From assembly GCA_016208585.1 (NCBI GenBank), contig JACQXR010000043.1, forward strand, positions 1-50,984: 50,984 nt of DNA, given 5' to 3'. A program made the translations under genes and the position numbers. This DNA comes from a candidate division TA06 bacterium. GTDB lineage: Bacteria; Edwardsbacteria; AC1; EtOH8. A model generated the notes under the pieces. It searched no databases. It had not been told where the DNA came from and saw nothing but the letters and a program-made list of their open reading frames with translations. The stretch's first letter is position 1. Every line of letters begins with the position of its first letter. Shown one piece after another: positions 1 to 50,984 of the stretch.

Positions 1-302
1 TTGGGCCAGGAAATTCTTCGACAACTGGAAGACCTCACTCAAATGGCAGCGATTGGAACCCTACGAAAAGTTTGCCGGGATGATCGAACGCCACTGGGAT
101 GGCATTGCCGCTTACTGCAAACCCGAGAACAAGGTGTCTCTCGGTTTTGTGGAAGGTTTAAACAATAAGATCAGGGTCATCCAGCGGCGAGCCTACGGCC
201 TTAGAGATGAAGAATATCTTCGGCTCAAGATCTTGACCTGCATGCTGCCTGAGATTTGATCCAAAATGAATCAAAATCGCCCACTCATTAGGGAGAAGAG
301 CC
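1..302 (+). mobile_element. Right end of an ISL3-family insertion sequence (partial)
   Basis: The window opens inside a transposase reading frame. About 40 bases after its stop there is a likely terminal inverted repeat at 280-302, which read inward on the other strand begins GGCTCTTCTCCC. ISL3-family ends typically begin GGCTCTT, so I place the outer boundary at 302. The left end lies outside the window, so the pairing of the ends and the expected 8-bp target duplication (which would be 303-310) cannot be tested here. Confidence 0.6.
2..259 (+). CDS. ISL3-family transposase, C-terminal fragment
   Basis: Frame 2 is open from the first base to the TGA at 257-259 and gives about 85 residues. 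The segment GFVEGLNNKIRVIQRRAYG followed by LRLKILTCMLPEI is the conserved C-terminal end of ISL3 (IS204/IS1001/IS1165) DDE transposases; the Glu in this block is probably the last catalytic acid of the DDE triad. The N-terminus and the other two acidic residues lie upstream of the window, so activity of the copy cannot be judged. No other transposase gene is visible in the window. Confidence 0.85.
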   Translation, partial: WARKFFDNWKTSLKWQRLEPYEKFAGMIERHWDGIAAYCKPENKVSLGFVEGLNNKIRVIQRRAYGLRDEEYLRLKILTCMLPEI

Positions 303-371
303 TAAAGTTTTAACTTGAACCGGGAGCCAATGGATTTTTAAAAACAAAATTTTTAAAGCCACATATTTTAC

Positions 372-400
372 TTGACAGGACAATGCTTTAGGTGTAAGAT
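372..400 (+). promoter_or_regulatory. Sigma-70-type promoter for the 517-1886 gene pair
   Basis: TTGACA at 372-377 and TAAGAT at 395-400 are separated by 17 bases. It lies just downstream of the ISL3 end and about 115 bases upstream of the start at 517, with no other gene between. Confidence 0.65.
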
Positions 401-516
401 CAATTGCACGGACAGGCAACGGCCTAAATTTTAACCGCTTTGTTTGGCTTGAAGGTAAGGGCCGGATGGAGTGGTTTTATGCTTTAAAACCAAATAAAAT
501 AAAGGAGGGAAATGCC

Positions 517-1314
517 ATGAAAAAAATGTTAGTCATATTGCTCTTGGCAGTAGCATTCAGGGTTTTTGCCAATCCGATTGCTCTGCCAACCTGTATTAAC
601 GAGGTGCAGATCCGTCCGGTTTCCCGCTTTGAAATACATATTCATCCGCATTCTCCCGACTCGGTATATCCAATAAATTTCGATGGCTGTTCGGTGACCT
701 GTTCCAGCGGCGTTTTTCAGGTGCCAAACTTTACGTTGACCGACAAGTATACCCACGCCGTTATTGCAGATTCGCAACTTGGCGTCGATTTTGTTCTGAG
801 CCCGGTGGCGGATTCATTGGTTTTTAAAGATGGTTCCGGCACACTGCTTGATATGGTTCTATGGCCTTTGGATTTTGCCGCTCCTGATTCGGGCTTTAGC
901 GCGGCGCTGTTATGCTCTCTCCAAAATAGCGCACAATATTTTTATTGGTGCGTCAATTGCACAACAACTTTCGGCTCCCACAACGGCGGTTACGATCCGG
1001 ATTACCAGGGGGTTGAAGGCCGGGGTGATTCCTTAAAGCCGGAGGCTTTCTTTGAGGTGTATCCCAATCCGGCTTCGTCCCAGGTAGTTCTTTCTTTTAT
1101 GGCGCCTAAAGGTCAAAGCTATGATTTAAAAGTTTATGATTTAGCCGGAAGATTAGTAAAAAAAATAGAGGAAGGCGTTGGCGAAGGGCGATACATTACA
1201 GCCATTTGGATGGGAATAAATATGGATGGCAGGATGGTCTCTGAGGGCACTTATTTTGTTGTATTGCATTCAGAAGGCCGTAAAACATCACGAAAAATAA
1301 CCCGATTTAAATGA
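517..1314 (+). CDS. Secreted protein with C-terminal FlgD/T9SS-like sorting module
   Basis: I start at ATG 517 because AAAGGAGGG (501-509) sits just upstream and the product then begins with a signal peptide (MKKMLVILLLAVAFRVFA); the upstream in-frame ATG at 466 has neither. The 265-residue product is exported. Residues up to about 170 form an unrecognised, probably beta-rich region with several Cys. The last ~85 residues carry EVYPNPASSQVVLSF, LKVYDLAGRLVKK and EGTYFVVLHS, the typical pattern of the FlgD-Ig/Por-secretion C-terminal module that directs T9SS cargo or anchors it at the surface. The stop overlaps the next start by ATGA, so the two genes are probably translationally coupled. The role of the N-terminal region is unknown. 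Confidence 0.8.
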   Translation: MKKMLVILLLAVAFRVFANPIALPTCINEVQIRPVSRFEIHIHPHSPDSVYPINFDGCSVTCSSGVFQVPNFTLTDKYTHAVIADSQLGVDFVLSPVADSLVFKDGSGTLLDMVLWPLDFAAPDSGFSAALLCSLQNSAQYFYWCVNCTTTFGSHNGGYDPDYQGVEGRGDSLKPEAFFEVYPNPASSQVVLSFMAPKGQSYDLKVYDLAGRLVKKIEEGVGEGRYITAIWMGINMDGRMVSEGTYFVVLHSEGRKTSRKITRFK

Positions 1315-1886
1315 AGATAATTGCTTTAGCGGTATGCATTTTTAGCATAGTTGCGCCAGCCTATGCACGTATAGCTAAGTTCAAAAGCGAGAAGGTTGTA
1401 GTTACTATAAATTCAGGCTGGGCTGCGGTTAATGGGGTTTATTGGATGCAGGCCCAGAGAGCGCCCGCCAGGTTGAATATTTTTTATCCGTTTCCCAAAG
1501 GACGATGGAATTTTCCGGAAAATGTTAAAGCCAGTTCAATAAGCCAAAGCGGTAATATTTCTGAACTTAAAGTGATGGTCAGTCCGGATTCTGATGGAGT
1601 CTATTTTAACTTAGTGTTCCCGGATACTTTCTTGCTCCAATTACAGGTCTCCTATCGGCAAGCATTAAAAGGAAACGAATTTTGTTATATACTCAAAAGC
1701 ACTCAAGAATGGGGATTGCCATTGGAGCGGGCAGAATTTGAAATAAGCATTCCGGTAAATTTAAAAAGACAAAATATAAACTATAAGCCCGATTCGATCA
1801 TTGTTGAAGAAAAACGATTTATTTATAAAATTGTCAGGAAATCTTTTTTGCCCAAAGAGGATATTTGGATAAGGTGGGAAAAATAA
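1311..1886 (+). CDS. Secreted protein of unknown function
   Basis: The ATG overlaps the upstream stop by four bases (ATGA), indicating coupling to the secreted protein at 517-1314. The 191-residue product has a clear N-terminal signal peptide (MKIIALAVCIFSIVAPAYA) and no further membrane span. The rest is rich in aromatic residues and alternating hydrophobics, suggesting a beta-sandwich. I recognise no family. It ends directly at a strong bidirectional terminator, so the pair forms a two-gene operon. A periplasmic or surface partner of its neighbour is possible, from context only. Confidence 0.7.
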   Translation: MKIIALAVCIFSIVAPAYARIAKFKSEKVVVTINSGWAAVNGVYWMQAQRAPARLNIFYPFPKGRWNFPENVKASSISQSGNISELKVMVSPDSDGVYFNLVFPDTFLLQLQVSYRQALKGNEFCYILKSTQEWGLPLERAEFEISIPVNLKRQNINYKPDSIIVEEKRFIYKIVRKSFLPKEDIWIRWEK

Positions 1887-1913
1887 GAGGGGCCGCAAAC
1901 GGCCCCTCTTATT
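1882..1913. terminator. Bidirectional intrinsic terminator between convergent genes
   Basis: Perfect 14-bp stem (1882-1895 with 1900-1913), loop CAAA, A-rich on one side and T-rich on the other. It serves the + strand gene ending at 1886 and the - strand gene ending at 1933. Confidence 0.85.
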
Positions 1914-1932
1914 TATTGTCAACATTTACAGA

Positions 1933-3036
1933 TTACTGGGGAACCAGGGTTATCAGCACTATCTCGCTTCTGGACCCTATCCTCATCGGCGGGCCCCAGG
2001 TGCCTACCCCGGGGGAGACGTATATCTGAAACTCACCATCCTGGCCGTACCCGCTGTAAAACTTGTAAGCCAGGGGGATAAAAAGCGAGAAGGGAAATAT
2101 CTGCCCGTTATGGGTGTGTCCCGAAAGCTGCAGGTCGATTCCGGATCTTTGGGCATCTTCAATTTCCAATGGTATGTGATAAAGCAAGACCGAGGGTTTC
2201 TGTTTGTCCCGGTTCAACTTTGCGGTTAGTTCCAGCAGGGCAGGGTTGTTTTTCGAATTGCCCCGGGGCGAATCCACTCCAAAAATCTGCAAACCGCTGC
2301 ACTCGGCTGCTTCGTTCCGCAGCACCCGGACACCGGTTTTGGCCACTAAGGCCGTGGTTATGTCAATGCCCTCATAAATCTCGTGGTTGCCGGTAACGAA
2401 GAAGGCCGGAGCCTGCAATTTTTCCAGGGGCTGCACTAATTTGTAACCGGGCTTGGCCGAACCGTCGAACAAATCCCCGGCAATGGCCACCAGATCGGGG
2501 TTTAAGGCATTGGTCCGGTCCACGATCTTTTGCAGGTATTTGGGCCCGTAAACCGCCCCCACGTGAATATCCGTGAGCAGGGCGATGGTCACTTTCGGCT
2601 CTTTAAAGTTTTTAAGCCCGATGGTGGCCTCCGTGGTCCTGATGACTGCGGCGTTGATTATGCCGTAAACCCCGATCAGCACGGTCACCCATAGGGAGGC
2701 CCAGCCCCAAACCCTGGGGGGCAGGGGATGGGAGGCCAGTCTGAATAAAAGCTCGGCCAAGTGCAACATTCCGAAAACCCCCAGGCCCAGGAAAACAAAG
2801 CCGAACCAGGCCGCGGCCAGCCCATAGAAAGGCCGGATCAGCGGTCCATCCACAGTGCGCGATAGAAACATGGCCAGGGGAAAGCAAAGGGCCAGCAAGA
2901 AAAAAGCCGTCAAAAGCCAGCCGGTCCTGGAAAGAGCAAACGAAGAAACGATCCTGCGGTATAAATAAAAGTGTATCAACAATAATATGGAAATAATAAC
3001 CAGCAATACTAAAACGAATATAATAGTGCGCAGCAT
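1933..3036 (-). CDS. Membrane-anchored metallophosphoesterase (YkuE/YaeI-like)
   Basis: The 367-residue protein has four or five N-terminal membrane spans (residues ~1-140) followed by a calcineurin-like phosphoesterase domain. Metal-binding motifs are visible in order: LTDIHVG, AGDLFDGS, FVTGNHEIYEG, LLYHIP and SGHTHNGQIFP. The family uses two metal ions to hydrolyse phosphodiester or phosphomonoester bonds; relatives of this architecture act on lipid-linked or extracytoplasmic substrates, but the substrate cannot be read from sequence. The start has GGAG upstream (CTTGGAGCCTTATG) and a good promoter lies at 3077-3105. It is monocistronic and convergent with the secreted-protein pair. Confidence 0.85.
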   Translation of the reverse strand: MLRTIIFVLVLLVIISILLLIHFYLYRRIVSSFALSRTGWLLTAFFLLALCFPLAMFLSRTVDGPLIRPFYGLAAAWFGFVFLGLGVFGMLHLAELLFRLASHPLPPRVWGWASLWVTVLIGVYGIINAAVIRTTEATIGLKNFKEPKVTIALLTDIHVGAVYGPKYLQKIVDRTNALNPDLVAIAGDLFDGSAKPGYKLVQPLEKLQAPAFFVTGNHEIYEGIDITTALVAKTGVRVLRNEAAECSGLQIFGVDSPRGNSKNNPALLELTAKLNRDKQKPSVLLYHIPLEIEDAQRSGIDLQLSGHTHNGQIFPFSLFIPLAYKFYSGYGQDGEFQIYVSPGVGTWGPPMRIGSRSEIVLITLVPQ

Positions 3037-3076
3037 AAGGCTCCAAGTTTATAAAGCTTTGATTAGTTGTTATTTT

Positions 3077-3105
3077 ATGATATCCTAATATCCTTGTAAA
3101 GTCAA
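3077..3105 (-). promoter_or_regulatory. Sigma-70-type promoter for the metallophosphoesterase
   Basis: On the minus strand TTGACT (3100-3105) and TATCAT (3077-3082) are 17 bases apart, about 40 bases upstream of the start codon. Confidence 0.55.
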
Positions 3106-3246
3106 CAGGTTATTGTGTTTTTGAGAAATTGAATGGAGGGCCGTTCCATCTTAATAGGGTTCTGAATCACCAAAAGGCTTTATAATCCATTAAATTATTA
3201 AAGTAAAGTAAAGTGCATTTATTTAAGGAATTTTGCAAAATGGTGC

Positions 3247-3275
3247 TTGACATTAAAGCCTGATTTGTGTATAAT
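3247..3275 (+). promoter_or_regulatory. Consensus promoter of the 16S rRNA unit
   Basis: TTGACA (3247-3252), 17-base spacer, TATAAT (3270-3275): a perfect sigma-70 match about 130 bases upstream of the mature 16S. The leader contains TTCTTTGAAAACTGAACAA (about 3315-3333), a string common in bacterial rRNA leaders. Confidence 0.85.
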
Positions 3276-3331
3276 TACAAACACTACGGAACAATGGGAA
3301 ACAAATGATTTTAGTTCTTTGAAAACTGAAC

Positions 3332-3343
3332 AAGCAAGCACAG
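3332..3343 (+). other. 16S precursor-processing stem, 5' arm
   Basis: AAGCAAGCACAG here can pair with CTGTGCTCTGCTT at 5017-5029 to give a 12-bp helix with one bulged C, enclosing the whole 16S. This is the arrangement of an RNase III-type pre-16S processing stalk. Pairing was read by eye. Confidence 0.55.
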
Positions 3344-3407
3344 TGTACATATGATTGAGTTTCTGGATCGTTTTTTTAAATTTTCCATTTATAAAATTTA
3401 ATATTTT

Positions 3408-4936
<1,529 letters not shown>

Positions 4937-5016
4937 CTAGAGAACCCGCAGGACCTCCCAAGACTTATTGGGACCGGGGTCCTGCACATAAATCCAGGTT
5001 ACTCAAATTGTATGGC

Positions 5017-5029
5017 CTGTGCTCTGCTT
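5017..5029 (+). other. 16S precursor-processing stem, 3' arm
   Basis: Partner of 3332-3343. A separate local hairpin sits just after the mature 16S at 4948-4985 (GCAGGACC pairing with GGTCCTGC around an inner TCCCAA/TTGGGA), with no T-run after it. Confidence 0.55.
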
Positions 5030-5043
5030 TTCGGTTTTTTAGG

Positions 5044-5093
5044 AAAAGGTTATGGGTTATAGGTAATAAACTTATAATCTGTAACCTTTTTTT
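5044..5093 (+). terminator. Terminator-like hairpin between 16S and tRNA-Ile
   Basis: AAAAGGTTA (5044-5052) pairs with TAACCTTTT (5082-5090), with a second inner 7-bp helix (5055-5061 with 5073-5079), and the 3' arm runs into seven T. It lies three bases before the tRNA, so it may end or attenuate the 16S transcript. Confidence 0.5.
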
Positions 5094-5095
5094 AT

Positions 5096-5172
5096 GGGCC
5101 CATAGCTCAGTTGGTTAGAGCGCGTCCCTGATAAGGACGAGGTCAGAAGTTCGACTCTTCTTGGGCCCACCA
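5096..5172 (+). tRNA. tRNA-Ile (anticodon GAT)
   Basis: The 77-base gene folds as a normal cloverleaf: acceptor GGGCCCA pairing with TGGGCCC, D-arm CATAGCTCAGTTGGTTAGAG, anticodon loop CTGATAA with GAT, T-loop TTCGACT, and an encoded CCA end (5170-5172). A tRNA-Ile after 16S is the classic spacer position, but here it is not followed by tRNA-Ala or 23S. Confidence 0.97.
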
Positions 5173-5252
5173 TTCTTACTGCTTGCATTTTGCGGGCAGT
5201 TTTTTATCGGCTATAAGCAACGCCCCAGTGGATCTCATTATTTGGACAGACA

Positions 5253-5283
5253 AAAAGCCCCACGCTTTCAGCGGGGGCTTTTC
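5253..5283 (+). terminator. Intrinsic terminator after tRNA-Ile
   Basis: AAAAGCCCC and CGCT (with one unpaired A between them) pair with AGCG and GGGGCTTTT across a TTC loop, ending in a T-run. It closes the 16S/tRNA-Ile unit, with no 23S or 5S before or after it in the window. Confidence 0.8.
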
Positions 5284-5400
5284 TGCATAGCACCACATTC
5301 CAGTTTATCTTATAACCTGCATTCTTTTGGTCAAATTAAAGCTTGGTAACTCCGGCCGGTAAAGACAGGTTTCCGAAACGATGATCATTACGGTTAAACT

Positions 5401-5913
5401 CTAAATCGGCGAAGCGGTGAAGCTGGCTTGGTAGGAATATTCGCCGGGCGTCATCTCCTTTGAGATCAATAAGCGCAGGTCAATAGTCAGAGAACTGCCC
5501 CGTTCGATCTTTTGGCTTTGGTACAAGGTTTGAGGCTTGGCTGCAAAAGGCTGGTAGTTGTTTTGATCCGATAATTTGTACATCAAAAGTCCGCGGGGAA
5601 ACCGCTGGCCGTCACAATTATATATCCCGCCGCTTAATTCGGTTTCTACCAGAGCTCCATCGCGGCTGTTGCACCAAAGCTGCAGGGCCAGGGCCCGGGG
5701 AATATCAACGTAGCCCCGTTCCATGTCCCGGGATGATATTTCAATGGTATTGTGACTTTCCCGAAGTTCCAAACGGGCTATTTTAGCCACTGTAACACTG
5801 GTGTTTACGCTGGCCGAAACATCGGATGGTCTAGGCAGGTCCAGACTTTGGGCCAAACCAGAACTGATGCTTAGCCCGGTTAGGGCTATTATTATGTTTA
5901 GTTTGTTTTTCAT
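5401..5913 (-). CDS. Secreted protein of unknown function (sigma-54 promoter candidate)
   Basis: The 170-residue protein starts with a signal peptide (MKNKLNIIIALTGLSISSGLA, probable cleavage after AQS or GLA). The mature part has alternating hydrophobic residues and ends TPGEYSYQASFTASP, the last-strand pattern of small beta-sandwich surface or pilus-like proteins such as DUF4402/coat-U types; I cannot assign a family. The start has GAGGAAG at the right distance (TTGAGGAAGTATG). A -24/-12 sigma-54-type element lies at 5934-5950, and an NtrC-family regulator is encoded 1.3 kb away. The gene stands alone and is divergent from the signalling island. Confidence 0.7.
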   Translation of the reverse strand: MKNKLNIIIALTGLSISSGLAQSLDLPRPSDVSASVNTSVTVAKIARLELRESHNTIEISSRDMERGYVDIPRALALQLWCNSRDGALVETELSGGIYNCDGQRFPRGLLMYKLSDQNNYQPFAAKPQTLYQSQKIERGSSLTIDLRLLISKEMTPGEYSYQASFTASPI

Positions 5914-5933
5914 ACTTCCTCAACTATTTAAGG

Positions 5934-5950
5934 AAGCATCTAATATGCCA
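5934..5950 (-). promoter_or_regulatory. Candidate sigma-54 (-24/-12) promoter
   Basis: On the minus strand TGGCATATTAGATGCTT keeps GG and GC exactly 12 bases apart and matches TGGCA and TGCT of the consensus (TGGCACG-N4-TTGCW). The expected start, near 5925, leaves an 11-12 base leader that just holds the Shine-Dalgarno of the 5401-5913 gene. Confidence 0.5.
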
Positions 5951-6205
5951 AAACTAATTATTTTCGTAAAACGTTGTTACGCAAAATATTATAATAATAA
6001 ATAGAAAATGGATATTACTTTAAAACGACATGTTTTAACGACAATAGTCATAACAAACACTCAAACTGTAAATGTCTGAAATAAAAGACAATGGTTTCAA
6101 TTTATTGTATATCAACGTATTATGCCAATATTATAAATTTGGTATGTCTTATGCAACATAAAATAATGACAACTTGTGAATGAAATAATTTTCATTGCTA
6201 TTCTA
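5951..6205. other. AT-rich intergenic segment
   Basis: About 255 bases of very AT-rich sequence between two divergent promoters. I see no gene, RNA or clear repeat in it. If the sigma-54 promoter at 5934-5950 is real, enhancer sites for an NtrC-type activator would be expected here, but I could not identify a convincing repeated palindrome. Confidence 0.5.
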
Positions 6206-6234
6206 TTGACATCTTTTAATTCCTGTGATACTCT
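6206..6234 (+). promoter_or_regulatory. Promoter of the signalling island
   Basis: TTGACA (6206-6211), 17-base spacer, TACTCT (6229-6234) preceded by TG (6226-6227) as an extended -10. Transcription would start near 6241, leaving a 260-base untranslated leader. Confidence 0.5.
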
Positions 6235-6240
6235 TTATTA

Positions 6241-6504
6241 ATCCCAAATGACAGTGCCCTTCACTCAGGTATTGTGAAGAAGACTCAATTGGGACGCAGA
6301 CTTTGACCAACATTCAGTCAAACGATAAACGTTTACCCCGCCGGCGTTGCCTGATAATATCGATTTTTATCAGTGTAATCATTGAAAATCCGGTATCGCC
6401 TTTGTTGGCGGGCTAAACGAAAATTTGCGTGCCGTTCCCCCGGATACCTTATTCCTGAATGAGCGGGACGATCATATAAATTCCAAATAGAATGGAGAAT
6501 TAAA
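6241..6504 (+). promoter_or_regulatory. Structured 5' leader, possible cis-regulatory RNA
   Basis: This 264-base leader carries no gene but several clean helices. TCCCAA (6242-6247) pairs with TTGGGA (about 6289-6294) around an inner CTTCAC/GTGAAG helix. TTTGAC pairs with GTCAAA near 6302-6332. CTGATAA pairs with TTATCAG near 6351-6373. GGTATC near 6391 pairs with GATACC near 6444, enclosing a CGCC-TTTGTT-GGCG hairpin. The gene at 6505 has GGAG (6494-6497) upstream. A GGGACGCA string recalls the c-di-GMP-I riboswitch core, but the rest of that fold is missing. Function is unproven. Confidence 0.4.
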
Positions 6505-7194
6505 ATGGACAACTCTCACGGCGGGATTCTGAAGACCTATAAGTATGCCGTATTTTCCGAGATCGCCACTTCATTCGTCCATGAAATGAAAAATCCGATC
6601 TCGGCCATAACCCTGGGCATGGAATTTTTCGACATGAGCCTGGCCGAAGGCGACCCCCAGAAAGAGACCCTAAGGAGCATTTACAAGTCTTCGGAAAAGT
6701 TGAATGCCCTGTTAGACAACCTGCTGGTTTATTGCCAAAACGGCAATTTCGAAAAAACGCCGTTCAAGATTTCACAGGTGGCCAGGCAGGCGGTAAGCCT
6801 GGTAAATTATTTCACCACCAGGCATCAGGTAAAAGTGGAGATAACCGAGGCGCTCCAGGAGCCATGGATCACCAGCCGGGCCAGCCTAGTGCTGCAGGGC
6901 CTGGTTTATCTGATGGTCTGGTCGGCCAAAAGAATGCCCCAGGGCGGCAAGATAATTATTGAAATATTATCGGGGGGACAAAGCGTTATTTTAAAATTCC
7001 ATGACCAGGGCCCGGTCCTGAATGCCGGACAGCGCGACAGGATAATGAATCCCGAACTTCCCTTGGGACCCAATGCCGATGATCTGGGGCCGCAGCTGGC
7101 CCGGCGCCTGTTTCTGGAAAACGGGGCCGAGTTCAACCTGAATGCCGGCCAGCCGAAGGCGCCGCTGTTTTCGGTAAAATTCAGCAATCAATAA
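6505..7194 (+). CDS. Soluble histidine-kinase-like protein with degenerate ATPase domain
   Basis: The 229-residue protein has no sensor or membrane segment. Residues ~15-80 form a HisKA dimerisation domain with an intact phospho-acceptor box (FVHEMKNPISAI, His26). The following HATPase-like region is degenerate: the N-box reads YLMVWSAKRMPQGG without the Asn that binds Mg-ATP, the G1 box reads DQGPV instead of DxGxG, and no GTGLGL loop is present. It probably cannot phosphorylate itself. It could be a phosphotransfer or phosphatase partner, like Spo0B/ChpT-type histidine phosphotransferases, which also keep the helical hairpin and a decayed ATPase fold. It precedes an NtrC-type regulator by 21 bases, which is the probable partner. 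Confidence 0.75.
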   Translation: MDNSHGGILKTYKYAVFSEIATSFVHEMKNPISAITLGMEFFDMSLAEGDPQKETLRSIYKSSEKLNALLDNLLVYCQNGNFEKTPFKISQVARQAVSLVNYFTTRHQVKVEITEALQEPWITSRASLVLQGLVYLMVWSAKRMPQGGKIIIEILSGGQSVILKFHDQGPVLNAGQRDRIMNPELPLGPNADDLGPQLARRLFLENGAEFNLNAGQPKAPLFSVKFSNQ

Positions 7195-7215
7195 CCAGCC
7201 GAAAGACATAAACCC

Positions 7216-8616
7216 ATGAGCCAGAAACCACCCTGTAAAGTGCTGATCGTCGACGACGACCAAAGCATCTGTCTGCTTTTAAAGCAGATACTGGGAAGCG
7301 CCGGGTATCAGGTCAGTTCGGCCAGCAGCGCCGCCGAGGGGCTTAAAGTTTTGGCCGAGGAACAGCCGGATCTGGTGCTGTTGGACATGAGACTGCCCGA
7401 TGCCTGGGGCCTGGACGTGATCCCCAAAATAAAGGAGATCGACCCCGATATTCCGGTGATAGTGATCACCGGACATGCCAGCATTGAGGACGCGGTCAAG
7501 GCCATCAAGGCCGGGGTCTACGATTACCTGCAAAAGCCGCTCCATGCCGACCACGTGCTTTTGGCCGCGGCCCAGGCGATGGAAAGAAAAAATCTGCTGG
7601 CGGAGAATAAATACCTACAGCAGACCCTGAACGAACGTTACGGATTCGAAAACATCGTGGCCAAAAGCCGGCCGATGATGGCGGTATTCGGCACCATCCG
7701 CAAGATAGCCGAGACCAAGACCACGGTGCTGATCCTGGGAGAATCCGGCACCGGCAAGGAGTTGGCGGCCCGGGCGGTTCATTTCAACAGCAAGCGCAAG
7801 GGGGCCAAGTTCGTGCCCATCAACTGCGGGGGTATCCCCGAAACCCTTTTAGAATCGGAACTGTTCGGCTACGTCAAGGGCGCATTTACCGGAGCCAACG
7901 GCAGCAAAGAGGGCTTGTTCAAGATCGCCGACAAGGGCACCATCTTTCTGGACGAAATCGGCACTATGCCGATGTCGTTGCAGGTGAAACTGCTGCGGGC
8001 CCTGCAAGAAGGGGTGTACTATCCCTTGGGCAGCACCGTTCCCACCGAGGTGGACGTCAGGGTGATAGCCGCCGCCAACCAGAACCTGGAGGAGGCCGTC
8101 AAGAAAGGACTTTTTAGGGAAGACCTGTTCTACCGGCTGAATGTCATCCAGATAAAATTGCCGCCTTTGCGGGAACGGCGCGACGACGTCATGCTGCTGG
8201 CCCATCACTTTTTAAAGAAATACTGCGCCGAGCAAGAAAAACCCATAGAGGGGTTTGCTCCCGAGGCTTCGGACTTCCTCCTGCGGCACGACTGGCCAGG
8301 CAATGTCCGGGAACTGGAGAACGCGGTGGAACACGGAGTGGCGTTGTGTACCGGGAAATTGATCACGCTGGAGGACTTTCCCCAGCGCCGGGCCAGTACC
8401 CGGACCGAGGAAGTGTCGCTGATGATAGACAAACCTCTGCGCCAGGCTCGTGATGAATATGAAAGGCGCTATATCATCGGCCTGTTGAAAGTTACCGGGG
8501 GCAATGTTACCAAAGCGGCCGAGATGGCCGGGATCGCCCGCCAGAATCTGCAGCTAAAGCTCAGGGAATACGGCATCAGCTCCAAATCGTACGCCCCCAA
8601 AAACAGGGAGCAATGA
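7216..8616 (+). CDS. Sigma-54-dependent response regulator (NtrC family)
   Basis: The 466-residue protein has the full NtrC layout. Receiver, residues ~7-120, with phospho-acceptor Asp57 (LVLLDMRLPD) and Lys in the LQKPLH motif. AAA+ domain, ~145-375, with Walker A GESGTGKE from about residue 175, the sigma-54-contacting GAFTGA loop (222-227), Walker B GTIFLDEIG, and the NWPGNVREL-like HDWPGNVREL. C-terminal Fis-type helix-turn-helix, ~420-455 (GGNVTKAAEMAGIARQNLQ). It activates transcription at sigma-54 promoters when phosphorylated. The best local target is the -24/-12 element at 5934-5950. Its stop overlaps the next start (ATGATGA). Confidence 0.95.
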   Translation: MSQKPPCKVLIVDDDQSICLLLKQILGSAGYQVSSASSAAEGLKVLAEEQPDLVLLDMRLPDAWGLDVIPKIKEIDPDIPVIVITGHASIEDAVKAIKAGVYDYLQKPLHADHVLLAAAQAMERKNLLAENKYLQQTLNERYGFENIVAKSRPMMAVFGTIRKIAETKTTVLILGESGTGKELAARAVHFNSKRKGAKFVPINCGGIPETLLESELFGYVKGAFTGANGSKEGLFKIADKGTIFLDEIGTMPMSLQVKLLRALQEGVYYPLGSTVPTEVDVRVIAAANQNLEEAVKKGLFREDLFYRLNVIQIKLPPLRERRDDVMLLAHHFLKKYCAEQEKPIEGFAPEASDFLLRHDWPGNVRELENAVEHGVALCTGKLITLEDFPQRRASTRTEEVSLMIDKPLRQARDEYERRYIIGLLKVTGGNVTKAAEMAGIARQNLQLKLREYGISSKSYAPKNREQ

Positions 8617-8984
8617 TGAAAAAAGTGCTGATAGTGGACGACGAGGCGGTGCTGGCCGAAACGGTGGCGCTCCTTTTGAAACGCCAGGGTTATCATGTCC
8701 TGTGGGCCAGCGACGGCAGCCAGGCGCTTAAATTAGTGGAAGAACAGAAACCGGATTTGGTAATAGCCGACCTGGTGATGCCCAATATGAACGGATTGCA
8801 GCTTTTGGAATGGGTGCGGGACCGCCGCAGTCTGGATAAAGTGAAGTTCCTGCTGATGACGGTCAAGGAAAGCGTGCTGGAGCCGTTGAAACGGCATCAC
8901 ACCGAAGCCGACGACTACATGGCCAAGCCTTTTGACAAGGACCAGCTGCTGGAAAAGGTGAAAAAGCTGATCGGAGAATCATAA
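8613..8984 (+). CDS. Stand-alone receiver domain protein (CheY-like)
   Basis: A 123-residue single receiver domain: acidic pair VDDE at the N-terminus, phospho-acceptor Asp53 (LVIADLVMPNMNG), Thr in LLMTVKES and the conserved Lys in MAKPFDK. No output domain. Translation starts within the stop of the NtrC-type gene with GGAG just upstream, so the two are co-translated. Such single receivers act as phosphate relays or sinks, or bind a target protein; in this operon it could shuttle phosphate between the kinases and the degenerate HisKA protein. Relay role is inference. Confidence 0.9.
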   Translation: MMKKVLIVDDEAVLAETVALLLKRQGYHVLWASDGSQALKLVEEQKPDLVIADLVMPNMNGLQLLEWVRDRRSLDKVKFLLMTVKESVLEPLKRHHTEADDYMAKPFDKDQLLEKVKKLIGES

Positions 8985-9026
8985 CCCGGGCAAGCCGGAA
9001 CCAATTTCGCCACGCCTGCGTGCCGA

Positions 9027-9065
9027 CCTGTCCGCCGCAGTCCGCCAGAGTCGGACGAAGGAGGA
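9027..9065 (+). repeat. Dispersed intergenic repeat (CCTGTCCGCCG family), copy 1
   Basis: Begins CCTGTCCGCCGCAG and ends GACGAAGGAGGA; related copies lie at 22735-22760, 28868-28906, 30827-30846 and, inverted and more diverged, near 10332 and 14152. It fills the gap between two receiver genes. Confidence 0.6.
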
Positions 9066-9131
9066 AACGCAAAATATTTTCTTCAGTTTGTATTAAATTT
9101 GAGTGGTTAACTAAACTTTAGGTTTAGTAAA

Positions 9132-10256
9132 ATGAGCGAACAACCAAAAATATTGCTGGTGGATGACGAGGAGACCAATCTTAATCTCCTCAAAAGCCTG
9201 TGCCATAAAATGGGGTACGGCTGCCTGACCTCTCGCGACGGCAGACAAGCGGTGGAGGCGGCGTCTACCCAGCACCCCGACCTGATAATGATGGACGTGA
9301 TAATGCCCGAGATGGACGGTTTTGAGGCCACCCGCAAACTGAAGAGCGATCCCGCCACCTCCCATATCCCGGTCATCATGGTGACTGCGGCCAGCTCCCG
9401 GGAGGACAAGCTTAAGGGCATAGCCTGCGGGGCCAACGATTTCATCACCAAGCCGGTGGATGTCCAGGAGCTTTCCTTACGGATAAAGAACAACCTGAAT
9501 ATCAAGGAATACCACGATTTCTTAAAGAATTACAGCCTGACACTGGAACAGCAGGTGAAGGAAAGGACAGTCAAGCTGGAGAATGTCCTGCTGCAGCGGG
9601 ACCAGGCTTTTGACAAGATCAAGGCCGGATACATCGACACCATATTCCGGCTGACCTTGGCGGCCGAGTACAAGGACGGCCAGACCGGGAATCACATCCG
9701 GCGCACCAGCCATTACGCCAAAACCCTGGCCCTGGAAATGGGGCTGGACCAGGAGTTCGCCGAGACCATTTACTATGCCATGCCCATGCACGATATCGGC
9801 AAAGTGGGCATCCCGGACTCCATACTGCTGAAGCCCGGGCCGTTAAACGCCGAAGAATGGCTGGTGATGAAGGAGCACACCACCATCGGCAGCCGGATAT
9901 TGACTGGCTCGCAGTCCGAGATTCTGAACCTGGCCCAGCAGATAGCATTGACCCATCACGAGCATTGGGACGGCAAAGGTTACCCCCAAAAACTTGCAGC
10001 AGAGCAGATCCCGCTGGCCGGGCGCATTGCCAACGTGGTGGATCAATACGACGCCATCCGCAGCCGGAGGACTTACAAGCCCCGGATGGATCACCGGCAA
10101 GCCTTAAATATTTTGACTGAGGGCGATGATCGCTCCCAACCCGGACATTTTGACCCCGGAATAATTGAAGTATTCAGAAAAAAGCATCAGGTCTTTGAGG
10201 AAATATATAAGGCACATGCCGAACGGAACGAAGCGGCCCGGGGAGGAAAATCATGA
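9132..10256 (+). CDS. Response regulator with HD-GYP c-di-GMP phosphodiesterase domain
   Basis: The 374-residue protein has a receiver (residues ~5-120, phospho-acceptor Asp55 in LIMMDVIMPEMDG, Lys in ITKPVD), a short coiled linker and an HD-GYP domain (~160-350). Metal and substrate motifs are intact: HIRRTSHYA, the HD pair His220-Asp221 followed by IGKVGIPD, LLKPGPL, THHEHWDGKGYP, and GHFDP. HD-GYP domains hydrolyse cyclic di-GMP to pGpG or GMP (some also cGAMP), so phosphorylation here would alter second-messenger levels. The ATG has no good Shine-Dalgarno; a small hairpin (CTAAAC/GTTTAG, 9111-9127) sits directly before it and may limit translation. Confidence 0.93.
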   Translation: MSEQPKILLVDDEETNLNLLKSLCHKMGYGCLTSRDGRQAVEAASTQHPDLIMMDVIMPEMDGFEATRKLKSDPATSHIPVIMVTAASSREDKLKGIACGANDFITKPVDVQELSLRIKNNLNIKEYHDFLKNYSLTLEQQVKERTVKLENVLLQRDQAFDKIKAGYIDTIFRLTLAAEYKDGQTGNHIRRTSHYAKTLALEMGLDQEFAETIYYAMPMHDIGKVGIPDSILLKPGPLNAEEWLVMKEHTTIGSRILTGSQSEILNLAQQIALTHHEHWDGKGYPQKLAAEQIPLAGRIANVVDQYDAIRSRRTYKPRMDHRQALNILTEGDDRSQPGHFDPGIIEVFRKKHQVFEEIYKAHAERNEAARGGKS

Positions 10257-10286
10257 ACGCCCAAGTAAAGCTTATACAAACCAGTC

Positions 10287-10343
10287 GGTGACCTGCCTAC
10301 GCCGAGGCTTCCGCTTACGTCAAGACTACAGCGGACAGGCAAA
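10287..10343 (-). repeat. Dispersed intergenic repeat, inverted diverged copy
   Basis: On the minus strand this contains GCCTGTCCGCTGTAG, matching the repeat core at 9027. The whole 10257-10514 gap holds no gene that I can support. Confidence 0.4.
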
Positions 10344-10514
10344 AGGCATGATAAGGGTCGCTGAGGCCCAATTGCAGGGCTTTTATGTCATTACGAGACC
10401 GACTTCATCGCCCTTACTTGCGAAGTAATCCAAAAATAAAAATGCAAATTATAATATGACCGGATTAATAATAAGACTGGGTTATTTGACAGTTAAGCTT
10501 CCAACGGAGGTCTG

Positions 10515-13500
10515 ATGAAACAGGTTCCGGATGAGGGAATGGGGCTGCCGCGCGGTCGCGCCTCATGGAGCGTTTGGCTGGCCGGGGCAATAGCGGCAAC
10601 CGGTTTAGCCGGGCTGGGCGGCTGGATATTCGATGTCGGCATTCTGAAGAGCGTGCTGCCGGGTTTGGTGGCCATGAAGGCCAACACCGCCGTGGGTTTT
10701 TTGACATCCGGGCTGGCCCTGTTGCTATTGACCTGGCCTGGGGAACGAAAGCGATTCCGGCTCATTGCCGGCATCGGCTCCGCCTTTGTCGCGCTGTTAG
10801 GATTAGCCAGCCTGAGCCAGTACCTGTTCGGGTGGAACCTGGGCATCGACCAGTTATTGTTCAAGGAACAACCCGGAGCGGCATTCACGACGCATCTCGG
10901 ACGAATGGCGCCCCCGACCGCGTTCAACTTTGCGCTGCTCGGCCTGGCGCTTACTCTATCGTCGTTCGGCCGCCGGCCCCGCTTAGGTCAGTCGTTGGCT
11001 CTGATCGCCGGCCTGGTCGGGCTGCTGAGCATGCTGGGCTATTTTTTCGGTAATCAAGCGATCTATTTTTTTCCCTCCTGGACCCAGATGGCCGTCCATA
11101 CCGCAGTTTGCTTTGTTTTACTCTCCGTCAGTATTCTCCTATACTACTACAGGTCGGAACCGAACATTTTACTTAGTTCCGATCCTGTTTCCCGGCCGGT
11201 CGGACTGGGCTTCGGCCTGGTGTTCTTTATCCTTTTAGTGGTCGGGATGATCTCCATTCAAAGCGTGACTATGATGAATGAATCGGCCCGAGGGATAGAA
11301 CATACCCATCAGGTCATTCAAGAACTGGAGCAATATCGTGCCAAAATGAAGACCGCGGAGAGCGCCCAACGGGGTTATGCCATTTCAGAGAAAGCCGTCT
11401 TTCTGGAACGTTATCAAGCAGATCTGGGAGATGCAGTGCGGCTTCTGTCACAGGTTCGGGAACTGACCAAGGACAACCGGGGTCAGCAGCTCCGACTTGT
11501 CGGTCTGGATTCTTTAACCAGGTTAAAGATAGGTTTTTCGCACGACGTGGTCGCCGCCAGGCAGTGGAAAGGGAAAGCGGCGGCCCTGATTGCCTCTGGC
11601 TCCGGCCAGCGGTTGATGAGCCGGATCGACGCGGCCATCGACGGGATGACCGGGGAGGAAGCGCGGCTGCTGGCCCAAAGGCGCGAACAGGTTCGGCGGG
11701 CCCTTGCCATCACGGTAACGATGACCCTGCTCGGCGGTTTACTTGCCGCGCTGGTTGTCGTTTTTAGCGGCAGGCTAGTCGCCCGCGAGATGGAGGCCCG
11801 GCGCGGGGCCGAGCAGGCGCTTCAGGCCGCCAACGAGGAGTTAGAGGCCTCCAACCAGCAGGTCACCGCCGCCAATCAGGAGTTATCCGCCCTGAATCAG
11901 GAACTGCAGACTGCCCAGGAGGAGTTGGAACATCATCGCGATCAATTGCAACTGATGGTTAACGAGGCCACCGTCGAAATTCAGAAAAACTATCAAGAGT
12001 TGAAAGAAGAGGCCGAAGTTCGCAGGCGGGCCGAGGAATATCTGAAGGACAGCGAACAACTCAGCCGGGCGATCATGGAACAATCGCCGATAGGCGTCTC
12101 GGTTCGCAACAGGTTCGGAAGGCTGGAAAGATACAACGATGCCTGGCAAAAACTGTGGGCCATGACCGACGAAGATGTTAAAAAAGACCTGGAGACCGAA
12201 CGAACCAGGCTGGCCCCGGATCAAAAGGACGGCTACCTGGGCGAGTGGGCTGCAGAAGTTGAACGGGTGTATAAAAAGGGTGGAATACTGCATGTCCCTG
12301 AACTTCTGCTCAGTAAGCCGGAATTAGGGGGCGACCGTTTCATTTCGCAATATTTCTACGCCCTGACCGGAAAAGACGGCGGGGTTGACCGGGTGGTGAT
12401 ATTGACCCAGGACATCACCGAACGCAAACGGGCCGAGGAGGAATTGCGCCAAATGCAAGGGCAACTGGAGACCAATTACGCCGAACTGGAGGCAGCCAAC
12501 CAGGAGTTGCAATCTTCCGAAGAAGAGTTGAGGGCAGCGGAGAAGGGATTAAGGAGCCATGTGGAAGAATTGCACAAAACCAGAGAAATATTGCGGGAGA
12601 ACGAAGAACGATATCGTAGTTTATTTGACAACTCCCTGCTGGGGGTATACCGGACAACACCGGAGGGCCGGATATTGCTGGCCAATCCCGCCCTGATCCG
12701 AATGTTAAAGTTCGGTTCCTTTGAAGAGATGTCCTGGCGTAACCTTGAAAAAGAAGGATGGCCCGATTTTTCGCCATCCAGGACGGCATTTAAGGAAAAA
12801 ATTGAGGCCGAAGGCGTTGTCACTGGCTGGGAGACGATGTGGGAAAATTCAGCGGGCGAACCGGTTAACATTAGAGAAAGCGCCCGGGCAATAAGGGATG
12901 CCAATGGCAAAACATTATATTATGATGGAATGGTCGAGGATATCACCGGGCGCAAAGTGATGGAGCAGGAACTGCTGCAGGCCCAGAAAATGGAGGCCAT
13001 AGGCCACCTGGCCGGCGGGGTGGCCCACGACTTCAACAACATGCTGGCCGGGATCGTAGGCAACGCCGAACTGCTGCAGTTAAAAGTTTACGGACAGAAG
13101 GAACTGGAGGCCTATGTAGACAACATCATCAAGGCTTCGGGGCACGCCGCCAATCTCACCAAACAGCTTTTGGCCTTTGCCCGCAAGGGGCAGTATCAGC
13201 AGGCTCCGGTCAATGTCCATCAGGTCATCGCCGAAACCCTGGGCATCCTGGGCAATACCATAGACCGGCGGATCAAGGTAGAACAGCGCTTAAGGGCCAA
13301 CCCGGCGGTTATTCTGGGAGACCACAGCCAGTTAGAGAACGCTCTGATGAACCTGGGGATCAACGCCCGGGACGCCATGCCCGAAGGCGGCAAGCTGATT
13401 TTCTCCACCGACATGGCAAACCTGGATAAAGAATACCTCCGCAATCATAAGTACAAGGTCGAGCCCGGGCCTTATATCCAGATCTCGGTGGAGGATACCG

Positions 13501-14117
13501 GCTGTGGCATGACCGACGAGGCCAAACGCCATCTGTTCGAGCCGTTCTTCACCACCAAGGAAAAGGGCCAGGGCACCGGGCTGGGCCTGGCCGGGGTCTA
13601 CGGCTGTGTCAAGAACCACGAGGGATCGATAGAAGTATATTCCGAACTGGGCCGGGGGACGGCGGTCAAGATCTACCTGCCGGTATACGGCGGCCTGCCT
13701 GCGGCCGGGGATCAGGACTTTATCCAAATGGAGTTTCTGCGCAATACGGCGGGTACCGGAAGCATTCTAATAGTTGACGACGAGGAAATGATCCGGAGCA
13801 TCGCCGCCCAGATTCTTAAAAATGCCGGCTATCATGTCCATGCCTGCGCCGACGGCCAGGAAGCGGTGGAATTGTACTCCAGACAACACCAGAATATTGA
13901 TCTGGTTATAATGGATATGGTAATGCCCAAACTGGACGGACGCGAGGCCTTTGGCCGGATGCGCAAGATAAACCCCAAGGTCAAAGTGCTTTTGTCTTCG
14001 GGTTTTTCCGAGGACGGCGACGCCCAGGCCATTCTGCAGGACGGGGCGCTGGGATTCATCCAGAAGCCTTACCGCAGCGCCGAGCTGCTGTTGAGGGTGC
14101 AGCAGGCCTTGCAATGA
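10515..14117 (+). CDS. Hybrid sensor histidine kinase (membrane region-CHASE3-PAS-PAS-HisKA-HATPase-REC)
   Basis: The 1200-residue protein starts at ATG 10515 with ACGGAGG upstream. Residues ~18-240 hold about seven membrane helices of a type often fused to PAS kinases. A CHASE3 extracytoplasmic sensor spans ~245-390 and a further helix ~395-415. Then come a long coiled coil (~420-505), PAS 1 (~515-640), another coil, PAS 2 (~700-815), HisKA with His838 (GGVAHDFNNML), HATPase with an intact N-box (MNLGINARDAMPEGG), EDTGCGM and GTGLGLAGVYG, and a C-terminal receiver with Asp1134 (LVIMDMVMPKLDG) and IQKPY. All catalytic motifs are intact, so it should autophosphorylate and relay internally. The ligand is unknown. 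It probably feeds the receivers encoded around it. Confidence 0.93.
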   Translation: MKQVPDEGMGLPRGRASWSVWLAGAIAATGLAGLGGWIFDVGILKSVLPGLVAMKANTAVGFLTSGLALLLLTWPGERKRFRLIAGIGSAFVALLGLASLSQYLFGWNLGIDQLLFKEQPGAAFTTHLGRMAPPTAFNFALLGLALTLSSFGRRPRLGQSLALIAGLVGLLSMLGYFFGNQAIYFFPSWTQMAVHTAVCFVLLSVSILLYYYRSEPNILLSSDPVSRPVGLGFGLVFFILLVVGMISIQSVTMMNESARGIEHTHQVIQELEQYRAKMKTAESAQRGYAISEKAVFLERYQADLGDAVRLLSQVRELTKDNRGQQLRLVGLDSLTRLKIGFSHDVVAARQWKGKAAALIASGSGQRLMSRIDAAIDGMTGEEARLLAQRREQVRRALAITVTMTLLGGLLAALVVVFSGRLVAREMEARRGAEQALQAANEELEASNQQVTAANQELSALNQELQTAQEELEHHRDQLQLMVNEATVEIQKNYQELKEEAEVRRRAEEYLKDSEQLSRAIMEQSPIGVSVRNRFGRLERYNDAWQKLWAMTDEDVKKDLETERTRLAPDQKDGYLGEWAAEVERVYKKGGILHVPELLLSKPELGGDRFISQYFYALTGKDGGVDRVVILTQDITERKRAEEELRQMQGQLETNYAELEAANQELQSSEEELRAAEKGLRSHVEELHKTREILRENEERYRSLFDNSLLGVYRTTPEGRILLANPALIRMLKFGSFEEMSWRNLEKEGWPDFSPSRTAFKEKIEAEGVVTGWETMWENSAGEPVNIRESARAIRDANGKTLYYDGMVEDITGRKVMEQELLQAQKMEAIGHLAGGVAHDFNNMLAGIVGNAELLQLKVYGQKELEAYVDNIIKASGHAANLTKQLLAFARKGQYQQAPVNVHQVIAETLGILGNTIDRRIKVEQRLRANPAVILGDHSQLENALMNLGINARDAMPEGGKLIFSTDMANLDKEYLRNHKYKVEPGPYIQISVEDTGCGMTDEAKRHLFEPFFTTKEKGQGTGLGLAGVYGCVKNHEGSIEVYSELGRGTAVKIYLPVYGGLPAAGDQDFIQMEFLRNTAGTGSILIVDDEEMIRSIAAQILKNAGYHVHACADGQEAVELYSRQHQNIDLVIMDMVMPKLDGREAFGRMRKINPKVKVLLSSGFSEDGDAQAILQDGALGFIQKPYRSAELLLRVQQALQ

Positions 14118-14299
14118 ACAATAAATCCGACTACGCCCAGCCTTTGATAGGACTACGTCGGACAAGCAACGAATAATAATCGATGGAGTACTCACTATTC
14201 AGTAGGCTAACCCGGTAAATAGCGGCTACTGACTACTACTGGCTACCGTCTACCGAGTAGCTCCCGGTAATCAAACCTTCAACCCCGCGGTTCAAAAGT
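14118..14299. repeat. Intergenic spacer with repeat remnants rich in CTACT/GTAG
   Basis: An inverted, diverged copy of the CCTGTCCGCCG repeat (minus strand GCTTGTCCGACGTAG at 14152-14166) is followed by a stretch with repeated GGCTACTGACTACTACTGG-type strings. No gene or terminator is apparent. Confidence 0.4.
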
Positions 14300-15982
14300 A
14301 TGAAGCTGTTCAAAGGCCTGGCCTTAAATCACAAAAGTACGGTATTGATCATCCGCTGGTTGGTGGTGCTGCTGGTGATCTTCATGGCGGCTTATAGCCC
14401 CAAGGGCCTGGATTTTAACAGCCCCAATTACCTGCTGTCGCTGATCTACCTGATCCTCAACCTGGCCATCTCCTTTATTCCCCAACGTTACTTTGACAGG
14501 GGCTGGTTTGTTTACCTGCTGTTTGTGCTGGACATCATCTTCGTCTCGGCGGTGATCTATTTTGCCGAGGGCATAGACACCGACTTTTACCTGATTTATT
14601 TTTTAAGCATCTTCATGTCCAGCGTGGGCCAGAGCCTGGGGGGGTCCTTTCCGGTGGCCATCGTTACCTCGCTGTTGTACGGCTGGCTGGTCTACAAGAA
14701 GTACGGGACGGACATGTTCGGTGAGCCTGCATTCTGGCTGAGGATCCCGTTCTTCTTTTTGATAGCCATGTTCAGCAGTTTCTGGTCGGTCCAAGTTGCG
14801 GCCGAGCGGAAGAAGAAGGAACAGGCCGAGGAATTTAGTCACAGGCTTCAAAAAGAGATAGAACAGGCCACCGAAGAATATTTAAAGGCTAACGAAAACC
14901 TTAAATATTTTAAAGAATACAACGACAACATAATGGCCAGCATCAACAGCGGGGTGATCGTGGTGGATATAAACCGGGTGGCAACCACTTTCAATAAGGA
15001 AGCCGTGAATATTTGCCAGCTCGTTTCCGCCGCAGTGGTAGGCAAATCTTTGCGGGAATACGAAAAGCTTAAGCCCATTGACGATTTGCTTAAGGCTACC
15101 ATGGAACACGGTAATCCCCTTTCCAGAAAAGAGATGGTTTTAACGATGGAAAACAAAAGCGAGAAAGTGATAGATGTCTCCACTTCGCTGCTGCACAGCC
15201 AGACCACTAGGACCAACGGAGCCATTGCCATCTTTTCCGATATTTCCAAGACCAAAAGCCTGGAAGAGCGGGTTAAAAATTCGGAAAAGCTGGCGGTGCT
15301 GGGCGAGATGGCGGCGGTGATGGCCCACGAGATCCGCAATCCCTTGAACGCCATCGCCGGATTCTCCCAGCTGCTGCAGACCAAGGTGAACGAGGCCGAC
15401 CCCCGGCGCAAATACGTGGACATAGTCACCCAGGAAGCCTTCCGGATAGACACCCTGATCTCCGATATCCTTGATTTCGCCCATCAGAAGAAGGTCGCCA
15501 ACCTCGAGGTCAATGTGGAAGAACTGGCGGATCGGGTGATCGCAGCCAAATCGGACCAGGCAAAGAAAAAGGGGGTATCCCTGACAAAACAGCCCGCGTC
15601 CAATACTCCGGCGGTAATGGGCGACGCCGTGAGGCTGGAGCGGATACTGCTGAATCTTGTTAATAACGCCATTGACGCCATGGACCAGCCGGGCAATATA
15701 ACAATAAAGACAGAGCGGCTGGAGAGCGACCAGGGCCCCTTAGCCCATATTTCGGTGCAGGACAGCGGCTGCGGCATTCCCCCGGAAAACTTAAAGGCCA
15801 TATTCAAGCCGTTCTTTACCACCAAGTCGGCCGGGACCGGCCTGGGGCTGGCCATCATCCAGAAAATAGCGGAGGAACATCACGGGATTATCAGCGTGGA
15901 AAGCGAGATAGGCAAAGGCACCACTTTTAACCTGACGCTTCCAGCGGTGGGAAAGACGGGGGCACAAGGCAATGAACAGTGA
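14300..15982 (+). CDS. Membrane sensor histidine kinase (6 TM-PAS-HisKA-HATPase)
   Basis: The 560-residue protein has about six N-terminal membrane helices (residues ~15-165), a coiled segment (~170-205), a PAS domain (~210-320), HisKA with His343 (VMAHEIRNPLNAIAGF) and a complete HATPase with LNLVNNAIDAMDQPG, QDSGCGIP, and the TGLGLAII loop. The PilS/AtoS-like architecture fits a partner of an NtrC-type regulator, so this is the best candidate kinase for the 7216-8616 protein. No receiver is attached, unlike the upstream hybrid kinase. No good Shine-Dalgarno precedes the start. Confidence 0.93.
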   Translation: MKLFKGLALNHKSTVLIIRWLVVLLVIFMAAYSPKGLDFNSPNYLLSLIYLILNLAISFIPQRYFDRGWFVYLLFVLDIIFVSAVIYFAEGIDTDFYLIYFLSIFMSSVGQSLGGSFPVAIVTSLLYGWLVYKKYGTDMFGEPAFWLRIPFFFLIAMFSSFWSVQVAAERKKKEQAEEFSHRLQKEIEQATEEYLKANENLKYFKEYNDNIMASINSGVIVVDINRVATTFNKEAVNICQLVSAAVVGKSLREYEKLKPIDDLLKATMEHGNPLSRKEMVLTMENKSEKVIDVSTSLLHSQTTRTNGAIAIFSDISKTKSLEERVKNSEKLAVLGEMAAVMAHEIRNPLNAIAGFSQLLQTKVNEADPRRKYVDIVTQEAFRIDTLISDILDFAHQKKVANLEVNVEELADRVIAAKSDQAKKKGVSLTKQPASNTPAVMGDAVRLERILLNLVNNAIDAMDQPGNITIKTERLESDQGPLAHISVQDSGCGIPPENLKAIFKPFFTTKSAGTGLGLAIIQKIAEEHHGIISVESEIGKGTTFNLTLPAVGKTGAQGNEQ

Positions 15983-16010
15983 ACAATTAACAGGCCACCA
16001 GTCACTGCGA

Positions 16011-16074
16011 GCCTACTTTACTACGGGCGTACTTTACTACGGGGTACTACTCTACTGCCGGCCTACTTTAATAC
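16011..16074 (+). repeat. Short tandem repeats, about 17 bp, four imperfect units
   Basis: Units GCCTACTTTACTACGGG, CGTACTTTACTACGGGG, TACTACTCTACTGCCG and GCCTACTTTAATAC follow one another in the 120-base gap before the receiver gene at 16103. A similar CTACT-rich spacer precedes the kinase at 14300. Confidence 0.6.
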
Positions 16075-16102
16075 TTTTAAAATACAACCAAGGAGCGTCG
16101 GT

Positions 16103-16483
16103 ATGAAACGCATCATCGTGGCCGATGACGAGGCCAATATCCGGCTTCTGATGGAGGCGGTTTTAACCGAAGAGGGACACCAGATAACGGCGGTGGCCAG
16201 CGGCCGTGAAGCCCTAAGAAAGATACTAAAGGAGGATTTTGACTTGGGGATTTTTGACATTAAGATGCCGGACATGAACGGCTTGGAGCTGATCCAGAGA
16301 ATAAGGGAACTTAAAAAAACTTTTCCGGTCGTCGTTTGCTCGGCCTTCAAGCACCTGCAGGACGACTATGTCATCGGCACTTCGGGCATTGCTGCCTATA
16401 TCATCAAGCCGGTGAATCTTGATGATTTTAAAAACAAAATCAAAGAAATACTGGAACAAAAACAGTCGTCGGATTCCGGTTGA
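16103..16483 (+). CDS. Stand-alone receiver domain protein
   Basis: A 126-residue CheY-like receiver: VADDE acidic pair, phospho-acceptor Asp52 (LGIFDIKMPDMNG), Ser in VVCSAF and Lys in IIKPVN. AAGGAG (16091-16096) precedes the start. It follows the PAS kinase at 14300-15982 and is 33 bases before another receiver gene, so the three probably form one transcription unit. The receiver has no output domain and would work by relay or protein contact. Confidence 0.9.
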   Translation: MKRIIVADDEANIRLLMEAVLTEEGHQITAVASGREALRKILKEDFDLGIFDIKMPDMNGLELIQRIRELKKTFPVVVCSAFKHLQDDYVIGTSGIAAYIIKPVNLDDFKNKIKEILEQKQSSDSG

Positions 16484-16516
16484 AATAAAAAATCAAATAA
16501 GGTATAATCATACGTT

Positions 16517-16900
16517 ATGGAAAAGATCGTCAAGAATCCCAAAAAAATATTAGTGGTTGATGACGACCGCAATGTGCTGTTTTTGATGTCCGAATTGCTG
16601 GCCCGGGAAAACTATGAGATCATTCAGGCATCGGACGGGCTGGCCGCTTTGAAACTTGTCCGCCAGTTGTTGCCCGAACTGGCGGTGCTGGACGTGATGA
16701 TGCCCGGCCTAGACGGGTTTGAACTCTGCCGCCGGATAAAAAATGATCCCCTGACCAGCGGCATTAAAGTGATAATGGTCACCGCCAAAACTTTGGGCAA
16801 GGATATTGAAACCGGACTATCGGCCGGAGCCGACCACTACATCACCAAGCCGTTTAAGATATCCGAGCTGTCCACTAAAATAAAGGAATTGATCGGCTGA
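16517..16900 (+). CDS. Stand-alone receiver domain protein
   Basis: A 127-residue receiver with VVDDDR, phospho-acceptor Asp59 (LAVLDVMMPGLDGFE), Thr in VMVTAKT and Lys in ITKPFK. It resembles DivK/PleD-type receivers more than its upstream neighbour, so the two are not a recent duplication. Last gene of the signalling island; a terminator follows within five bases. It brings the island to eight signalling proteins, with only the NtrC-type and HD-GYP proteins carrying an effector domain. Confidence 0.9.
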   Translation: MEKIVKNPKKILVVDDDRNVLFLMSELLARENYEIIQASDGLAALKLVRQLLPELAVLDVMMPGLDGFELCRRIKNDPLTSGIKVIMVTAKTLGKDIETGLSAGADHYITKPFKISELSTKIKELIG

Positions 16901-16904
16901 ATAA

Positions 16905-16935
16905 AAAAGGCGGCTTGATCAATAACCCGCCTTTT
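16905..16935 (+). terminator. Intrinsic terminator closing the signalling island
   Basis: AAAAGGCGG (16905-16913) pairs with CCGCCTTTT (16927-16935), followed by AATTTTATTTT. Confidence 0.8.
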
Positions 16936-16986
16936 AATTTTATTTTATAAGTGGACGGATAATAAATATCATTGGCACCACGATTT

Positions 16987-17173
16987 AGAGCTTATCCTCA
17001 AATAACAATTTGGGCATAAACGGCTGCAAAACCGCCATACTGCGTCACGCTCATTCACCGTATCGCTGTGGATACGCTTCACTCGCGTTCCTGGTCTGGC
17101 ATGGTTCGACAGGCTCACTACATGCCTTTTCGCTCGTTTATGCTGACCCAAAGCTTATTTAAGGATAAACTCT
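16987..17173. mobile_element. Candidate 187-bp non-autonomous element with imperfect ~37-bp inverted ends
   Basis: The left arm 16987-17022 (AGAGCTTATCCTCAAATAAC...) and the right arm 17135-17173 read on the other strand (AGAGTTTATCCTTAAATAAG...) match at most positions, both running to CATAAACG. The interior has no gene and contains GGTTCGACAGGCTCACTAC, a string type also seen degenerate near 28037 and 29832. No clear target duplication was found, so it could also be a folded intergenic repeat. Confidence 0.5.
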
Positions 17174-17199
17174 TAGTAAAAAATAATAGTTACCCAATA

Positions 17200-17313
17200 T
17201 ACTAATGGGAGCGTATATTAGTAGACATTCCGGTTTCTTTTAAATCCAATATAATTAGCGTATTTAGCGTGTTTCGGTGGAAAAAAGTCTACTATTATCC
17301 GCTCTGATTAGTA
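17200..17313 (+). mobile_element. 114-bp MITE (IS630/mariner-like, TA ends), copy 1
   Basis: The segment is identical over all 114 bases, in inverted orientation, to 24436-24549. Its own ends are ~27-bp imperfect inverted repeats (TACTAATGGGAGCG... and, on the other strand, TACTAATCAGAGCG..., both running to TAGTAGAC). Each copy starts and ends in TA, and homology stops at those bases, as expected for an IS630/Tc1-mariner-type insertion that duplicates TA. No protein is encoded. Confidence 0.8.
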
Positions 17314-17316
17314 AAA

Positions 17317-17346
17317 GCTCCGCTTAAAAGCGGGGCCTTTCGTTTT
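17317..17346 (+). terminator. Terminator-like hairpin upstream of the DUF4159 gene
   Basis: GCTCCGCT (17317-17324) pairs with AGCGGGGC (17329-17336), one wobble, loop TAAA, then CTTTCGTTTT. Confidence 0.5.
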
Positions 17347-17350
17347 CTCC

Positions 17351-17379
17351 TTGCTTTTAGGCATCCAGCGTTGTAAAAT
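17351..17379 (+). promoter_or_regulatory. Promoter of the DUF4159-MFS-DUF4175 operon
   Basis: TTGCTT (17351-17356), 17-base spacer, TAAAAT (17374-17379). The -10 box ends only eight bases before the ATG at 17388, so the transcript would be leaderless or nearly so; no Shine-Dalgarno is present. Confidence 0.5.
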
Positions 17380-17387
17380 ACTAATTT

Positions 17388-18038
17388 ATGCGTATCAAAG
17401 TCCTTATATTATTTTTCATCGTGCTATTGGCCTGTAGTATTCAGGCCGGATTCATCGACATCGTCCGCCTGAAATACGGGGGCGGGGGCGATTGGTACAA
17501 CGATCCCGAGGAAGAGACAAATCTCTTGAAGGAATTCTCGGCCCGCACCGGGGTCAGCGTCAATGCCGAAAAGGTCTCGCTTTCGGCCGGCGATGACGAC
17601 CTGTTCCTGCATCCGTTTCTGTTCATCACCGGGCACGGCGAGATAAAGTTTACCGCCCGCGAAGTGGAGCGCCTGCGTCTCTTTCTGACCTCGGGCGGAT
17701 TCCTATACGCCGACGACGACTACGGGATGGACCAGTCATTCCGCCGGGAAATGAAGCGGGTGTTCCCGGAGACGGAGATGCAAGAGCTATCTTACGACTT
17801 TCCACTGTTCAATTGCTATTATGATTTCTCCGCCGGCCTGCCCAAGATCCATGAGCACGAAAAGGGGCAACCTAAAGCCTACGGCCTGTTTTACCAAGGG
17901 CGGCTGGCGGTCTTTTATACTTTCAACACCAACATCTCCGACGGCTGGACCAACGACCACAACGACCCGGCCGAGAAAAGAGAAGAGGCGGTGAGAATGG
18001 GAATCAATATTTTGTGGTATGCGTTGACCAGGCCGTAA
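17388..18038 (+). CDS. DUF4159 family secreted protein
   Basis: The 216-residue protein has a signal peptide (MRIKVLILFFIVLLACSIQAG) and a DUF4159 domain: VRLKYGGGGDWYNDP, HPFLFITGHGEIKF, LTSGGFLYADDDYG and a C-terminal block with YTFNTNISDGW. In other phyla DUF4159 proteins sit near MoxR/DUF58/BatA genes and DUF4175 proteins; a DUF4175-type gene follows here two genes later, but MoxR and DUF58 genes are absent. The fold resembles class I glutamine amidotransferase-like (ThuA-type) proteins, but activity is unknown. The promoter geometry suggests a leaderless mRNA. Confidence 0.8.
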   Translation: MRIKVLILFFIVLLACSIQAGFIDIVRLKYGGGGDWYNDPEEETNLLKEFSARTGVSVNAEKVSLSAGDDDLFLHPFLFITGHGEIKFTAREVERLRLFLTSGGFLYADDDYGMDQSFRREMKRVFPETEMQELSYDFPLFNCYYDFSAGLPKIHEHEKGQPKAYGLFYQGRLAVFYTFNTNISDGWTNDHNDPAEKREEAVRMGINILWYALTRP

Positions 18039-18075
18039 ATCTTTCAGTCAGGCAAATAATCATATTTCAACTTGC

Positions 18076-19251
18076 ATGAAAAACGACCAGGTTCAACTCA
18101 AATCCCTCAACATTCCCTTGATGTATGCCATCACAGTGGCCGGCGGAATGCTGTTCTTCCTGCCGGTGCTGGCCCTGTATTTTCAAAGCAAGTTGTACAC
18201 CGCCACCAACGTGGCCCTAGTATTTTCCATCGAAGCCGTCTGCCTGGTTTTGTTCGAGGTTCCCACCGGCGCTGTGGCCGACCTTTTCGGCCGTAAAAGA
18301 ACCATCTTATTAAGCCGGCTGGCCGACCTTTCGGCCGTGGTCTTGCTTTATTTCGCCAAAACCATGCCCATGTTCGCGGGATATGCGCTGTTGAACGCCC
18401 TGGCCCGCAGCCTCTCCAGCGGGACCGAAAGCGCGTTGATCTACGATACCCTGAAAGAAGAGGGCAGGGAGCAGCAGTATAAAAAGATAATCGGCATCCA
18501 CTACGCCCTGTGGCCGTTGGGCGCTTCGGCCGGTTCGATAATTGGGGGATACCTGGTCAAAGATTCATTGCAGCTCCCGGTGCTTTGGACATTTCTGCCG
18601 GTAGGCCTGACATTCATAGGCTGCCTCTTTCTGAAAGAACCACGGTATCAAAGGAAGGAACACCGGAATATCTTCCGGCACATGAAAGACGCGTTCAGGA
18701 CAATTTCCGGGAACAAGCAGTTAATAGTGCTGATCTCGGCTTCCCTGGTCATGATGTCGCTGGGGGAAACGATCCATTACCTGAGTCCGTTGTTCTTCAA
18801 ATTCAAGTTGATACCAATACAGTATTTCGGATACATCTCAGCGCTTACCTACGGGCTTTCCTCGCTGGGGCATTATCTTTCGAACAGTTTTGTCAAGTGG
18901 ATGGGGGACAGAGTCTCTTTGATAGTGATTACACTGCTCTCTCCCATTTTGACCCTGGCCGCCACCTTTGCCGGAAGCTGGGGAACGGTGGTCCTGTTCA
19001 CCCTGCCATCGATCTGCTTCGGACTGAAGAACCCGGTGATAGACCATCTGTTGAACAAAGAGATCTCATCCGGCCAAAGGGCCACGATCATCTCCGCCAA
19101 TAGTTTTGCCAGCCAGTTGGGAATAGCGGCGACGGCCCCGCTGTTCGGGTTCATCGCCCAGACCTTTAACATCAACCGGGCGGTCCAAGCCAGCTCCTTA
19201 GTGCTGCTGGCGGTTCCCTTGCTGCTGCTGCTATTGCAGGACCAGGAATAA
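18076..19251 (+). CDS. Major facilitator superfamily transporter
   Basis: The 391-residue protein has about twelve membrane helices. The signature motif A between TM2 and TM3 is clear (FEVPTGAVADLFGRKRTI). It belongs to the drug/proton antiporter-like MFS branch; the substrate cannot be inferred. It follows the DUF4159 gene by 37 bases and precedes the DUF4175-like gene by 14, all on one strand, so co-transcription is likely. The start lacks a Shine-Dalgarno and is preceded by CAACTTGC; the next gene has the near-identical CAACTTGA before its ATG. Confidence 0.85.
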   Translation: MKNDQVQLKSLNIPLMYAITVAGGMLFFLPVLALYFQSKLYTATNVALVFSIEAVCLVLFEVPTGAVADLFGRKRTILLSRLADLSAVVLLYFAKTMPMFAGYALLNALARSLSSGTESALIYDTLKEEGREQQYKKIIGIHYALWPLGASAGSIIGGYLVKDSLQLPVLWTFLPVGLTFIGCLFLKEPRYQRKEHRNIFRHMKDAFRTISGNKQLIVLISASLVMMSLGETIHYLSPLFFKFKLIPIQYFGYISALTYGLSSLGHYLSNSFVKWMGDRVSLIVITLLSPILTLAATFAGSWGTVVLFTLPSICFGLKNPVIDHLLNKEISSGQRATIISANSFASQLGIAATAPLFGFIAQTFNINRAVQASSLVLLAVPLLLLLLQDQE

Positions 19252-19265
19252 ACAAAACAACTTGA

Positions 19266-22200
19266 ATGAAATCAACCACTGACAACATAGATCCGGTAAA
19301 GAGCGGATTACAGGCGGCCGCCCGCAGTTTTAAAACAGCCGGTCTGCTGAGATCGGGGATATTTGCCGTTGCCCTGATCCTGGGCTGGTTGCTTTTGTGG
19401 CATTGCCTGGATGTGCTGCTGATCCTGCCTTCCGGCGCCAGGTCTTTTGCGGTCCGGTCTTCGCTGTCCCTGGCCGCAGCCGGTGTCATCTACCTGCTCT
19501 ATCACCTGTTCAACCCGGTCTCCCCTAAAACGATCGCCGCCATGATCGAAGCTCGGGAACCAAGCTTCCGCCAGGAGATCTCCACCGCCCTGCAGTGGGA
19601 GGATGTCCAAAAATCAATAGAAGGATATTCCCCGGACCTGTTGCTGGCCCTGCGGAAAAAAATGGCCAAGGCGCTGAGCCTGCTCGATCACAAAAAAATA
19701 TTTTCCGGACCGTCACTGAGGCTTAAAAACACAACACTGGCATTGTCTGCGGTTCTAGCCTTATCCCTGCTGATCTGGCCGGGTTCCTGCAAACTTACCT
19801 GGCAAAGGTTTTACAATCCTGATGGCATTTGCGGAAACTGGGAGGGCATCCGGATTCGGCCCTGCCCTGCCCGGCTGGCCAGCGGGGAAACTTTTACGGC
19901 GGAATTGTCTTTAGCCGGCCTAAACAAGAGGCAGTTTTATTTATCTATCCAAGGCCCGCAGAATCTGCAAAAGATCAAATTCCAGGATTCCGGGAACGGC
20001 CGTTTGCAGGCAGAAGCTGAAAATATCTTAGAGCCCTTTATTTACCGCATCATCCAAGGGCGCAGCCAGAGCGCAAGATATTCGGTTCAGGTCTACCAAC
20101 CCCTGACTCTGAGCAACCTCAAACTCGAGATATCTTCCCCGGCTTATACCGGCATCCGCCCGTATATTCAGGAGAACGACGGCAGTATTATCGCTCCCAA
20201 AGGCGCCAGGGTAACCTTGACAGCCCTGGCCAGCCAGTCTTTGCAAAAAGCCGGGATGATCCACGATGACGGACGGATGACGGAGGCTTATGACATCAAA
20301 GACAGCCTTTTCAAACTCAACCTGACGGTAAATAAAAATTCCCGCTATCGGCTGTGGGCTAAAGGCAAAACCGGGGATACTTTGCTCCACGGCCTGGAAT
20401 ACTCCATCACCGCGCTGGAGGATGCCAGGCCCGCCGCCGAGATCATTTCCCCGGCCGATGACTGGCCCCTGCCCGAGGGAATGCCGGCGGAGATCCAACT
20501 GCGGTTTTCCGACGATTTTGGATTGAGCCGGGCCGCGCTTTATATCCGGGATACTCAGACCGAAAAGGTCTACCAACTAAAGATATATCCTGCCGTTTTA
20601 GACACCCAGATATTTTTTGTTTGGAACAGTTCCGAGTCATTCCTGCTGCCGGGGGACTCCGTGCTTTACTGGGCCGAGGTCTGGGACAACGATGCAACCA
20701 GTGGCCCCAAAAACTCAAAGTCCAAAGTTCAGAAATTCAAGGTGCCCACCAGGGAAGAATTTTATAAGTCGGCGGCCCAGGCGGATTCGGCCTACCAGCA
20801 GAACCTGGACCAGGCCCAAAAGCAGAACCAGTCGCTGAAGCAGGAGATGGAACGCTTAAGCCAGGCGGTAAAGGAGAACCGCAAAATGGACTGGCAGCAG
20901 AAGGCCGCGGTGGAAGAGGCCCTGAAGAAACAGGAGGAACTGGTCAGCCGGATGGAACAGACCGCCGAAGAGGCCCGGCAGGACGTGAAACAGCAGGCCC
21001 AGGGCTTCAAATTTGATCCCCAGACCGTGGAAAAATTGGCCGAGCTCAAAAATCTCTTTGATCAGGTGGCCAGCGAGGAGATGCGCCAGGCCATGGAGCG
21101 GATGCAACAGGCCCTGCAGAATATGGACCGGAAACAGATAGAACAGGCGTTGGAGAATTTCAAATTTTCCCAGGAGGAATTCCAGCAGCGGCTGGATGCG
21201 GCCATCGCCTCGCTCAAAGAGCTCAAGCAGGAGCAGATGCTTTCCCTGCTCAAGCAGGAGGTGGACAAAATGGCGGCCGAGCAGAAGGCCGTCAAGGATA
21301 GCCTGGGAAAAGTTCAGGGGAAACCAGCCTCCAACAATCTTAAACAGAGGCAGGAGCAGCTGGCTAAAGATTTGGAAACTTCCCTCCAGCAGATGAATGA
21401 ACTGGCCAAACAGATGAGCGAGGGGAACCCTGAGGCTTCCCAAAAGCTGAAACAGTCGATGCAGAAAGCCCAGTCACAGAACACCATCCAAAAGATGCGG
21501 CAGGCCGGCCGGAAAATGGAATCCGGACAGAACCAGGAAGCGCAAGGCCTGCAGCAGGAGGCCCTGACCGACCTGACAGAGCTTTCGGCCGGACTGCAGG
21601 GGGCCAAGAACGCCATGGGCTCGCAGCGCAGTCAGGCGGCCTCAAAGGCCATGAGGGAAAAGGCCAAGGAACTGATCAAACTCTCCCAGCAGCAGGAACA
21701 GCTCAACCAAAAAATGGAGAACGGATCGAACGATCCGGTGGACCTGGCCTGGAGGCAGCAGGTCTTACAGCGGCAGGCCGCCCGGGTCAAACAAAAGTTA
21801 GACGAGCTGACCCGGAAGAATTTTTTGCTTTCGCCCCAGGCTAGCCAAGCTTTGCAGGAGGCCGCCAAACAAATGGAGAATTCCGCCAGCTCCCTTTCCG
21901 AAGGCCGGGGCCAGCAGGCCGGAACCAGCGGGAAGGCGGCCCAGGGGCTGTTGAACCAGTCGGCCGCGGCCTTGATCCAGTCTTCCTCCAAAAGCGGCGG
22001 GTCTTCCGGATCCGGCGACATGATGGGCGACCTGGAGGGTATGTCCGGAATGCAGCAGAACATCAACCAGGCCAGCCAGGGGCTGATGCCGATGCCGGGC
22101 GGGGAGCAGGGCGGGCTTTCCCAAGAAGCCCGCAGCCAGATGGCCCGGCTGGCCGCCGAGCAGGAGGCGGTGCGCCAGGGGATGGAGGAGTTCAACCAGA

Positions 22201-22541
22201 AGTACGGGGGCCGGTCCGACCTGGCCGGAAAGCTGGATGACCTGGTGCAGGAGATGCAGAAGGTGGCAGATAATATGAAGAACAATCAGCTTGACCGCCA
22301 GACCATAGAGCGGCAGGAGAAAATCCTGGCTCGGATGCTTTCGGCCGGCCATTCTTTGAAGGAGCAGGATACCTCGCCGCAGAGGCAGGCCCAACCGGGC
22401 CGGGATCAGACACCGGACAGGCCCGCCCAGCCAAACAAGGGCGACCCGGCCTGGAAGAACCTGCCCGACTGGCGCAACCAGCCTTATCCATTGGAATACC
22501 GGGAACTGCTGGAGAAGTATTACGAGTCGCTGGGGCGGTGA
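19266..22541 (+). CDS. DUF4175-like membrane protein with long Gln/Glu-rich coiled coil
   Basis: The 1091-residue protein has three N-terminal membrane spans (about residues 35-60, 65-85 and 155-175), an extracytoplasmic beta-rich region (~190-490), then about 580 residues dominated by Gln, Glu, Lys and Met in heptad-like repeats (KQEELVSRMEQTAEEARQD, MRQAMERMQQALQNM), a Gly/Ser/Met-rich stretch near 900-960 and a Pro/Gln-rich tail. This matches the DUF4175 layout known from Bacteroidota and Gemmatimonadota. The long helical part faces the periplasm and probably spans or tethers the envelope; function is undescribed to my knowledge. It is the last gene of the operon with DUF4159 and the MFS transporter. 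Low-complexity composition makes database hits by coiled coil alone unreliable. Confidence 0.75.
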   Translation: MKSTTDNIDPVKSGLQAAARSFKTAGLLRSGIFAVALILGWLLLWHCLDVLLILPSGARSFAVRSSLSLAAAGVIYLLYHLFNPVSPKTIAAMIEAREPSFRQEISTALQWEDVQKSIEGYSPDLLLALRKKMAKALSLLDHKKIFSGPSLRLKNTTLALSAVLALSLLIWPGSCKLTWQRFYNPDGICGNWEGIRIRPCPARLASGETFTAELSLAGLNKRQFYLSIQGPQNLQKIKFQDSGNGRLQAEAENILEPFIYRIIQGRSQSARYSVQVYQPLTLSNLKLEISSPAYTGIRPYIQENDGSIIAPKGARVTLTALASQSLQKAGMIHDDGRMTEAYDIKDSLFKLNLTVNKNSRYRLWAKGKTGDTLLHGLEYSITALEDARPAAEIISPADDWPLPEGMPAEIQLRFSDDFGLSRAALYIRDTQTEKVYQLKIYPAVLDTQIFFVWNSSESFLLPGDSVLYWAEVWDNDATSGPKNSKSKVQKFKVPTREEFYKSAAQADSAYQQNLDQAQKQNQSLKQEMERLSQAVKENRKMDWQQKAAVEEALKKQEELVSRMEQTAEEARQDVKQQAQGFKFDPQTVEKLAELKNLFDQVASEEMRQAMERMQQALQNMDRKQIEQALENFKFSQEEFQQRLDAAIASLKELKQEQMLSLLKQEVDKMAAEQKAVKDSLGKVQGKPASNNLKQRQEQLAKDLETSLQQMNELAKQMSEGNPEASQKLKQSMQKAQSQNTIQKMRQAGRKMESGQNQEAQGLQQEALTDLTELSAGLQGAKNAMGSQRSQAASKAMREKAKELIKLSQQQEQLNQKMENGSNDPVDLAWRQQVLQRQAARVKQKLDELTRKNFLLSPQASQALQEAAKQMENSASSLSEGRGQQAGTSGKAAQGLLNQSAAALIQSSSKSGGSSGSGDMMGDLEGMSGMQQNINQASQGLMPMPGGEQGGLSQEARSQMARLAAEQEAVRQGMEEFNQKYGGRSDLAGKLDDLVQEMQKVADNMKNNQLDRQTIERQEKILARMLSAGHSLKEQDTSPQRQAQPGRDQTPDRPAQPNKGDPAWKNLPDWRNQPYPLEYRELLEKYYESLGR

Positions 22542-22734
22542 CAGCATTTGCCACAAAGATACGCCAAAAACTATGCACAGGTTATAGTGTGTGTTACTGC
22601 GAGAAAGTTTTCTTGCTTTGCAGACGAGTGCCTTCGCCAAAGCTAGTGCCTCCGCTAATTTATTCGCCGTAGCTTTAGCGTAGGTGAAAGCTATGGCACT
22701 CTCAGCCAACCTGCTTGCCCCGTTGTGGCGGTGG

Positions 22735-22760
22735 TCCGCCGTAGTGTGAACAAAGGAGGA
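22735..22760 (+). repeat. Dispersed intergenic repeat, copy 2
   Basis: TCCGCCGTAGTGTGAACAAA then GGAGGA. It lies in a 526-base gene-free gap (22542-23067) crowded with related fragments such as CGCCGTAGCTTTAGCGTAGG near 22668 and AGCGTAAGCG near 22888 and 22923. Confidence 0.5.
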
Positions 22761-22772
22761 AGGCTGATCCGC

Positions 22773-22809
22773 CGTGCTTGCGCCCCGCCGTTGGCGGGGC
22801 GCAAGCACG
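22773..22809. repeat. Perfect 17-bp palindromic hairpin
   Basis: 22773-22789 and 22793-22809 are exact inverted copies (CGTGCTTGCGCCCCGCC) around a GTT loop. A second GC-rich hairpin (GCCCCGC/GCGGGGC) follows at about 22814-22846. There is no T-run, so neither is a typical terminator; they look like REP-type repeats. Confidence 0.75.
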
Positions 22810-23031
22810 CCATGCCCCGCCTAAAGGCGAGGCTCCGCTTTGCGGGGCCGTGGGCAGGCGTGGAGGAGAGGAAGCCCAATATAAAGCGTAAGCGGATGGC
22901 GCTTGAAGAAGGCAAGCAGGTAGCGTAAGCGAATTAACATGGTTTCGGACGATTAATTTCCTGCTTGATGCCGAAGAAATCAAATCAAGATGATCCTGTA
23001 AATCCTGTCAATTTATGCATTTATTTTATGC

Positions 23032-23060
23032 TTGACAAATACGCCTTTTTGCATTATCAT
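23032..23060 (+). promoter_or_regulatory. Promoter of the AAA/DUF4143 gene
   Basis: TTGACA (23032-23037), 17-base spacer, TATCAT (23055-23060). The -10 box is seven bases from the ATG at 23068, implying a leaderless transcript. An in-frame TTG at 23032 is part of the -35 box and so is not the start. Confidence 0.65.
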
Positions 23061-23067
23061 TCACCTT

Positions 23068-24309
23068 ATGAATAATAATCATTCACACCATGAATGGATT
23101 TACAAAAAGCGGCTTTTGGCCGGGCCGCTGGCCCAGGCCCTGAAAAGCCACCGGGTTTTGGTTTTAAGCGGCGCCCGGCAGACCGGCAAAAGCACCCTGC
23201 TGCAAAACGAGGAGCCCTTTTGCGGCTGGCCCTATATCACCCTGGACGATTACGAGGCGTTGAAGCAGGCCCGCCAGAGCCCGTCCGGGCTTTGGGCCGG
23301 TAAGGCCGCCGTGGTGATAGACGAAGCGCAAAAAGCGCCGGAACTGCTGCCGGCGCTTAAACGTGATGTTGACCGGGGTAAAGTCAGGGCGGTGCTGTCC
23401 GGTTCCTCCAACCCGCTTTTGATGAAGCATGTCTCCGAAAGCCTGGCCGGGCGGGCGGCCTATTTCGGGCTGGGGCCGATGTCCCTTTCCGAGGAAGCCG
23501 GCCATCCGCCCAAAGCCGGTTGGGCCGGGCTGATGAACGGCCAGCCGTCCAAACCGCAGGCCGTCCCCCAAAGGGATTATCTGAATCTTATGCTGCGGGG
23601 GATGCTGCCTCCGTTGCTGTGGCTGGACGGCGAAAAACAGCGGGCACTTTGGTGGGAAAGCTATGTGGCCACCTATTTGGAGCGGGACTTAAGGCAGATT
23701 ACGGCCATTGAAGGCCTGCCCGATTTCAGGAGGCTGATGGCCGCGGTGGCCTTGCGCAGCGGCCAGCCAGTAAACCAGACCGAGTTGTCCCGGGAACTGG
23801 GCCTAAGCCAGCCTACCATTTACAGGCATTTGGGGCTTTTGGAAGCCACTAATCTGTTTTACAAAATACCGGCCTTCAGCCGTAACCGAGGCAAAAGGCT
23901 TTTAAAATCCCCCAAGGCATACTGGTTGGACGCCGGGCTGGCCTGTTTTTTGTCGGGCCATTACGGCCGGGAAGGGTTGAAAAATTCCAGGGAAGCGGGC
24001 GGGATTTTTGAAACTTTGGTTCTTTCCCAAATAAAAGCCTGGTCCGAGACCTTAACCCCTAGGCCGTCCGTTTATTACTGGCGCACGGCGGATGGCCGGG
24101 AGGTGGATTTTGTAATAGCGCAAGGGCGCAGGGTTTTGCCGGTGGAGGTCAAGCTTGGGCCCAAGGTTACTTTCAGTGATACCGGCAATTTGAGGATGTT
24201 TATGGAATATCACCCCGAGGCCCGGTTGGGCGTTGTGATCTACGGCGGGGATAAAGTTGAATTTGTGGACGAAAAAATCATCGCCCTGCCCCTGGCCGCG
24301 TTGTTTTAG
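23068..24309 (+). CDS. AAA ATPase with C-terminal DUF4143 domain
   Basis: The 413-residue product (start at ATG 23068, chosen because the promoter lies directly upstream) has an AAA_14 domain with Walker A GARQTGKSTLL and Walker B AAVVIDEAQKAPEL in the first ~150 residues. A winged-helix-like segment follows (TELSRELGLSQPTIYRHLGLL), then a DUF4143 region with the PD-(D/E)XK-like pattern REVDFVIAQ...LPVEVKLG. The family is widespread in bacteria and archaea, patchily distributed and often near mobile DNA; its function is not established, and roles in defence or toxin-antitoxin-like behaviour have been guessed. It stands alone, inside the segment bracketed by the two MITE copies. Confidence 0.85.
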   Translation: MNNNHSHHEWIYKKRLLAGPLAQALKSHRVLVLSGARQTGKSTLLQNEEPFCGWPYITLDDYEALKQARQSPSGLWAGKAAVVIDEAQKAPELLPALKRDVDRGKVRAVLSGSSNPLLMKHVSESLAGRAAYFGLGPMSLSEEAGHPPKAGWAGLMNGQPSKPQAVPQRDYLNLMLRGMLPPLLWLDGEKQRALWWESYVATYLERDLRQITAIEGLPDFRRLMAAVALRSGQPVNQTELSRELGLSQPTIYRHLGLLEATNLFYKIPAFSRNRGKRLLKSPKAYWLDAGLACFLSGHYGREGLKNSREAGGIFETLVLSQIKAWSETLTPRPSVYYWRTADGREVDFVIAQGRRVLPVEVKLGPKVTFSDTGNLRMFMEYHPEARLGVVIYGGDKVEFVDEKIIALPLAALF

Positions 24310-24324
24310 TTTTAGTTTTTTTGC

Positions 24325-24352
24325 TTGACATTCACTCCGAAAGCGTTATAAT
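24325..24352 (+). promoter_or_regulatory. Strong sigma-70-type promoter
   Basis: TTGACA (24325-24330), 16-base spacer, TATAAT (24347-24352). The next gene on this strand starts at 24628, with MITE copy 2 inserted between promoter and gene, so it may now drive the small ORF and lepA through the MITE. Confidence 0.65.
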
Positions 24353-24435
24353 GGCCTTAACGGGTTTGAACTTGAATCAGGAACGATAGAACCGGGACGC
24401 TTTGGAACTCAACCCCCGACCCCTTCTCTTGAAAA

Positions 24436-24549
24436 TACTAATCAGAGCGGATAATAGTAGACTTTTTTCCACCGAAACACGCTAAATACGCTAATTATAT
24501 TGGATTTAAAAGAAACCGGAATGTCTACTAATATACGCTCCCATTAGTA
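24436..24549 (-). mobile_element. 114-bp MITE (IS630/mariner-like, TA ends), copy 2
   Basis: Exact reverse complement of 17200-17313, bounded by TA on each side. The flanks of the two copies are unrelated, which shows that this is a mobile unit and not part of a larger duplication. Confidence 0.8.
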
Positions 24550-24627
24550 AATAAGGAGTTAAAATGGTAACAGTTGCGCAATGACGAAATATGTGATAGA
24601 GGGATAAAAACAAAAGGAGGCGCAACC

Positions 24628-24828
24628 ATGATTACCATTGCCGGGGATATTCAGTATAATGAACTGGCCGAAAAGCGAATAGCATCAATAAAAAACCAAG
24701 TGACTATGAACTTTGACAAAAAGTTTAAATCAGTAAAAAAAGATAGTGCAAAAGATACTACAATCAGCAAGCAACCAGGTATCAGGTATCAGGTGCCCTG
24801 TTTGATTTGTATGTGTAGCACGCCCTAA
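24628..24828 (+). CDS. Small protein of unknown function
   Basis: ATG 24628 has AAAGGAGG at ideal spacing; an upstream in-frame ATG (24574) has none. The 66-residue product begins MITIAGDIQYNELAEKRIAS and is Lys-rich in the middle. The last ~15 residues (YQVPCLICMCSTP) look unlike the rest and overlap a GGTATCAGGTATCAGGTG direct repeat, so the C-terminus may be an accidental extension after an indel. I recognise no family. The strong ribosome-binding site argues that it is translated. Confidence 0.45.
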   Translation: MITIAGDIQYNELAEKRIASIKNQVTMNFDKKFKSVKKDSAKDTTISKQPGIRYQVPCLICMCSTP

Positions 24829-24870
24829 GAAGTCCATAACATTAGCCACTATTTTTAGGAGCATCCATAA

Positions 24871-26682
24871 TTGTCTCAGTCACACATCCGTAATTTCTGC
24901 GTCATCGCCCATATAGACCACGGGAAATCCACCCTGGCCGACCGCCTGTTGGAGGTCACCGGCACCATCATGAAGAAGGACATGCAGGAGCAGGTGCTGG
25001 ACAGCATGGACCTGGAGCGGGAGCGGGGCATCACCATCAAGATGCACCCCATCCGGATGAATTACAAATCCAAATCCGGGCAGGAATACGTCTTCAATCT
25101 GATAGACACCCCGGGCCACGTGGACTTTGGTTACGAGGTCTCCCGCTCACTGGCCGCTTGCGAGGGCGCCATCCTGGTGGTTGACGCCACCCAGGGGGTG
25201 GAGGCCCAGACCGTGGCCAACCTTTATCAGGCCGTCAACCACAACCTGACCATCATCCCGGTGATCAACAAGGTGGACCTGCCCTCGGCCGAGGTGGAAA
25301 GGAGCCGGACCCAGATAGTGGAGCTATTGGGCTGCGATCCTTCCGAGATCCTTTTGGCCAGCGCCAAGACCGGGCTGGGGATCCAGGAACTTTTGGAAGA
25401 GGTCATCATCCGGGTCCCGGCGCCCAAAGGCGACGGCCAGGCCCCGCTCAAGGCGCTGATCTTCGACTGCATCTTCGACATCTACCGGGGGGCAGTGCCC
25501 TACCTCAGGATGGTGGACGGCAGCCTGAAAAAAGGGATGCAGATCAAGTTGTTTTCCAATGAAAAGATATTTGAGGTGACGGAGGTCGGGATCCTTAAGC
25601 TGGGCATGTATCCCAAGAACGAGTTACTGGCGGGCGAGGTGGGTTATGTGGTGGCCGGGATCAAGACTGTCTCCGACGCCCGGGTGGGCGACACCGTCAC
25701 CGACGCCGCCCGCCCGGCCCCGGAAGCGCTGCCAGGCTACAAGCAGGTCAAGCCCATGGTCTACGCCGGGCTGTATCCCACCGAGAACCAGCAGTATCCC
25801 GAATTGCGCGAGGCCCTGGAGAAACTGACCCTCAACGATTCCGCCCTACATTACCAGCCCGAGACCTCAAGCGCGCTGGGCTTCGGCTTCCGCTGCGGAT
25901 TCCTGGGCATGCTCCATCTGGAGATCGTCCAGGAGCGGCTGGAGCGGGAGTACAACCTGTCGCTGATCAACACCGTGCCCAACGTGGAATACCGGGTGAT
26001 CCGGACCGACGGCCAGGTGCTGGTGATAGACAACCCCTCGGACCTGCCCAATGAGGTCAAGGTGGAGCAGATCGAGGAGCCGTTCGTCAACGCCGAGATC
26101 GTGGTGCCGGCCGAGTTCATCGGCAACATCATGAAGCTGGGCCAGGACCGGCGGGGCATCTACCAGAAGCTGGAGTACCTGGACCCCACCCGGGCCCTGC
26201 TGTTCTACCAGTTCCCGCTGTCCGAGATCATCTTCGATTTCTACGACAAGCTGAAGAGCCTGTCCAAGGGCTATGCCTCGCTGGATTACGAGTTCCTGGA
26301 ATACCGGCAGTCCGACCTGGTCAAGCTGGACATCCTGATCAACGGCGACCCGCTGGACGCGCTGTCGGCCATCATCCACCAGGACCACGCCCAGGAATGG
26401 GGCAAGCGGCTGGCGGTGAAGCTGCGCAGGATCATCCCCCGCCAGCAGTACGAGGTGGCCATCCAGGCGGCCATCGGCAGCCGGATCATCGCCCGGGAGA
26501 GCGTCAAACCCTACCGCAAGAACGTGATCGCCAAGTGCTACGGCGGCGACATCAGCCGCAAGCGCAAGCTGCTGGAGAAGCAGAAGGAGGGCAAGAAGCG
26601 GATGAAGCAGGTGGGCAACGTGGAGATCCCGCAGGAGGCCTTTTTGGCGGTGCTGAAGGTGGGGGACGAGGAAAGCGAATGA
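24871..26682 (+). CDS. lepA: Elongation factor 4 (LepA), back-translocating ribosomal GTPase
   Basis: The 603-residue protein matches LepA in length and layout: GTPase domain with [15 protein letters not shown] (G1), RGITIK (G2), [11 protein letters not shown] (G3) and NKVDLPSA (G4), then EF-Tu-like domain II, the two alpha-beta domains and the LepA-specific C-terminal domain ([19 protein letters not shown]). The start is TTG at 24871 with AGGAG upstream; the product begins (M)[17 protein letters not shown] as in other LepA proteins. LepA acts on stalled or assembling ribosomes. The stop overlaps the start of the next gene. The lepA-lepB neighbourhood is conserved in many bacteria, and here two lepB genes follow. 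Confidence 0.98.
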
Positions 26683-27683
26683 AAATTACCTTTAAAGCAC
26701 TTTGGATAGTACTATTGTCAATAACAGTAAATGCTTTACTTGTCGGACAGTTATTGGCTTTTATTGCCACAGATTATCCTCTTTCGACAATGGAACAAAG
26801 ATATAAATGTGAATATGGGATAGAACATACTATCACCTGTAACGGTGGGAATTATGTATATTTAGAGCCCATAACATTTTCAATAAATTCAAAATATCTT
26901 AATCAAAGTCGAAAAATAAGTGCAGAAAAAGCTTTACTAATTGAGTTATATGCCCAAAATCGAAGGTTATCATTAGACAGCATTTATAAACACGAAATAT
27001 TAATTAGAGATGTGGATAGTAATGAATATTGGATACCCATACAAGAAACGCATTTAACCTCTCTTAAAGACGAGTGGTTTAGCGGAGCTAAGATAACTTT
27101 ATATTTACTTATGTTGGGAAAAATACATGACAGTTGTATTGTTATAACTAATGAATTTAAAGTAGATGAGGTTGATACAAGTTATTTATTAAATGGTCCA
27201 TGCTGTGGTGATTCTGCATTATTTACCGTATATGATGTGCCAACAAACAAGGATGTTTATAATATTATCAATGGTCGTGTAAGCAGATTGAGCAAAAATC
27301 TATTTAATAAAACAAACTTTGGTTCGTTTGTCGAAGTTCAACATCACCAGCAAATAATGAAAGGCGTAGGGAAAGACATCATCTACTATTCAATATATGG
27401 CTGCCTCTCAGAAATATTAGTGGATACAAATGAAAACGTGATAAAAGGAAGAATAATTGCAAAAACAGGTCAAATACCAAATCATAATTATAAAAACAAA
27501 TTTAACGGCAACCTTGTCTTTGGTTTATATTCATACACACTCGAACCATATCTTGAAGAATTAACAATGTCAAAAGCAATTTATAAATCTGGTGTATACT
27601 GGTATGATCCGAAGGTAGTCTTCAATAAAAATCGTAAAAAATCGAATACACATTTAATAACACCGTCCATAAAAATACCTTAA
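26679..27683 (+). CDS. AT-rich orphan secreted or membrane-anchored protein
   Basis: The ATG overlaps the lepA stop (ATGA). The 334-residue product begins with a signal peptide or membrane anchor ([23 protein letters not shown]); the rest is polar and Cys-containing ([19 protein letters not shown]). I recognise no domain. Base composition is strikingly AT-rich, about one third GC by eye, against GC-rich lepA upstream and GC-rich genes downstream, which indicates recent acquisition. It splits the usual lepA-lepB pairing yet keeps a perfect coupling overlap. A reading frame extending back into lepA is only a shadow. A surface protein under fast evolution is an alternative to transfer. Confidence 0.7.
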
Positions 27684-27692
27684 ATAACGAAT

Positions 27693-27986
27693 ATGTTCCA
27701 AAATCCCTTCTCCGACAAGCTCAAGGCAGCCTTCTTCCTGGCCGCTATTCTGCTGGCCTGGGCCGCGGTGGTGGAGTTCTACGCCATCACCGACCAGTCC
27801 ATCAAGCTGGATATGTTCAAAAAGCGTAACGCCGAGCTGGAGGCCGACCTGAGCGGGCTGGTCTCGCTGCTGCCCGACAAACTGATCAAGGCCGAGGCCG
27901 AGAAGCAGGGATTCAAAAGGATATTCATCATGTACAACGAGTCCGGCAAGGCGGTGGAGGTCAAATTCGACCGCAACAAGTTTTAG
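27693..27986 (+). CDS. Small bitopic membrane protein with coiled coil
   Basis: The 97-residue product has one membrane helix (about residues 12-30), a short coiled coil (~38-60, KRNAELEADLSGLVSLLPDK) and a small C-terminal tail. The layout recalls FtsB/FtsL-type or septum-associated proteins, but I see no diagnostic residues and do not assign it. GC content returns to that of lepA. It is nine bases after the AT-rich orphan and upstream of lepB, so it is probably part of the lepA-lepB operon. Confidence 0.6.
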   Translation: MFQNPFSDKLKAAFFLAAILLAWAAVVEFYAITDQSIKLDMFKKRNAELEADLSGLVSLLPDKLIKAEAEKQGFKRIFIMYNESGKAVEVKFDRNKF

Positions 27987-28099
27987 GAACAAAACCAAGC
28001 GGTATCTCGTAGTTTTATTAATTGTCACAGAGACACCCTTCGATACACTCAGGGTAAACTCCGCCACTGAGGTATTTATTTTAAGGATTTGAAATTGGA

Positions 28100-28807
28100 A
28101 TGAAAGAAAAGTACACCTTCAAGAAGCTCTGGCACGACTGGCTGTGGCCCCTGATCTGGGCGGTGTTAGTGGTCAAATTGATCATCAATCCTTTTATTCT
28201 GGAAGCCTACCAGGTTCCCACCGGATCAATGGAAAGCACCATCCTGCCGGGGGACTGGCTGATTGCCGAGAAATTCAGCTACGGCCTGCACATACCTTTC
28301 ACCAAGATATCCATCCTGCCGCTGACCTCGCCGAAGTCCGGCCAAATGGTGGTCTTCAAAAGCCCGCTGGACGGGATCAACCTAGTCAAGCGCTGCATTG
28401 CCGTCGGAGGGGATACGGTGGAGGTGAGGAACAAAATACTTTACGTCAACGGTATAGAACGGAAAGAATTTTTTGCCATCCACCGGAACAGCTTTGCGGT
28501 CCCGCAAATGAACCCATCCCTGACCAATGTCCAGTTCCAGCAGGAATGGGAAAACCGGCAGCTGTTGCAGACCTATGCGGTACGGGATAATTTCGGCCCG
28601 GTGGTGGTCCCCAAGAACTGTTTCTTCATGATGGGCGACAACCGCGACGAATCCTTTGATTCCCGTTTCTGGGGGCCGCTGCCGCGCCAGCTTATCCGGG
28701 GCCGGGCTTTGTTCGTCTATTGGTCGTTCGACAAACTGTCAAAATATCCGTTTGCCAGCCTATGGCGGCGCTTTCGCCCGCAACGAATCGGCCGGAAACT
28801 CTGGTAG
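28100..28807 (+). CDS. lepB: Signal peptidase I (first of two)
   Basis: The 235-residue membrane protein cleaves signal peptides from exported proteins. One N-terminal membrane helix (~14-34) is followed by the catalytic Ser43 in VPTGSMESTILPGD, the general-base Lys97 in LVKRCIAVGGD, and box E GDNRDESFDSRFWGP. An insertion of ~40 residues between boxes D and E (HRNSFAVPQMNPSL...) is shared with the second copy at 29048, so they are paralogues that arose by tandem duplication. All catalytic residues are intact. Many secreted proteins with signal peptides are encoded in this window. Confidence 0.95.
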   Translation: MKEKYTFKKLWHDWLWPLIWAVLVVKLIINPFILEAYQVPTGSMESTILPGDWLIAEKFSYGLHIPFTKISILPLTSPKSGQMVVFKSPLDGINLVKRCIAVGGDTVEVRNKILYVNGIERKEFFAIHRNSFAVPQMNPSLTNVQFQQEWENRQLLQTYAVRDNFGPVVVPKNCFFMMGDNRDESFDSRFWGPLPRQLIRGRALFVYWSFDKLSKYPFASLWRRFRPQRIGRKLW

Positions 28808-28867
28808 TCCGGATTATACCTGCAGTCATTCCCGTCCCGCGTCAAGTGCGGGATAAACTCCAGCGGG

Positions 28868-28906
28868 CCTGTCCGCCGTAGTTTGCCAATGGCGAACGAA
28901 GGAGGA
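28868..28906 (+). repeat. Dispersed intergenic repeat, copy 3
   Basis: CCTGTCCGCCGTAG ... GAACGAAGGAGGA. It lies in the 28808-29047 spacer, next to hairpin fragments of the ATTCCCnnnnnnGGGAAT type (28827-28850 and 28924-28945). Confidence 0.6.
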
Positions 28907-29047
28907 AATCCAAGAAATGCGTGGATTCCCATTTACATGGGAATGACAACGGCCCAAGTCAGCATATAATAAACCGGACAAAACAGCATTTTGCCAAAGT
29001 CCAGGTATGTTTAAAAGACAGTAACCATTTTCTTATAAGGAAAACTT

Positions 29048-29770
29048 ATGGCCGTCAGGCAGAACAACGTAAAAAAATCGTGGTACCGAGACTGGGGCGA
29101 ATCCATAATCTGGGCGGTGGCGATGGCCCTGATCATCCGGGCCCTGGTCATCCAGGCCTTTAAGATTCCCTCCGGCTCTATGGAGGACACCCTGCTGGTG
29201 GGCGATTTTTTGATGGTCAACAAATTCGTCTACGGGGTCAAGCTGCCGTTCACCGATAAGAACATCCTGCCCGGGCTGCGCCAGCCCAAAGCCGGGGACA
29301 TCATCGTCTTCAAATATCCGCTGGACAAGAGGGACTTCATTAAGCGCTGCGCGGCGGTGGAAGGCGATACGGTGGAGGTCAGGAACAAAGATCTGTATGT
29401 CAACGGACGGAGGCCGACGGAGCCATACGCGGTGAACAAGGCCTGGGGAGAAAGCATTTCAGTGCCCCAGATGCTGTCCTCGGAACTCTGGCACAACGAT
29501 TACCAAAGGGACTGGGAACAGCGCAAGTTCCTGAACCTGCCCATGCGCGACAACTTCGGCCCGGTGGCGGTGCCAAAAGGGTGCATTTTTGTCATGGGCG
29601 ACAACCGGGACAATTCCCTGGACTCCCGCTTCTGGGGGCCGCTGCCCAAAAGCCTGATCCTGGGCAAGGCGGTGTTCATTTACTGGTCATGGGATTCCGA
29701 GAACGGCGAGCCGTTCTGGAAGGTCTGGGAGAACGTCCGGTTCAACCGGCTGGGAAATATGATCCGATAA
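29048..29770 (+). CDS. lepB: Signal peptidase I (second of two)
   Basis: The 240-residue paralogue of the 28100 gene has one N-terminal membrane helix, catalytic Ser44 in IPSGSMEDTLLVGD, Lys99 in DFIKRCAAVEGD and box E MGDNRDNSLDSRFWGP. The two copies differ throughout, including the substrate-contacting region, so the duplication is not recent and specificities may differ. AAGGAAAAC before the start is a moderate Shine-Dalgarno. The pair is separated by 240 bases of repeats, so separate expression is possible. Confidence 0.95.
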   Translation: MAVRQNNVKKSWYRDWGESIIWAVAMALIIRALVIQAFKIPSGSMEDTLLVGDFLMVNKFVYGVKLPFTDKNILPGLRQPKAGDIIVFKYPLDKRDFIKRCAAVEGDTVEVRNKDLYVNGRRPTEPYAVNKAWGESISVPQMLSSELWHNDYQRDWEQRKFLNLPMRDNFGPVAVPKGCIFVMGDNRDNSLDSRFWGPLPKSLILGKAVFIYWSWDSENGEPFWKVWENVRFNRLGNMIR

Positions 29771-29920
29771 ACGGCCCGGGGTCCAATCCGCAGACGCCGT
29801 CGTGAGCAGCCCGGCTGAGCTGTTAGGCTGAGTTTATCGAAGCCCTGCCGAAGCCTTAGCCGAACGATTTACACAGGTTTTATCTTGAACTAACAGATGT
29901 GCTTTAGAAAGGTATTATCA

Positions 29921-30647
29921 ATGTCGGACCTATATGCAAACCCTAAATATTATGAAATCGCCTTCTCTTTTTGTGATATAACCAAAGAGGTAGATGTGTT
30001 TCAAAAATGCATTGCCCAATATTCTAAAATACCCGTAAAATCGGTTTTAGAGCTTGGCTGCGGTAATAGCCCACATTTGCTTGAATTGTTGAAAAGAGGT
30101 TATAGATATACCGGCATTGATTTAAGCCGAGAAATGCTTGAGTTTAGCAAAAGTAAGGTCAGCGAAGAAATGTTAGGAAAAGCTACTTTTCTTCAGGCAA
30201 ACATGAACGATCACTTTACTTGGTTCTATTTATGCCAAAACAACAGCAGAACTGTTATCTCACTTTAAATGTATTGCAGAAAATCTAAATACTGGGGGCT
30301 TATATTTTTTAGATTGGTGTGTTAACTTCGCACCATTTTCAGGCACGCAGGAATCATGGACGATGGAAAAAGATAATATAATTGTAAACACTGAATACTC
30401 TGGCAAAATAATAAATCATGTTGAGCAATTGTATGAAGAGAACATAGTGTTAAACGTATCCGAAAACGGGCAAGATAAAGTCATCAGCTTAAAAGAGACG
30501 AAGCGGGCAATTTATCCTCAAGAATTCTTGTGTATCATAAATAACATAGACTCATTGGAGTTTGTCGGTTGGTGGAATGATTGGGATTTAGGACAAGAAT
30601 TGGGCAAGGCAGCCAAAATAAACAGGCCTATTATTATATTACTATAG
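29921..30647 (+). pseudogene. SAM-dependent methyltransferase, internal deletion and frameshift
   Basis: The first part (ATG 29921) has a class I methyltransferase fold: SVLELGCGNSPHLLELL (SAM-binding glycine loop), YTGIDLSREML, FLQANMND. At about 30205-30225 the frame is lost; the continuation in another frame reads LLGSIYAKTTAELLSHFKC then GGLYFLDW and onward to 30647. By comparison with the family, a short stretch just before LLGSIYAK is missing, so this is a small deletion with a shift. The 3' end is also altered: the stop TAG at 30645-30647 lies inside the MITE at 30641. Joining across one target-duplication copy would give the ending PIIILRKV and a stop. The gene is AT-rich relative to its neighbours. 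Confidence 0.75.
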
Positions 30648-31063
30648 TTTTGCACTTTTATAGGCATTAAGGATGGTTTGTCAGCCTATTTGCAAGCCTT
30701 TTCAAAGGGTGGAATATTATTCCTCTCTATGCTGTTGCCCGCGAAAGGCACAATAATCAGGTTCATTTGGGTGGATAACCACAATACTGGAACTATAGAC
30801 TTTGGCTTACTTTTCTGTGCTGACAGCCTGTCCGCCGCAGGAGGGAAAAGTAACAAAAGAACTCTTGGAGTGCAGGACTTGCGTGATTGCCAACACCGCT
30901 GTAATAAGCGCCTTGACTATTTTACAACAGTCAGTCTATTCGGTCATTCCCTAAAGATCGCTACTGCACCCCAAACCACAATTTGCATATATCTTTCCCA
31001 GATTGACTGGAAAAGATAGGCCGGAAATCATTCCAAACAGGTTAAAAAGTGCAAAACTATAGT
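30641..31063. mobile_element. 423-bp MITE with 19-bp inverted ends and TATATT target duplication
   Basis: ACTATAGTTTTGCACTTTT (30641-30659) is repeated exactly in inverse at 31045-31063. TATATT lies directly outside both ends (30635-30640 and 31064-31069). The interior encodes no credible protein; it includes a fragment of the CCTGTCCGCCG repeat (30827-30846). The element interrupts the last codons of the methyltransferase gene and separates it from the acetyltransferase. Confidence 0.8.
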
Positions 31064-31123
31064 TATATTACGAAAAGTATAAAACCGGCCAGCGAAGCAT
31101 ATAGAAACTTATGGAGACAACCG

Positions 31124-32015
31124 ATGCCCGATCTTCTAGTCAAAGCCGTGGAGTCGGAAAAAGAACTGGAACAATTCATAAAACTGCCCTGGACGATATA
31201 CCGGAACAACCCCAACTGGGTGCCGCCGCTGATCGCCGAGCAGAGGAAAATGCTTGATCCCGGGCACAACCCTTTCTTTCAGCATGCCCGGGCCGCCTAC
31301 TTTCTGGCCGTCAAAGACGGCGAATACCTGGGGCGGATCAGCGCCCATGTGGACGACAACAGCAACAAGTTTCACGGCGAGAAGTGCGGGTTCTTCGGTT
31401 TCTTTGAATCGGTGGACGATCTAAATGTGGCCAAAGCCCTGTTCACCGCAAAGAATCAAAATGCTTTCCCAGCGGGCCGAACAAAAGGGAATAACCTTCC
31501 GTAGCATCAATAAACGCCGGTTTGACCAGGAAGTCAAGATATTCAAGGAGGTCTATAACCAGGCCTGGAGCAAGAACTGGGGCTTCGTCCCCCTGACCGA
31601 GGCCGAGATCGACCACTATGCCAAAAGCTTTAAGGATATCGTTGAACCGGATTATGTGATCTTTGCCTTTGACGGGGACAAGCCGGTGGGCTCGCTGTGG
31701 GCTTTGCCGGATTATAATTATGCCATCAAGCGGCTCAACGGGAAAATGGGGCCATGGGAAATGATCAAATTCCTCTGGCACAAACGCCAGATAACCCATG
31801 CCCGGGTGATGACCGCCGGGGTGATAAAAGATTATCAGAAAAGGGGCATTGAAGCCGGACTGGTGAGCCGGGTATTTGAGAACGCCGTCAAAAAGGGAAC
31901 TAAAACCGGGGAGCTTTCCTGGGTGTTGGAGAACAACCTGATGATGAATCGGCTGGGCGAAGCGGTGGGGGCCAAGGTTTATAAGACTTACAGGGTTTAC
32001 CAAAAGAATATCTGA
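31124..32015 (+). pseudogene. GNAT-like acetyltransferase, large internal deletion and frameshift
   Basis: ATG 31124 (GGAG upstream) opens a frame reading LPWTIYRNNPNWVPPL and CGFFGFFESVDD, the N-terminal region of a ~370-residue acetyltransferase-like family. Near 31435-31450 the frame changes and the text resumes as MLSQRAEQKGITFRSI, NQAWSKNWGFVPLTEAEIDH and VIKDYQKRGIEAGL (acetyl-CoA loop region) to 32015. From memory of the family, roughly 85-95 residues that should lie between the two parts, including the NP(S/P)xNxE-type central block, are missing. The result is not functional as read. A convergent terminator follows. Confidence 0.75.
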
Positions 32016-32022
32016 AAATAAA

Positions 32023-32049
32023 AAAGCCGCCCTGAATCCGGGCGGCTTT
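32023..32049. terminator. Bidirectional intrinsic terminator
   Basis: AAAGCCGCCC (32023-32032) pairs with GGGCGGCTTT (32040-32049) between the acetyltransferase pseudogene (+) and the PAP2 gene (-). Confidence 0.85.
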
Positions 32050-32056
32050 CTCAACT

Positions 32057-32923
32057 CTATTTCTTGTTTCTTAAAAACTGCGGGTTCCAGATCTCGGTTA
32101 TCAATACGGCCAGGGCCGCCAGCACAAACCCAAAGATAACGTCGATTACGTAATGCAGTCTTAAAAACACCGTGGCCATTATCAGCAGCATCGCCACCGG
32201 CAGCATGAAAGCGAAAAGCCTCTTGTGGTAGGCGTAGGCGTAATAGAGCACGATCAGGGTTATTCCGGTATGGCCGGAGGGGAAGCAGTCCCGTTTGTTG
32301 AATTCGTTGGCGGTTAAAAAATTCAGGATCTGGTTTCCCCAGAAAAGCCCCTTGACCGGGGCGGACTGCTGGGCAGTCAGGGTGAACCGGGGCCCGATAG
32401 CCGGCACCAACAGATATCCCAGGTAAGAGATGAAAAACCCGATGGTCACCGCCAGGAACAAATGTTCCAGCTCGTGATGCTTCTGGTCGAAATGCAAAAA
32501 AACAGCCAGGATCACCGGCAGGAAATAATAGCTGGAGTAAGCCAGGGTCAGCACATCCACCATCCAGGGGGTTGTCACACGTTCCAGCCAGACGGTGGGG
32601 TGGACGCCGAACAGGGCGTAGTCGATCTTGATCAGATAACCATCCAGGTCCGGCCTTAAGTACTGGGTGATATAGCCCAGGCTTTGGAAGATCGGGAGGA
32701 TGCCGGCATAGGGAAGCCAGCGCCGCAGCAATTCGAAGAACTTATAGGGCCAGCGGGTGTCCAAATAGATCACCAGGCCGTAGATCCCCAGGGTCAGCCC
32801 GTAGATCAGGAAAATCCAGGGCCAGCCTTTGAGCCGGGGCAGGTTGAATAATGTCAGCCCGCACAGTCCGGCCAGGAACCATAAATACAACCATTCTACT
32901 TTTTTAAATTTAAACTTTGGCAT
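32057..32923 (-). CDS. PAP2-superfamily membrane phosphatase or lipid transferase
   Basis: The 288-residue protein has about seven membrane helices. The PAP2/chloroperoxidase signature is visible: NKRDCFPSGHTG (SGH motif with catalytic His) and FLRLHYVIDVIFGF (SRxxxxxHxxxD-type third motif). The large N-terminal membrane part fits the PAP2_3/inositol-phosphorylceramide-synthase-like branch rather than the small YbjG type. It would dephosphorylate isoprenoid or lipid phosphates, or transfer a phospho-headgroup, at the outer face of the inner membrane; the substrate is unknown. It is monocistronic and shares its terminator with the pseudogene downstream. Confidence 0.85.
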   Translation of the reverse strand: MPKFKFKKVEWLYLWFLAGLCGLTLFNLPRLKGWPWIFLIYGLTLGIYGLVIYLDTRWPYKFFELLRRWLPYAGILPIFQSLGYITQYLRPDLDGYLIKIDYALFGVHPTVWLERVTTPWMVDVLTLAYSSYYFLPVILAVFLHFDQKHHELEHLFLAVTIGFFISYLGYLLVPAIGPRFTLTAQQSAPVKGLFWGNQILNFLTANEFNKRDCFPSGHTGITLIVLYYAYAYHKRLFAFMLPVAMLLIMATVFLRLHYVIDVIFGFVLAALAVLITEIWNPQFLRNKK

Positions 32924-32987
32924 GTCTCAATTTTAACATTACCGGAATATTAAGTCAATTGCTTATAACTCCAAAATCTGACCGGCA

Positions 32988-33034
32988 GGGAAAAAAGCTG
33001 ATAGGGGAAAAAAGCTGACAGGGAAAAAGCTGAT
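32988..33034 (+). repeat. Three tandem ~16-bp units at the thi promoter
   Basis: GGGAAAAAAGCTGATA, GGGGAAAAAAGCTGACA and GGGAAAAAGCTGAT lie head to tail and end one base before the -35 box at 33036. Direct repeats abutting a promoter could be operator sites. Confidence 0.6.
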
Positions 33035-33035
33035 A

Positions 33036-33064
33036 TTGACAATTCCATTCAATAATCGTATACT
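33036..33064 (+). promoter_or_regulatory. Promoter of the thiSGHE-iscU operon
   Basis: TTGACA (33036-33041), 17-base spacer, TATACT (33059-33064). The leader to thiS is about 150 bases and is largely occupied by a mobile element; no TPP riboswitch (no CTGAGA/THI box) is present. Confidence 0.7.
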
Positions 33065-33083
33065 AAAATGCTTGTCATTAAAT

Positions 33084-33206
33084 AGTGTCTGTTAATAAAT
33101 TGGTACTATGTCATTCCCATGAAAACGGGAATCCAGTGATTTCAATGAGTTCTGGATTCCTGCCTTCGCAGGGATTACCAGAAAACGGAGTTTATTAACG
33201 GACTCT
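33084..33206. mobile_element. 123-bp MITE-like element in the thi leader
   Basis: Ends AGTGTCTGTTAATAAA (33084-33099) and, on the other strand, AGAGTCCGTTAATAAA (33191-33206) match at 14 of 16 bases. AAAT flanks both sides (33080-33083 and 33207-33210) as a possible target duplication. The interior carries ATTCCC/GGGAAT hairpin sequence of the type also seen near 28930. Confidence 0.6.
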
Positions 33207-33221
33207 AAATAATTCAAATAT

Positions 33222-33422
33222 ATGAAGATAAAACTGAACGGAAAAGACATAGAAACCGGAGAAAATACTACGGTTTCCGTCCTATTGGTAAAATACGGGC
33301 TTAACGGAAAACCCTTGGTGGTGGAGCTTAACGGCAGCATCATCAAGAGCGGCCAGTATGACGGGGTCCGGCTTAACGAAGGCGATGTGCTGGAAATAGT
33401 GCGCCTGGTGGGCGGAGGGTAA
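33222..33422 (+). CDS. thiS: ThiS sulfur-carrier protein
   Basis: The 66-residue protein has the ubiquitin-like beta-grasp pattern (MKIKLNGKDIETGENTTVS, VVELNGSII, LNEGDVLEIVRLVGGG) and the required C-terminal Gly-Gly, to which sulfur is attached as a thiocarboxylate for thiazole synthesis. It is the first gene of the thiazole operon. No ThiF adenylyltransferase is encoded in the window, so activation must come from elsewhere. Confidence 0.95.
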   Translation: MKIKLNGKDIETGENTTVSVLLVKYGLNGKPLVVELNGSIIKSGQYDGVRLNEGDVLEIVRLVGGG

Positions 33423-33467
33423 CCAACCCTGCGACACTGCTCAGGGCAAGAAATCAAAAATCGAAAA

Positions 33468-34238
33468 ATGCTGAAACCATTAGTGATCGCCAGGAGAGAG
33501 ATAAGGTCCAGACTGTTCCTGGGCACCGGAAAGTTCTCCAGTTCCGCCGTCATGGCCCGGGCTCTGGAAGCCTCGGGGGCCGAGATCGTGACCGTGGCCC
33601 TGCGCCGGGTGGAGTTCGAAAACCCGCAGGATGACATCATCTCCCACATCGATCGGAAAAAATACCTGCTGCTGCCCAACACCTCCGGGGCCCGCGCTGC
33701 CGAAGAGGCCGTCCGGATTGCAAGATTGGCCCGGGCGGTCACCGGCTGGAATTGGCTCAAACTAGAGGTCACCCCCGAGCCCAATTACCTTCTGCCCGAT
33801 CCGGTGGAAACATTGAAGGCCGCCGAACTTCTGATCAAGGATGGTTTTGTGGTCCTGCCCTATATCAATGCCGATCCGGTGCTGGCCAAACGCCTGCAGG
33901 AGGCGGGCTGTGCGGCGGTAATGCCTCTGGGCTCGCCCATCGGCTCGGGGCGCGGTATCAAGACCGCCGATCAGATCAGGATCATAATACAGCAGGCCAT
34001 GGTGCCGGTGGTGGTGGATGCCGGGCTGGGCCTGCCATCCCATGTCTGCCAGGCCTTTGAGCTGGGAGCCGATGCGGTGCTGGTCAACACCGCGCTGGCC
34101 GTGGCTAAAGACCCGGTGCAGATGGCCAGGGCCTTCAAACTGGCGGTGGAATCATCTTTGGCCGGGAGGGAAGCCGGGCCGATGTCCGAGGGCGAGACCG
34201 CTACCGCCTCCAGCCCCCTGACCGGATTTTTGAGATGA
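33468..34238 (+). CDS. thiG: Thiazole synthase ThiG
   Basis: The 256-residue TIM-barrel enzyme joins 1-deoxy-xylulose 5-phosphate, dehydroglycine and ThiS-thiocarboxylate into the thiazole phosphate. Motifs: RLFLGTGKF near the N-terminus, the Schiff-base Lys98 in [29 protein letters not shown] and the phosphate-binding DAGLGLPS plus ADAVLVNTA. Length is normal. It overlaps thiH by four bases (ATGA). Confidence 0.97.
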
Positions 34239-35383
34239 GTTCGCTTTATGAGATCATAAATTCTCTGGATGCTGTCCGGATAAAAACAGATTCTCAGAAC
34301 GTTACCACCGGACAGGTCAAGGCTCTTTTGGAATCGATTAGATCCGGGGACCTTCCCGATCCCAGCGATATATCCATCCTGGTGTCTCCGGCCGCGGCCG
34401 AACTGCTGGAGCCCATGGCCCAACTGGCCAAGGCCATCACCGTCAAAAGATTCGGCAGGACCATCCAGATGTATGCCCCTCTGTATATTTCCAATTACTG
34501 CAGCAATTCCTGCGTTTACTGCGGGTTCAATGTCTGTAATAAGATCAACCGCCGAACCTCAAGCCGGGAGGAAATATTATCCGAAGCCCGGCTGTTGAAA
34601 AACAACCATATCTTGCAATTATTATTGGTGAGCGGGGAATGTCCGGCCGAGGTCAGCGTCGATCTGCTGGAGAGGATTGCCCTGGATCTCAAGCGCCTGT
34701 TTCCCTCTCTGTCCATAGAAATATATCCGTTGGATACTCCGGGCTACACGCGGTTTTACGAGGCAGGCATAGACGGGCTGACTATCTATCAGGAGACCTA
34801 CGACCGGAAGATATACGTCCAGGTGCACCCCGGAGGCCCCAAGAGCGACTATCAATTCAGGCTGGGGGCGCCGGAGAGGGGCGCGGCGGCAGGGTTCCGC
34901 CAGATCGACATCGGTTCGTTGTTGGGGCTTAACGACTGGCGGGTGGAATCGCACTACCTGGTGCATCATGCCGCCTATCTGATAAAACACTACTGGAAGA
35001 GTCAGATCTCCATCTCCTTCCCCCGCTTAAGGCCGGCGGCCGGGGGATACAGCCCGGAGTTCCCGGTCAGCGACAAGGAACTGGTGCAGATGATCTGCGC
35101 CTTCAGGCTGATGCTGCCCGATGCGGGGCTGGTGCTCTCCACCAGGGAGCCGGCCTGGCTGCGCGACAATCTGATCGGGTTGGGCATCACCAAGATGAGC
35201 GCCGGCTCTAAGACTGCGCCAGGCGGGTATTTGGACGAGCAGAGCCAGGCGGCCGAAGGGCAGTTCAACGTATTCGACGACCGGCCAGTGGAGGCGGTGG
35301 CCCAGAGCATCAGACAAAAGGGTTACGATACGGTTTGGAAGGATTGGGATAGGGGGTTTGAAGATCAGCAAGGCAGCAAATAA
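34235..35383 (+). CDS. thiH: 2-iminoacetate (dehydroglycine) synthase ThiH
   Basis: The 382-residue radical SAM enzyme splits tyrosine to dehydroglycine and p-cresol for ThiG. The 4Fe-4S motif CxxxCxxC is present as Cys89, Cys93 and Cys96 ([14 protein letters not shown]), followed by the BATS domain with the typical EIYPLD and [12 protein letters not shown] blocks. Presence of ThiH, not the oxidase ThiO, points to anaerobic thiamine synthesis. It is translationally coupled to thiG. Confidence 0.96.
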
Positions 35384-35419
35384 ATGTTATAAAAGTTGGA
35401 AATGTTTTAAACGTTTGAA

Positions 35420-36082
35420 ATGTTGATGGAAAATAAAGAACAACGGCTGAAAGCCTTTAATCAAATAGACCTCTATCCGGTGACCGACCAGGGGCTGTCT
35501 CGGGGCCGATCCAATCTCGAAATTTTGGAGGGCCTGATCGCCGGGGGCGCAAAGATCGTGCAACTTAGGGAAAAGCGCCTTTCCCCAAAAGACTTTTACC
35601 AAATGGCTGTTGCCTTCCGAGAAAAGACCGCCCAAGCCGGTATGCTGCTGATCATCAACGATCACTTAGACATCGCCCTGGCCTGCGGGGCCGACGGGGT
35701 GCACCTGGGACAGGACGACCTGCCGCTGACTGTTGCAAAAAAGCTTGCTCCCAATCTATTAATCGGAGTCTCCACCCACAATCTCGACGAAGTTTTAAAG
35801 GCCCAGGAGCAGGACGCTGACTACGTCAACATCGGGCCGATATTTGCCACCAAGACCAAGGAGTTGGCTATGGCTCCGCTGAATCCCCGGGCCATAGGCG
35901 ATATTGCTCCGCATCTAAAGATACCATTCACTGTGATGGGTGGGATCAACCGGTCCAACATCGAACAGGTTTTGCAGGCCGGGGCCAGGAAGATAGCCGT
36001 GGTCACTGCAATCACTGAGGCGGATAATATTGGACAGGCCGTCCAAGTCCTGTGTAAGACCATTAATGCGTATGAATCCTAA
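35420..36082 (+). CDS. thiE: Thiamine-phosphate synthase ThiE
   Basis: The 220-residue TIM-barrel enzyme couples the thiazole and pyrimidine phosphates to thiamine phosphate. Motifs: LYPVTDQGLS, KIVQLREK, LLIINDHLDIALACGADGVHLGQDDLP, YVNIGPIFATKTK and VMGGINRSNI. The start is ATG 35420, or ATG 35426, two codons further. It is 36 bases after thiH on the same strand. thiC and thiD are not in the window. Confidence 0.96.
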   Translation: MLMENKEQRLKAFNQIDLYPVTDQGLSRGRSNLEILEGLIAGGAKIVQLREKRLSPKDFYQMAVAFREKTAQAGMLLIINDHLDIALACGADGVHLGQDDLPLTVAKKLAPNLLIGVSTHNLDEVLKAQEQDADYVNIGPIFATKTKELAMAPLNPRAIGDIAPHLKIPFTVMGGINRSNIEQVLQAGARKIAVVTAITEADNIGQAVQVLCKTINAYES

Positions 36083-36144
36083 AGTTGCCTTTTGGCATCA
36101 AATGTTATAATGGAAGATATTTCAAAAAGGAGCAAACAACTCAG

Positions 36145-36579
36145 ATGTACAGCGAAAAAGTGATGGATCATTTCATGAATCCCCGGAACATGGGGGAGAT
36201 AGAGAATCCCGACGGCGTGGGCATGGTGGGGAATCCCGTATGCGGAGACATGATGAAGATCATGCTGAAGATAGATGAAGACGTGGTGACGGACATAAAA
36301 TTCAAAACCTTTGGCTGCGGCGCGGCCATAGCCACTTCCAGCATGGCCACCGAACTGGTAAAGGGAAAGACCATCGAAGAGGCCCTGCAGGTAACCAACA
36401 AGGCGGTGGCGGAGGCCCTGGACGGACTGCCCCCGGTCAAGACCCATTGTTCGGTGCTGGCCGAGGACGGCATCCGGGCGGCCATCAACGATTATCTGGT
36501 CAAGCAGGGAAGGCCGGGGCTTAAACTTTCCGAGGCCGGCCATGCCCACGGAGACGAGCATCAGAAAAAAAACAGTTAG
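36145..36579 (+). CDS. iscU: IscU/NifU-like Fe-S cluster scaffold
   Basis: ATG 36145 follows AAAAAGGAGC. The 144-residue protein carries the three cluster-binding Cys of the IscU fold: Cys33 (NPVCGDMM), Cys58 (TFGCGAAIA) and Cys102 (KTHCSVLAEDG). Asp35 of CGD is also present. It has no second NifU domain. It would assemble Fe-S clusters, which ThiH needs, but the usual cysteine desulfurase neighbour (IscS/NifS) is missing here. It sits 62 bases after thiE and is probably in the same operon. An in-frame codon upstream at 36085 lies within the thiE end and has no ribosome-binding site. Confidence 0.9.
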   Translation: MYSEKVMDHFMNPRNMGEIENPDGVGMVGNPVCGDMMKIMLKIDEDVVTDIKFKTFGCGAAIATSSMATELVKGKTIEEALQVTNKAVAEALDGLPPVKTHCSVLAEDGIRAAINDYLVKQGRPGLKLSEAGHAHGDEHQKKNS

Positions 36580-36589
36580 ATCCCCGATC

Positions 36590-36624
36590 GTAGAGTGCCA
36601 CGGGCAGAGCCCGTGGCACTCTAC
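36590..36624. repeat. 16-bp perfect palindrome, CCACGGG-AGA-CCCGTGG family, copy 1
   Basis: GTAGAGTGCCACGGGC, loop AGA, then its exact complement. A second, shorter hairpin with the same loop lies at 36705-36723. Confidence 0.7.
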
Positions 36625-36704
36625 CCGGGTTACCCGCCTACGGCGGGATTACACGACCTCTGTAATCAACAATTTCTTACTGATAATACAAGACACGAAT
36701 TCAT

Positions 36705-36723
36705 CCACGGGTAGAACCCGTGG
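36705..36723. repeat. 8-bp palindrome of the same family, copy 2
   Basis: CCACGGGT-AGA-ACCCGTGG. Compared with copy 1 the loop-closing pair changes from C-G to T-A on both arms, a compensatory substitution. Confidence 0.65.
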
Positions 36724-36753
36724 TCTTCTGCGTCTTTGATTAAACTGATATAA

Positions 36754-36779
36754 AAAAACCCCCGCTGGCGGGGGTTTTT
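36754..36779. terminator. Bidirectional intrinsic terminator
   Basis: AAAAACCCCCG (36754-36764) pairs with CGGGGGTTTTT (36769-36779), loop CTGG; it lies between iscU (+) and the protease gene (-). Confidence 0.9.
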
Positions 36780-36799
36780 GTTTTACCGGAACGCTCAGG

Positions 36800-39700
36800 T
36801 TACTTTATCAGCACCAGTTTTTTGGTAAATTTTGATTCTCCGGCTTCTCCGCCCAAGGATCCGCCCTTATTATTATTTATAGGTGTGGCGGACAACCGGT
36901 AAAGATAAACCCCGGCCGCCAATCTGCGGCTGCCGCCGTCCCGGCCGTCCCATTTGACGGCATAGCTTCCGGCCTGCTGTTTGGCATTGACCAGGGTCCG
37001 CACCAATTGCCCGGCCACATTGTAAACCTTCAGCGATACTTTGGTTTCTGCCGGCAGTTGATAGAAAATGGAAGTTGTGTGCTTGAAGGGGTTGGGGTTG
37101 TTCTGCAAAAGGGCCAAGACCTTTGGCTCCAAAGCTTCTGGCCGGCCGCCGGCTATTCCCAGTATGGGCTGGACTTTGATATGGATATCATCCAGTACCC
37201 AGCCGTAAGCGTTGGTGGCAGTAGAATCAGACTTGAGGCGGAACCTGAAGTTCACGGTGTCGTTGGCTCCCTTACTGCTGAACACAGGATTGACCTCGGC
37301 GCTGTCCAAAGCCCAGGCGGTGGTAAGACTGGTGCGGGCTTTAAGGTTTGTCCAGGCGGAGTTGTCCGGGCTGCCTTCTATGAAAAGGGTATCGCTGGCC
37401 CCCAGTATTCCTTTCTGCCACCAGAACAGCTTGACGGTTTTGCCGTTGTCGGCATAGGGATCAAGATTGTAGGCGCTGTTCTGTCTCAAGGTCAGCAGAA
37501 TGTTTGAATTACTGGCATAGTTGGCTGTCCCGGTGCGCATGCCGTAAGGAGCAGTATGGGGTGTGGACGTAAACAACCGCCAGGGGGCGGTACCGCCGGT
37601 GGTATCCCATTTGGCGATCTCGGTGGAGTTGTCAAAGTTGGAGACCAGTTCGGAGTCGGCCATCACGAAATAATAATAACCTGAAACCGGGCCCCGCCCC
37701 AAATTCTGCTGGCTGGAATTATCCACCGCAGTGACATAGTAATTAACGGTATCCCAGGTGTTGATGCGGACCGGCAGGGTTATCAGTCCGTTGTATGTTC
37801 CGCTGCCCGTCATTTTTACCGGCGGGTACTCCGAACCGGAGTTGATTCTGTAATGAAGATAAGTGGAATCCTGAAGCCCGATGTTGTCGGTAACCGTGGC
37901 GGTAACGGCATAGGGCCCGTTGAGGTTGATGGTGTTTTTAAGCGCAGTGCTGGAAATGACCGGGTCAACGGTGTCCGCTCCGGCGTAAAATCCGTAACTG
38001 GTAAAGGGGGCTTCTATGGGCTTGGCGGTTTTCAGGTCCTTGCTGTTTTGGGCCACGATGTAATACTGGACGGCCTGATTGGTTTGGGCCGGTATGAAGC
38101 ACTCAAAGGTGTCGGTGGCACCCACCCAGGACATGGCCAGCTTCTGCTCAAAAGGGGCCGAGCCGTCCAAATTGTAATAAAGAAAGGCTTCCTTAACTCC
38201 GACGCTGGAACTGATCACGGCCGCCACCCGGTAAGGGGTGGAGGTGTTCTCGGTGTCGGTCAGAGGCGTATGGGCAATGCTGATGTCCCCCAAAAACCAG
38301 CGGATGATGCGGTCCATGAAAATCTGCCTCACCGATGATGTGGTGATGGCCTCGTAACCGAAGCCGGTGTAAACTAATTTGGCGCCGGTTACCCCGTTTT
38401 CCCAATGCAATCCGGCCCGGCTGGTGGTGGCTCCATAGTTGAAGCAGTATATCGCAGCGCCGTTGGGGGTGAAATAATCGGGAAACTGTTCGATTGACGC
38501 CCGCCCCGGCTGGTAGATGGCGGAGGTCAGCCCGTCGGTCAGAGTGTCTCCGGCTATCCCGGTAGCCGAGCTGCCGCCGTCATCGCCCAAGTAGGTGGCT
38601 TTTAGATAGTTTTGATAAAAATCGGTGCAGCCGGCGGAATCCAGCAGATATTCGTGGGAGTATATAGTTGTGGTATCCTGCAGGTCCCAGCCGATATCCT
38701 GTCCCGAAAGATAAAGCTTGCCGCCCTGAGTAATGTAATGTTTCAGAGCCTTGCGATCCATGGAATCAAGCGAGGGGAAAGCCCATTCGCAGGACCAGAT
38801 CACCGCCGGGAACATATCCAACATCAAGGAGTCGGGAGTCCCCTGGGTAAGATGTTCGTAATAGTTGTAAAACACGCCTCCGGCGGCCAGGGCATCTTTA
38901 TAGTAGCTTTCCACCGAGGCCCCGCCATCGTCGTCCACCAGCAACACCGGGGCCTGTTCGATCTGGACATAAAAGGTGTCGGTGTGCAGGTCTCCGTTGG
39001 TGTTGATATGTACAGTGAACAAGGCCTGATGAGGCAGGGCGGTGCTGTCCACGGTAAAGCTGTAGGTGGCAACGCTGGCGGTATCGCCGGAGTTTATGGA
39101 GCCGAAGTTGCCCGAGGTAGATATTAAATTTACCGCATAGTCCGAGGTGGATATTTCACCGGTAATGGAAGGGGCATCATCCCATCCGTTACGCAAGGTA
39201 ACTGTCAAGTTCACGGTTTCTCCGGCCCGGGGAATATTGTCGTTGCCGTCAATGGTTTTATGACTGTAATAGCGCGTCCAGGAATTTACCGTAGTAGTGA
39301 GGGCTTTATAGGCGTTGACCCTTCCCGCCCCCAGCAGTCCGATATAGGCCGGGTTCTGGGCGTCAATGTTGTCGGCGGAGTGCATCAGCAGGGTGGCTAT
39401 CATGGCGTTGGTATAGGACGGATAATAGGACTTTACCAGGGCCGCCACTCCGGCCGCCACCGGGCTGGCCATGGAGGTGCCGCTCCAAGAGACGTAAGTG
39501 TTGGGATAACCGGTGCTGTATATGGTGGAGCCGGGCGCGGAAATGTCAATAGTGGCGCCGTAATTGGAGAAAGACGATTTGGCGTCCCCGTTTTCGGTGG
39601 CGGCCACTGAGAAGGCATTCTCGCAGGCCGAGGGATAATGAGGGGCGGGAGAATCGTCGTTGCCGGCGGCGCAGACCACCAGCGATCCCAGGCCGTTGGC

Positions 39701-40657
39701 GTAATTAATGATATCCTGTTCGTACTGGCTGAAGCCGCCGCCGCCCCAGGAACAGTTTATTATCTGGGCCCCGTTGTCGGCAGCATACACAATTCCCTCG
39801 TAACCGAAATAAATAAGCGATTGGCCATAGTACTGGGTATCATTATCATAGCTGCATTTGATGGCCATCACCTTGCAGTTGAAGCCGATGCCGGCCACGC
39901 CCACGCCGTTGTTGGTGACGGCCGAAGCGTCTCCGGCCACATGGGTGCCGTGGTCATTGTTGGAGGCGGTGGGATTGGGATTGTTATCCCCGGCCGGAGA
40001 TGGGTCAGCCAAATCGGGACCGGCAAAATCCCAGCCCCGGTAGTCGTCCACGAAACCGTTGCCGTCATCGTCAATTCCGTTGTTGCTGTCGGCCCCGGCC
40101 TCGCCGGGGTTAAGCCAGATATTGGCGGCCAGGTCGGGGTGGGTGGTCTGCACCCCGCAGTCCACGATGCCCACCGTTACCAGGGTGTCGCCGGTGGAAA
40201 TGTCCCAGGCCGAAGTGGCCTGAATGGCGGTCAGGAACCACTGGTTTCCGATACCGGGATCGTTGGGGGTAAACTCGGCCTGCCTTAAGTATCGGGGTTC
40301 GGCATACTCCACCTGCCCGGTGTTTTTCAATTGCGCGCAAAGAGCCTTGATGTCCGCAGTCTCCGAAACCTTCGCCTGGCAGATCTTGGAAAGCTCCTGT
40401 TCCGCTTTGCTCTTGGCCAGGCGCTTATGGGGGTAGATCATTTTTATTTTATCAAGGCCGTGCTGCTGTAATACGACGTCCACCAGAGGCGCCCCGCAGG
40501 AAAAGCCCTTGGCGTCCATAACCGGAAAGGTTTTGAGTTTGAAGATCACCACGCCCTTCATGTGGGGTGATATGGCGATCCGGCCGTTGTCGGCCAGGGC
40601 GGCCCCGGCCAGGCCCAAAAGAGCCAAGACCAGAAAACCAACCAATGTTTTTTTCAT
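36800..40657 (-). CDS. Large secreted subtilisin-like (S8) protease with C-terminal sorting module
   Basis: The 1285-residue protein has a signal peptide (MKKTLVGFLVLALLGLAGAALA), an inhibitor-type prodomain (~30-125), and a fervidolysin-like S8 catalytic domain (~135-455) with Asp166 (VGIVDCGVQTTHPDL), His236 (NNDHGTHVAG) and Ser395 (WSGTSMASPVAAG). An insert holds a Ca-binding-like GIDDDGNGFVDD. Downstream are beta-sandwich regions, a segment with Q-D-I-G-W type glutamine-amidotransferase-like features (~580-800), and the C-terminal FlgD/T9SS-like module NPNPFKHTTSI, LKVYNVAGQLVRTL, LAAGVYLYRLS, ending KKLVLIK. The usual D[ST]G is DCG here. It is exported and probably displayed at the surface; a promoter lies at 40715-40743. 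Confidence 0.92.
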   Translation of the reverse strand: MKKTLVGFLVLALLGLAGAALADNGRIAISPHMKGVVIFKLKTFPVMDAKGFSCGAPLVDVVLQQHGLDKIKMIYPHKRLAKSKAEQELSKICQAKVSETADIKALCAQLKNTGQVEYAEPRYLRQAEFTPNDPGIGNQWFLTAIQATSAWDISTGDTLVTVGIVDCGVQTTHPDLAANIWLNPGEAGADSNNGIDDDGNGFVDDYRGWDFAGPDLADPSPAGDNNPNPTASNNDHGTHVAGDASAVTNNGVGVAGIGFNCKVMAIKCSYDNDTQYYGQSLIYFGYEGIVYAADNGAQIINCSWGGGGFSQYEQDIINYANGLGSLVVCAAGNDDSPAPHYPSACENAFSVAATENGDAKSSFSNYGATIDISAPGSTIYSTGYPNTYVSWSGTSMASPVAAGVAALVKSYYPSYTNAMIATLLMHSADNIDAQNPAYIGLLGAGRVNAYKALTTTVNSWTRYYSHKTIDGNDNIPRAGETVNLTVTLRNGWDDAPSITGEISTSDYAVNLISTSGNFGSINSGDTASVATYSFTVDSTALPHQALFTVHINTNGDLHTDTFYVQIEQAPVLLVDDDGGASVESYYKDALAAGGVFYNYYEHLTQGTPDSLMLDMFPAVIWSCEWAFPSLDSMDRKALKHYITQGGKLYLSGQDIGWDLQDTTTIYSHEYLLDSAGCTDFYQNYLKATYLGDDGGSSATGIAGDTLTDGLTSAIYQPGRASIEQFPDYFTPNGAAIYCFNYGATTSRAGLHWENGVTGAKLVYTGFGYEAITTSSVRQIFMDRIIRWFLGDISIAHTPLTDTENTSTPYRVAAVISSSVGVKEAFLYYNLDGSAPFEQKLAMSWVGATDTFECFIPAQTNQAVQYYIVAQNSKDLKTAKPIEAPFTSYGFYAGADTVDPVISSTALKNTINLNGPYAVTATVTDNIGLQDSTYLHYRINSGSEYPPVKMTGSGTYNGLITLPVRINTWDTVNYYVTAVDNSSQQNLGRGPVSGYYYFVMADSELVSNFDNSTEIAKWDTTGGTAPWRLFTSTPHTAPYGMRTGTANYASNSNILLTLRQNSAYNLDPYADNGKTVKLFWWQKGILGASDTLFIEGSPDNSAWTNLKARTSLTTAWALDSAEVNPVFSSKGANDTVNFRFRLKSDSTATNAYGWVLDDIHIKVQPILGIAGGRPEALEPKVLALLQNNPNPFKHTTSIFYQLPAETKVSLKVYNVAGQLVRTLVNAKQQAGSYAVKWDGRDGGSRRLAAGVYLYRLSATPINNNKGGSLGGEAGESKFTKKLVLIK

Positions 40658-40714
40658 GGGAAATTCCTTATTAAATTGTTAAAAATTTCAATCGGCTGAA
40701 ATTCATAATTGTTT

Positions 40715-40743
40715 ATGATACTACTTGACCCAGCGATTGTCAA
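40715..40743 (-). promoter_or_regulatory. Promoter of the large S8 protease
   Basis: On the minus strand TTGACA (40738-40743), 17-base spacer, TATCAT (40715-40720), about 57 bases before the start codon. Confidence 0.6.
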
Positions 40744-40860
40744 GATATAATTGGGCAAAAAATTGGGCAAAAAACCAACCCCCGATATAAAAGCCTTGAA
40801 ATAAAACGGAAACAGTGGTATATTAACGCATTAAATATCTGCCAAAAATTCCAAATTATA

Positions 40861-40889
40861 TTGACACAAGGCCTTGTTAATAGTATACT
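40861..40889 (+). promoter_or_regulatory. Promoter of the FmdB-like gene pair
   Basis: TTGACA (40861-40866), 17-base spacer, TATACT (40884-40889), 22 bases before the ATG at 40912. Confidence 0.7.
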
Positions 40890-40911
40890 TACTATTTTAG
40901 GATGAAACGGA

Positions 40912-41193
40912 ATGCCCACCTACGAATACCAATGCGCAAAATGTGGACACCGGTTTGATAAACTGCAATCCATCAAAGACCAGCCCCTCAATTCCTGCCC
41001 GGTCTGCAGCGGCCCGGTGGAGCGCCTTCTTGGAACAGGATCCGGGTTTATTTTCAAAGGGGCCGGGTTCTATGCCACGGAATACCGCAGTTCCGAATAT
41101 CAGAAAAGCGCCAAAGCCGATTCCGATAAAAGCGCTGTCATACCGACGCCTTCCCCCACCGTTAACAAAAGCTCTGAAGGAGATAAAAAATGA
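40912..41193 (+). CDS. FmdB-family zinc-ribbon protein
   Basis: The 93-residue protein begins MPTYEYQCAKCGHRFDKLQS and has a second Cys pair (SCPVCSGPVERL), giving the CxxC-x(n)-CxxC zinc ribbon of FmdB/YfgJ-like proteins, then GFIFKGAGFYATEY. The C-terminal ~35 residues are a disordered Ser/Lys tail. These small proteins are thought to be regulatory or RNA-binding, but their role is unclear. Its stop overlaps the next start by ATGA. Confidence 0.9.
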   Translation: MPTYEYQCAKCGHRFDKLQSIKDQPLNSCPVCSGPVERLLGTGSGFIFKGAGFYATEYRSSEYQKSAKADSDKSAVIPTPSPTVNKSSEGDKK

Positions 41194-41627
41194 AACAGGC
41201 CAACTTATTTCTTCTGGCTTCTTTGGCCCTGGCCTCTCTGGCCGCCGCCCAGCCCGGCCCTTTGGATTTCAGCGGGGCGAACAATTTGAACAACGGACGG
41301 GGAAAGCTATTTGACCCTTCCCGGTTCACCATGCAGCAAAGCTTTTCCATAGGCTATGCCGCCTGGGGGAAATCCAGCCTGCTGTCCAACGCCTATCGCA
41401 ATACCATGAATTACAGGCTTTCCCAGAAGCTGGAAATCAAACTGGACCTGGCCTACAGCTATTTGCCGGCGGCCTTCAATAAATCGGCTTACCGGCTCGA
41501 CAGCCGCAGCCAGGGATTGTTTCTGCCGTCGTTCGGTCTTAAATACCAGCCCTTCCAAAATATGATCATCCAGTTTGAATACAACAGCCCGGGAAGCTAC
41601 GGATCAAATTATCTGCTGGGGCGCTAA
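41190..41627 (+). CDS. Secreted, probably outer-membrane-associated protein of unknown function
   Basis: The 145-residue protein has a signal peptide (MKQANLFLLASLALASLAAAQ) and amphipathic strands (MNYRLSQKLEIKLDLAYSYLP, LKYQPFQNMIIQFEYNS) typical of a small or partial beta-barrel. Barrels usually end in an aromatic residue, whereas this ends YLLGR, so either it is not a barrel or its C-terminus is lost. It is coupled to the FmdB-like gene by a four-base overlap. The family is not recognised. Confidence 0.65.
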   Translation: MKQANLFLLASLALASLAAAQPGPLDFSGANNLNNGRGKLFDPSRFTMQQSFSIGYAAWGKSSLLSNAYRNTMNYRLSQKLEIKLDLAYSYLPAAFNKSAYRLDSRSQGLFLPSFGLKYQPFQNMIIQFEYNSPGSYGSNYLLGR

Positions 41628-41797
41628 TGCTTTTTACCGAAAAACCCCAGGTCTTCAGGTCTTCTAAAAAATAAAAACACCAAACCACTTAACCAATAGC
41701 ATTAAAGGAGCAGATATAGCATTTAAAAGTAGGCGCAATCATTTTTGAAGCACCTTAAGATAACCTATTAGCAATGCTATTGCCAAGGGGAAAAGTT

Positions 41798-42721
41798 ATG
41801 ATCAAACTGACCGCCATAATAACGATAATCGTTTCGCTGATGGCAGCGACTGCTCCGGCCGAGATAAACGGTAACGCAGGCTCCACCGCCCTGTCCTTCT
41901 TAAAGATCGGGGCCGGGGCCCGGGCGGCGGGTATGGCGGATGCCGGGATAGCAGCGATAGCCGACGCCTCGGCCTGCTATTGGAATCCCGCCCGGCTGAC
42001 GGCCATTCCAACCAAGCACAGCCTGCATTTTCAGCATAACCTCTGGATAGCCCAGACCTCGGTGGATGAGATTTATTACGCCTATAGTTCCGGCAGACAC
42101 CGGCTGGGGGCCGCGGCCCGGATGCTGGCCGCCGGGGATATCCCCTTACGGGAGGAACTTCCGGCCGAGGAACCCATAGCCTACTATCAGGCCTACGATC
42201 TTTTTGCCGGGATCTCCTATGCCTTTGCCCCCATTCCGGAACTGGCCATGGGAATCTCCTACCGCAGGTTGTACGAAAAAATTTATCTGGATACAGGATA
42301 CGGCTATAATCTGCAGGCCGGCCTCGACATCAGGATAAAAAAACTGGGGCTGAACCTGGCCGGCACCATAGACAATCTAGGGCCAAGGTTCCAACTTGAC
42401 AAAGCCCTTTATAAACAGCCCGCCACCTTCAAATTAGGGGCAGGCTTCAGCCCCGACCGCCTGTTTTTCAGCGGACAGGCCTTGCTGGCTCTGGATGCGG
42501 TCAAGGCCATAGACGCCGGCTGGCAGACCAGAACCGGACTGGAATATTTTTGGCGGGATCAGGCGGCCTTGAGGCTGGGCTATAAAACCGGCCACTCCAG
42601 TGAAAGTTTCAGCGCCGGTTTGGGCCTGAAATGGAGGGGCTATTCCTTCGATTACGCCTTCGTGCCCCACGAGTATGATTTGGGAACCAGCCACCGGTTC
42701 TCGCTGGGGCTGGGATTTTGA
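41798..42721 (+). CDS. PorV/PorQ-like outer-membrane protein
   Basis: ATG 41798 (AAGGGG upstream) gives a 307-residue product with a signal peptide (MIKLTAIITIIVSLMAATAPA) and the N-terminal pattern of PorV/PorQ barrels: GSTALSFLKIGAGARAAGMADAGIA, ADASACYWNPARLT. These are 14-strand FadL-like barrels that, in T9SS organisms, take cargo from the translocon after secretion. It ends in Phe (FSLGLGF) as outer-membrane barrels do. It is consistent with the T9SS-like tails on secreted proteins here, although in this clade such proteins occur also without a full T9SS. The stop overlaps the next start (TTGA). Confidence 0.8.
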   Translation: MIKLTAIITIIVSLMAATAPAEINGNAGSTALSFLKIGAGARAAGMADAGIAAIADASACYWNPARLTAIPTKHSLHFQHNLWIAQTSVDEIYYAYSSGRHRLGAAARMLAAGDIPLREELPAEEPIAYYQAYDLFAGISYAFAPIPELAMGISYRRLYEKIYLDTGYGYNLQAGLDIRIKKLGLNLAGTIDNLGPRFQLDKALYKQPATFKLGAGFSPDRLFFSGQALLALDAVKAIDAGWQTRTGLEYFWRDQAALRLGYKTGHSSESFSAGLGLKWRGYSFDYAFVPHEYDLGTSHRFSLGLGF

Positions 42722-43074
42722 AAGCTCCGGCATTCATTCTAACCCTGGCTCTGCTGATCCTAGCCGGGGTGGGAAGCCCCAAGGGGCAGGAAACGGAAAA
42801 TAAAGTTTACAATGACCGCTGGTTGGCCCAGGACAAGGTTTCGCATCTGGCTTTAAGCGCCGCCTTAGTCGGTTTTAGTTATCACCTGCTGCGCTACGAA
42901 CAACAGAAACAGAGGGCATTTTCCAGAAATCTGGCGGTGGGACTGAGCCTGGGATGGGGCCTGGCCAAGGAAACCAGGGACGCTTCCAGCCCCAATAATC
43001 ATTTCTGTTACAAAGATCTGACTGCCAATCTGCTGGGAGCGGGTCTGGGAATAATAATCTTCATCACTAATTAA
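42718..43074 (+). CDS. YfiM/DUF2279-like envelope protein
   Basis: The 118-residue product starts at TTG 42718, overlapping the stop of the PorV-like gene. It has a signal peptide or lipoprotein-like N-terminus without a clear lipobox Cys, then the YfiM/DUF2279 pattern DKVSHLALSAALVGFSY, GLSLGWGLAKETRD and KDLTANLLGAGLG with several short hydrophobic helices. The function of the family is unknown. It is translationally coupled to the barrel gene, suggesting a joint envelope role. Confidence 0.7.
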   Translation: MKAPAFILTLALLILAGVGSPKGQETENKVYNDRWLAQDKVSHLALSAALVGFSYHLLRYEQQKQRAFSRNLAVGLSLGWGLAKETRDASSPNNHFCYKDLTANLLGAGLGIIIFITN

Positions 43075-43090
43075 ACGTCATACGGCAGCA

Positions 43091-43771
43091 ATGGGACTAG
43101 AAGGCAATTTAAAAGATTTTGATCTGGCCGACATCCTGCAGCTCATAAGCCTGGGCAAGAAGACCGGGGCCCTGAACGTGGGCAGCGAAAGCGACAAAGG
43201 GGCCATATTTTTTGAGGGAGGCGCCGCGGTGTTTGCCTCCGCCGGGGATATTCACGGAGACGGCGCCATCACCAGGATCCTGCGCTGGCGCAAGGGTTCG
43301 TTCATTTTCAAGCCCGACGAGACAGCGGGCCGGCATAACGTGCAGTCTCCCATCATGCACCTGGTGCTGGAGGCGGCCCGGCAGATAGACGAATGGGAAG
43401 ACATCCAGAAGCTGATCCCCTCGCTGGACCTTGTTTTAGCCATCGAGGAAAAACCGCCGGCCGGGACCGAGGACATCCAGCTGCAGCCCTTGGAATGGAA
43501 GGTGCTGGCCACGGTGGACGGCTCGCGCCCCATTACCCAGATCATCAAAGATTCGCATCTGGGCGATTTTGAGACCTGCAAGGTGCTCTACGGGCTTTTA
43601 TCCTCGGGCCTGCTTAAGGTTCTGCCGGCCGCCAAGCCCGCTCAACCTGAGGAAAAGCCCCAACTCCCCCTCCTGCCCGCTCCTGCGTCCAAGCCCGCCG
43701 CGGTTCAAGCCCCCAAGCCCGGGCCCGAAAAAAGGGGGATTTTGGGAGGGCTGTTCGGCAAAAGGAAATGA
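43091..43771 (+). CDS. DUF4388 (PATAN-type) protein
   Basis: The 226-residue soluble protein begins MGLEGNLKDFDLADILQLIS followed by KKTGALNV and GAIFFEGGAAVFA, the hallmark of DUF4388/PATAN domains, which occur in regulators and gliding or surface-motility proteins. A winged-helix-like segment follows (~125-180, LQPLEWKVLATVDG), then a Pro/Ala-rich linker and a short basic tail (RGILGGLFGKRK). It is 16 bases after the YfiM-like gene. Interaction with a signalling partner is likely; nothing specific can be read. Confidence 0.8.
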   Translation: MGLEGNLKDFDLADILQLISLGKKTGALNVGSESDKGAIFFEGGAAVFASAGDIHGDGAITRILRWRKGSFIFKPDETAGRHNVQSPIMHLVLEAARQIDEWEDIQKLIPSLDLVLAIEEKPPAGTEDIQLQPLEWKVLATVDGSRPITQIIKDSHLGDFETCKVLYGLLSSGLLKVLPAAKPAQPEEKPQLPLLPAPASKPAAVQAPKPGPEKRGILGGLFGKRK

Positions 43772-43855
43772 CGCCGAAGATAAAATTGTTTTGTCGTTTA
43801 GCCCCGGGTAATTTCCCAGTAACAATAAGATCAACCGAATAAAGATCGGGATCGC

Positions 43856-45904
43856 ATGAAAACCGTAAAAATCCAGGTAGTAGTCCTTTCTGGACTTTTC
43901 GCCCTGCTGCTTCAATCTCCGGCTCCGGCTCAGAAAATTTCCCCGTCCCTGCAACAGGCTCTAAGCCGGGGAGCCAAGGGAACAAAGTATATCTGCTGGG
44001 TAACTCTGGCCGATAAGCCGGGGGCAGGTTACAAGAGCATACTGGAGAAAAGGTCCCTGGACCGCCGCCAGAAACTGGGAAGAACTTTAAGCTACGGCGA
44101 CCTGCCGGTTTCGGGAAAATATATTGAGGCCATCAAAAAATCAGGGACTAGGATCAGGGTGATCAGTCCCTGGCTGAATGCCGTCAGCGTCATGGCCGGA
44201 GCCGATCAAATCGCAAAACTGGCAGAGCTTCCCTATGTCGCCAGGCTTGACCTGGTGGCCCGCTTTAGGGCCGAAGACGAACTTAAGACCGCCAAGCCGG
44301 CCGGCTCTAAATCGCTATCGGCGCTGGATTACGGCTATGCCGACGGACAGATAAAACTGCTAAATATTAACGATCTTCACGCCAAGGGCTACACCGGTAG
44401 CGGCATTCGTATTCTGATCATTGATACCGGCTTTGACCGGCAGCACGAAGCCCTTTTAAGGACCAGCGTGGTGGCCGAGCGCGACTTTCAGAGAATGGTG
44501 CACCCCCGGGACCAGAACGGCGATGAAGATACTTTGGCTTTACGGCCGGACAGCATCACTTCCTTTGAGCAGGATCAGGATAGCACTAGGCAGCAAACAA
44601 ATCACGGCACCGGGATGCTATCCATCATCGGCGGTTATAAAAGCGGGTCTTTGATCGGCAGCGCCTACAACGCCGATTTTGTGCTGGCCAAGACCGAAAA
44701 ATTGACCGGCAGCGATTTTTACCTGGAAGAGGACTGGTGGGTGGCGGCTTTGCAGTGGGGCGACAGCCTGGGTGTGGATATCGCCACCAGTTCTTTGGGT
44801 TACAGGCAATGGGGCGACACCACGGTCAGGGCGTCTTACACCTACGGCCAAATGAACGGCGATGTGGCCTTTTGCAGCCGGGCCGCCGACAGCGCGGTCT
44901 CCCGCGGAATAGTGGTGCTTAACTCCAACGGCAATACCAGCAACAACACCAGGCCCGATACCTGTTTGATCGCCCCGGCCGACGGCGACAGCGTTATCGC
45001 GGTGGGCGGCGTGCGGCCTACCGACAGGCTCTGGGCCAATCCATCGGTCGGAAACGGAGCCTCTACCGGCCCGGCGGCCGACAGCATAAAGATCCAACGT
45101 TTCGGAGGCAGTGATTCGCTGTTTATCCGCCGGATAAAACCGGATATTGCCTCCGCCTGGCAAACTTATTTTGCCAACAATAAGGATACAGTAAATTACA
45201 GCGAGATAGTCACTAGCCCAGGCACATCCGGGGCCTGCGCCCTGACCGCCGGTCTGTGCGCCCTGTTGCTGGAGGCGCATCCAACCTGGGGCCCCAAGCA
45301 AGTGATGGATGCCTTGAAGCACAGCGGCAGCAACAAAGCCACGATGGAGACTTTTCTGGCACATCCGGAATCTTTGTCCACGGAGTTGGGGATAGACCCC
45401 AATTATAATCCCGGTTTTGATAGCATTGCTACCGGCCACAAATATTATATTGACAATACCGGCACTATACACGATTTTTACGACGTTTACCGCATCGGCT
45501 GGGGAATCCCTGACGGACTGGCGGCGCTGAATTACACCGCGCCCGAAGTGGCGCCGCCGGAGAGCGACCAGTTGCTGGATCCCTATCCCAATCCCGCCAA
45601 GCCGGGCGATGCCGGGATATATCTGCCGTATTTTCTGGCCCGGGATTCTTATAATATAACCATACGAATTTACACCTTGGACGGCAGAATGCTGAGGCAG
45701 ATGGACTACGGCACCCAGCTGGCCGGGGAGTATCCGGGACAGCGTCAGCCGCGCCAATCCTTGCTGCCTATAACCGGCGGCCGCCCCGGCGGATACTGGG
45801 ATATGAAAGACGATAAGGGACAGCCTGCGCCCTCGGGGCTTTATCTGGTGATACTTTCCACCGGGTGGAACCAGTCGGTCAAGAAAGTTGTGGTGGTCAG
45901 GTAG
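43856..45904 (+). CDS. Secreted subtilisin-like (S8) protease with sorting module
   Basis: The 682-residue protein has a signal peptide (residues 1-26), a propeptide-like domain (~30-145) and an S8 domain with Asp190 (ILIIDTGFDRQHE), His250 (TNHGTGMLSIIGG) and Ser458 (SPGTSGACALTAGLCALLL). The C-terminal ~110 residues have the FlgD/T9SS-like pattern: LDPYPNPAKPGDAGI, IRIYTLDGRMLRQMDY, SGLYLVILSTG, ending KKVVVVR. It is not closely similar to the 1285-residue protease at 36800 and has the KP-43/cell-envelope type Asp-His spacing. It would act outside the cell or on its surface. A terminator follows. Confidence 0.92.
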   Translation: MKTVKIQVVVLSGLFALLLQSPAPAQKISPSLQQALSRGAKGTKYICWVTLADKPGAGYKSILEKRSLDRRQKLGRTLSYGDLPVSGKYIEAIKKSGTRIRVISPWLNAVSVMAGADQIAKLAELPYVARLDLVARFRAEDELKTAKPAGSKSLSALDYGYADGQIKLLNINDLHAKGYTGSGIRILIIDTGFDRQHEALLRTSVVAERDFQRMVHPRDQNGDEDTLALRPDSITSFEQDQDSTRQQTNHGTGMLSIIGGYKSGSLIGSAYNADFVLAKTEKLTGSDFYLEEDWWVAALQWGDSLGVDIATSSLGYRQWGDTTVRASYTYGQMNGDVAFCSRAADSAVSRGIVVLNSNGNTSNNTRPDTCLIAPADGDSVIAVGGVRPTDRLWANPSVGNGASTGPAADSIKIQRFGGSDSLFIRRIKPDIASAWQTYFANNKDTVNYSEIVTSPGTSGACALTAGLCALLLEAHPTWGPKQVMDALKHSGSNKATMETFLAHPESLSTELGIDPNYNPGFDSIATGHKYYIDNTGTIHDFYDVYRIGWGIPDGLAALNYTAPEVAPPESDQLLDPYPNPAKPGDAGIYLPYFLARDSYNITIRIYTLDGRMLRQMDYGTQLAGEYPGQRQPRQSLLPITGGRPGGYWDMKDDKGQPAPSGLYLVILSTGWNQSVKKVVVVR

Positions 45905-45933
45905 CCTGTTTTCAATATATTTTAGACAAAATA

Positions 45934-45967
45934 AAAAAACCTTTAGCCTTTTGGCTAAAGGTTTTTT
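45934..45967 (+). terminator. Strong intrinsic terminator
   Basis: 15-bp stem (45934-45948 with 45953-45967) built on CCTTTAGCC/GGCTAAAGG with A and T runs, loop TTTT. It lies just outside the restriction-modification island. Confidence 0.9.
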
Positions 45968-45974
45968 GCAATCT

Positions 45975-46033
45975 GACTCCAGCGGTAGGGCTCGAACCTA
46001 CGACAATCCGCCAAGGGCGGATTAACAGCCGGA
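45975..46033 (-). pseudogene. tRNA-Asn 3' remnant (attachment-site half)
   Basis: On the minus strand the T-arm and acceptor 3' half of the tRNA-Asn at 48336 are repeated: 25 bases, 45977-46001, are identical to 48339-48363. Further in, CGGCTGTTAA of the anticodon loop is recognisable, but the region between is expanded by a small palindrome (AATCCGCC/GGCGGATT). The CCA end reads TCA. There is no 5' half, so this is not a working tRNA. Confidence 0.75.
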
Positions 46034-46190
46034 ATTGTTTAATCGGCATTTAAGGAATTCTCTGCCCGCTCCGCTTTTTAAGAATTTCTCCCTTGCCATG
46101 GCTCCGCTCCGGCTTGCATATTCTTCGGAGTAAATAAAATGAAAGAACTGGCTGATAGAATTATTATTAAATCTAAGTTTTTATATCTTC

Positions 46191-47330
46191 CTATTCCTCT
46201 TCATTTTTACCTTCGATAAATTTCTCATAACTATCAATTTTGGCAAAATCAATTTTATAATTCTGATTGTCTATCTTAGTGATTCTAACACTATCTATCC
46301 CCAAAAGTTTTAATTTATCATATGTCAACAGTTCGCCTTCTTTAAGGTTTAATACCTTTCTTAATAGCCAATCAGAAAGCGCATTATTAGGATTTGTCAT
46401 TAATGCTTTTGAGTTTTCTTGACAGAGTTTTGTACTTAAAGTTTCTGTTGTTGGAACATGTAAATTAAAAGGTGTCTCTCTGTCAGGAAAAAATTTTAGA
46501 TACTTGCTGTGAATAATATTAGGAACTGGAATATAAACCTCGCCGACATCTCTTGTTCTTCCACCTGCGTTCCATTGGTTTAATCCACTTTTTTCTGGAA
46601 CGACTTTATGACCAACCTTACTTTCTCTTAATGAATATAAAGGTAAAACTACAAAATTAACACCGGCTATTTCACGTTTGGTCAATCTTTTAATTTGTTG
46701 ATTAAATAATTGATGAATAAGTTGTAATGGGTCATCTAATATCTCAATATCTACTATTAGGGCATCTTGTGGTGTATAGAATTTTTTGAATAATGTGGTT
46801 TTGGAGAAATTGAATGAATATTCATTTTTACCGTCTTCAAACGAAATACTTGCTTCTTGAGTTTTTATTTTTTTAATATCATCTATATCGATTAAATCAT
46901 AGCTGGATTCAAATATTTTTAACAATTGTTTTTTTCGGGCCACGCAATGATAAATTGCTGATTTAATCCCATAGGTTCTGTTTGCAAATTCAATTCTTTC
47001 GTTTCTTAACTCAGATAGTCTAATGGCAAGATCATTCCCTGACAGTTTTCTTAATTGATTGCTAAAAACGTTCAGTTCTGTAATTTTTTCCGAGTTGGTT
47101 CCTTTGTCAATAAACGTTTTTAATCCAATTCCTACCTCTCCCATACGGGCATCATATGCCAAATCATCTCTTGATAAATTTTCTGCTTTAAACGCCTTGC
47201 AAAATATATTCTCAGCAATCCTATAATGCAAATAAGGAGTGTTTGACTCTGAGAATAATCTTGATAAAGAACAAATGGCTTTTAGATAGGCAATATAAGT
47301 ATTATTATGTTTTAAATTATTTTCGTTCAT
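46191..47330 (-). CDS. Type II restriction endonuclease, C-terminal NgoFVII-like DNA-recognition domain
   Basis: The 379-residue, AT-rich gene lies directly downstream of a DNA methyltransferase on the same strand (15-base gap). The C-terminal half has GEVYIPVPNIIHSKYLKFFP, LCQENSKALMTNPNNALSDWLL, the pattern of the B3-like DNA-binding domain of NgoFVII-type restriction enzymes. The N-terminal part includes DDLAYDARMGEVGIGLKTF, where Asp and the GLK Lys could belong to a PD-(D/E)XK-type nuclease core; that reading is tentative. It would cut unmethylated target DNA. The recognition sequence cannot be told. Confidence 0.65.
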   Translation of the reverse strand: MNENNLKHNNTYIAYLKAICSLSRLFSESNTPYLHYRIAENIFCKAFKAENLSRDDLAYDARMGEVGIGLKTFIDKGTNSEKITELNVFSNQLRKLSGNDLAIRLSELRNERIEFANRTYGIKSAIYHCVARKKQLLKIFESSYDLIDIDDIKKIKTQEASISFEDGKNEYSFNFSKTTLFKKFYTPQDALIVDIEILDDPLQLIHQLFNQQIKRLTKREIAGVNFVVLPLYSLRESKVGHKVVPEKSGLNQWNAGGRTRDVGEVYIPVPNIIHSKYLKFFPDRETPFNLHVPTTETLSTKLCQENSKALMTNPNNALSDWLLRKVLNLKEGELLTYDKLKLLGIDSVRITKIDNQNYKIDFAKIDSYEKFIEGKNEEE

Positions 47331-47345
47331 AATTTTTCCATTTGT

Positions 47346-48284
47346 TTAATAAATGTTTTTTAATGATAACTGGCTATTTATTGATATTTGTGTTTCTCTA
47401 ATGCGAGTTTCTGCAATCCTACAAAACTCCATGTTCATTTCAAAACCAATAAAGCGACGATTAGTAAAAATTGCGGCTACAGCCGTAGTACCGCTTCCTA
47501 TAAAGGGATCCAATACAATATCGTTTTCCTTTGAGGTAGTCAAAATTAAAGGCTTTATAAGTGAAACAGGATATGATGCTTGATGTTCCTTAAAAGGTTC
47601 AATACTATTTCTATAAATATCCCTATGGTTGTTTAATCTTTTAGCAATTTCTAAATCAAAATAATATCTTCTCGATTTTACAAAATGGAAAATATGCTCA
47701 TAAACAGGATAACGTCTATCTGGCGAGTAAGACGGTACAGGATTTGGCTTTTCCCAAATTATTTTATTGCGTAAAATCCATCCCTGTTCTTGCATACCTA
47801 TAGCAACACGTTCTGGAATCATTAAAAGTTGTTTGTATTGTAGATATTTGCCATTTGGTCTTATTATTTTATGCTCTCTGTAATGTATATCTGTTTTTCT
47901 TGCATATCTTCCCTTATTTCTAATAAAACCTTTTGTTCCAAAATAAACATCACCAATATTCAAATAAAAAGAACCGTCTTGACGCAAGATTCTTTTTAAT
48001 TCTATGGTGAATTGTAATAGATTACTAACATAGTCTAAAGGGGATTCTTCTCTACCTAATGTTTCATTGCCATAAATCCTGCATCCAAAATATGGTGGGC
48101 TTGTTATAATCAGATGGATAGAATTAGCAGATAAATTTCCTAGTAACTCTAAAGAATCTCCACAATATATTTTATTTACATTGTGATTTATCATATCTGA
48201 CTGATAAGCAAGTGTAGAAGTTACACCCTCTTTTACAAAAAGTTGTTTGTTTCTTTTTTGCTTATATAATACTTTTATTTTCAT
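47346..48284 (-). CDS. Type II DNA methyltransferase (N4-cytosine or N6-adenine, beta group)
   Basis: Motif IV TSPPY is at residues 61-65 and motif I LDPFIGSGTTAVAA is near the C-terminus, so the order IV-I marks the beta group; SPPY favours N4-cytosine but does not exclude N6-adenine. The target-recognition region lies between. The 312-residue form starts at 48284; an internal Met31 (MINHNVNKIYCGDSLELL) matches the usual start of such enzymes better and is a real alternative. AT-rich like its neighbour and unlike the flanking genes. It protects the host DNA from the nuclease at 46191-47330. Confidence 0.9.
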   Translation of the reverse strand: MKIKVLYKQKRNKQLFVKEGVTSTLAYQSDMINHNVNKIYCGDSLELLGNLSANSIHLIITSPPYFGCRIYGNETLGREESPLDYVSNLLQFTIELKRILRQDGSFYLNIGDVYFGTKGFIRNKGRYARKTDIHYREHKIIRPNGKYLQYKQLLMIPERVAIGMQEQGWILRNKIIWEKPNPVPSYSPDRRYPVYEHIFHFVKSRRYYFDLEIAKRLNNHRDIYRNSIEPFKEHQASYPVSLIKPLILTTSKENDIVLDPFIGSGTTAVAAIFTNRRFIGFEMNMEFCRIAETRIRETQISINSQLSLKNIY

Positions 48285-48335
48285 TTTTCACCTTAAAGAT
48301 ATATGTAAAGCCCAAGTTCGTCTGGGCGTCAAGTC

Positions 48336-48410
48336 TGGCTCCAGCGGTAGGGCTCGAACCTACAACCTTGCGGTTAACAGCCGCTTGCTCCACCATTGAG
48401 CTACGCTGGA
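48336..48410 (-). tRNA. tRNA-Asn (anticodon GTT)
   Basis: On the minus strand: acceptor TCCAGCG pairing with CGCTGGA, D-arm TAGCTCAATGGTGGAGCA, anticodon loop CTGTTAA with GTT, T-arm GTAGG-TTCGAGC-CCTAC, discriminator G and encoded CCA (48336-48338). The 3' half is duplicated at 45977-46001. Confidence 0.96.
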
Positions 48411-48547
48411 ACTTAAACGTTAATTATATTTTATTTTTAACTAACTGTCAAGTTGAATTTAAAAGAAAAAAACAGGAACATAGATTTCCTGCAAGCAGCG
48501 CGGTAATGCGCCCTGCGCTAAAAAAAAGAGATTGATTATAGCTTGGT

Positions 48548-50546
48548 TTACAAATTCCACAAATACGAAAGCTTGGCAACAATGGTACGGCTTTGCACTG
48601 CCAGGTTCCCCAAGGAATTGTCCCGGACCTCATTATATGCCAAATAAAAGATACTCCCCGGAGCAAAGCTCCAGCTTATCAGGCCGTTAAAATTATGGCT
48701 GTGGTCCGAGGTGTTCTGCTGGACGAAAACCCTTAAGGCAATGTCCTTGGTAAGCGAGTATTGAAGCCTTTGCCCGGAGGTCAGGTCGGCCCGGTGATAC
48801 TCCCAGCTTTGGTAATACTGCCAGATGTTACTGGCAGTGAAAGAAAAGGAAAGATTAGATAAAACATTAAGGCCGGACCATATTTCCAAGGTACGGCTAT
48901 GGCCGAAATAATTCCAATCGTAATTGTAGGCATCGTTTTGGGAAAAATTAAACCCCCCGTTCAGTTTTTTCCTTTCATCGGAGTTGATCCCGGCCCAATA
49001 GCTCATGGTTTTTTGCCAAACGCCCTCGACACATCCCCGGTTGACATCCGTCCCGCCCCAAAATCCCCAGGCATTAAAAGTGCTAAAGTCGAAATTAAAA
49101 GAAAAACCGTCGCCGTATTTATCATCACGGTATTGCTTGCCTCGGCCGCAAAACAACCCGGCCCATAAAGAGCTTATGCCAAGATTGCTTAAGTCAGGTT
49201 TGATTCCTCCTCCGGCCGCCCAGTTTTTATATCCGGCATCGCCCCGATAGCCGAACTTTTTGATGTAAAAATCCCGGCCGATATCCTTCAGGCCGAAGAA
49301 CAACTGGTAAGAATTAGCATCCCAGTTCAGGGAAGCCTCTCCCAAATTGCCATATAAACCGGAAGCCTGGTTGAGGGATCGGGCAAAAACTCCGGCCATT
49401 TTAAAGCGACTCGCAGTTACGTTGGCGTCGGCCACGAACACACTATTGACATCCCCGGGAACGGTGCGGTTGACGCCAAGCAGCCCAATGGTGGAGGATG
49501 AAAATATATCCTGGCGCAGGCGTAGTACGCTATAACTGGCATACGGTTCGGTGGCCGGCACGCCGTAGTCATCGTAATCCAATCCTCCGGTCCGGGCTAT
49601 TATGGCGCCCAAAGTGGTCCCCAAGGATTTACCGGTCAGCTTGCTTCCCCATAAAATTGGCACTGGAAAGGTTGATGTTCTGGGGATCGGCTTCTATTTG
49701 GGCAAAATCGGGATTTATGGTGATATCCCAGGCCATATTGGTGGTGGGCGCCCATTTGGCGTCCAATCCCAACTTGCCCGCAGAAATTCTTTGATTCGAA
49801 TATTTTTCGGTTCTCCCAAGACCATAAGGTAAAATCTCCAGGTTGCGCCCGGGCTTTATTCCGGATAACCCGCACAGTTTGCCGCATTTGGAGATCCGGG
49901 GGTAGCCTTCTTGTTTAGTGACCGGTTGCCAATATGACACTTCGTTATTTAAGGCGATGTACCTCCCAAAGTTTATGCCCCAGGTTTGATTTTCGCCGTC
50001 GGCGAAACGCAGGTTTTTAAAAGGAATGGCCAACTCGGCGGTCCATCCGCTAGTGTCTATTTTAACGGCCGAAGACCAAACGCCGTTCCAGCTCAAGTCA
50101 CTGTTTGCGCCATCCTCCGAAAGGTAAGCGTCTCCCTGAATGCCTTTGGGATTGATGAATAGCTTATAAGCTCCGCGTTTATCATTGTAAGTGTCCAGCA
50201 GGATAATCACTATATCCCCGTAATCGCCCTCCTCCCGGGGAATAAGCCGGGAGGATATTTTGTCGGGATGTTTATCCTGGCAGTAAAGCGCAAAATAAAG
50301 ATATTTACGGTCATAACAAATCTTTACTGCAGTTGACTCGATTGACGGCTGTCCCTCTTTAGGTGTTTTTTGGATAAACCCGGAAGCCGAAGGCAGGCTG
50401 TCCCAGCAAATATCCAACAAATCACCATCAATAACCGGGGCCTGTTCGGTAAAGACAGCCGGAAGGGATTGGCAACCTGGCGGTAAATTTTGAGCCGGGC
50501 AAATAGTGCTTGTTATTAAGCAAAAGACCAGAAAAAGTATTTTCAT
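48548..50546 (-). pseudogene. CBM9/DUF5916-type outer-membrane protein, internal deletion and frameshift
   Basis: The 5' part (start 50546) gives a signal peptide (MKILFLVFCLITSTICPA), a CBM9-like sandwich (~35-215: APVIDGDLLDICWDSLP, YLYFALYCQD, WTAELAIPFKNLRF) and the start of a DUF5916 barrel (WDITINPDFAQIEADPQNINLS). At about 49640-49660 the frame shifts and resumes as PVPILWGSKLTGKS, continuing through a long barrel to a C-terminal YLWNL at 48548. In intact relatives NINLS is followed by a FFPEKRPFFLEG-type block before the KLTGK strand; that stretch of perhaps 45-55 residues is absent. The barrel could still be made only if the shift were bypassed. Confidence 0.75.
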
Positions 50547-50599
50547 GGTATTTGATCCGGGCTGAAGATTATAGTAATTGTTTGATAGCGGCTTACAGG

Positions 50600-50984
50600 C
50601 TATTCCACGTAGACTTCCACCCGCTGGCCGGACCCGTCATCCTCCACGTCCACCATCTTGTACTGGCCGTTGACCGCAAACTGGTCAAATAGTTTTTCGA
50701 TGTCCTCGAAGCTTTCGGCGTCCAGTTTTATTCCCTTGGATTCCATCTGGGACTTGGCCTCATCGGGCATCATCATGGAAAATTTTCCGCCCAGGCTACC
50801 GGCAATCTTTAACAGGGTCAGGGGGACGGTCACCCGGACCTTCGGTTTGTCGGTTCCTTTTTCGAAAACCCTGACCTTGAGCCAGCGGGCCTTGCCGTTG
50901 GTCCCTCCGGGCGAATCCATGGCGGCCATAAGTTTGGCCGCCTCCTCAGCGGTGATCTTCTTATCCTCCACCATTTTTAAGATG
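50600..50984 (-). CDS. SHOCT-like/YvlB-like protein, N-terminus outside the window
   Basis: The frame is open to the window edge, with ILK before the Met at 50974, so the true start probably lies beyond. The visible ~127 residues begin ILKMVEDKKITAEEAAKLMAAM, a short helical SHOCT-like motif found at the start of YvlB/LiaX-type envelope-stress proteins, followed by VRVFEKGTDKPKVRVTVPL and an alpha-beta region. It is 53 bases upstream of the DUF5916-type gene on the same strand. Function unknown. Confidence 0.55.
   Translation of the reverse strand, partial: ILKMVEDKKITAEEAAKLMAAMDSPGGTNGKARWLKVRVFEKGTDKPKVRVTVPLTLLKIAGSLGGKFSMMMPDEAKSQMESKGIKLDAESFEDIEKLFDQFAVNGQYKMVDVEDDGSGQRVEVYVE

Follow-up and report, generated by a model that had tools for sequence, protein, structure and literature searches.

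Duplicated tRNA ends are routinely taken for integrase attachment sites, and an insertion made by an integrase would exchange the 3' portion of the tRNA gene. The islands and satellites at tRNA genes, which carry tyrosine recombinases, resemble the locus described here in having foreign genes behind a tRNA together with a duplicated tRNA 3' end; here, however, there is no integrase, the units in related genomes measure only ~350 bp, duplications of 5' halves are at least as common, and the tRNA is altered at the wrong end. Group I introns with homing endonucleases in tRNA genes (PMC3984707) offer another parallel, as a nuclease gene exploits a conserved tRNA site and the host survives, but no intron is seen here and function would be maintained through an intact tRNA next to the scar, not by splicing. 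The closest known enzyme, SegB of the phages T4 and T6, is a free-standing GIY-YIG homing endonuclease, which cuts inside tRNA genes at the motif RAWTSGAAC and drives recombination-dependent tandem amplification of the tRNA together with segB, accompanied by truncation of the nuclease at its C-terminus; phages have their segB genes clustered close to tRNAs, and free-standing homing nucleases co-convert flanking DNA (PMC13096335; SegB is also treated by Brok-Volchanskaya et al. 2008, as cited in PMC2988022). The complementary strand of this motif reads GTTCSAWTY, which on our own reading would correspond to the tRNA T-arm. SegB and the present case have in common a free-standing GIY-YIG gene situated within or next to tRNA genes; the differences are that the genes treated below reside on bacterial chromosomes, encode putative nucleases of ~80-90 aa in lineages tied to one tRNA, and are accompanied by T-loop-truncated tRNA scars beside an intact tRNA, with only a relic of the nuclease in the window.

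The window (the whole stretch analysed, 50,984 nucleotides) is contig C43 of the draft genome of a candidate division TA06 bacterium (G000; 2.5 Mb, 167 contigs), which was compared with nine others (G001-G009); these ten genomes are called the family hereafter. It contains a foreign restriction pair without an integrase, flanked on one side by tRNA-Asn and on the other by a duplicated tRNA 3' end. Read in the direction of tRNA-Asn, the order is promoter, tRNA-Asn, 51 bp, methyltransferase, endonuclease, a short relic, the tRNA-Asn 3' half and a terminator:

48423..48451, minus strand: sigma-70 promoter TTGACA-17-TATAAT with 12 of 12 consensus positions, upstream of tRNA-Asn and conserved in family genomes
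48336..48410, minus strand: intact tRNA-Asn(GTT), found by ARAGORN
48198..48300, minus strand: leader, i.e. ribosome-binding region and first ~28 methyltransferase codons (YKQKRxKQLFVKEGVxST), matching the methyltransferase on contig C85
47346..48284, minus strand: N6_N4-type DNA methyltransferase, 312 aa (PF01555, E=1e-46), starting 51 bp past the tRNA 3' end
46191..47330, minus strand: type II restriction endonuclease, 379 aa (PADLOC type II REase profile, 455 bits), with a Pfam NgoFVII B3-like C-terminus
46022..46135, minus strand: GIY-YIG nuclease relic, the C-terminal 37 codons (IYSEEYASRSGAMAREKFLKSGAGREFLKCRLNNSGC, then stop), by alignment to the G001 and G007 proteins
45974..46033, minus strand: tRNA-Asn 3' half (nt ~31-75) with palindrome, by repeat match and comparison with the G001 fragment
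46005..46023, no strand: palindrome AATCCGCC-AAG-GGCGGATT, in the place of the anticodon-stem 3' strand
45934..45967, minus strand: terminator-like hairpin of 15 pairs at the end of the unit, palindromic and also downstream of a plus-strand gene

An earlier note on this DNA had described an AT-rich two-gene restriction-modification pair between tRNA-Asn and a repeat of its 3' end, and this description is borne out: both genes and the repeat are there, and the G+C content is 30-34% across the pair as against ~55% in the left and 46-52% in the right flank. The 25-bp repeat reported there (CTCCAGCGGTAGGGCTCGAACCTAC) is exact, at 45977-46001 and 48339-48363, but it is embedded in a 33-bp repeat (31/33 identical; 45972-46004 and 48334-48366, 2362 bp apart, blastn E ~1e-9), and its left copy comprises the whole tRNA-Asn 3' half. 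The palindrome was likewise correctly noticed, but it replaces the 3' strand of the anticodon stem and does not lie in the variable loop. The absence of an integrase also stands, as the island has no integrase-like ORF and no gene or remnant of an integrase or recombinase was found between the repeats, the content being methyltransferase, endonuclease and GIY-YIG relic. No terminator-like site was seen between tRNA-Asn and the methyltransferase, and the restriction pair probably is co-transcribed from the tRNA-Asn promoter. Upstream, a CBM9/DUF5916-type gene (48548-50546, minus strand) is split into two overlapping frames (49629-50546 and 48548-49663) in a frameshift-like manner; it sits between tRNA-Asn and a gene which comes directly after the tRNA region in G001 and G002.

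The restriction pair itself is ordinary; its setting is unusual. Both genes are adjacent, full-length ORFs matching the PADLOC profiles MTase_II and REase_II, and the pair is probably functional because both are intact. The methyltransferase contains the motifs TSPPY and DPFIGSGT, in an order which we take to indicate a beta-class N4-cytosine or N6-adenine methyltransferase, and has relatives in the PDB. The endonuclease (structure model with pLDDT 84) shares with R.NgoAVII, R.NgoFVII and R.BfiI a B3-like C-terminal domain (PF20731, E=6e-10; Foldseek to the 4rd5 B3 domain, E=5e-6, and to 4rct) and an adjacent methyltransferase. Its putative N-terminal catalytic domain was not matched to a known nuclease: Pfam gave no match, and full-length 4rct, compared with regard to a phospholipase-D-type nuclease domain, aligned to the model in Foldseek with TM 0.27 and rmsd 21. 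The residues D60 and GIGxK71 are invariant in this domain, which suggests a nuclease type other than phospholipase-D. Within the family the endonuclease is confined to G000. Ten other genomes have relatives (82% to 43% identity), none with a tRNA in the ~6-13 kb of surrounding DNA, so that the same genes located elsewhere without a tRNA repeat, named in the earlier note as evidence against an island, were found in part. In one of these loci (L101) the pair lies between hisB and xerC and starts 3 bp past hisB. An endonuclease 77% identical, together with a methyltransferase, is encoded in a prophage-like region of a Planctomycetota MAG (L102, 5028-7161), and the Pasteurella phage Pmp10 (OR544127) has a 46% relative annotated as hypothetical; no viral relative was confirmed in IMG/VR.

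Comparison of the tRNA-Asn locus among relatives suggests what the pair is lodged in. In the sister genome G001, tRNA-Asn and its 3' copy are spaced by 349 bp, filled by a single intact GIY-YIG gene, whose end lies inside the tRNA half, with its stop codon where the window relic has its own; G007, which belongs to another genus, has the same order, with an intact same-strand GIY-YIG gene directly behind tRNA-Asn and again the same stop position. The restriction pair is absent from tRNA-Asn in both. Upstream of the intact tRNA-Asn, both also carry a 5' fragment that covers nt 1 to ~57 and contains two further palindromes, and the occupied order in these genomes is promoter, 5' fragment with palindromes, intact tRNA-Asn, GIY-YIG gene, palindrome-bearing 3' fragment and terminator. 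Of these parts, G002 shows just the 5' fragment and the tRNA. Empty sites, which the earlier note had proposed to seek in sister genomes, were found in G003, G004, G005, G006, G008 and G009, where the locus consists of promoter, tRNA-Asn and terminator.

The window relic ends with a TAA stop inside the tRNA fragment, in its anticodon loop. Aligned with the GIY-YIG C-terminus of G001 it scores 111 (maximum of 2000 shuffles: 46) and with that of G007 107 (shuffle maximum again 46). It lacks the first ~50 codons, the catalytic domain is not intact in the window, and the fragment reaches only E=0.072 with PF01541, so Pfam alone would miss it. The tRNA 3' half is 93.7% identical to the corresponding G001 fragment over 63 nt and retains the family-type anticodon-arm sequence CCGGCTGTTAA. 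Its palindrome is found as TCCGCCnnnGGCGGA at the same place of the tRNA-Asn 3' half in G001 and G007; TCCGCCNNNGGCGGA occurs once in the window without mismatch, where 0.15 would be expected when one mismatch is tolerated. The loci retrieved from G001, G002 and G007 contain ten exact palindromes, nine of them within tRNA-Asn fragments; the only one of the window also lies in such a fragment, and a further one in a truncated tRNA-Pro copy of an unrelated genome, all counts referring to retrieved loci. TCCGCC-NNN-GGCGGA replaces arms of truncated tRNA copies, namely the D-loop, the anticodon stem and the T-loop (L017 1185, 1600, 1634; L067 1565, 1593, 2010, 2044; L024 5257, 5291; L165 1466; window 46007). 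Because repeat and palindrome bound a lone GIY-YIG gene in G001 and G007, the repeat predates the restriction genes, and so does the palindrome, being common to G001, G002 and G007. Judged from these comparisons, the duplicated tRNA end is part of an older GIY-YIG tRNA element, most of whose nuclease gene the pair would have replaced.

The tRNA-Asn of G000 is 87-89% identical to that of the nine other genomes, and the differences fall in nt 1-44; nt 45-75 are identical in G001 and others, with one further change in G004. The 29 nt of its D and anticodon arm are shared exactly with an unrelated genome (G134), and its acceptor and T arms are family-like. No donor of the allele is claimed, the best of 386 genomes reaching 92%, and among the genomes searched none was found that has tRNA-Asn together with this restriction pair. 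With nt 1-44 altered and nt 45-75 intact, the allele shows the opposite of an integrase trace and fits replacement by incoming DNA bearing tRNA-Asn sequence and the pair, although the mosaic could also reflect convergence in a common anticodon arm instead of import.

These findings bear on the view that a phage or integrative element at the tRNA-Asn 3' end decayed to the restriction pair, the left repeat being its distal attachment site. The direct repeat of the tRNA 3' end, the AT-rich foreign cargo, the insertion at the 3' side of the tRNA and the similar pair in the prophage-like region of L102 would all suit such a history, which we nevertheless regard as very unlikely: G001 and G007 possess the repeat, the palindrome and the adjoining GIY-YIG sequence but not the pair, no integrase trace is seen, the 3' part of the tRNA is unchanged while its 5' and middle part is altered, and the ten endonuclease relatives have no tRNA nearby. 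An integrase as maker of the repeat, either lost or acting in trans as the earlier note had proposed, finds no support, and the version in trans was rejected, since the same palindrome-bearing left copy is present without the cargo in two other genomes and since the window retains a GIY-YIG C-terminus.

We consider it fairly probable that the restriction pair is lodged in the scar of a tRNA-Asn GIY-YIG homing element, and that it came there by replacement and not as an integrase-dependent island. The locus would first have been occupied by a small element consisting of a GIY-YIG nuclease gene and tRNA pieces. As anatomy and the example of phage SegB suggest, the nuclease would cut tRNA genes in the T-loop, directly behind GGTTC, and repair from an occupied copy would insert the nuclease gene, rebuild one intact tRNA and leave a truncated tRNA scar; repeated rounds of such cutting and repair would leave the anatomy observed. 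In the lineage of G000, incoming DNA with tRNA-Asn-type sequence and the restriction pair may then have recombined at the occupied site, taking the place of the 5' fragment, of the central part of the tRNA gene and of the initial ~50 GIY-YIG codons, the right junction of the pair lying inside the GIY-YIG gene at ~position 46135. The pair would be a passenger, acting as an ordinary type II restriction-modification system.

The pair could also have travelled as cargo with an active GIY-YIG gene, in a composite homing element (tRNA-Asn, pair, GIY-YIG) whose nuclease decayed later. Its position exactly between tRNA and relic, the foreign-looking tRNA allele and the co-conversion of flanking DNA by free-standing homing nucleases (PMC13096335) would be in keeping with this, yet no intact composite was found, the first ~50 codons of the relic are missing right at the junction with the pair, which replacement fits as well, and another pair of the same genome, behind tRNA-Gln, shows no GIY-YIG trace; on balance a composite element seems unlikely.

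This second pair, unrelated to the first, is located on contig C85 (L026 1765-4258) and consists of a 396-aa methyltransferase and a 385-aa ORF with a weak EVE match. It is without an integrase, directly behind tRNA-Gln and between prs and spoVG, and is absent from the tRNA-Gln locus of the other nine family genomes. The leader DNA of the window matches that of C85 (L026 ~4028-4125) with 82% over 83 bp, a front end of ~100 bp, and the two methyltransferases share 81.5% over 81 coding nt in the leader as against 46.7% in their bodies; the L101 ortholog has 73% in its leader and 85% in its body. Similar leaders on diverged bodies imply either a swap of the front end between the two pairs or its import from one common source. 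It might be argued that restriction cassettes with a portable front end insert illegitimately behind transcribed host genes (tRNAs, or hisB in L101), the GIY-YIG scar being coincidental: both G000 pairs with the shared front end follow a tRNA, the L101 pair begins 3 bp past hisB, and the right ends of the two pairs have a weak 13-bp match. We find this quite unlikely, however, as the leader is also the diverged natural N-terminus of the methyltransferase family (L101, 73%), as it is absent from all other of 290 genomes, and as the junction lies inside the GIY-YIG gene. The missing GIY-YIG trace at the pair behind tRNA-Gln could mean that pairs reach tRNA sites by another route, which would count against the preferred reading of the window.

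Some further candidates around the two pairs were discarded. The leader was rejected as a general mobile-element end, given that only the two G000 copies exist among the 290 genomes, and the four matches of its pattern in IMG/VR include no methyltransferase. The shared 13-bp right end was equalled in 4 of 2000 shuffles and is too weak for use, and no claim is made for a degraded 3' copy of tRNA-Gln bounding the tRNA-Gln pair on the left (30 of 2000 shuffles). An HTH_ParB-like ORF (L026 1330-1767) is convergent to the tRNA-Gln-linked endonuclease, and its end shares the 13 bp with the right end of the window pair; it was dropped as a vector gene, having no viral relatives, and its weak matches in four other genomes have no tRNAs nearby.

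On the best reading, the window appears to be one case of a widespread tRNA-linked GIY-YIG architecture. The GIY-YIG genes of the ten family genomes form two groups, one adjoining tRNAs and one not, and a profile (A1) of 14 tRNA-linked proteins was searched in 241 genomes. Within the family 12 of 15 genes of the subfamily lie beside a tRNA and on its strand, 11 with a truncated copy across the gene, figures which are circular because the profile was built from tRNA-linked copies; those from outside the family are not. There, 14 of the 18 genes with scores of at least 90 are located no more than 150 bp from a tRNA, always on its strand, and 13 of the 18 are accompanied by a truncated copy of the neighbouring tRNA, usually across the gene. 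At scores of 70-90, nine of 28 genes are near a tRNA, at 45-70 one of 21, and among 25 control tRNAs that have no GIY-YIG gene close by, a truncated copy within 450 bp was seen for one. The target tRNAs include Cys, Pro, Ala, Tyr, Arg, Asp, Gly, Leu, Lys, Met and Gln. The unit comes in two arrangements, each the mirror image of the other: 5' fragment, GIY-YIG gene and intact tRNA, or intact tRNA, GIY-YIG gene and 3' fragment. Most truncated 5' copies break off in the T-arm, many of them precisely at GGTTC of the T-loop (five tRNA-Gln loci of G004, G005, G007 and G008, plus others). tRNA-Gln of G005 looks like a site to which the unit was added a second time, for its 5' fragment is preceded by the apparent remains of the end of a previous GIY-YIG gene. 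In a tree of 14 proteins, in which several forks are weakly supported, grouping follows the target tRNA across genera (Asn, Gln-TTG in part, Gln-CTG, Phe, Ser in part) and not the genome. Viral relatives of the subfamily were found at four loci, none with a tRNA, and the part of the literature covered gave no description of bacterial tRNA-linked GIY-YIG elements.

Small GIY-YIG genes may in general be widespread bacterial mobile elements, which home into the tRNA T-loop, rebuild the tRNA, leave scars, and lodge or spread defence genes together with a tRNA allele, a possibility we take seriously though it falls somewhat short of probable. The duplicated tRNA ends discussed here are better explained as scars of a ~350-bp nuclease-gene element which needs no integrase. 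If bacterial GIY-YIG proteins cut tRNA genes like SegB, this would provide a simple explanation for many truncated bacterial tRNA copies, a route for the movement of tRNA alleles and neighbouring defence genes, and a directly testable set of small proteins that each seem to be specific to a single tRNA gene.

Truncated tRNA copies may also form arrays: near a GIY-YIG gene in L178 (472-912 and 1446-1738), four copies of tRNA-Glu (nt 1-59) and three of tRNA-Pro (nt 1-58) were observed. tRNA-Ser genes have their 3'-terminal 20 nt repeated ~95-210 bp downstream with no GIY-YIG gene between (L037 2874-2893; L057 1237-1256; L063 1990-2009; L078 996-1015 and 1110-1129).
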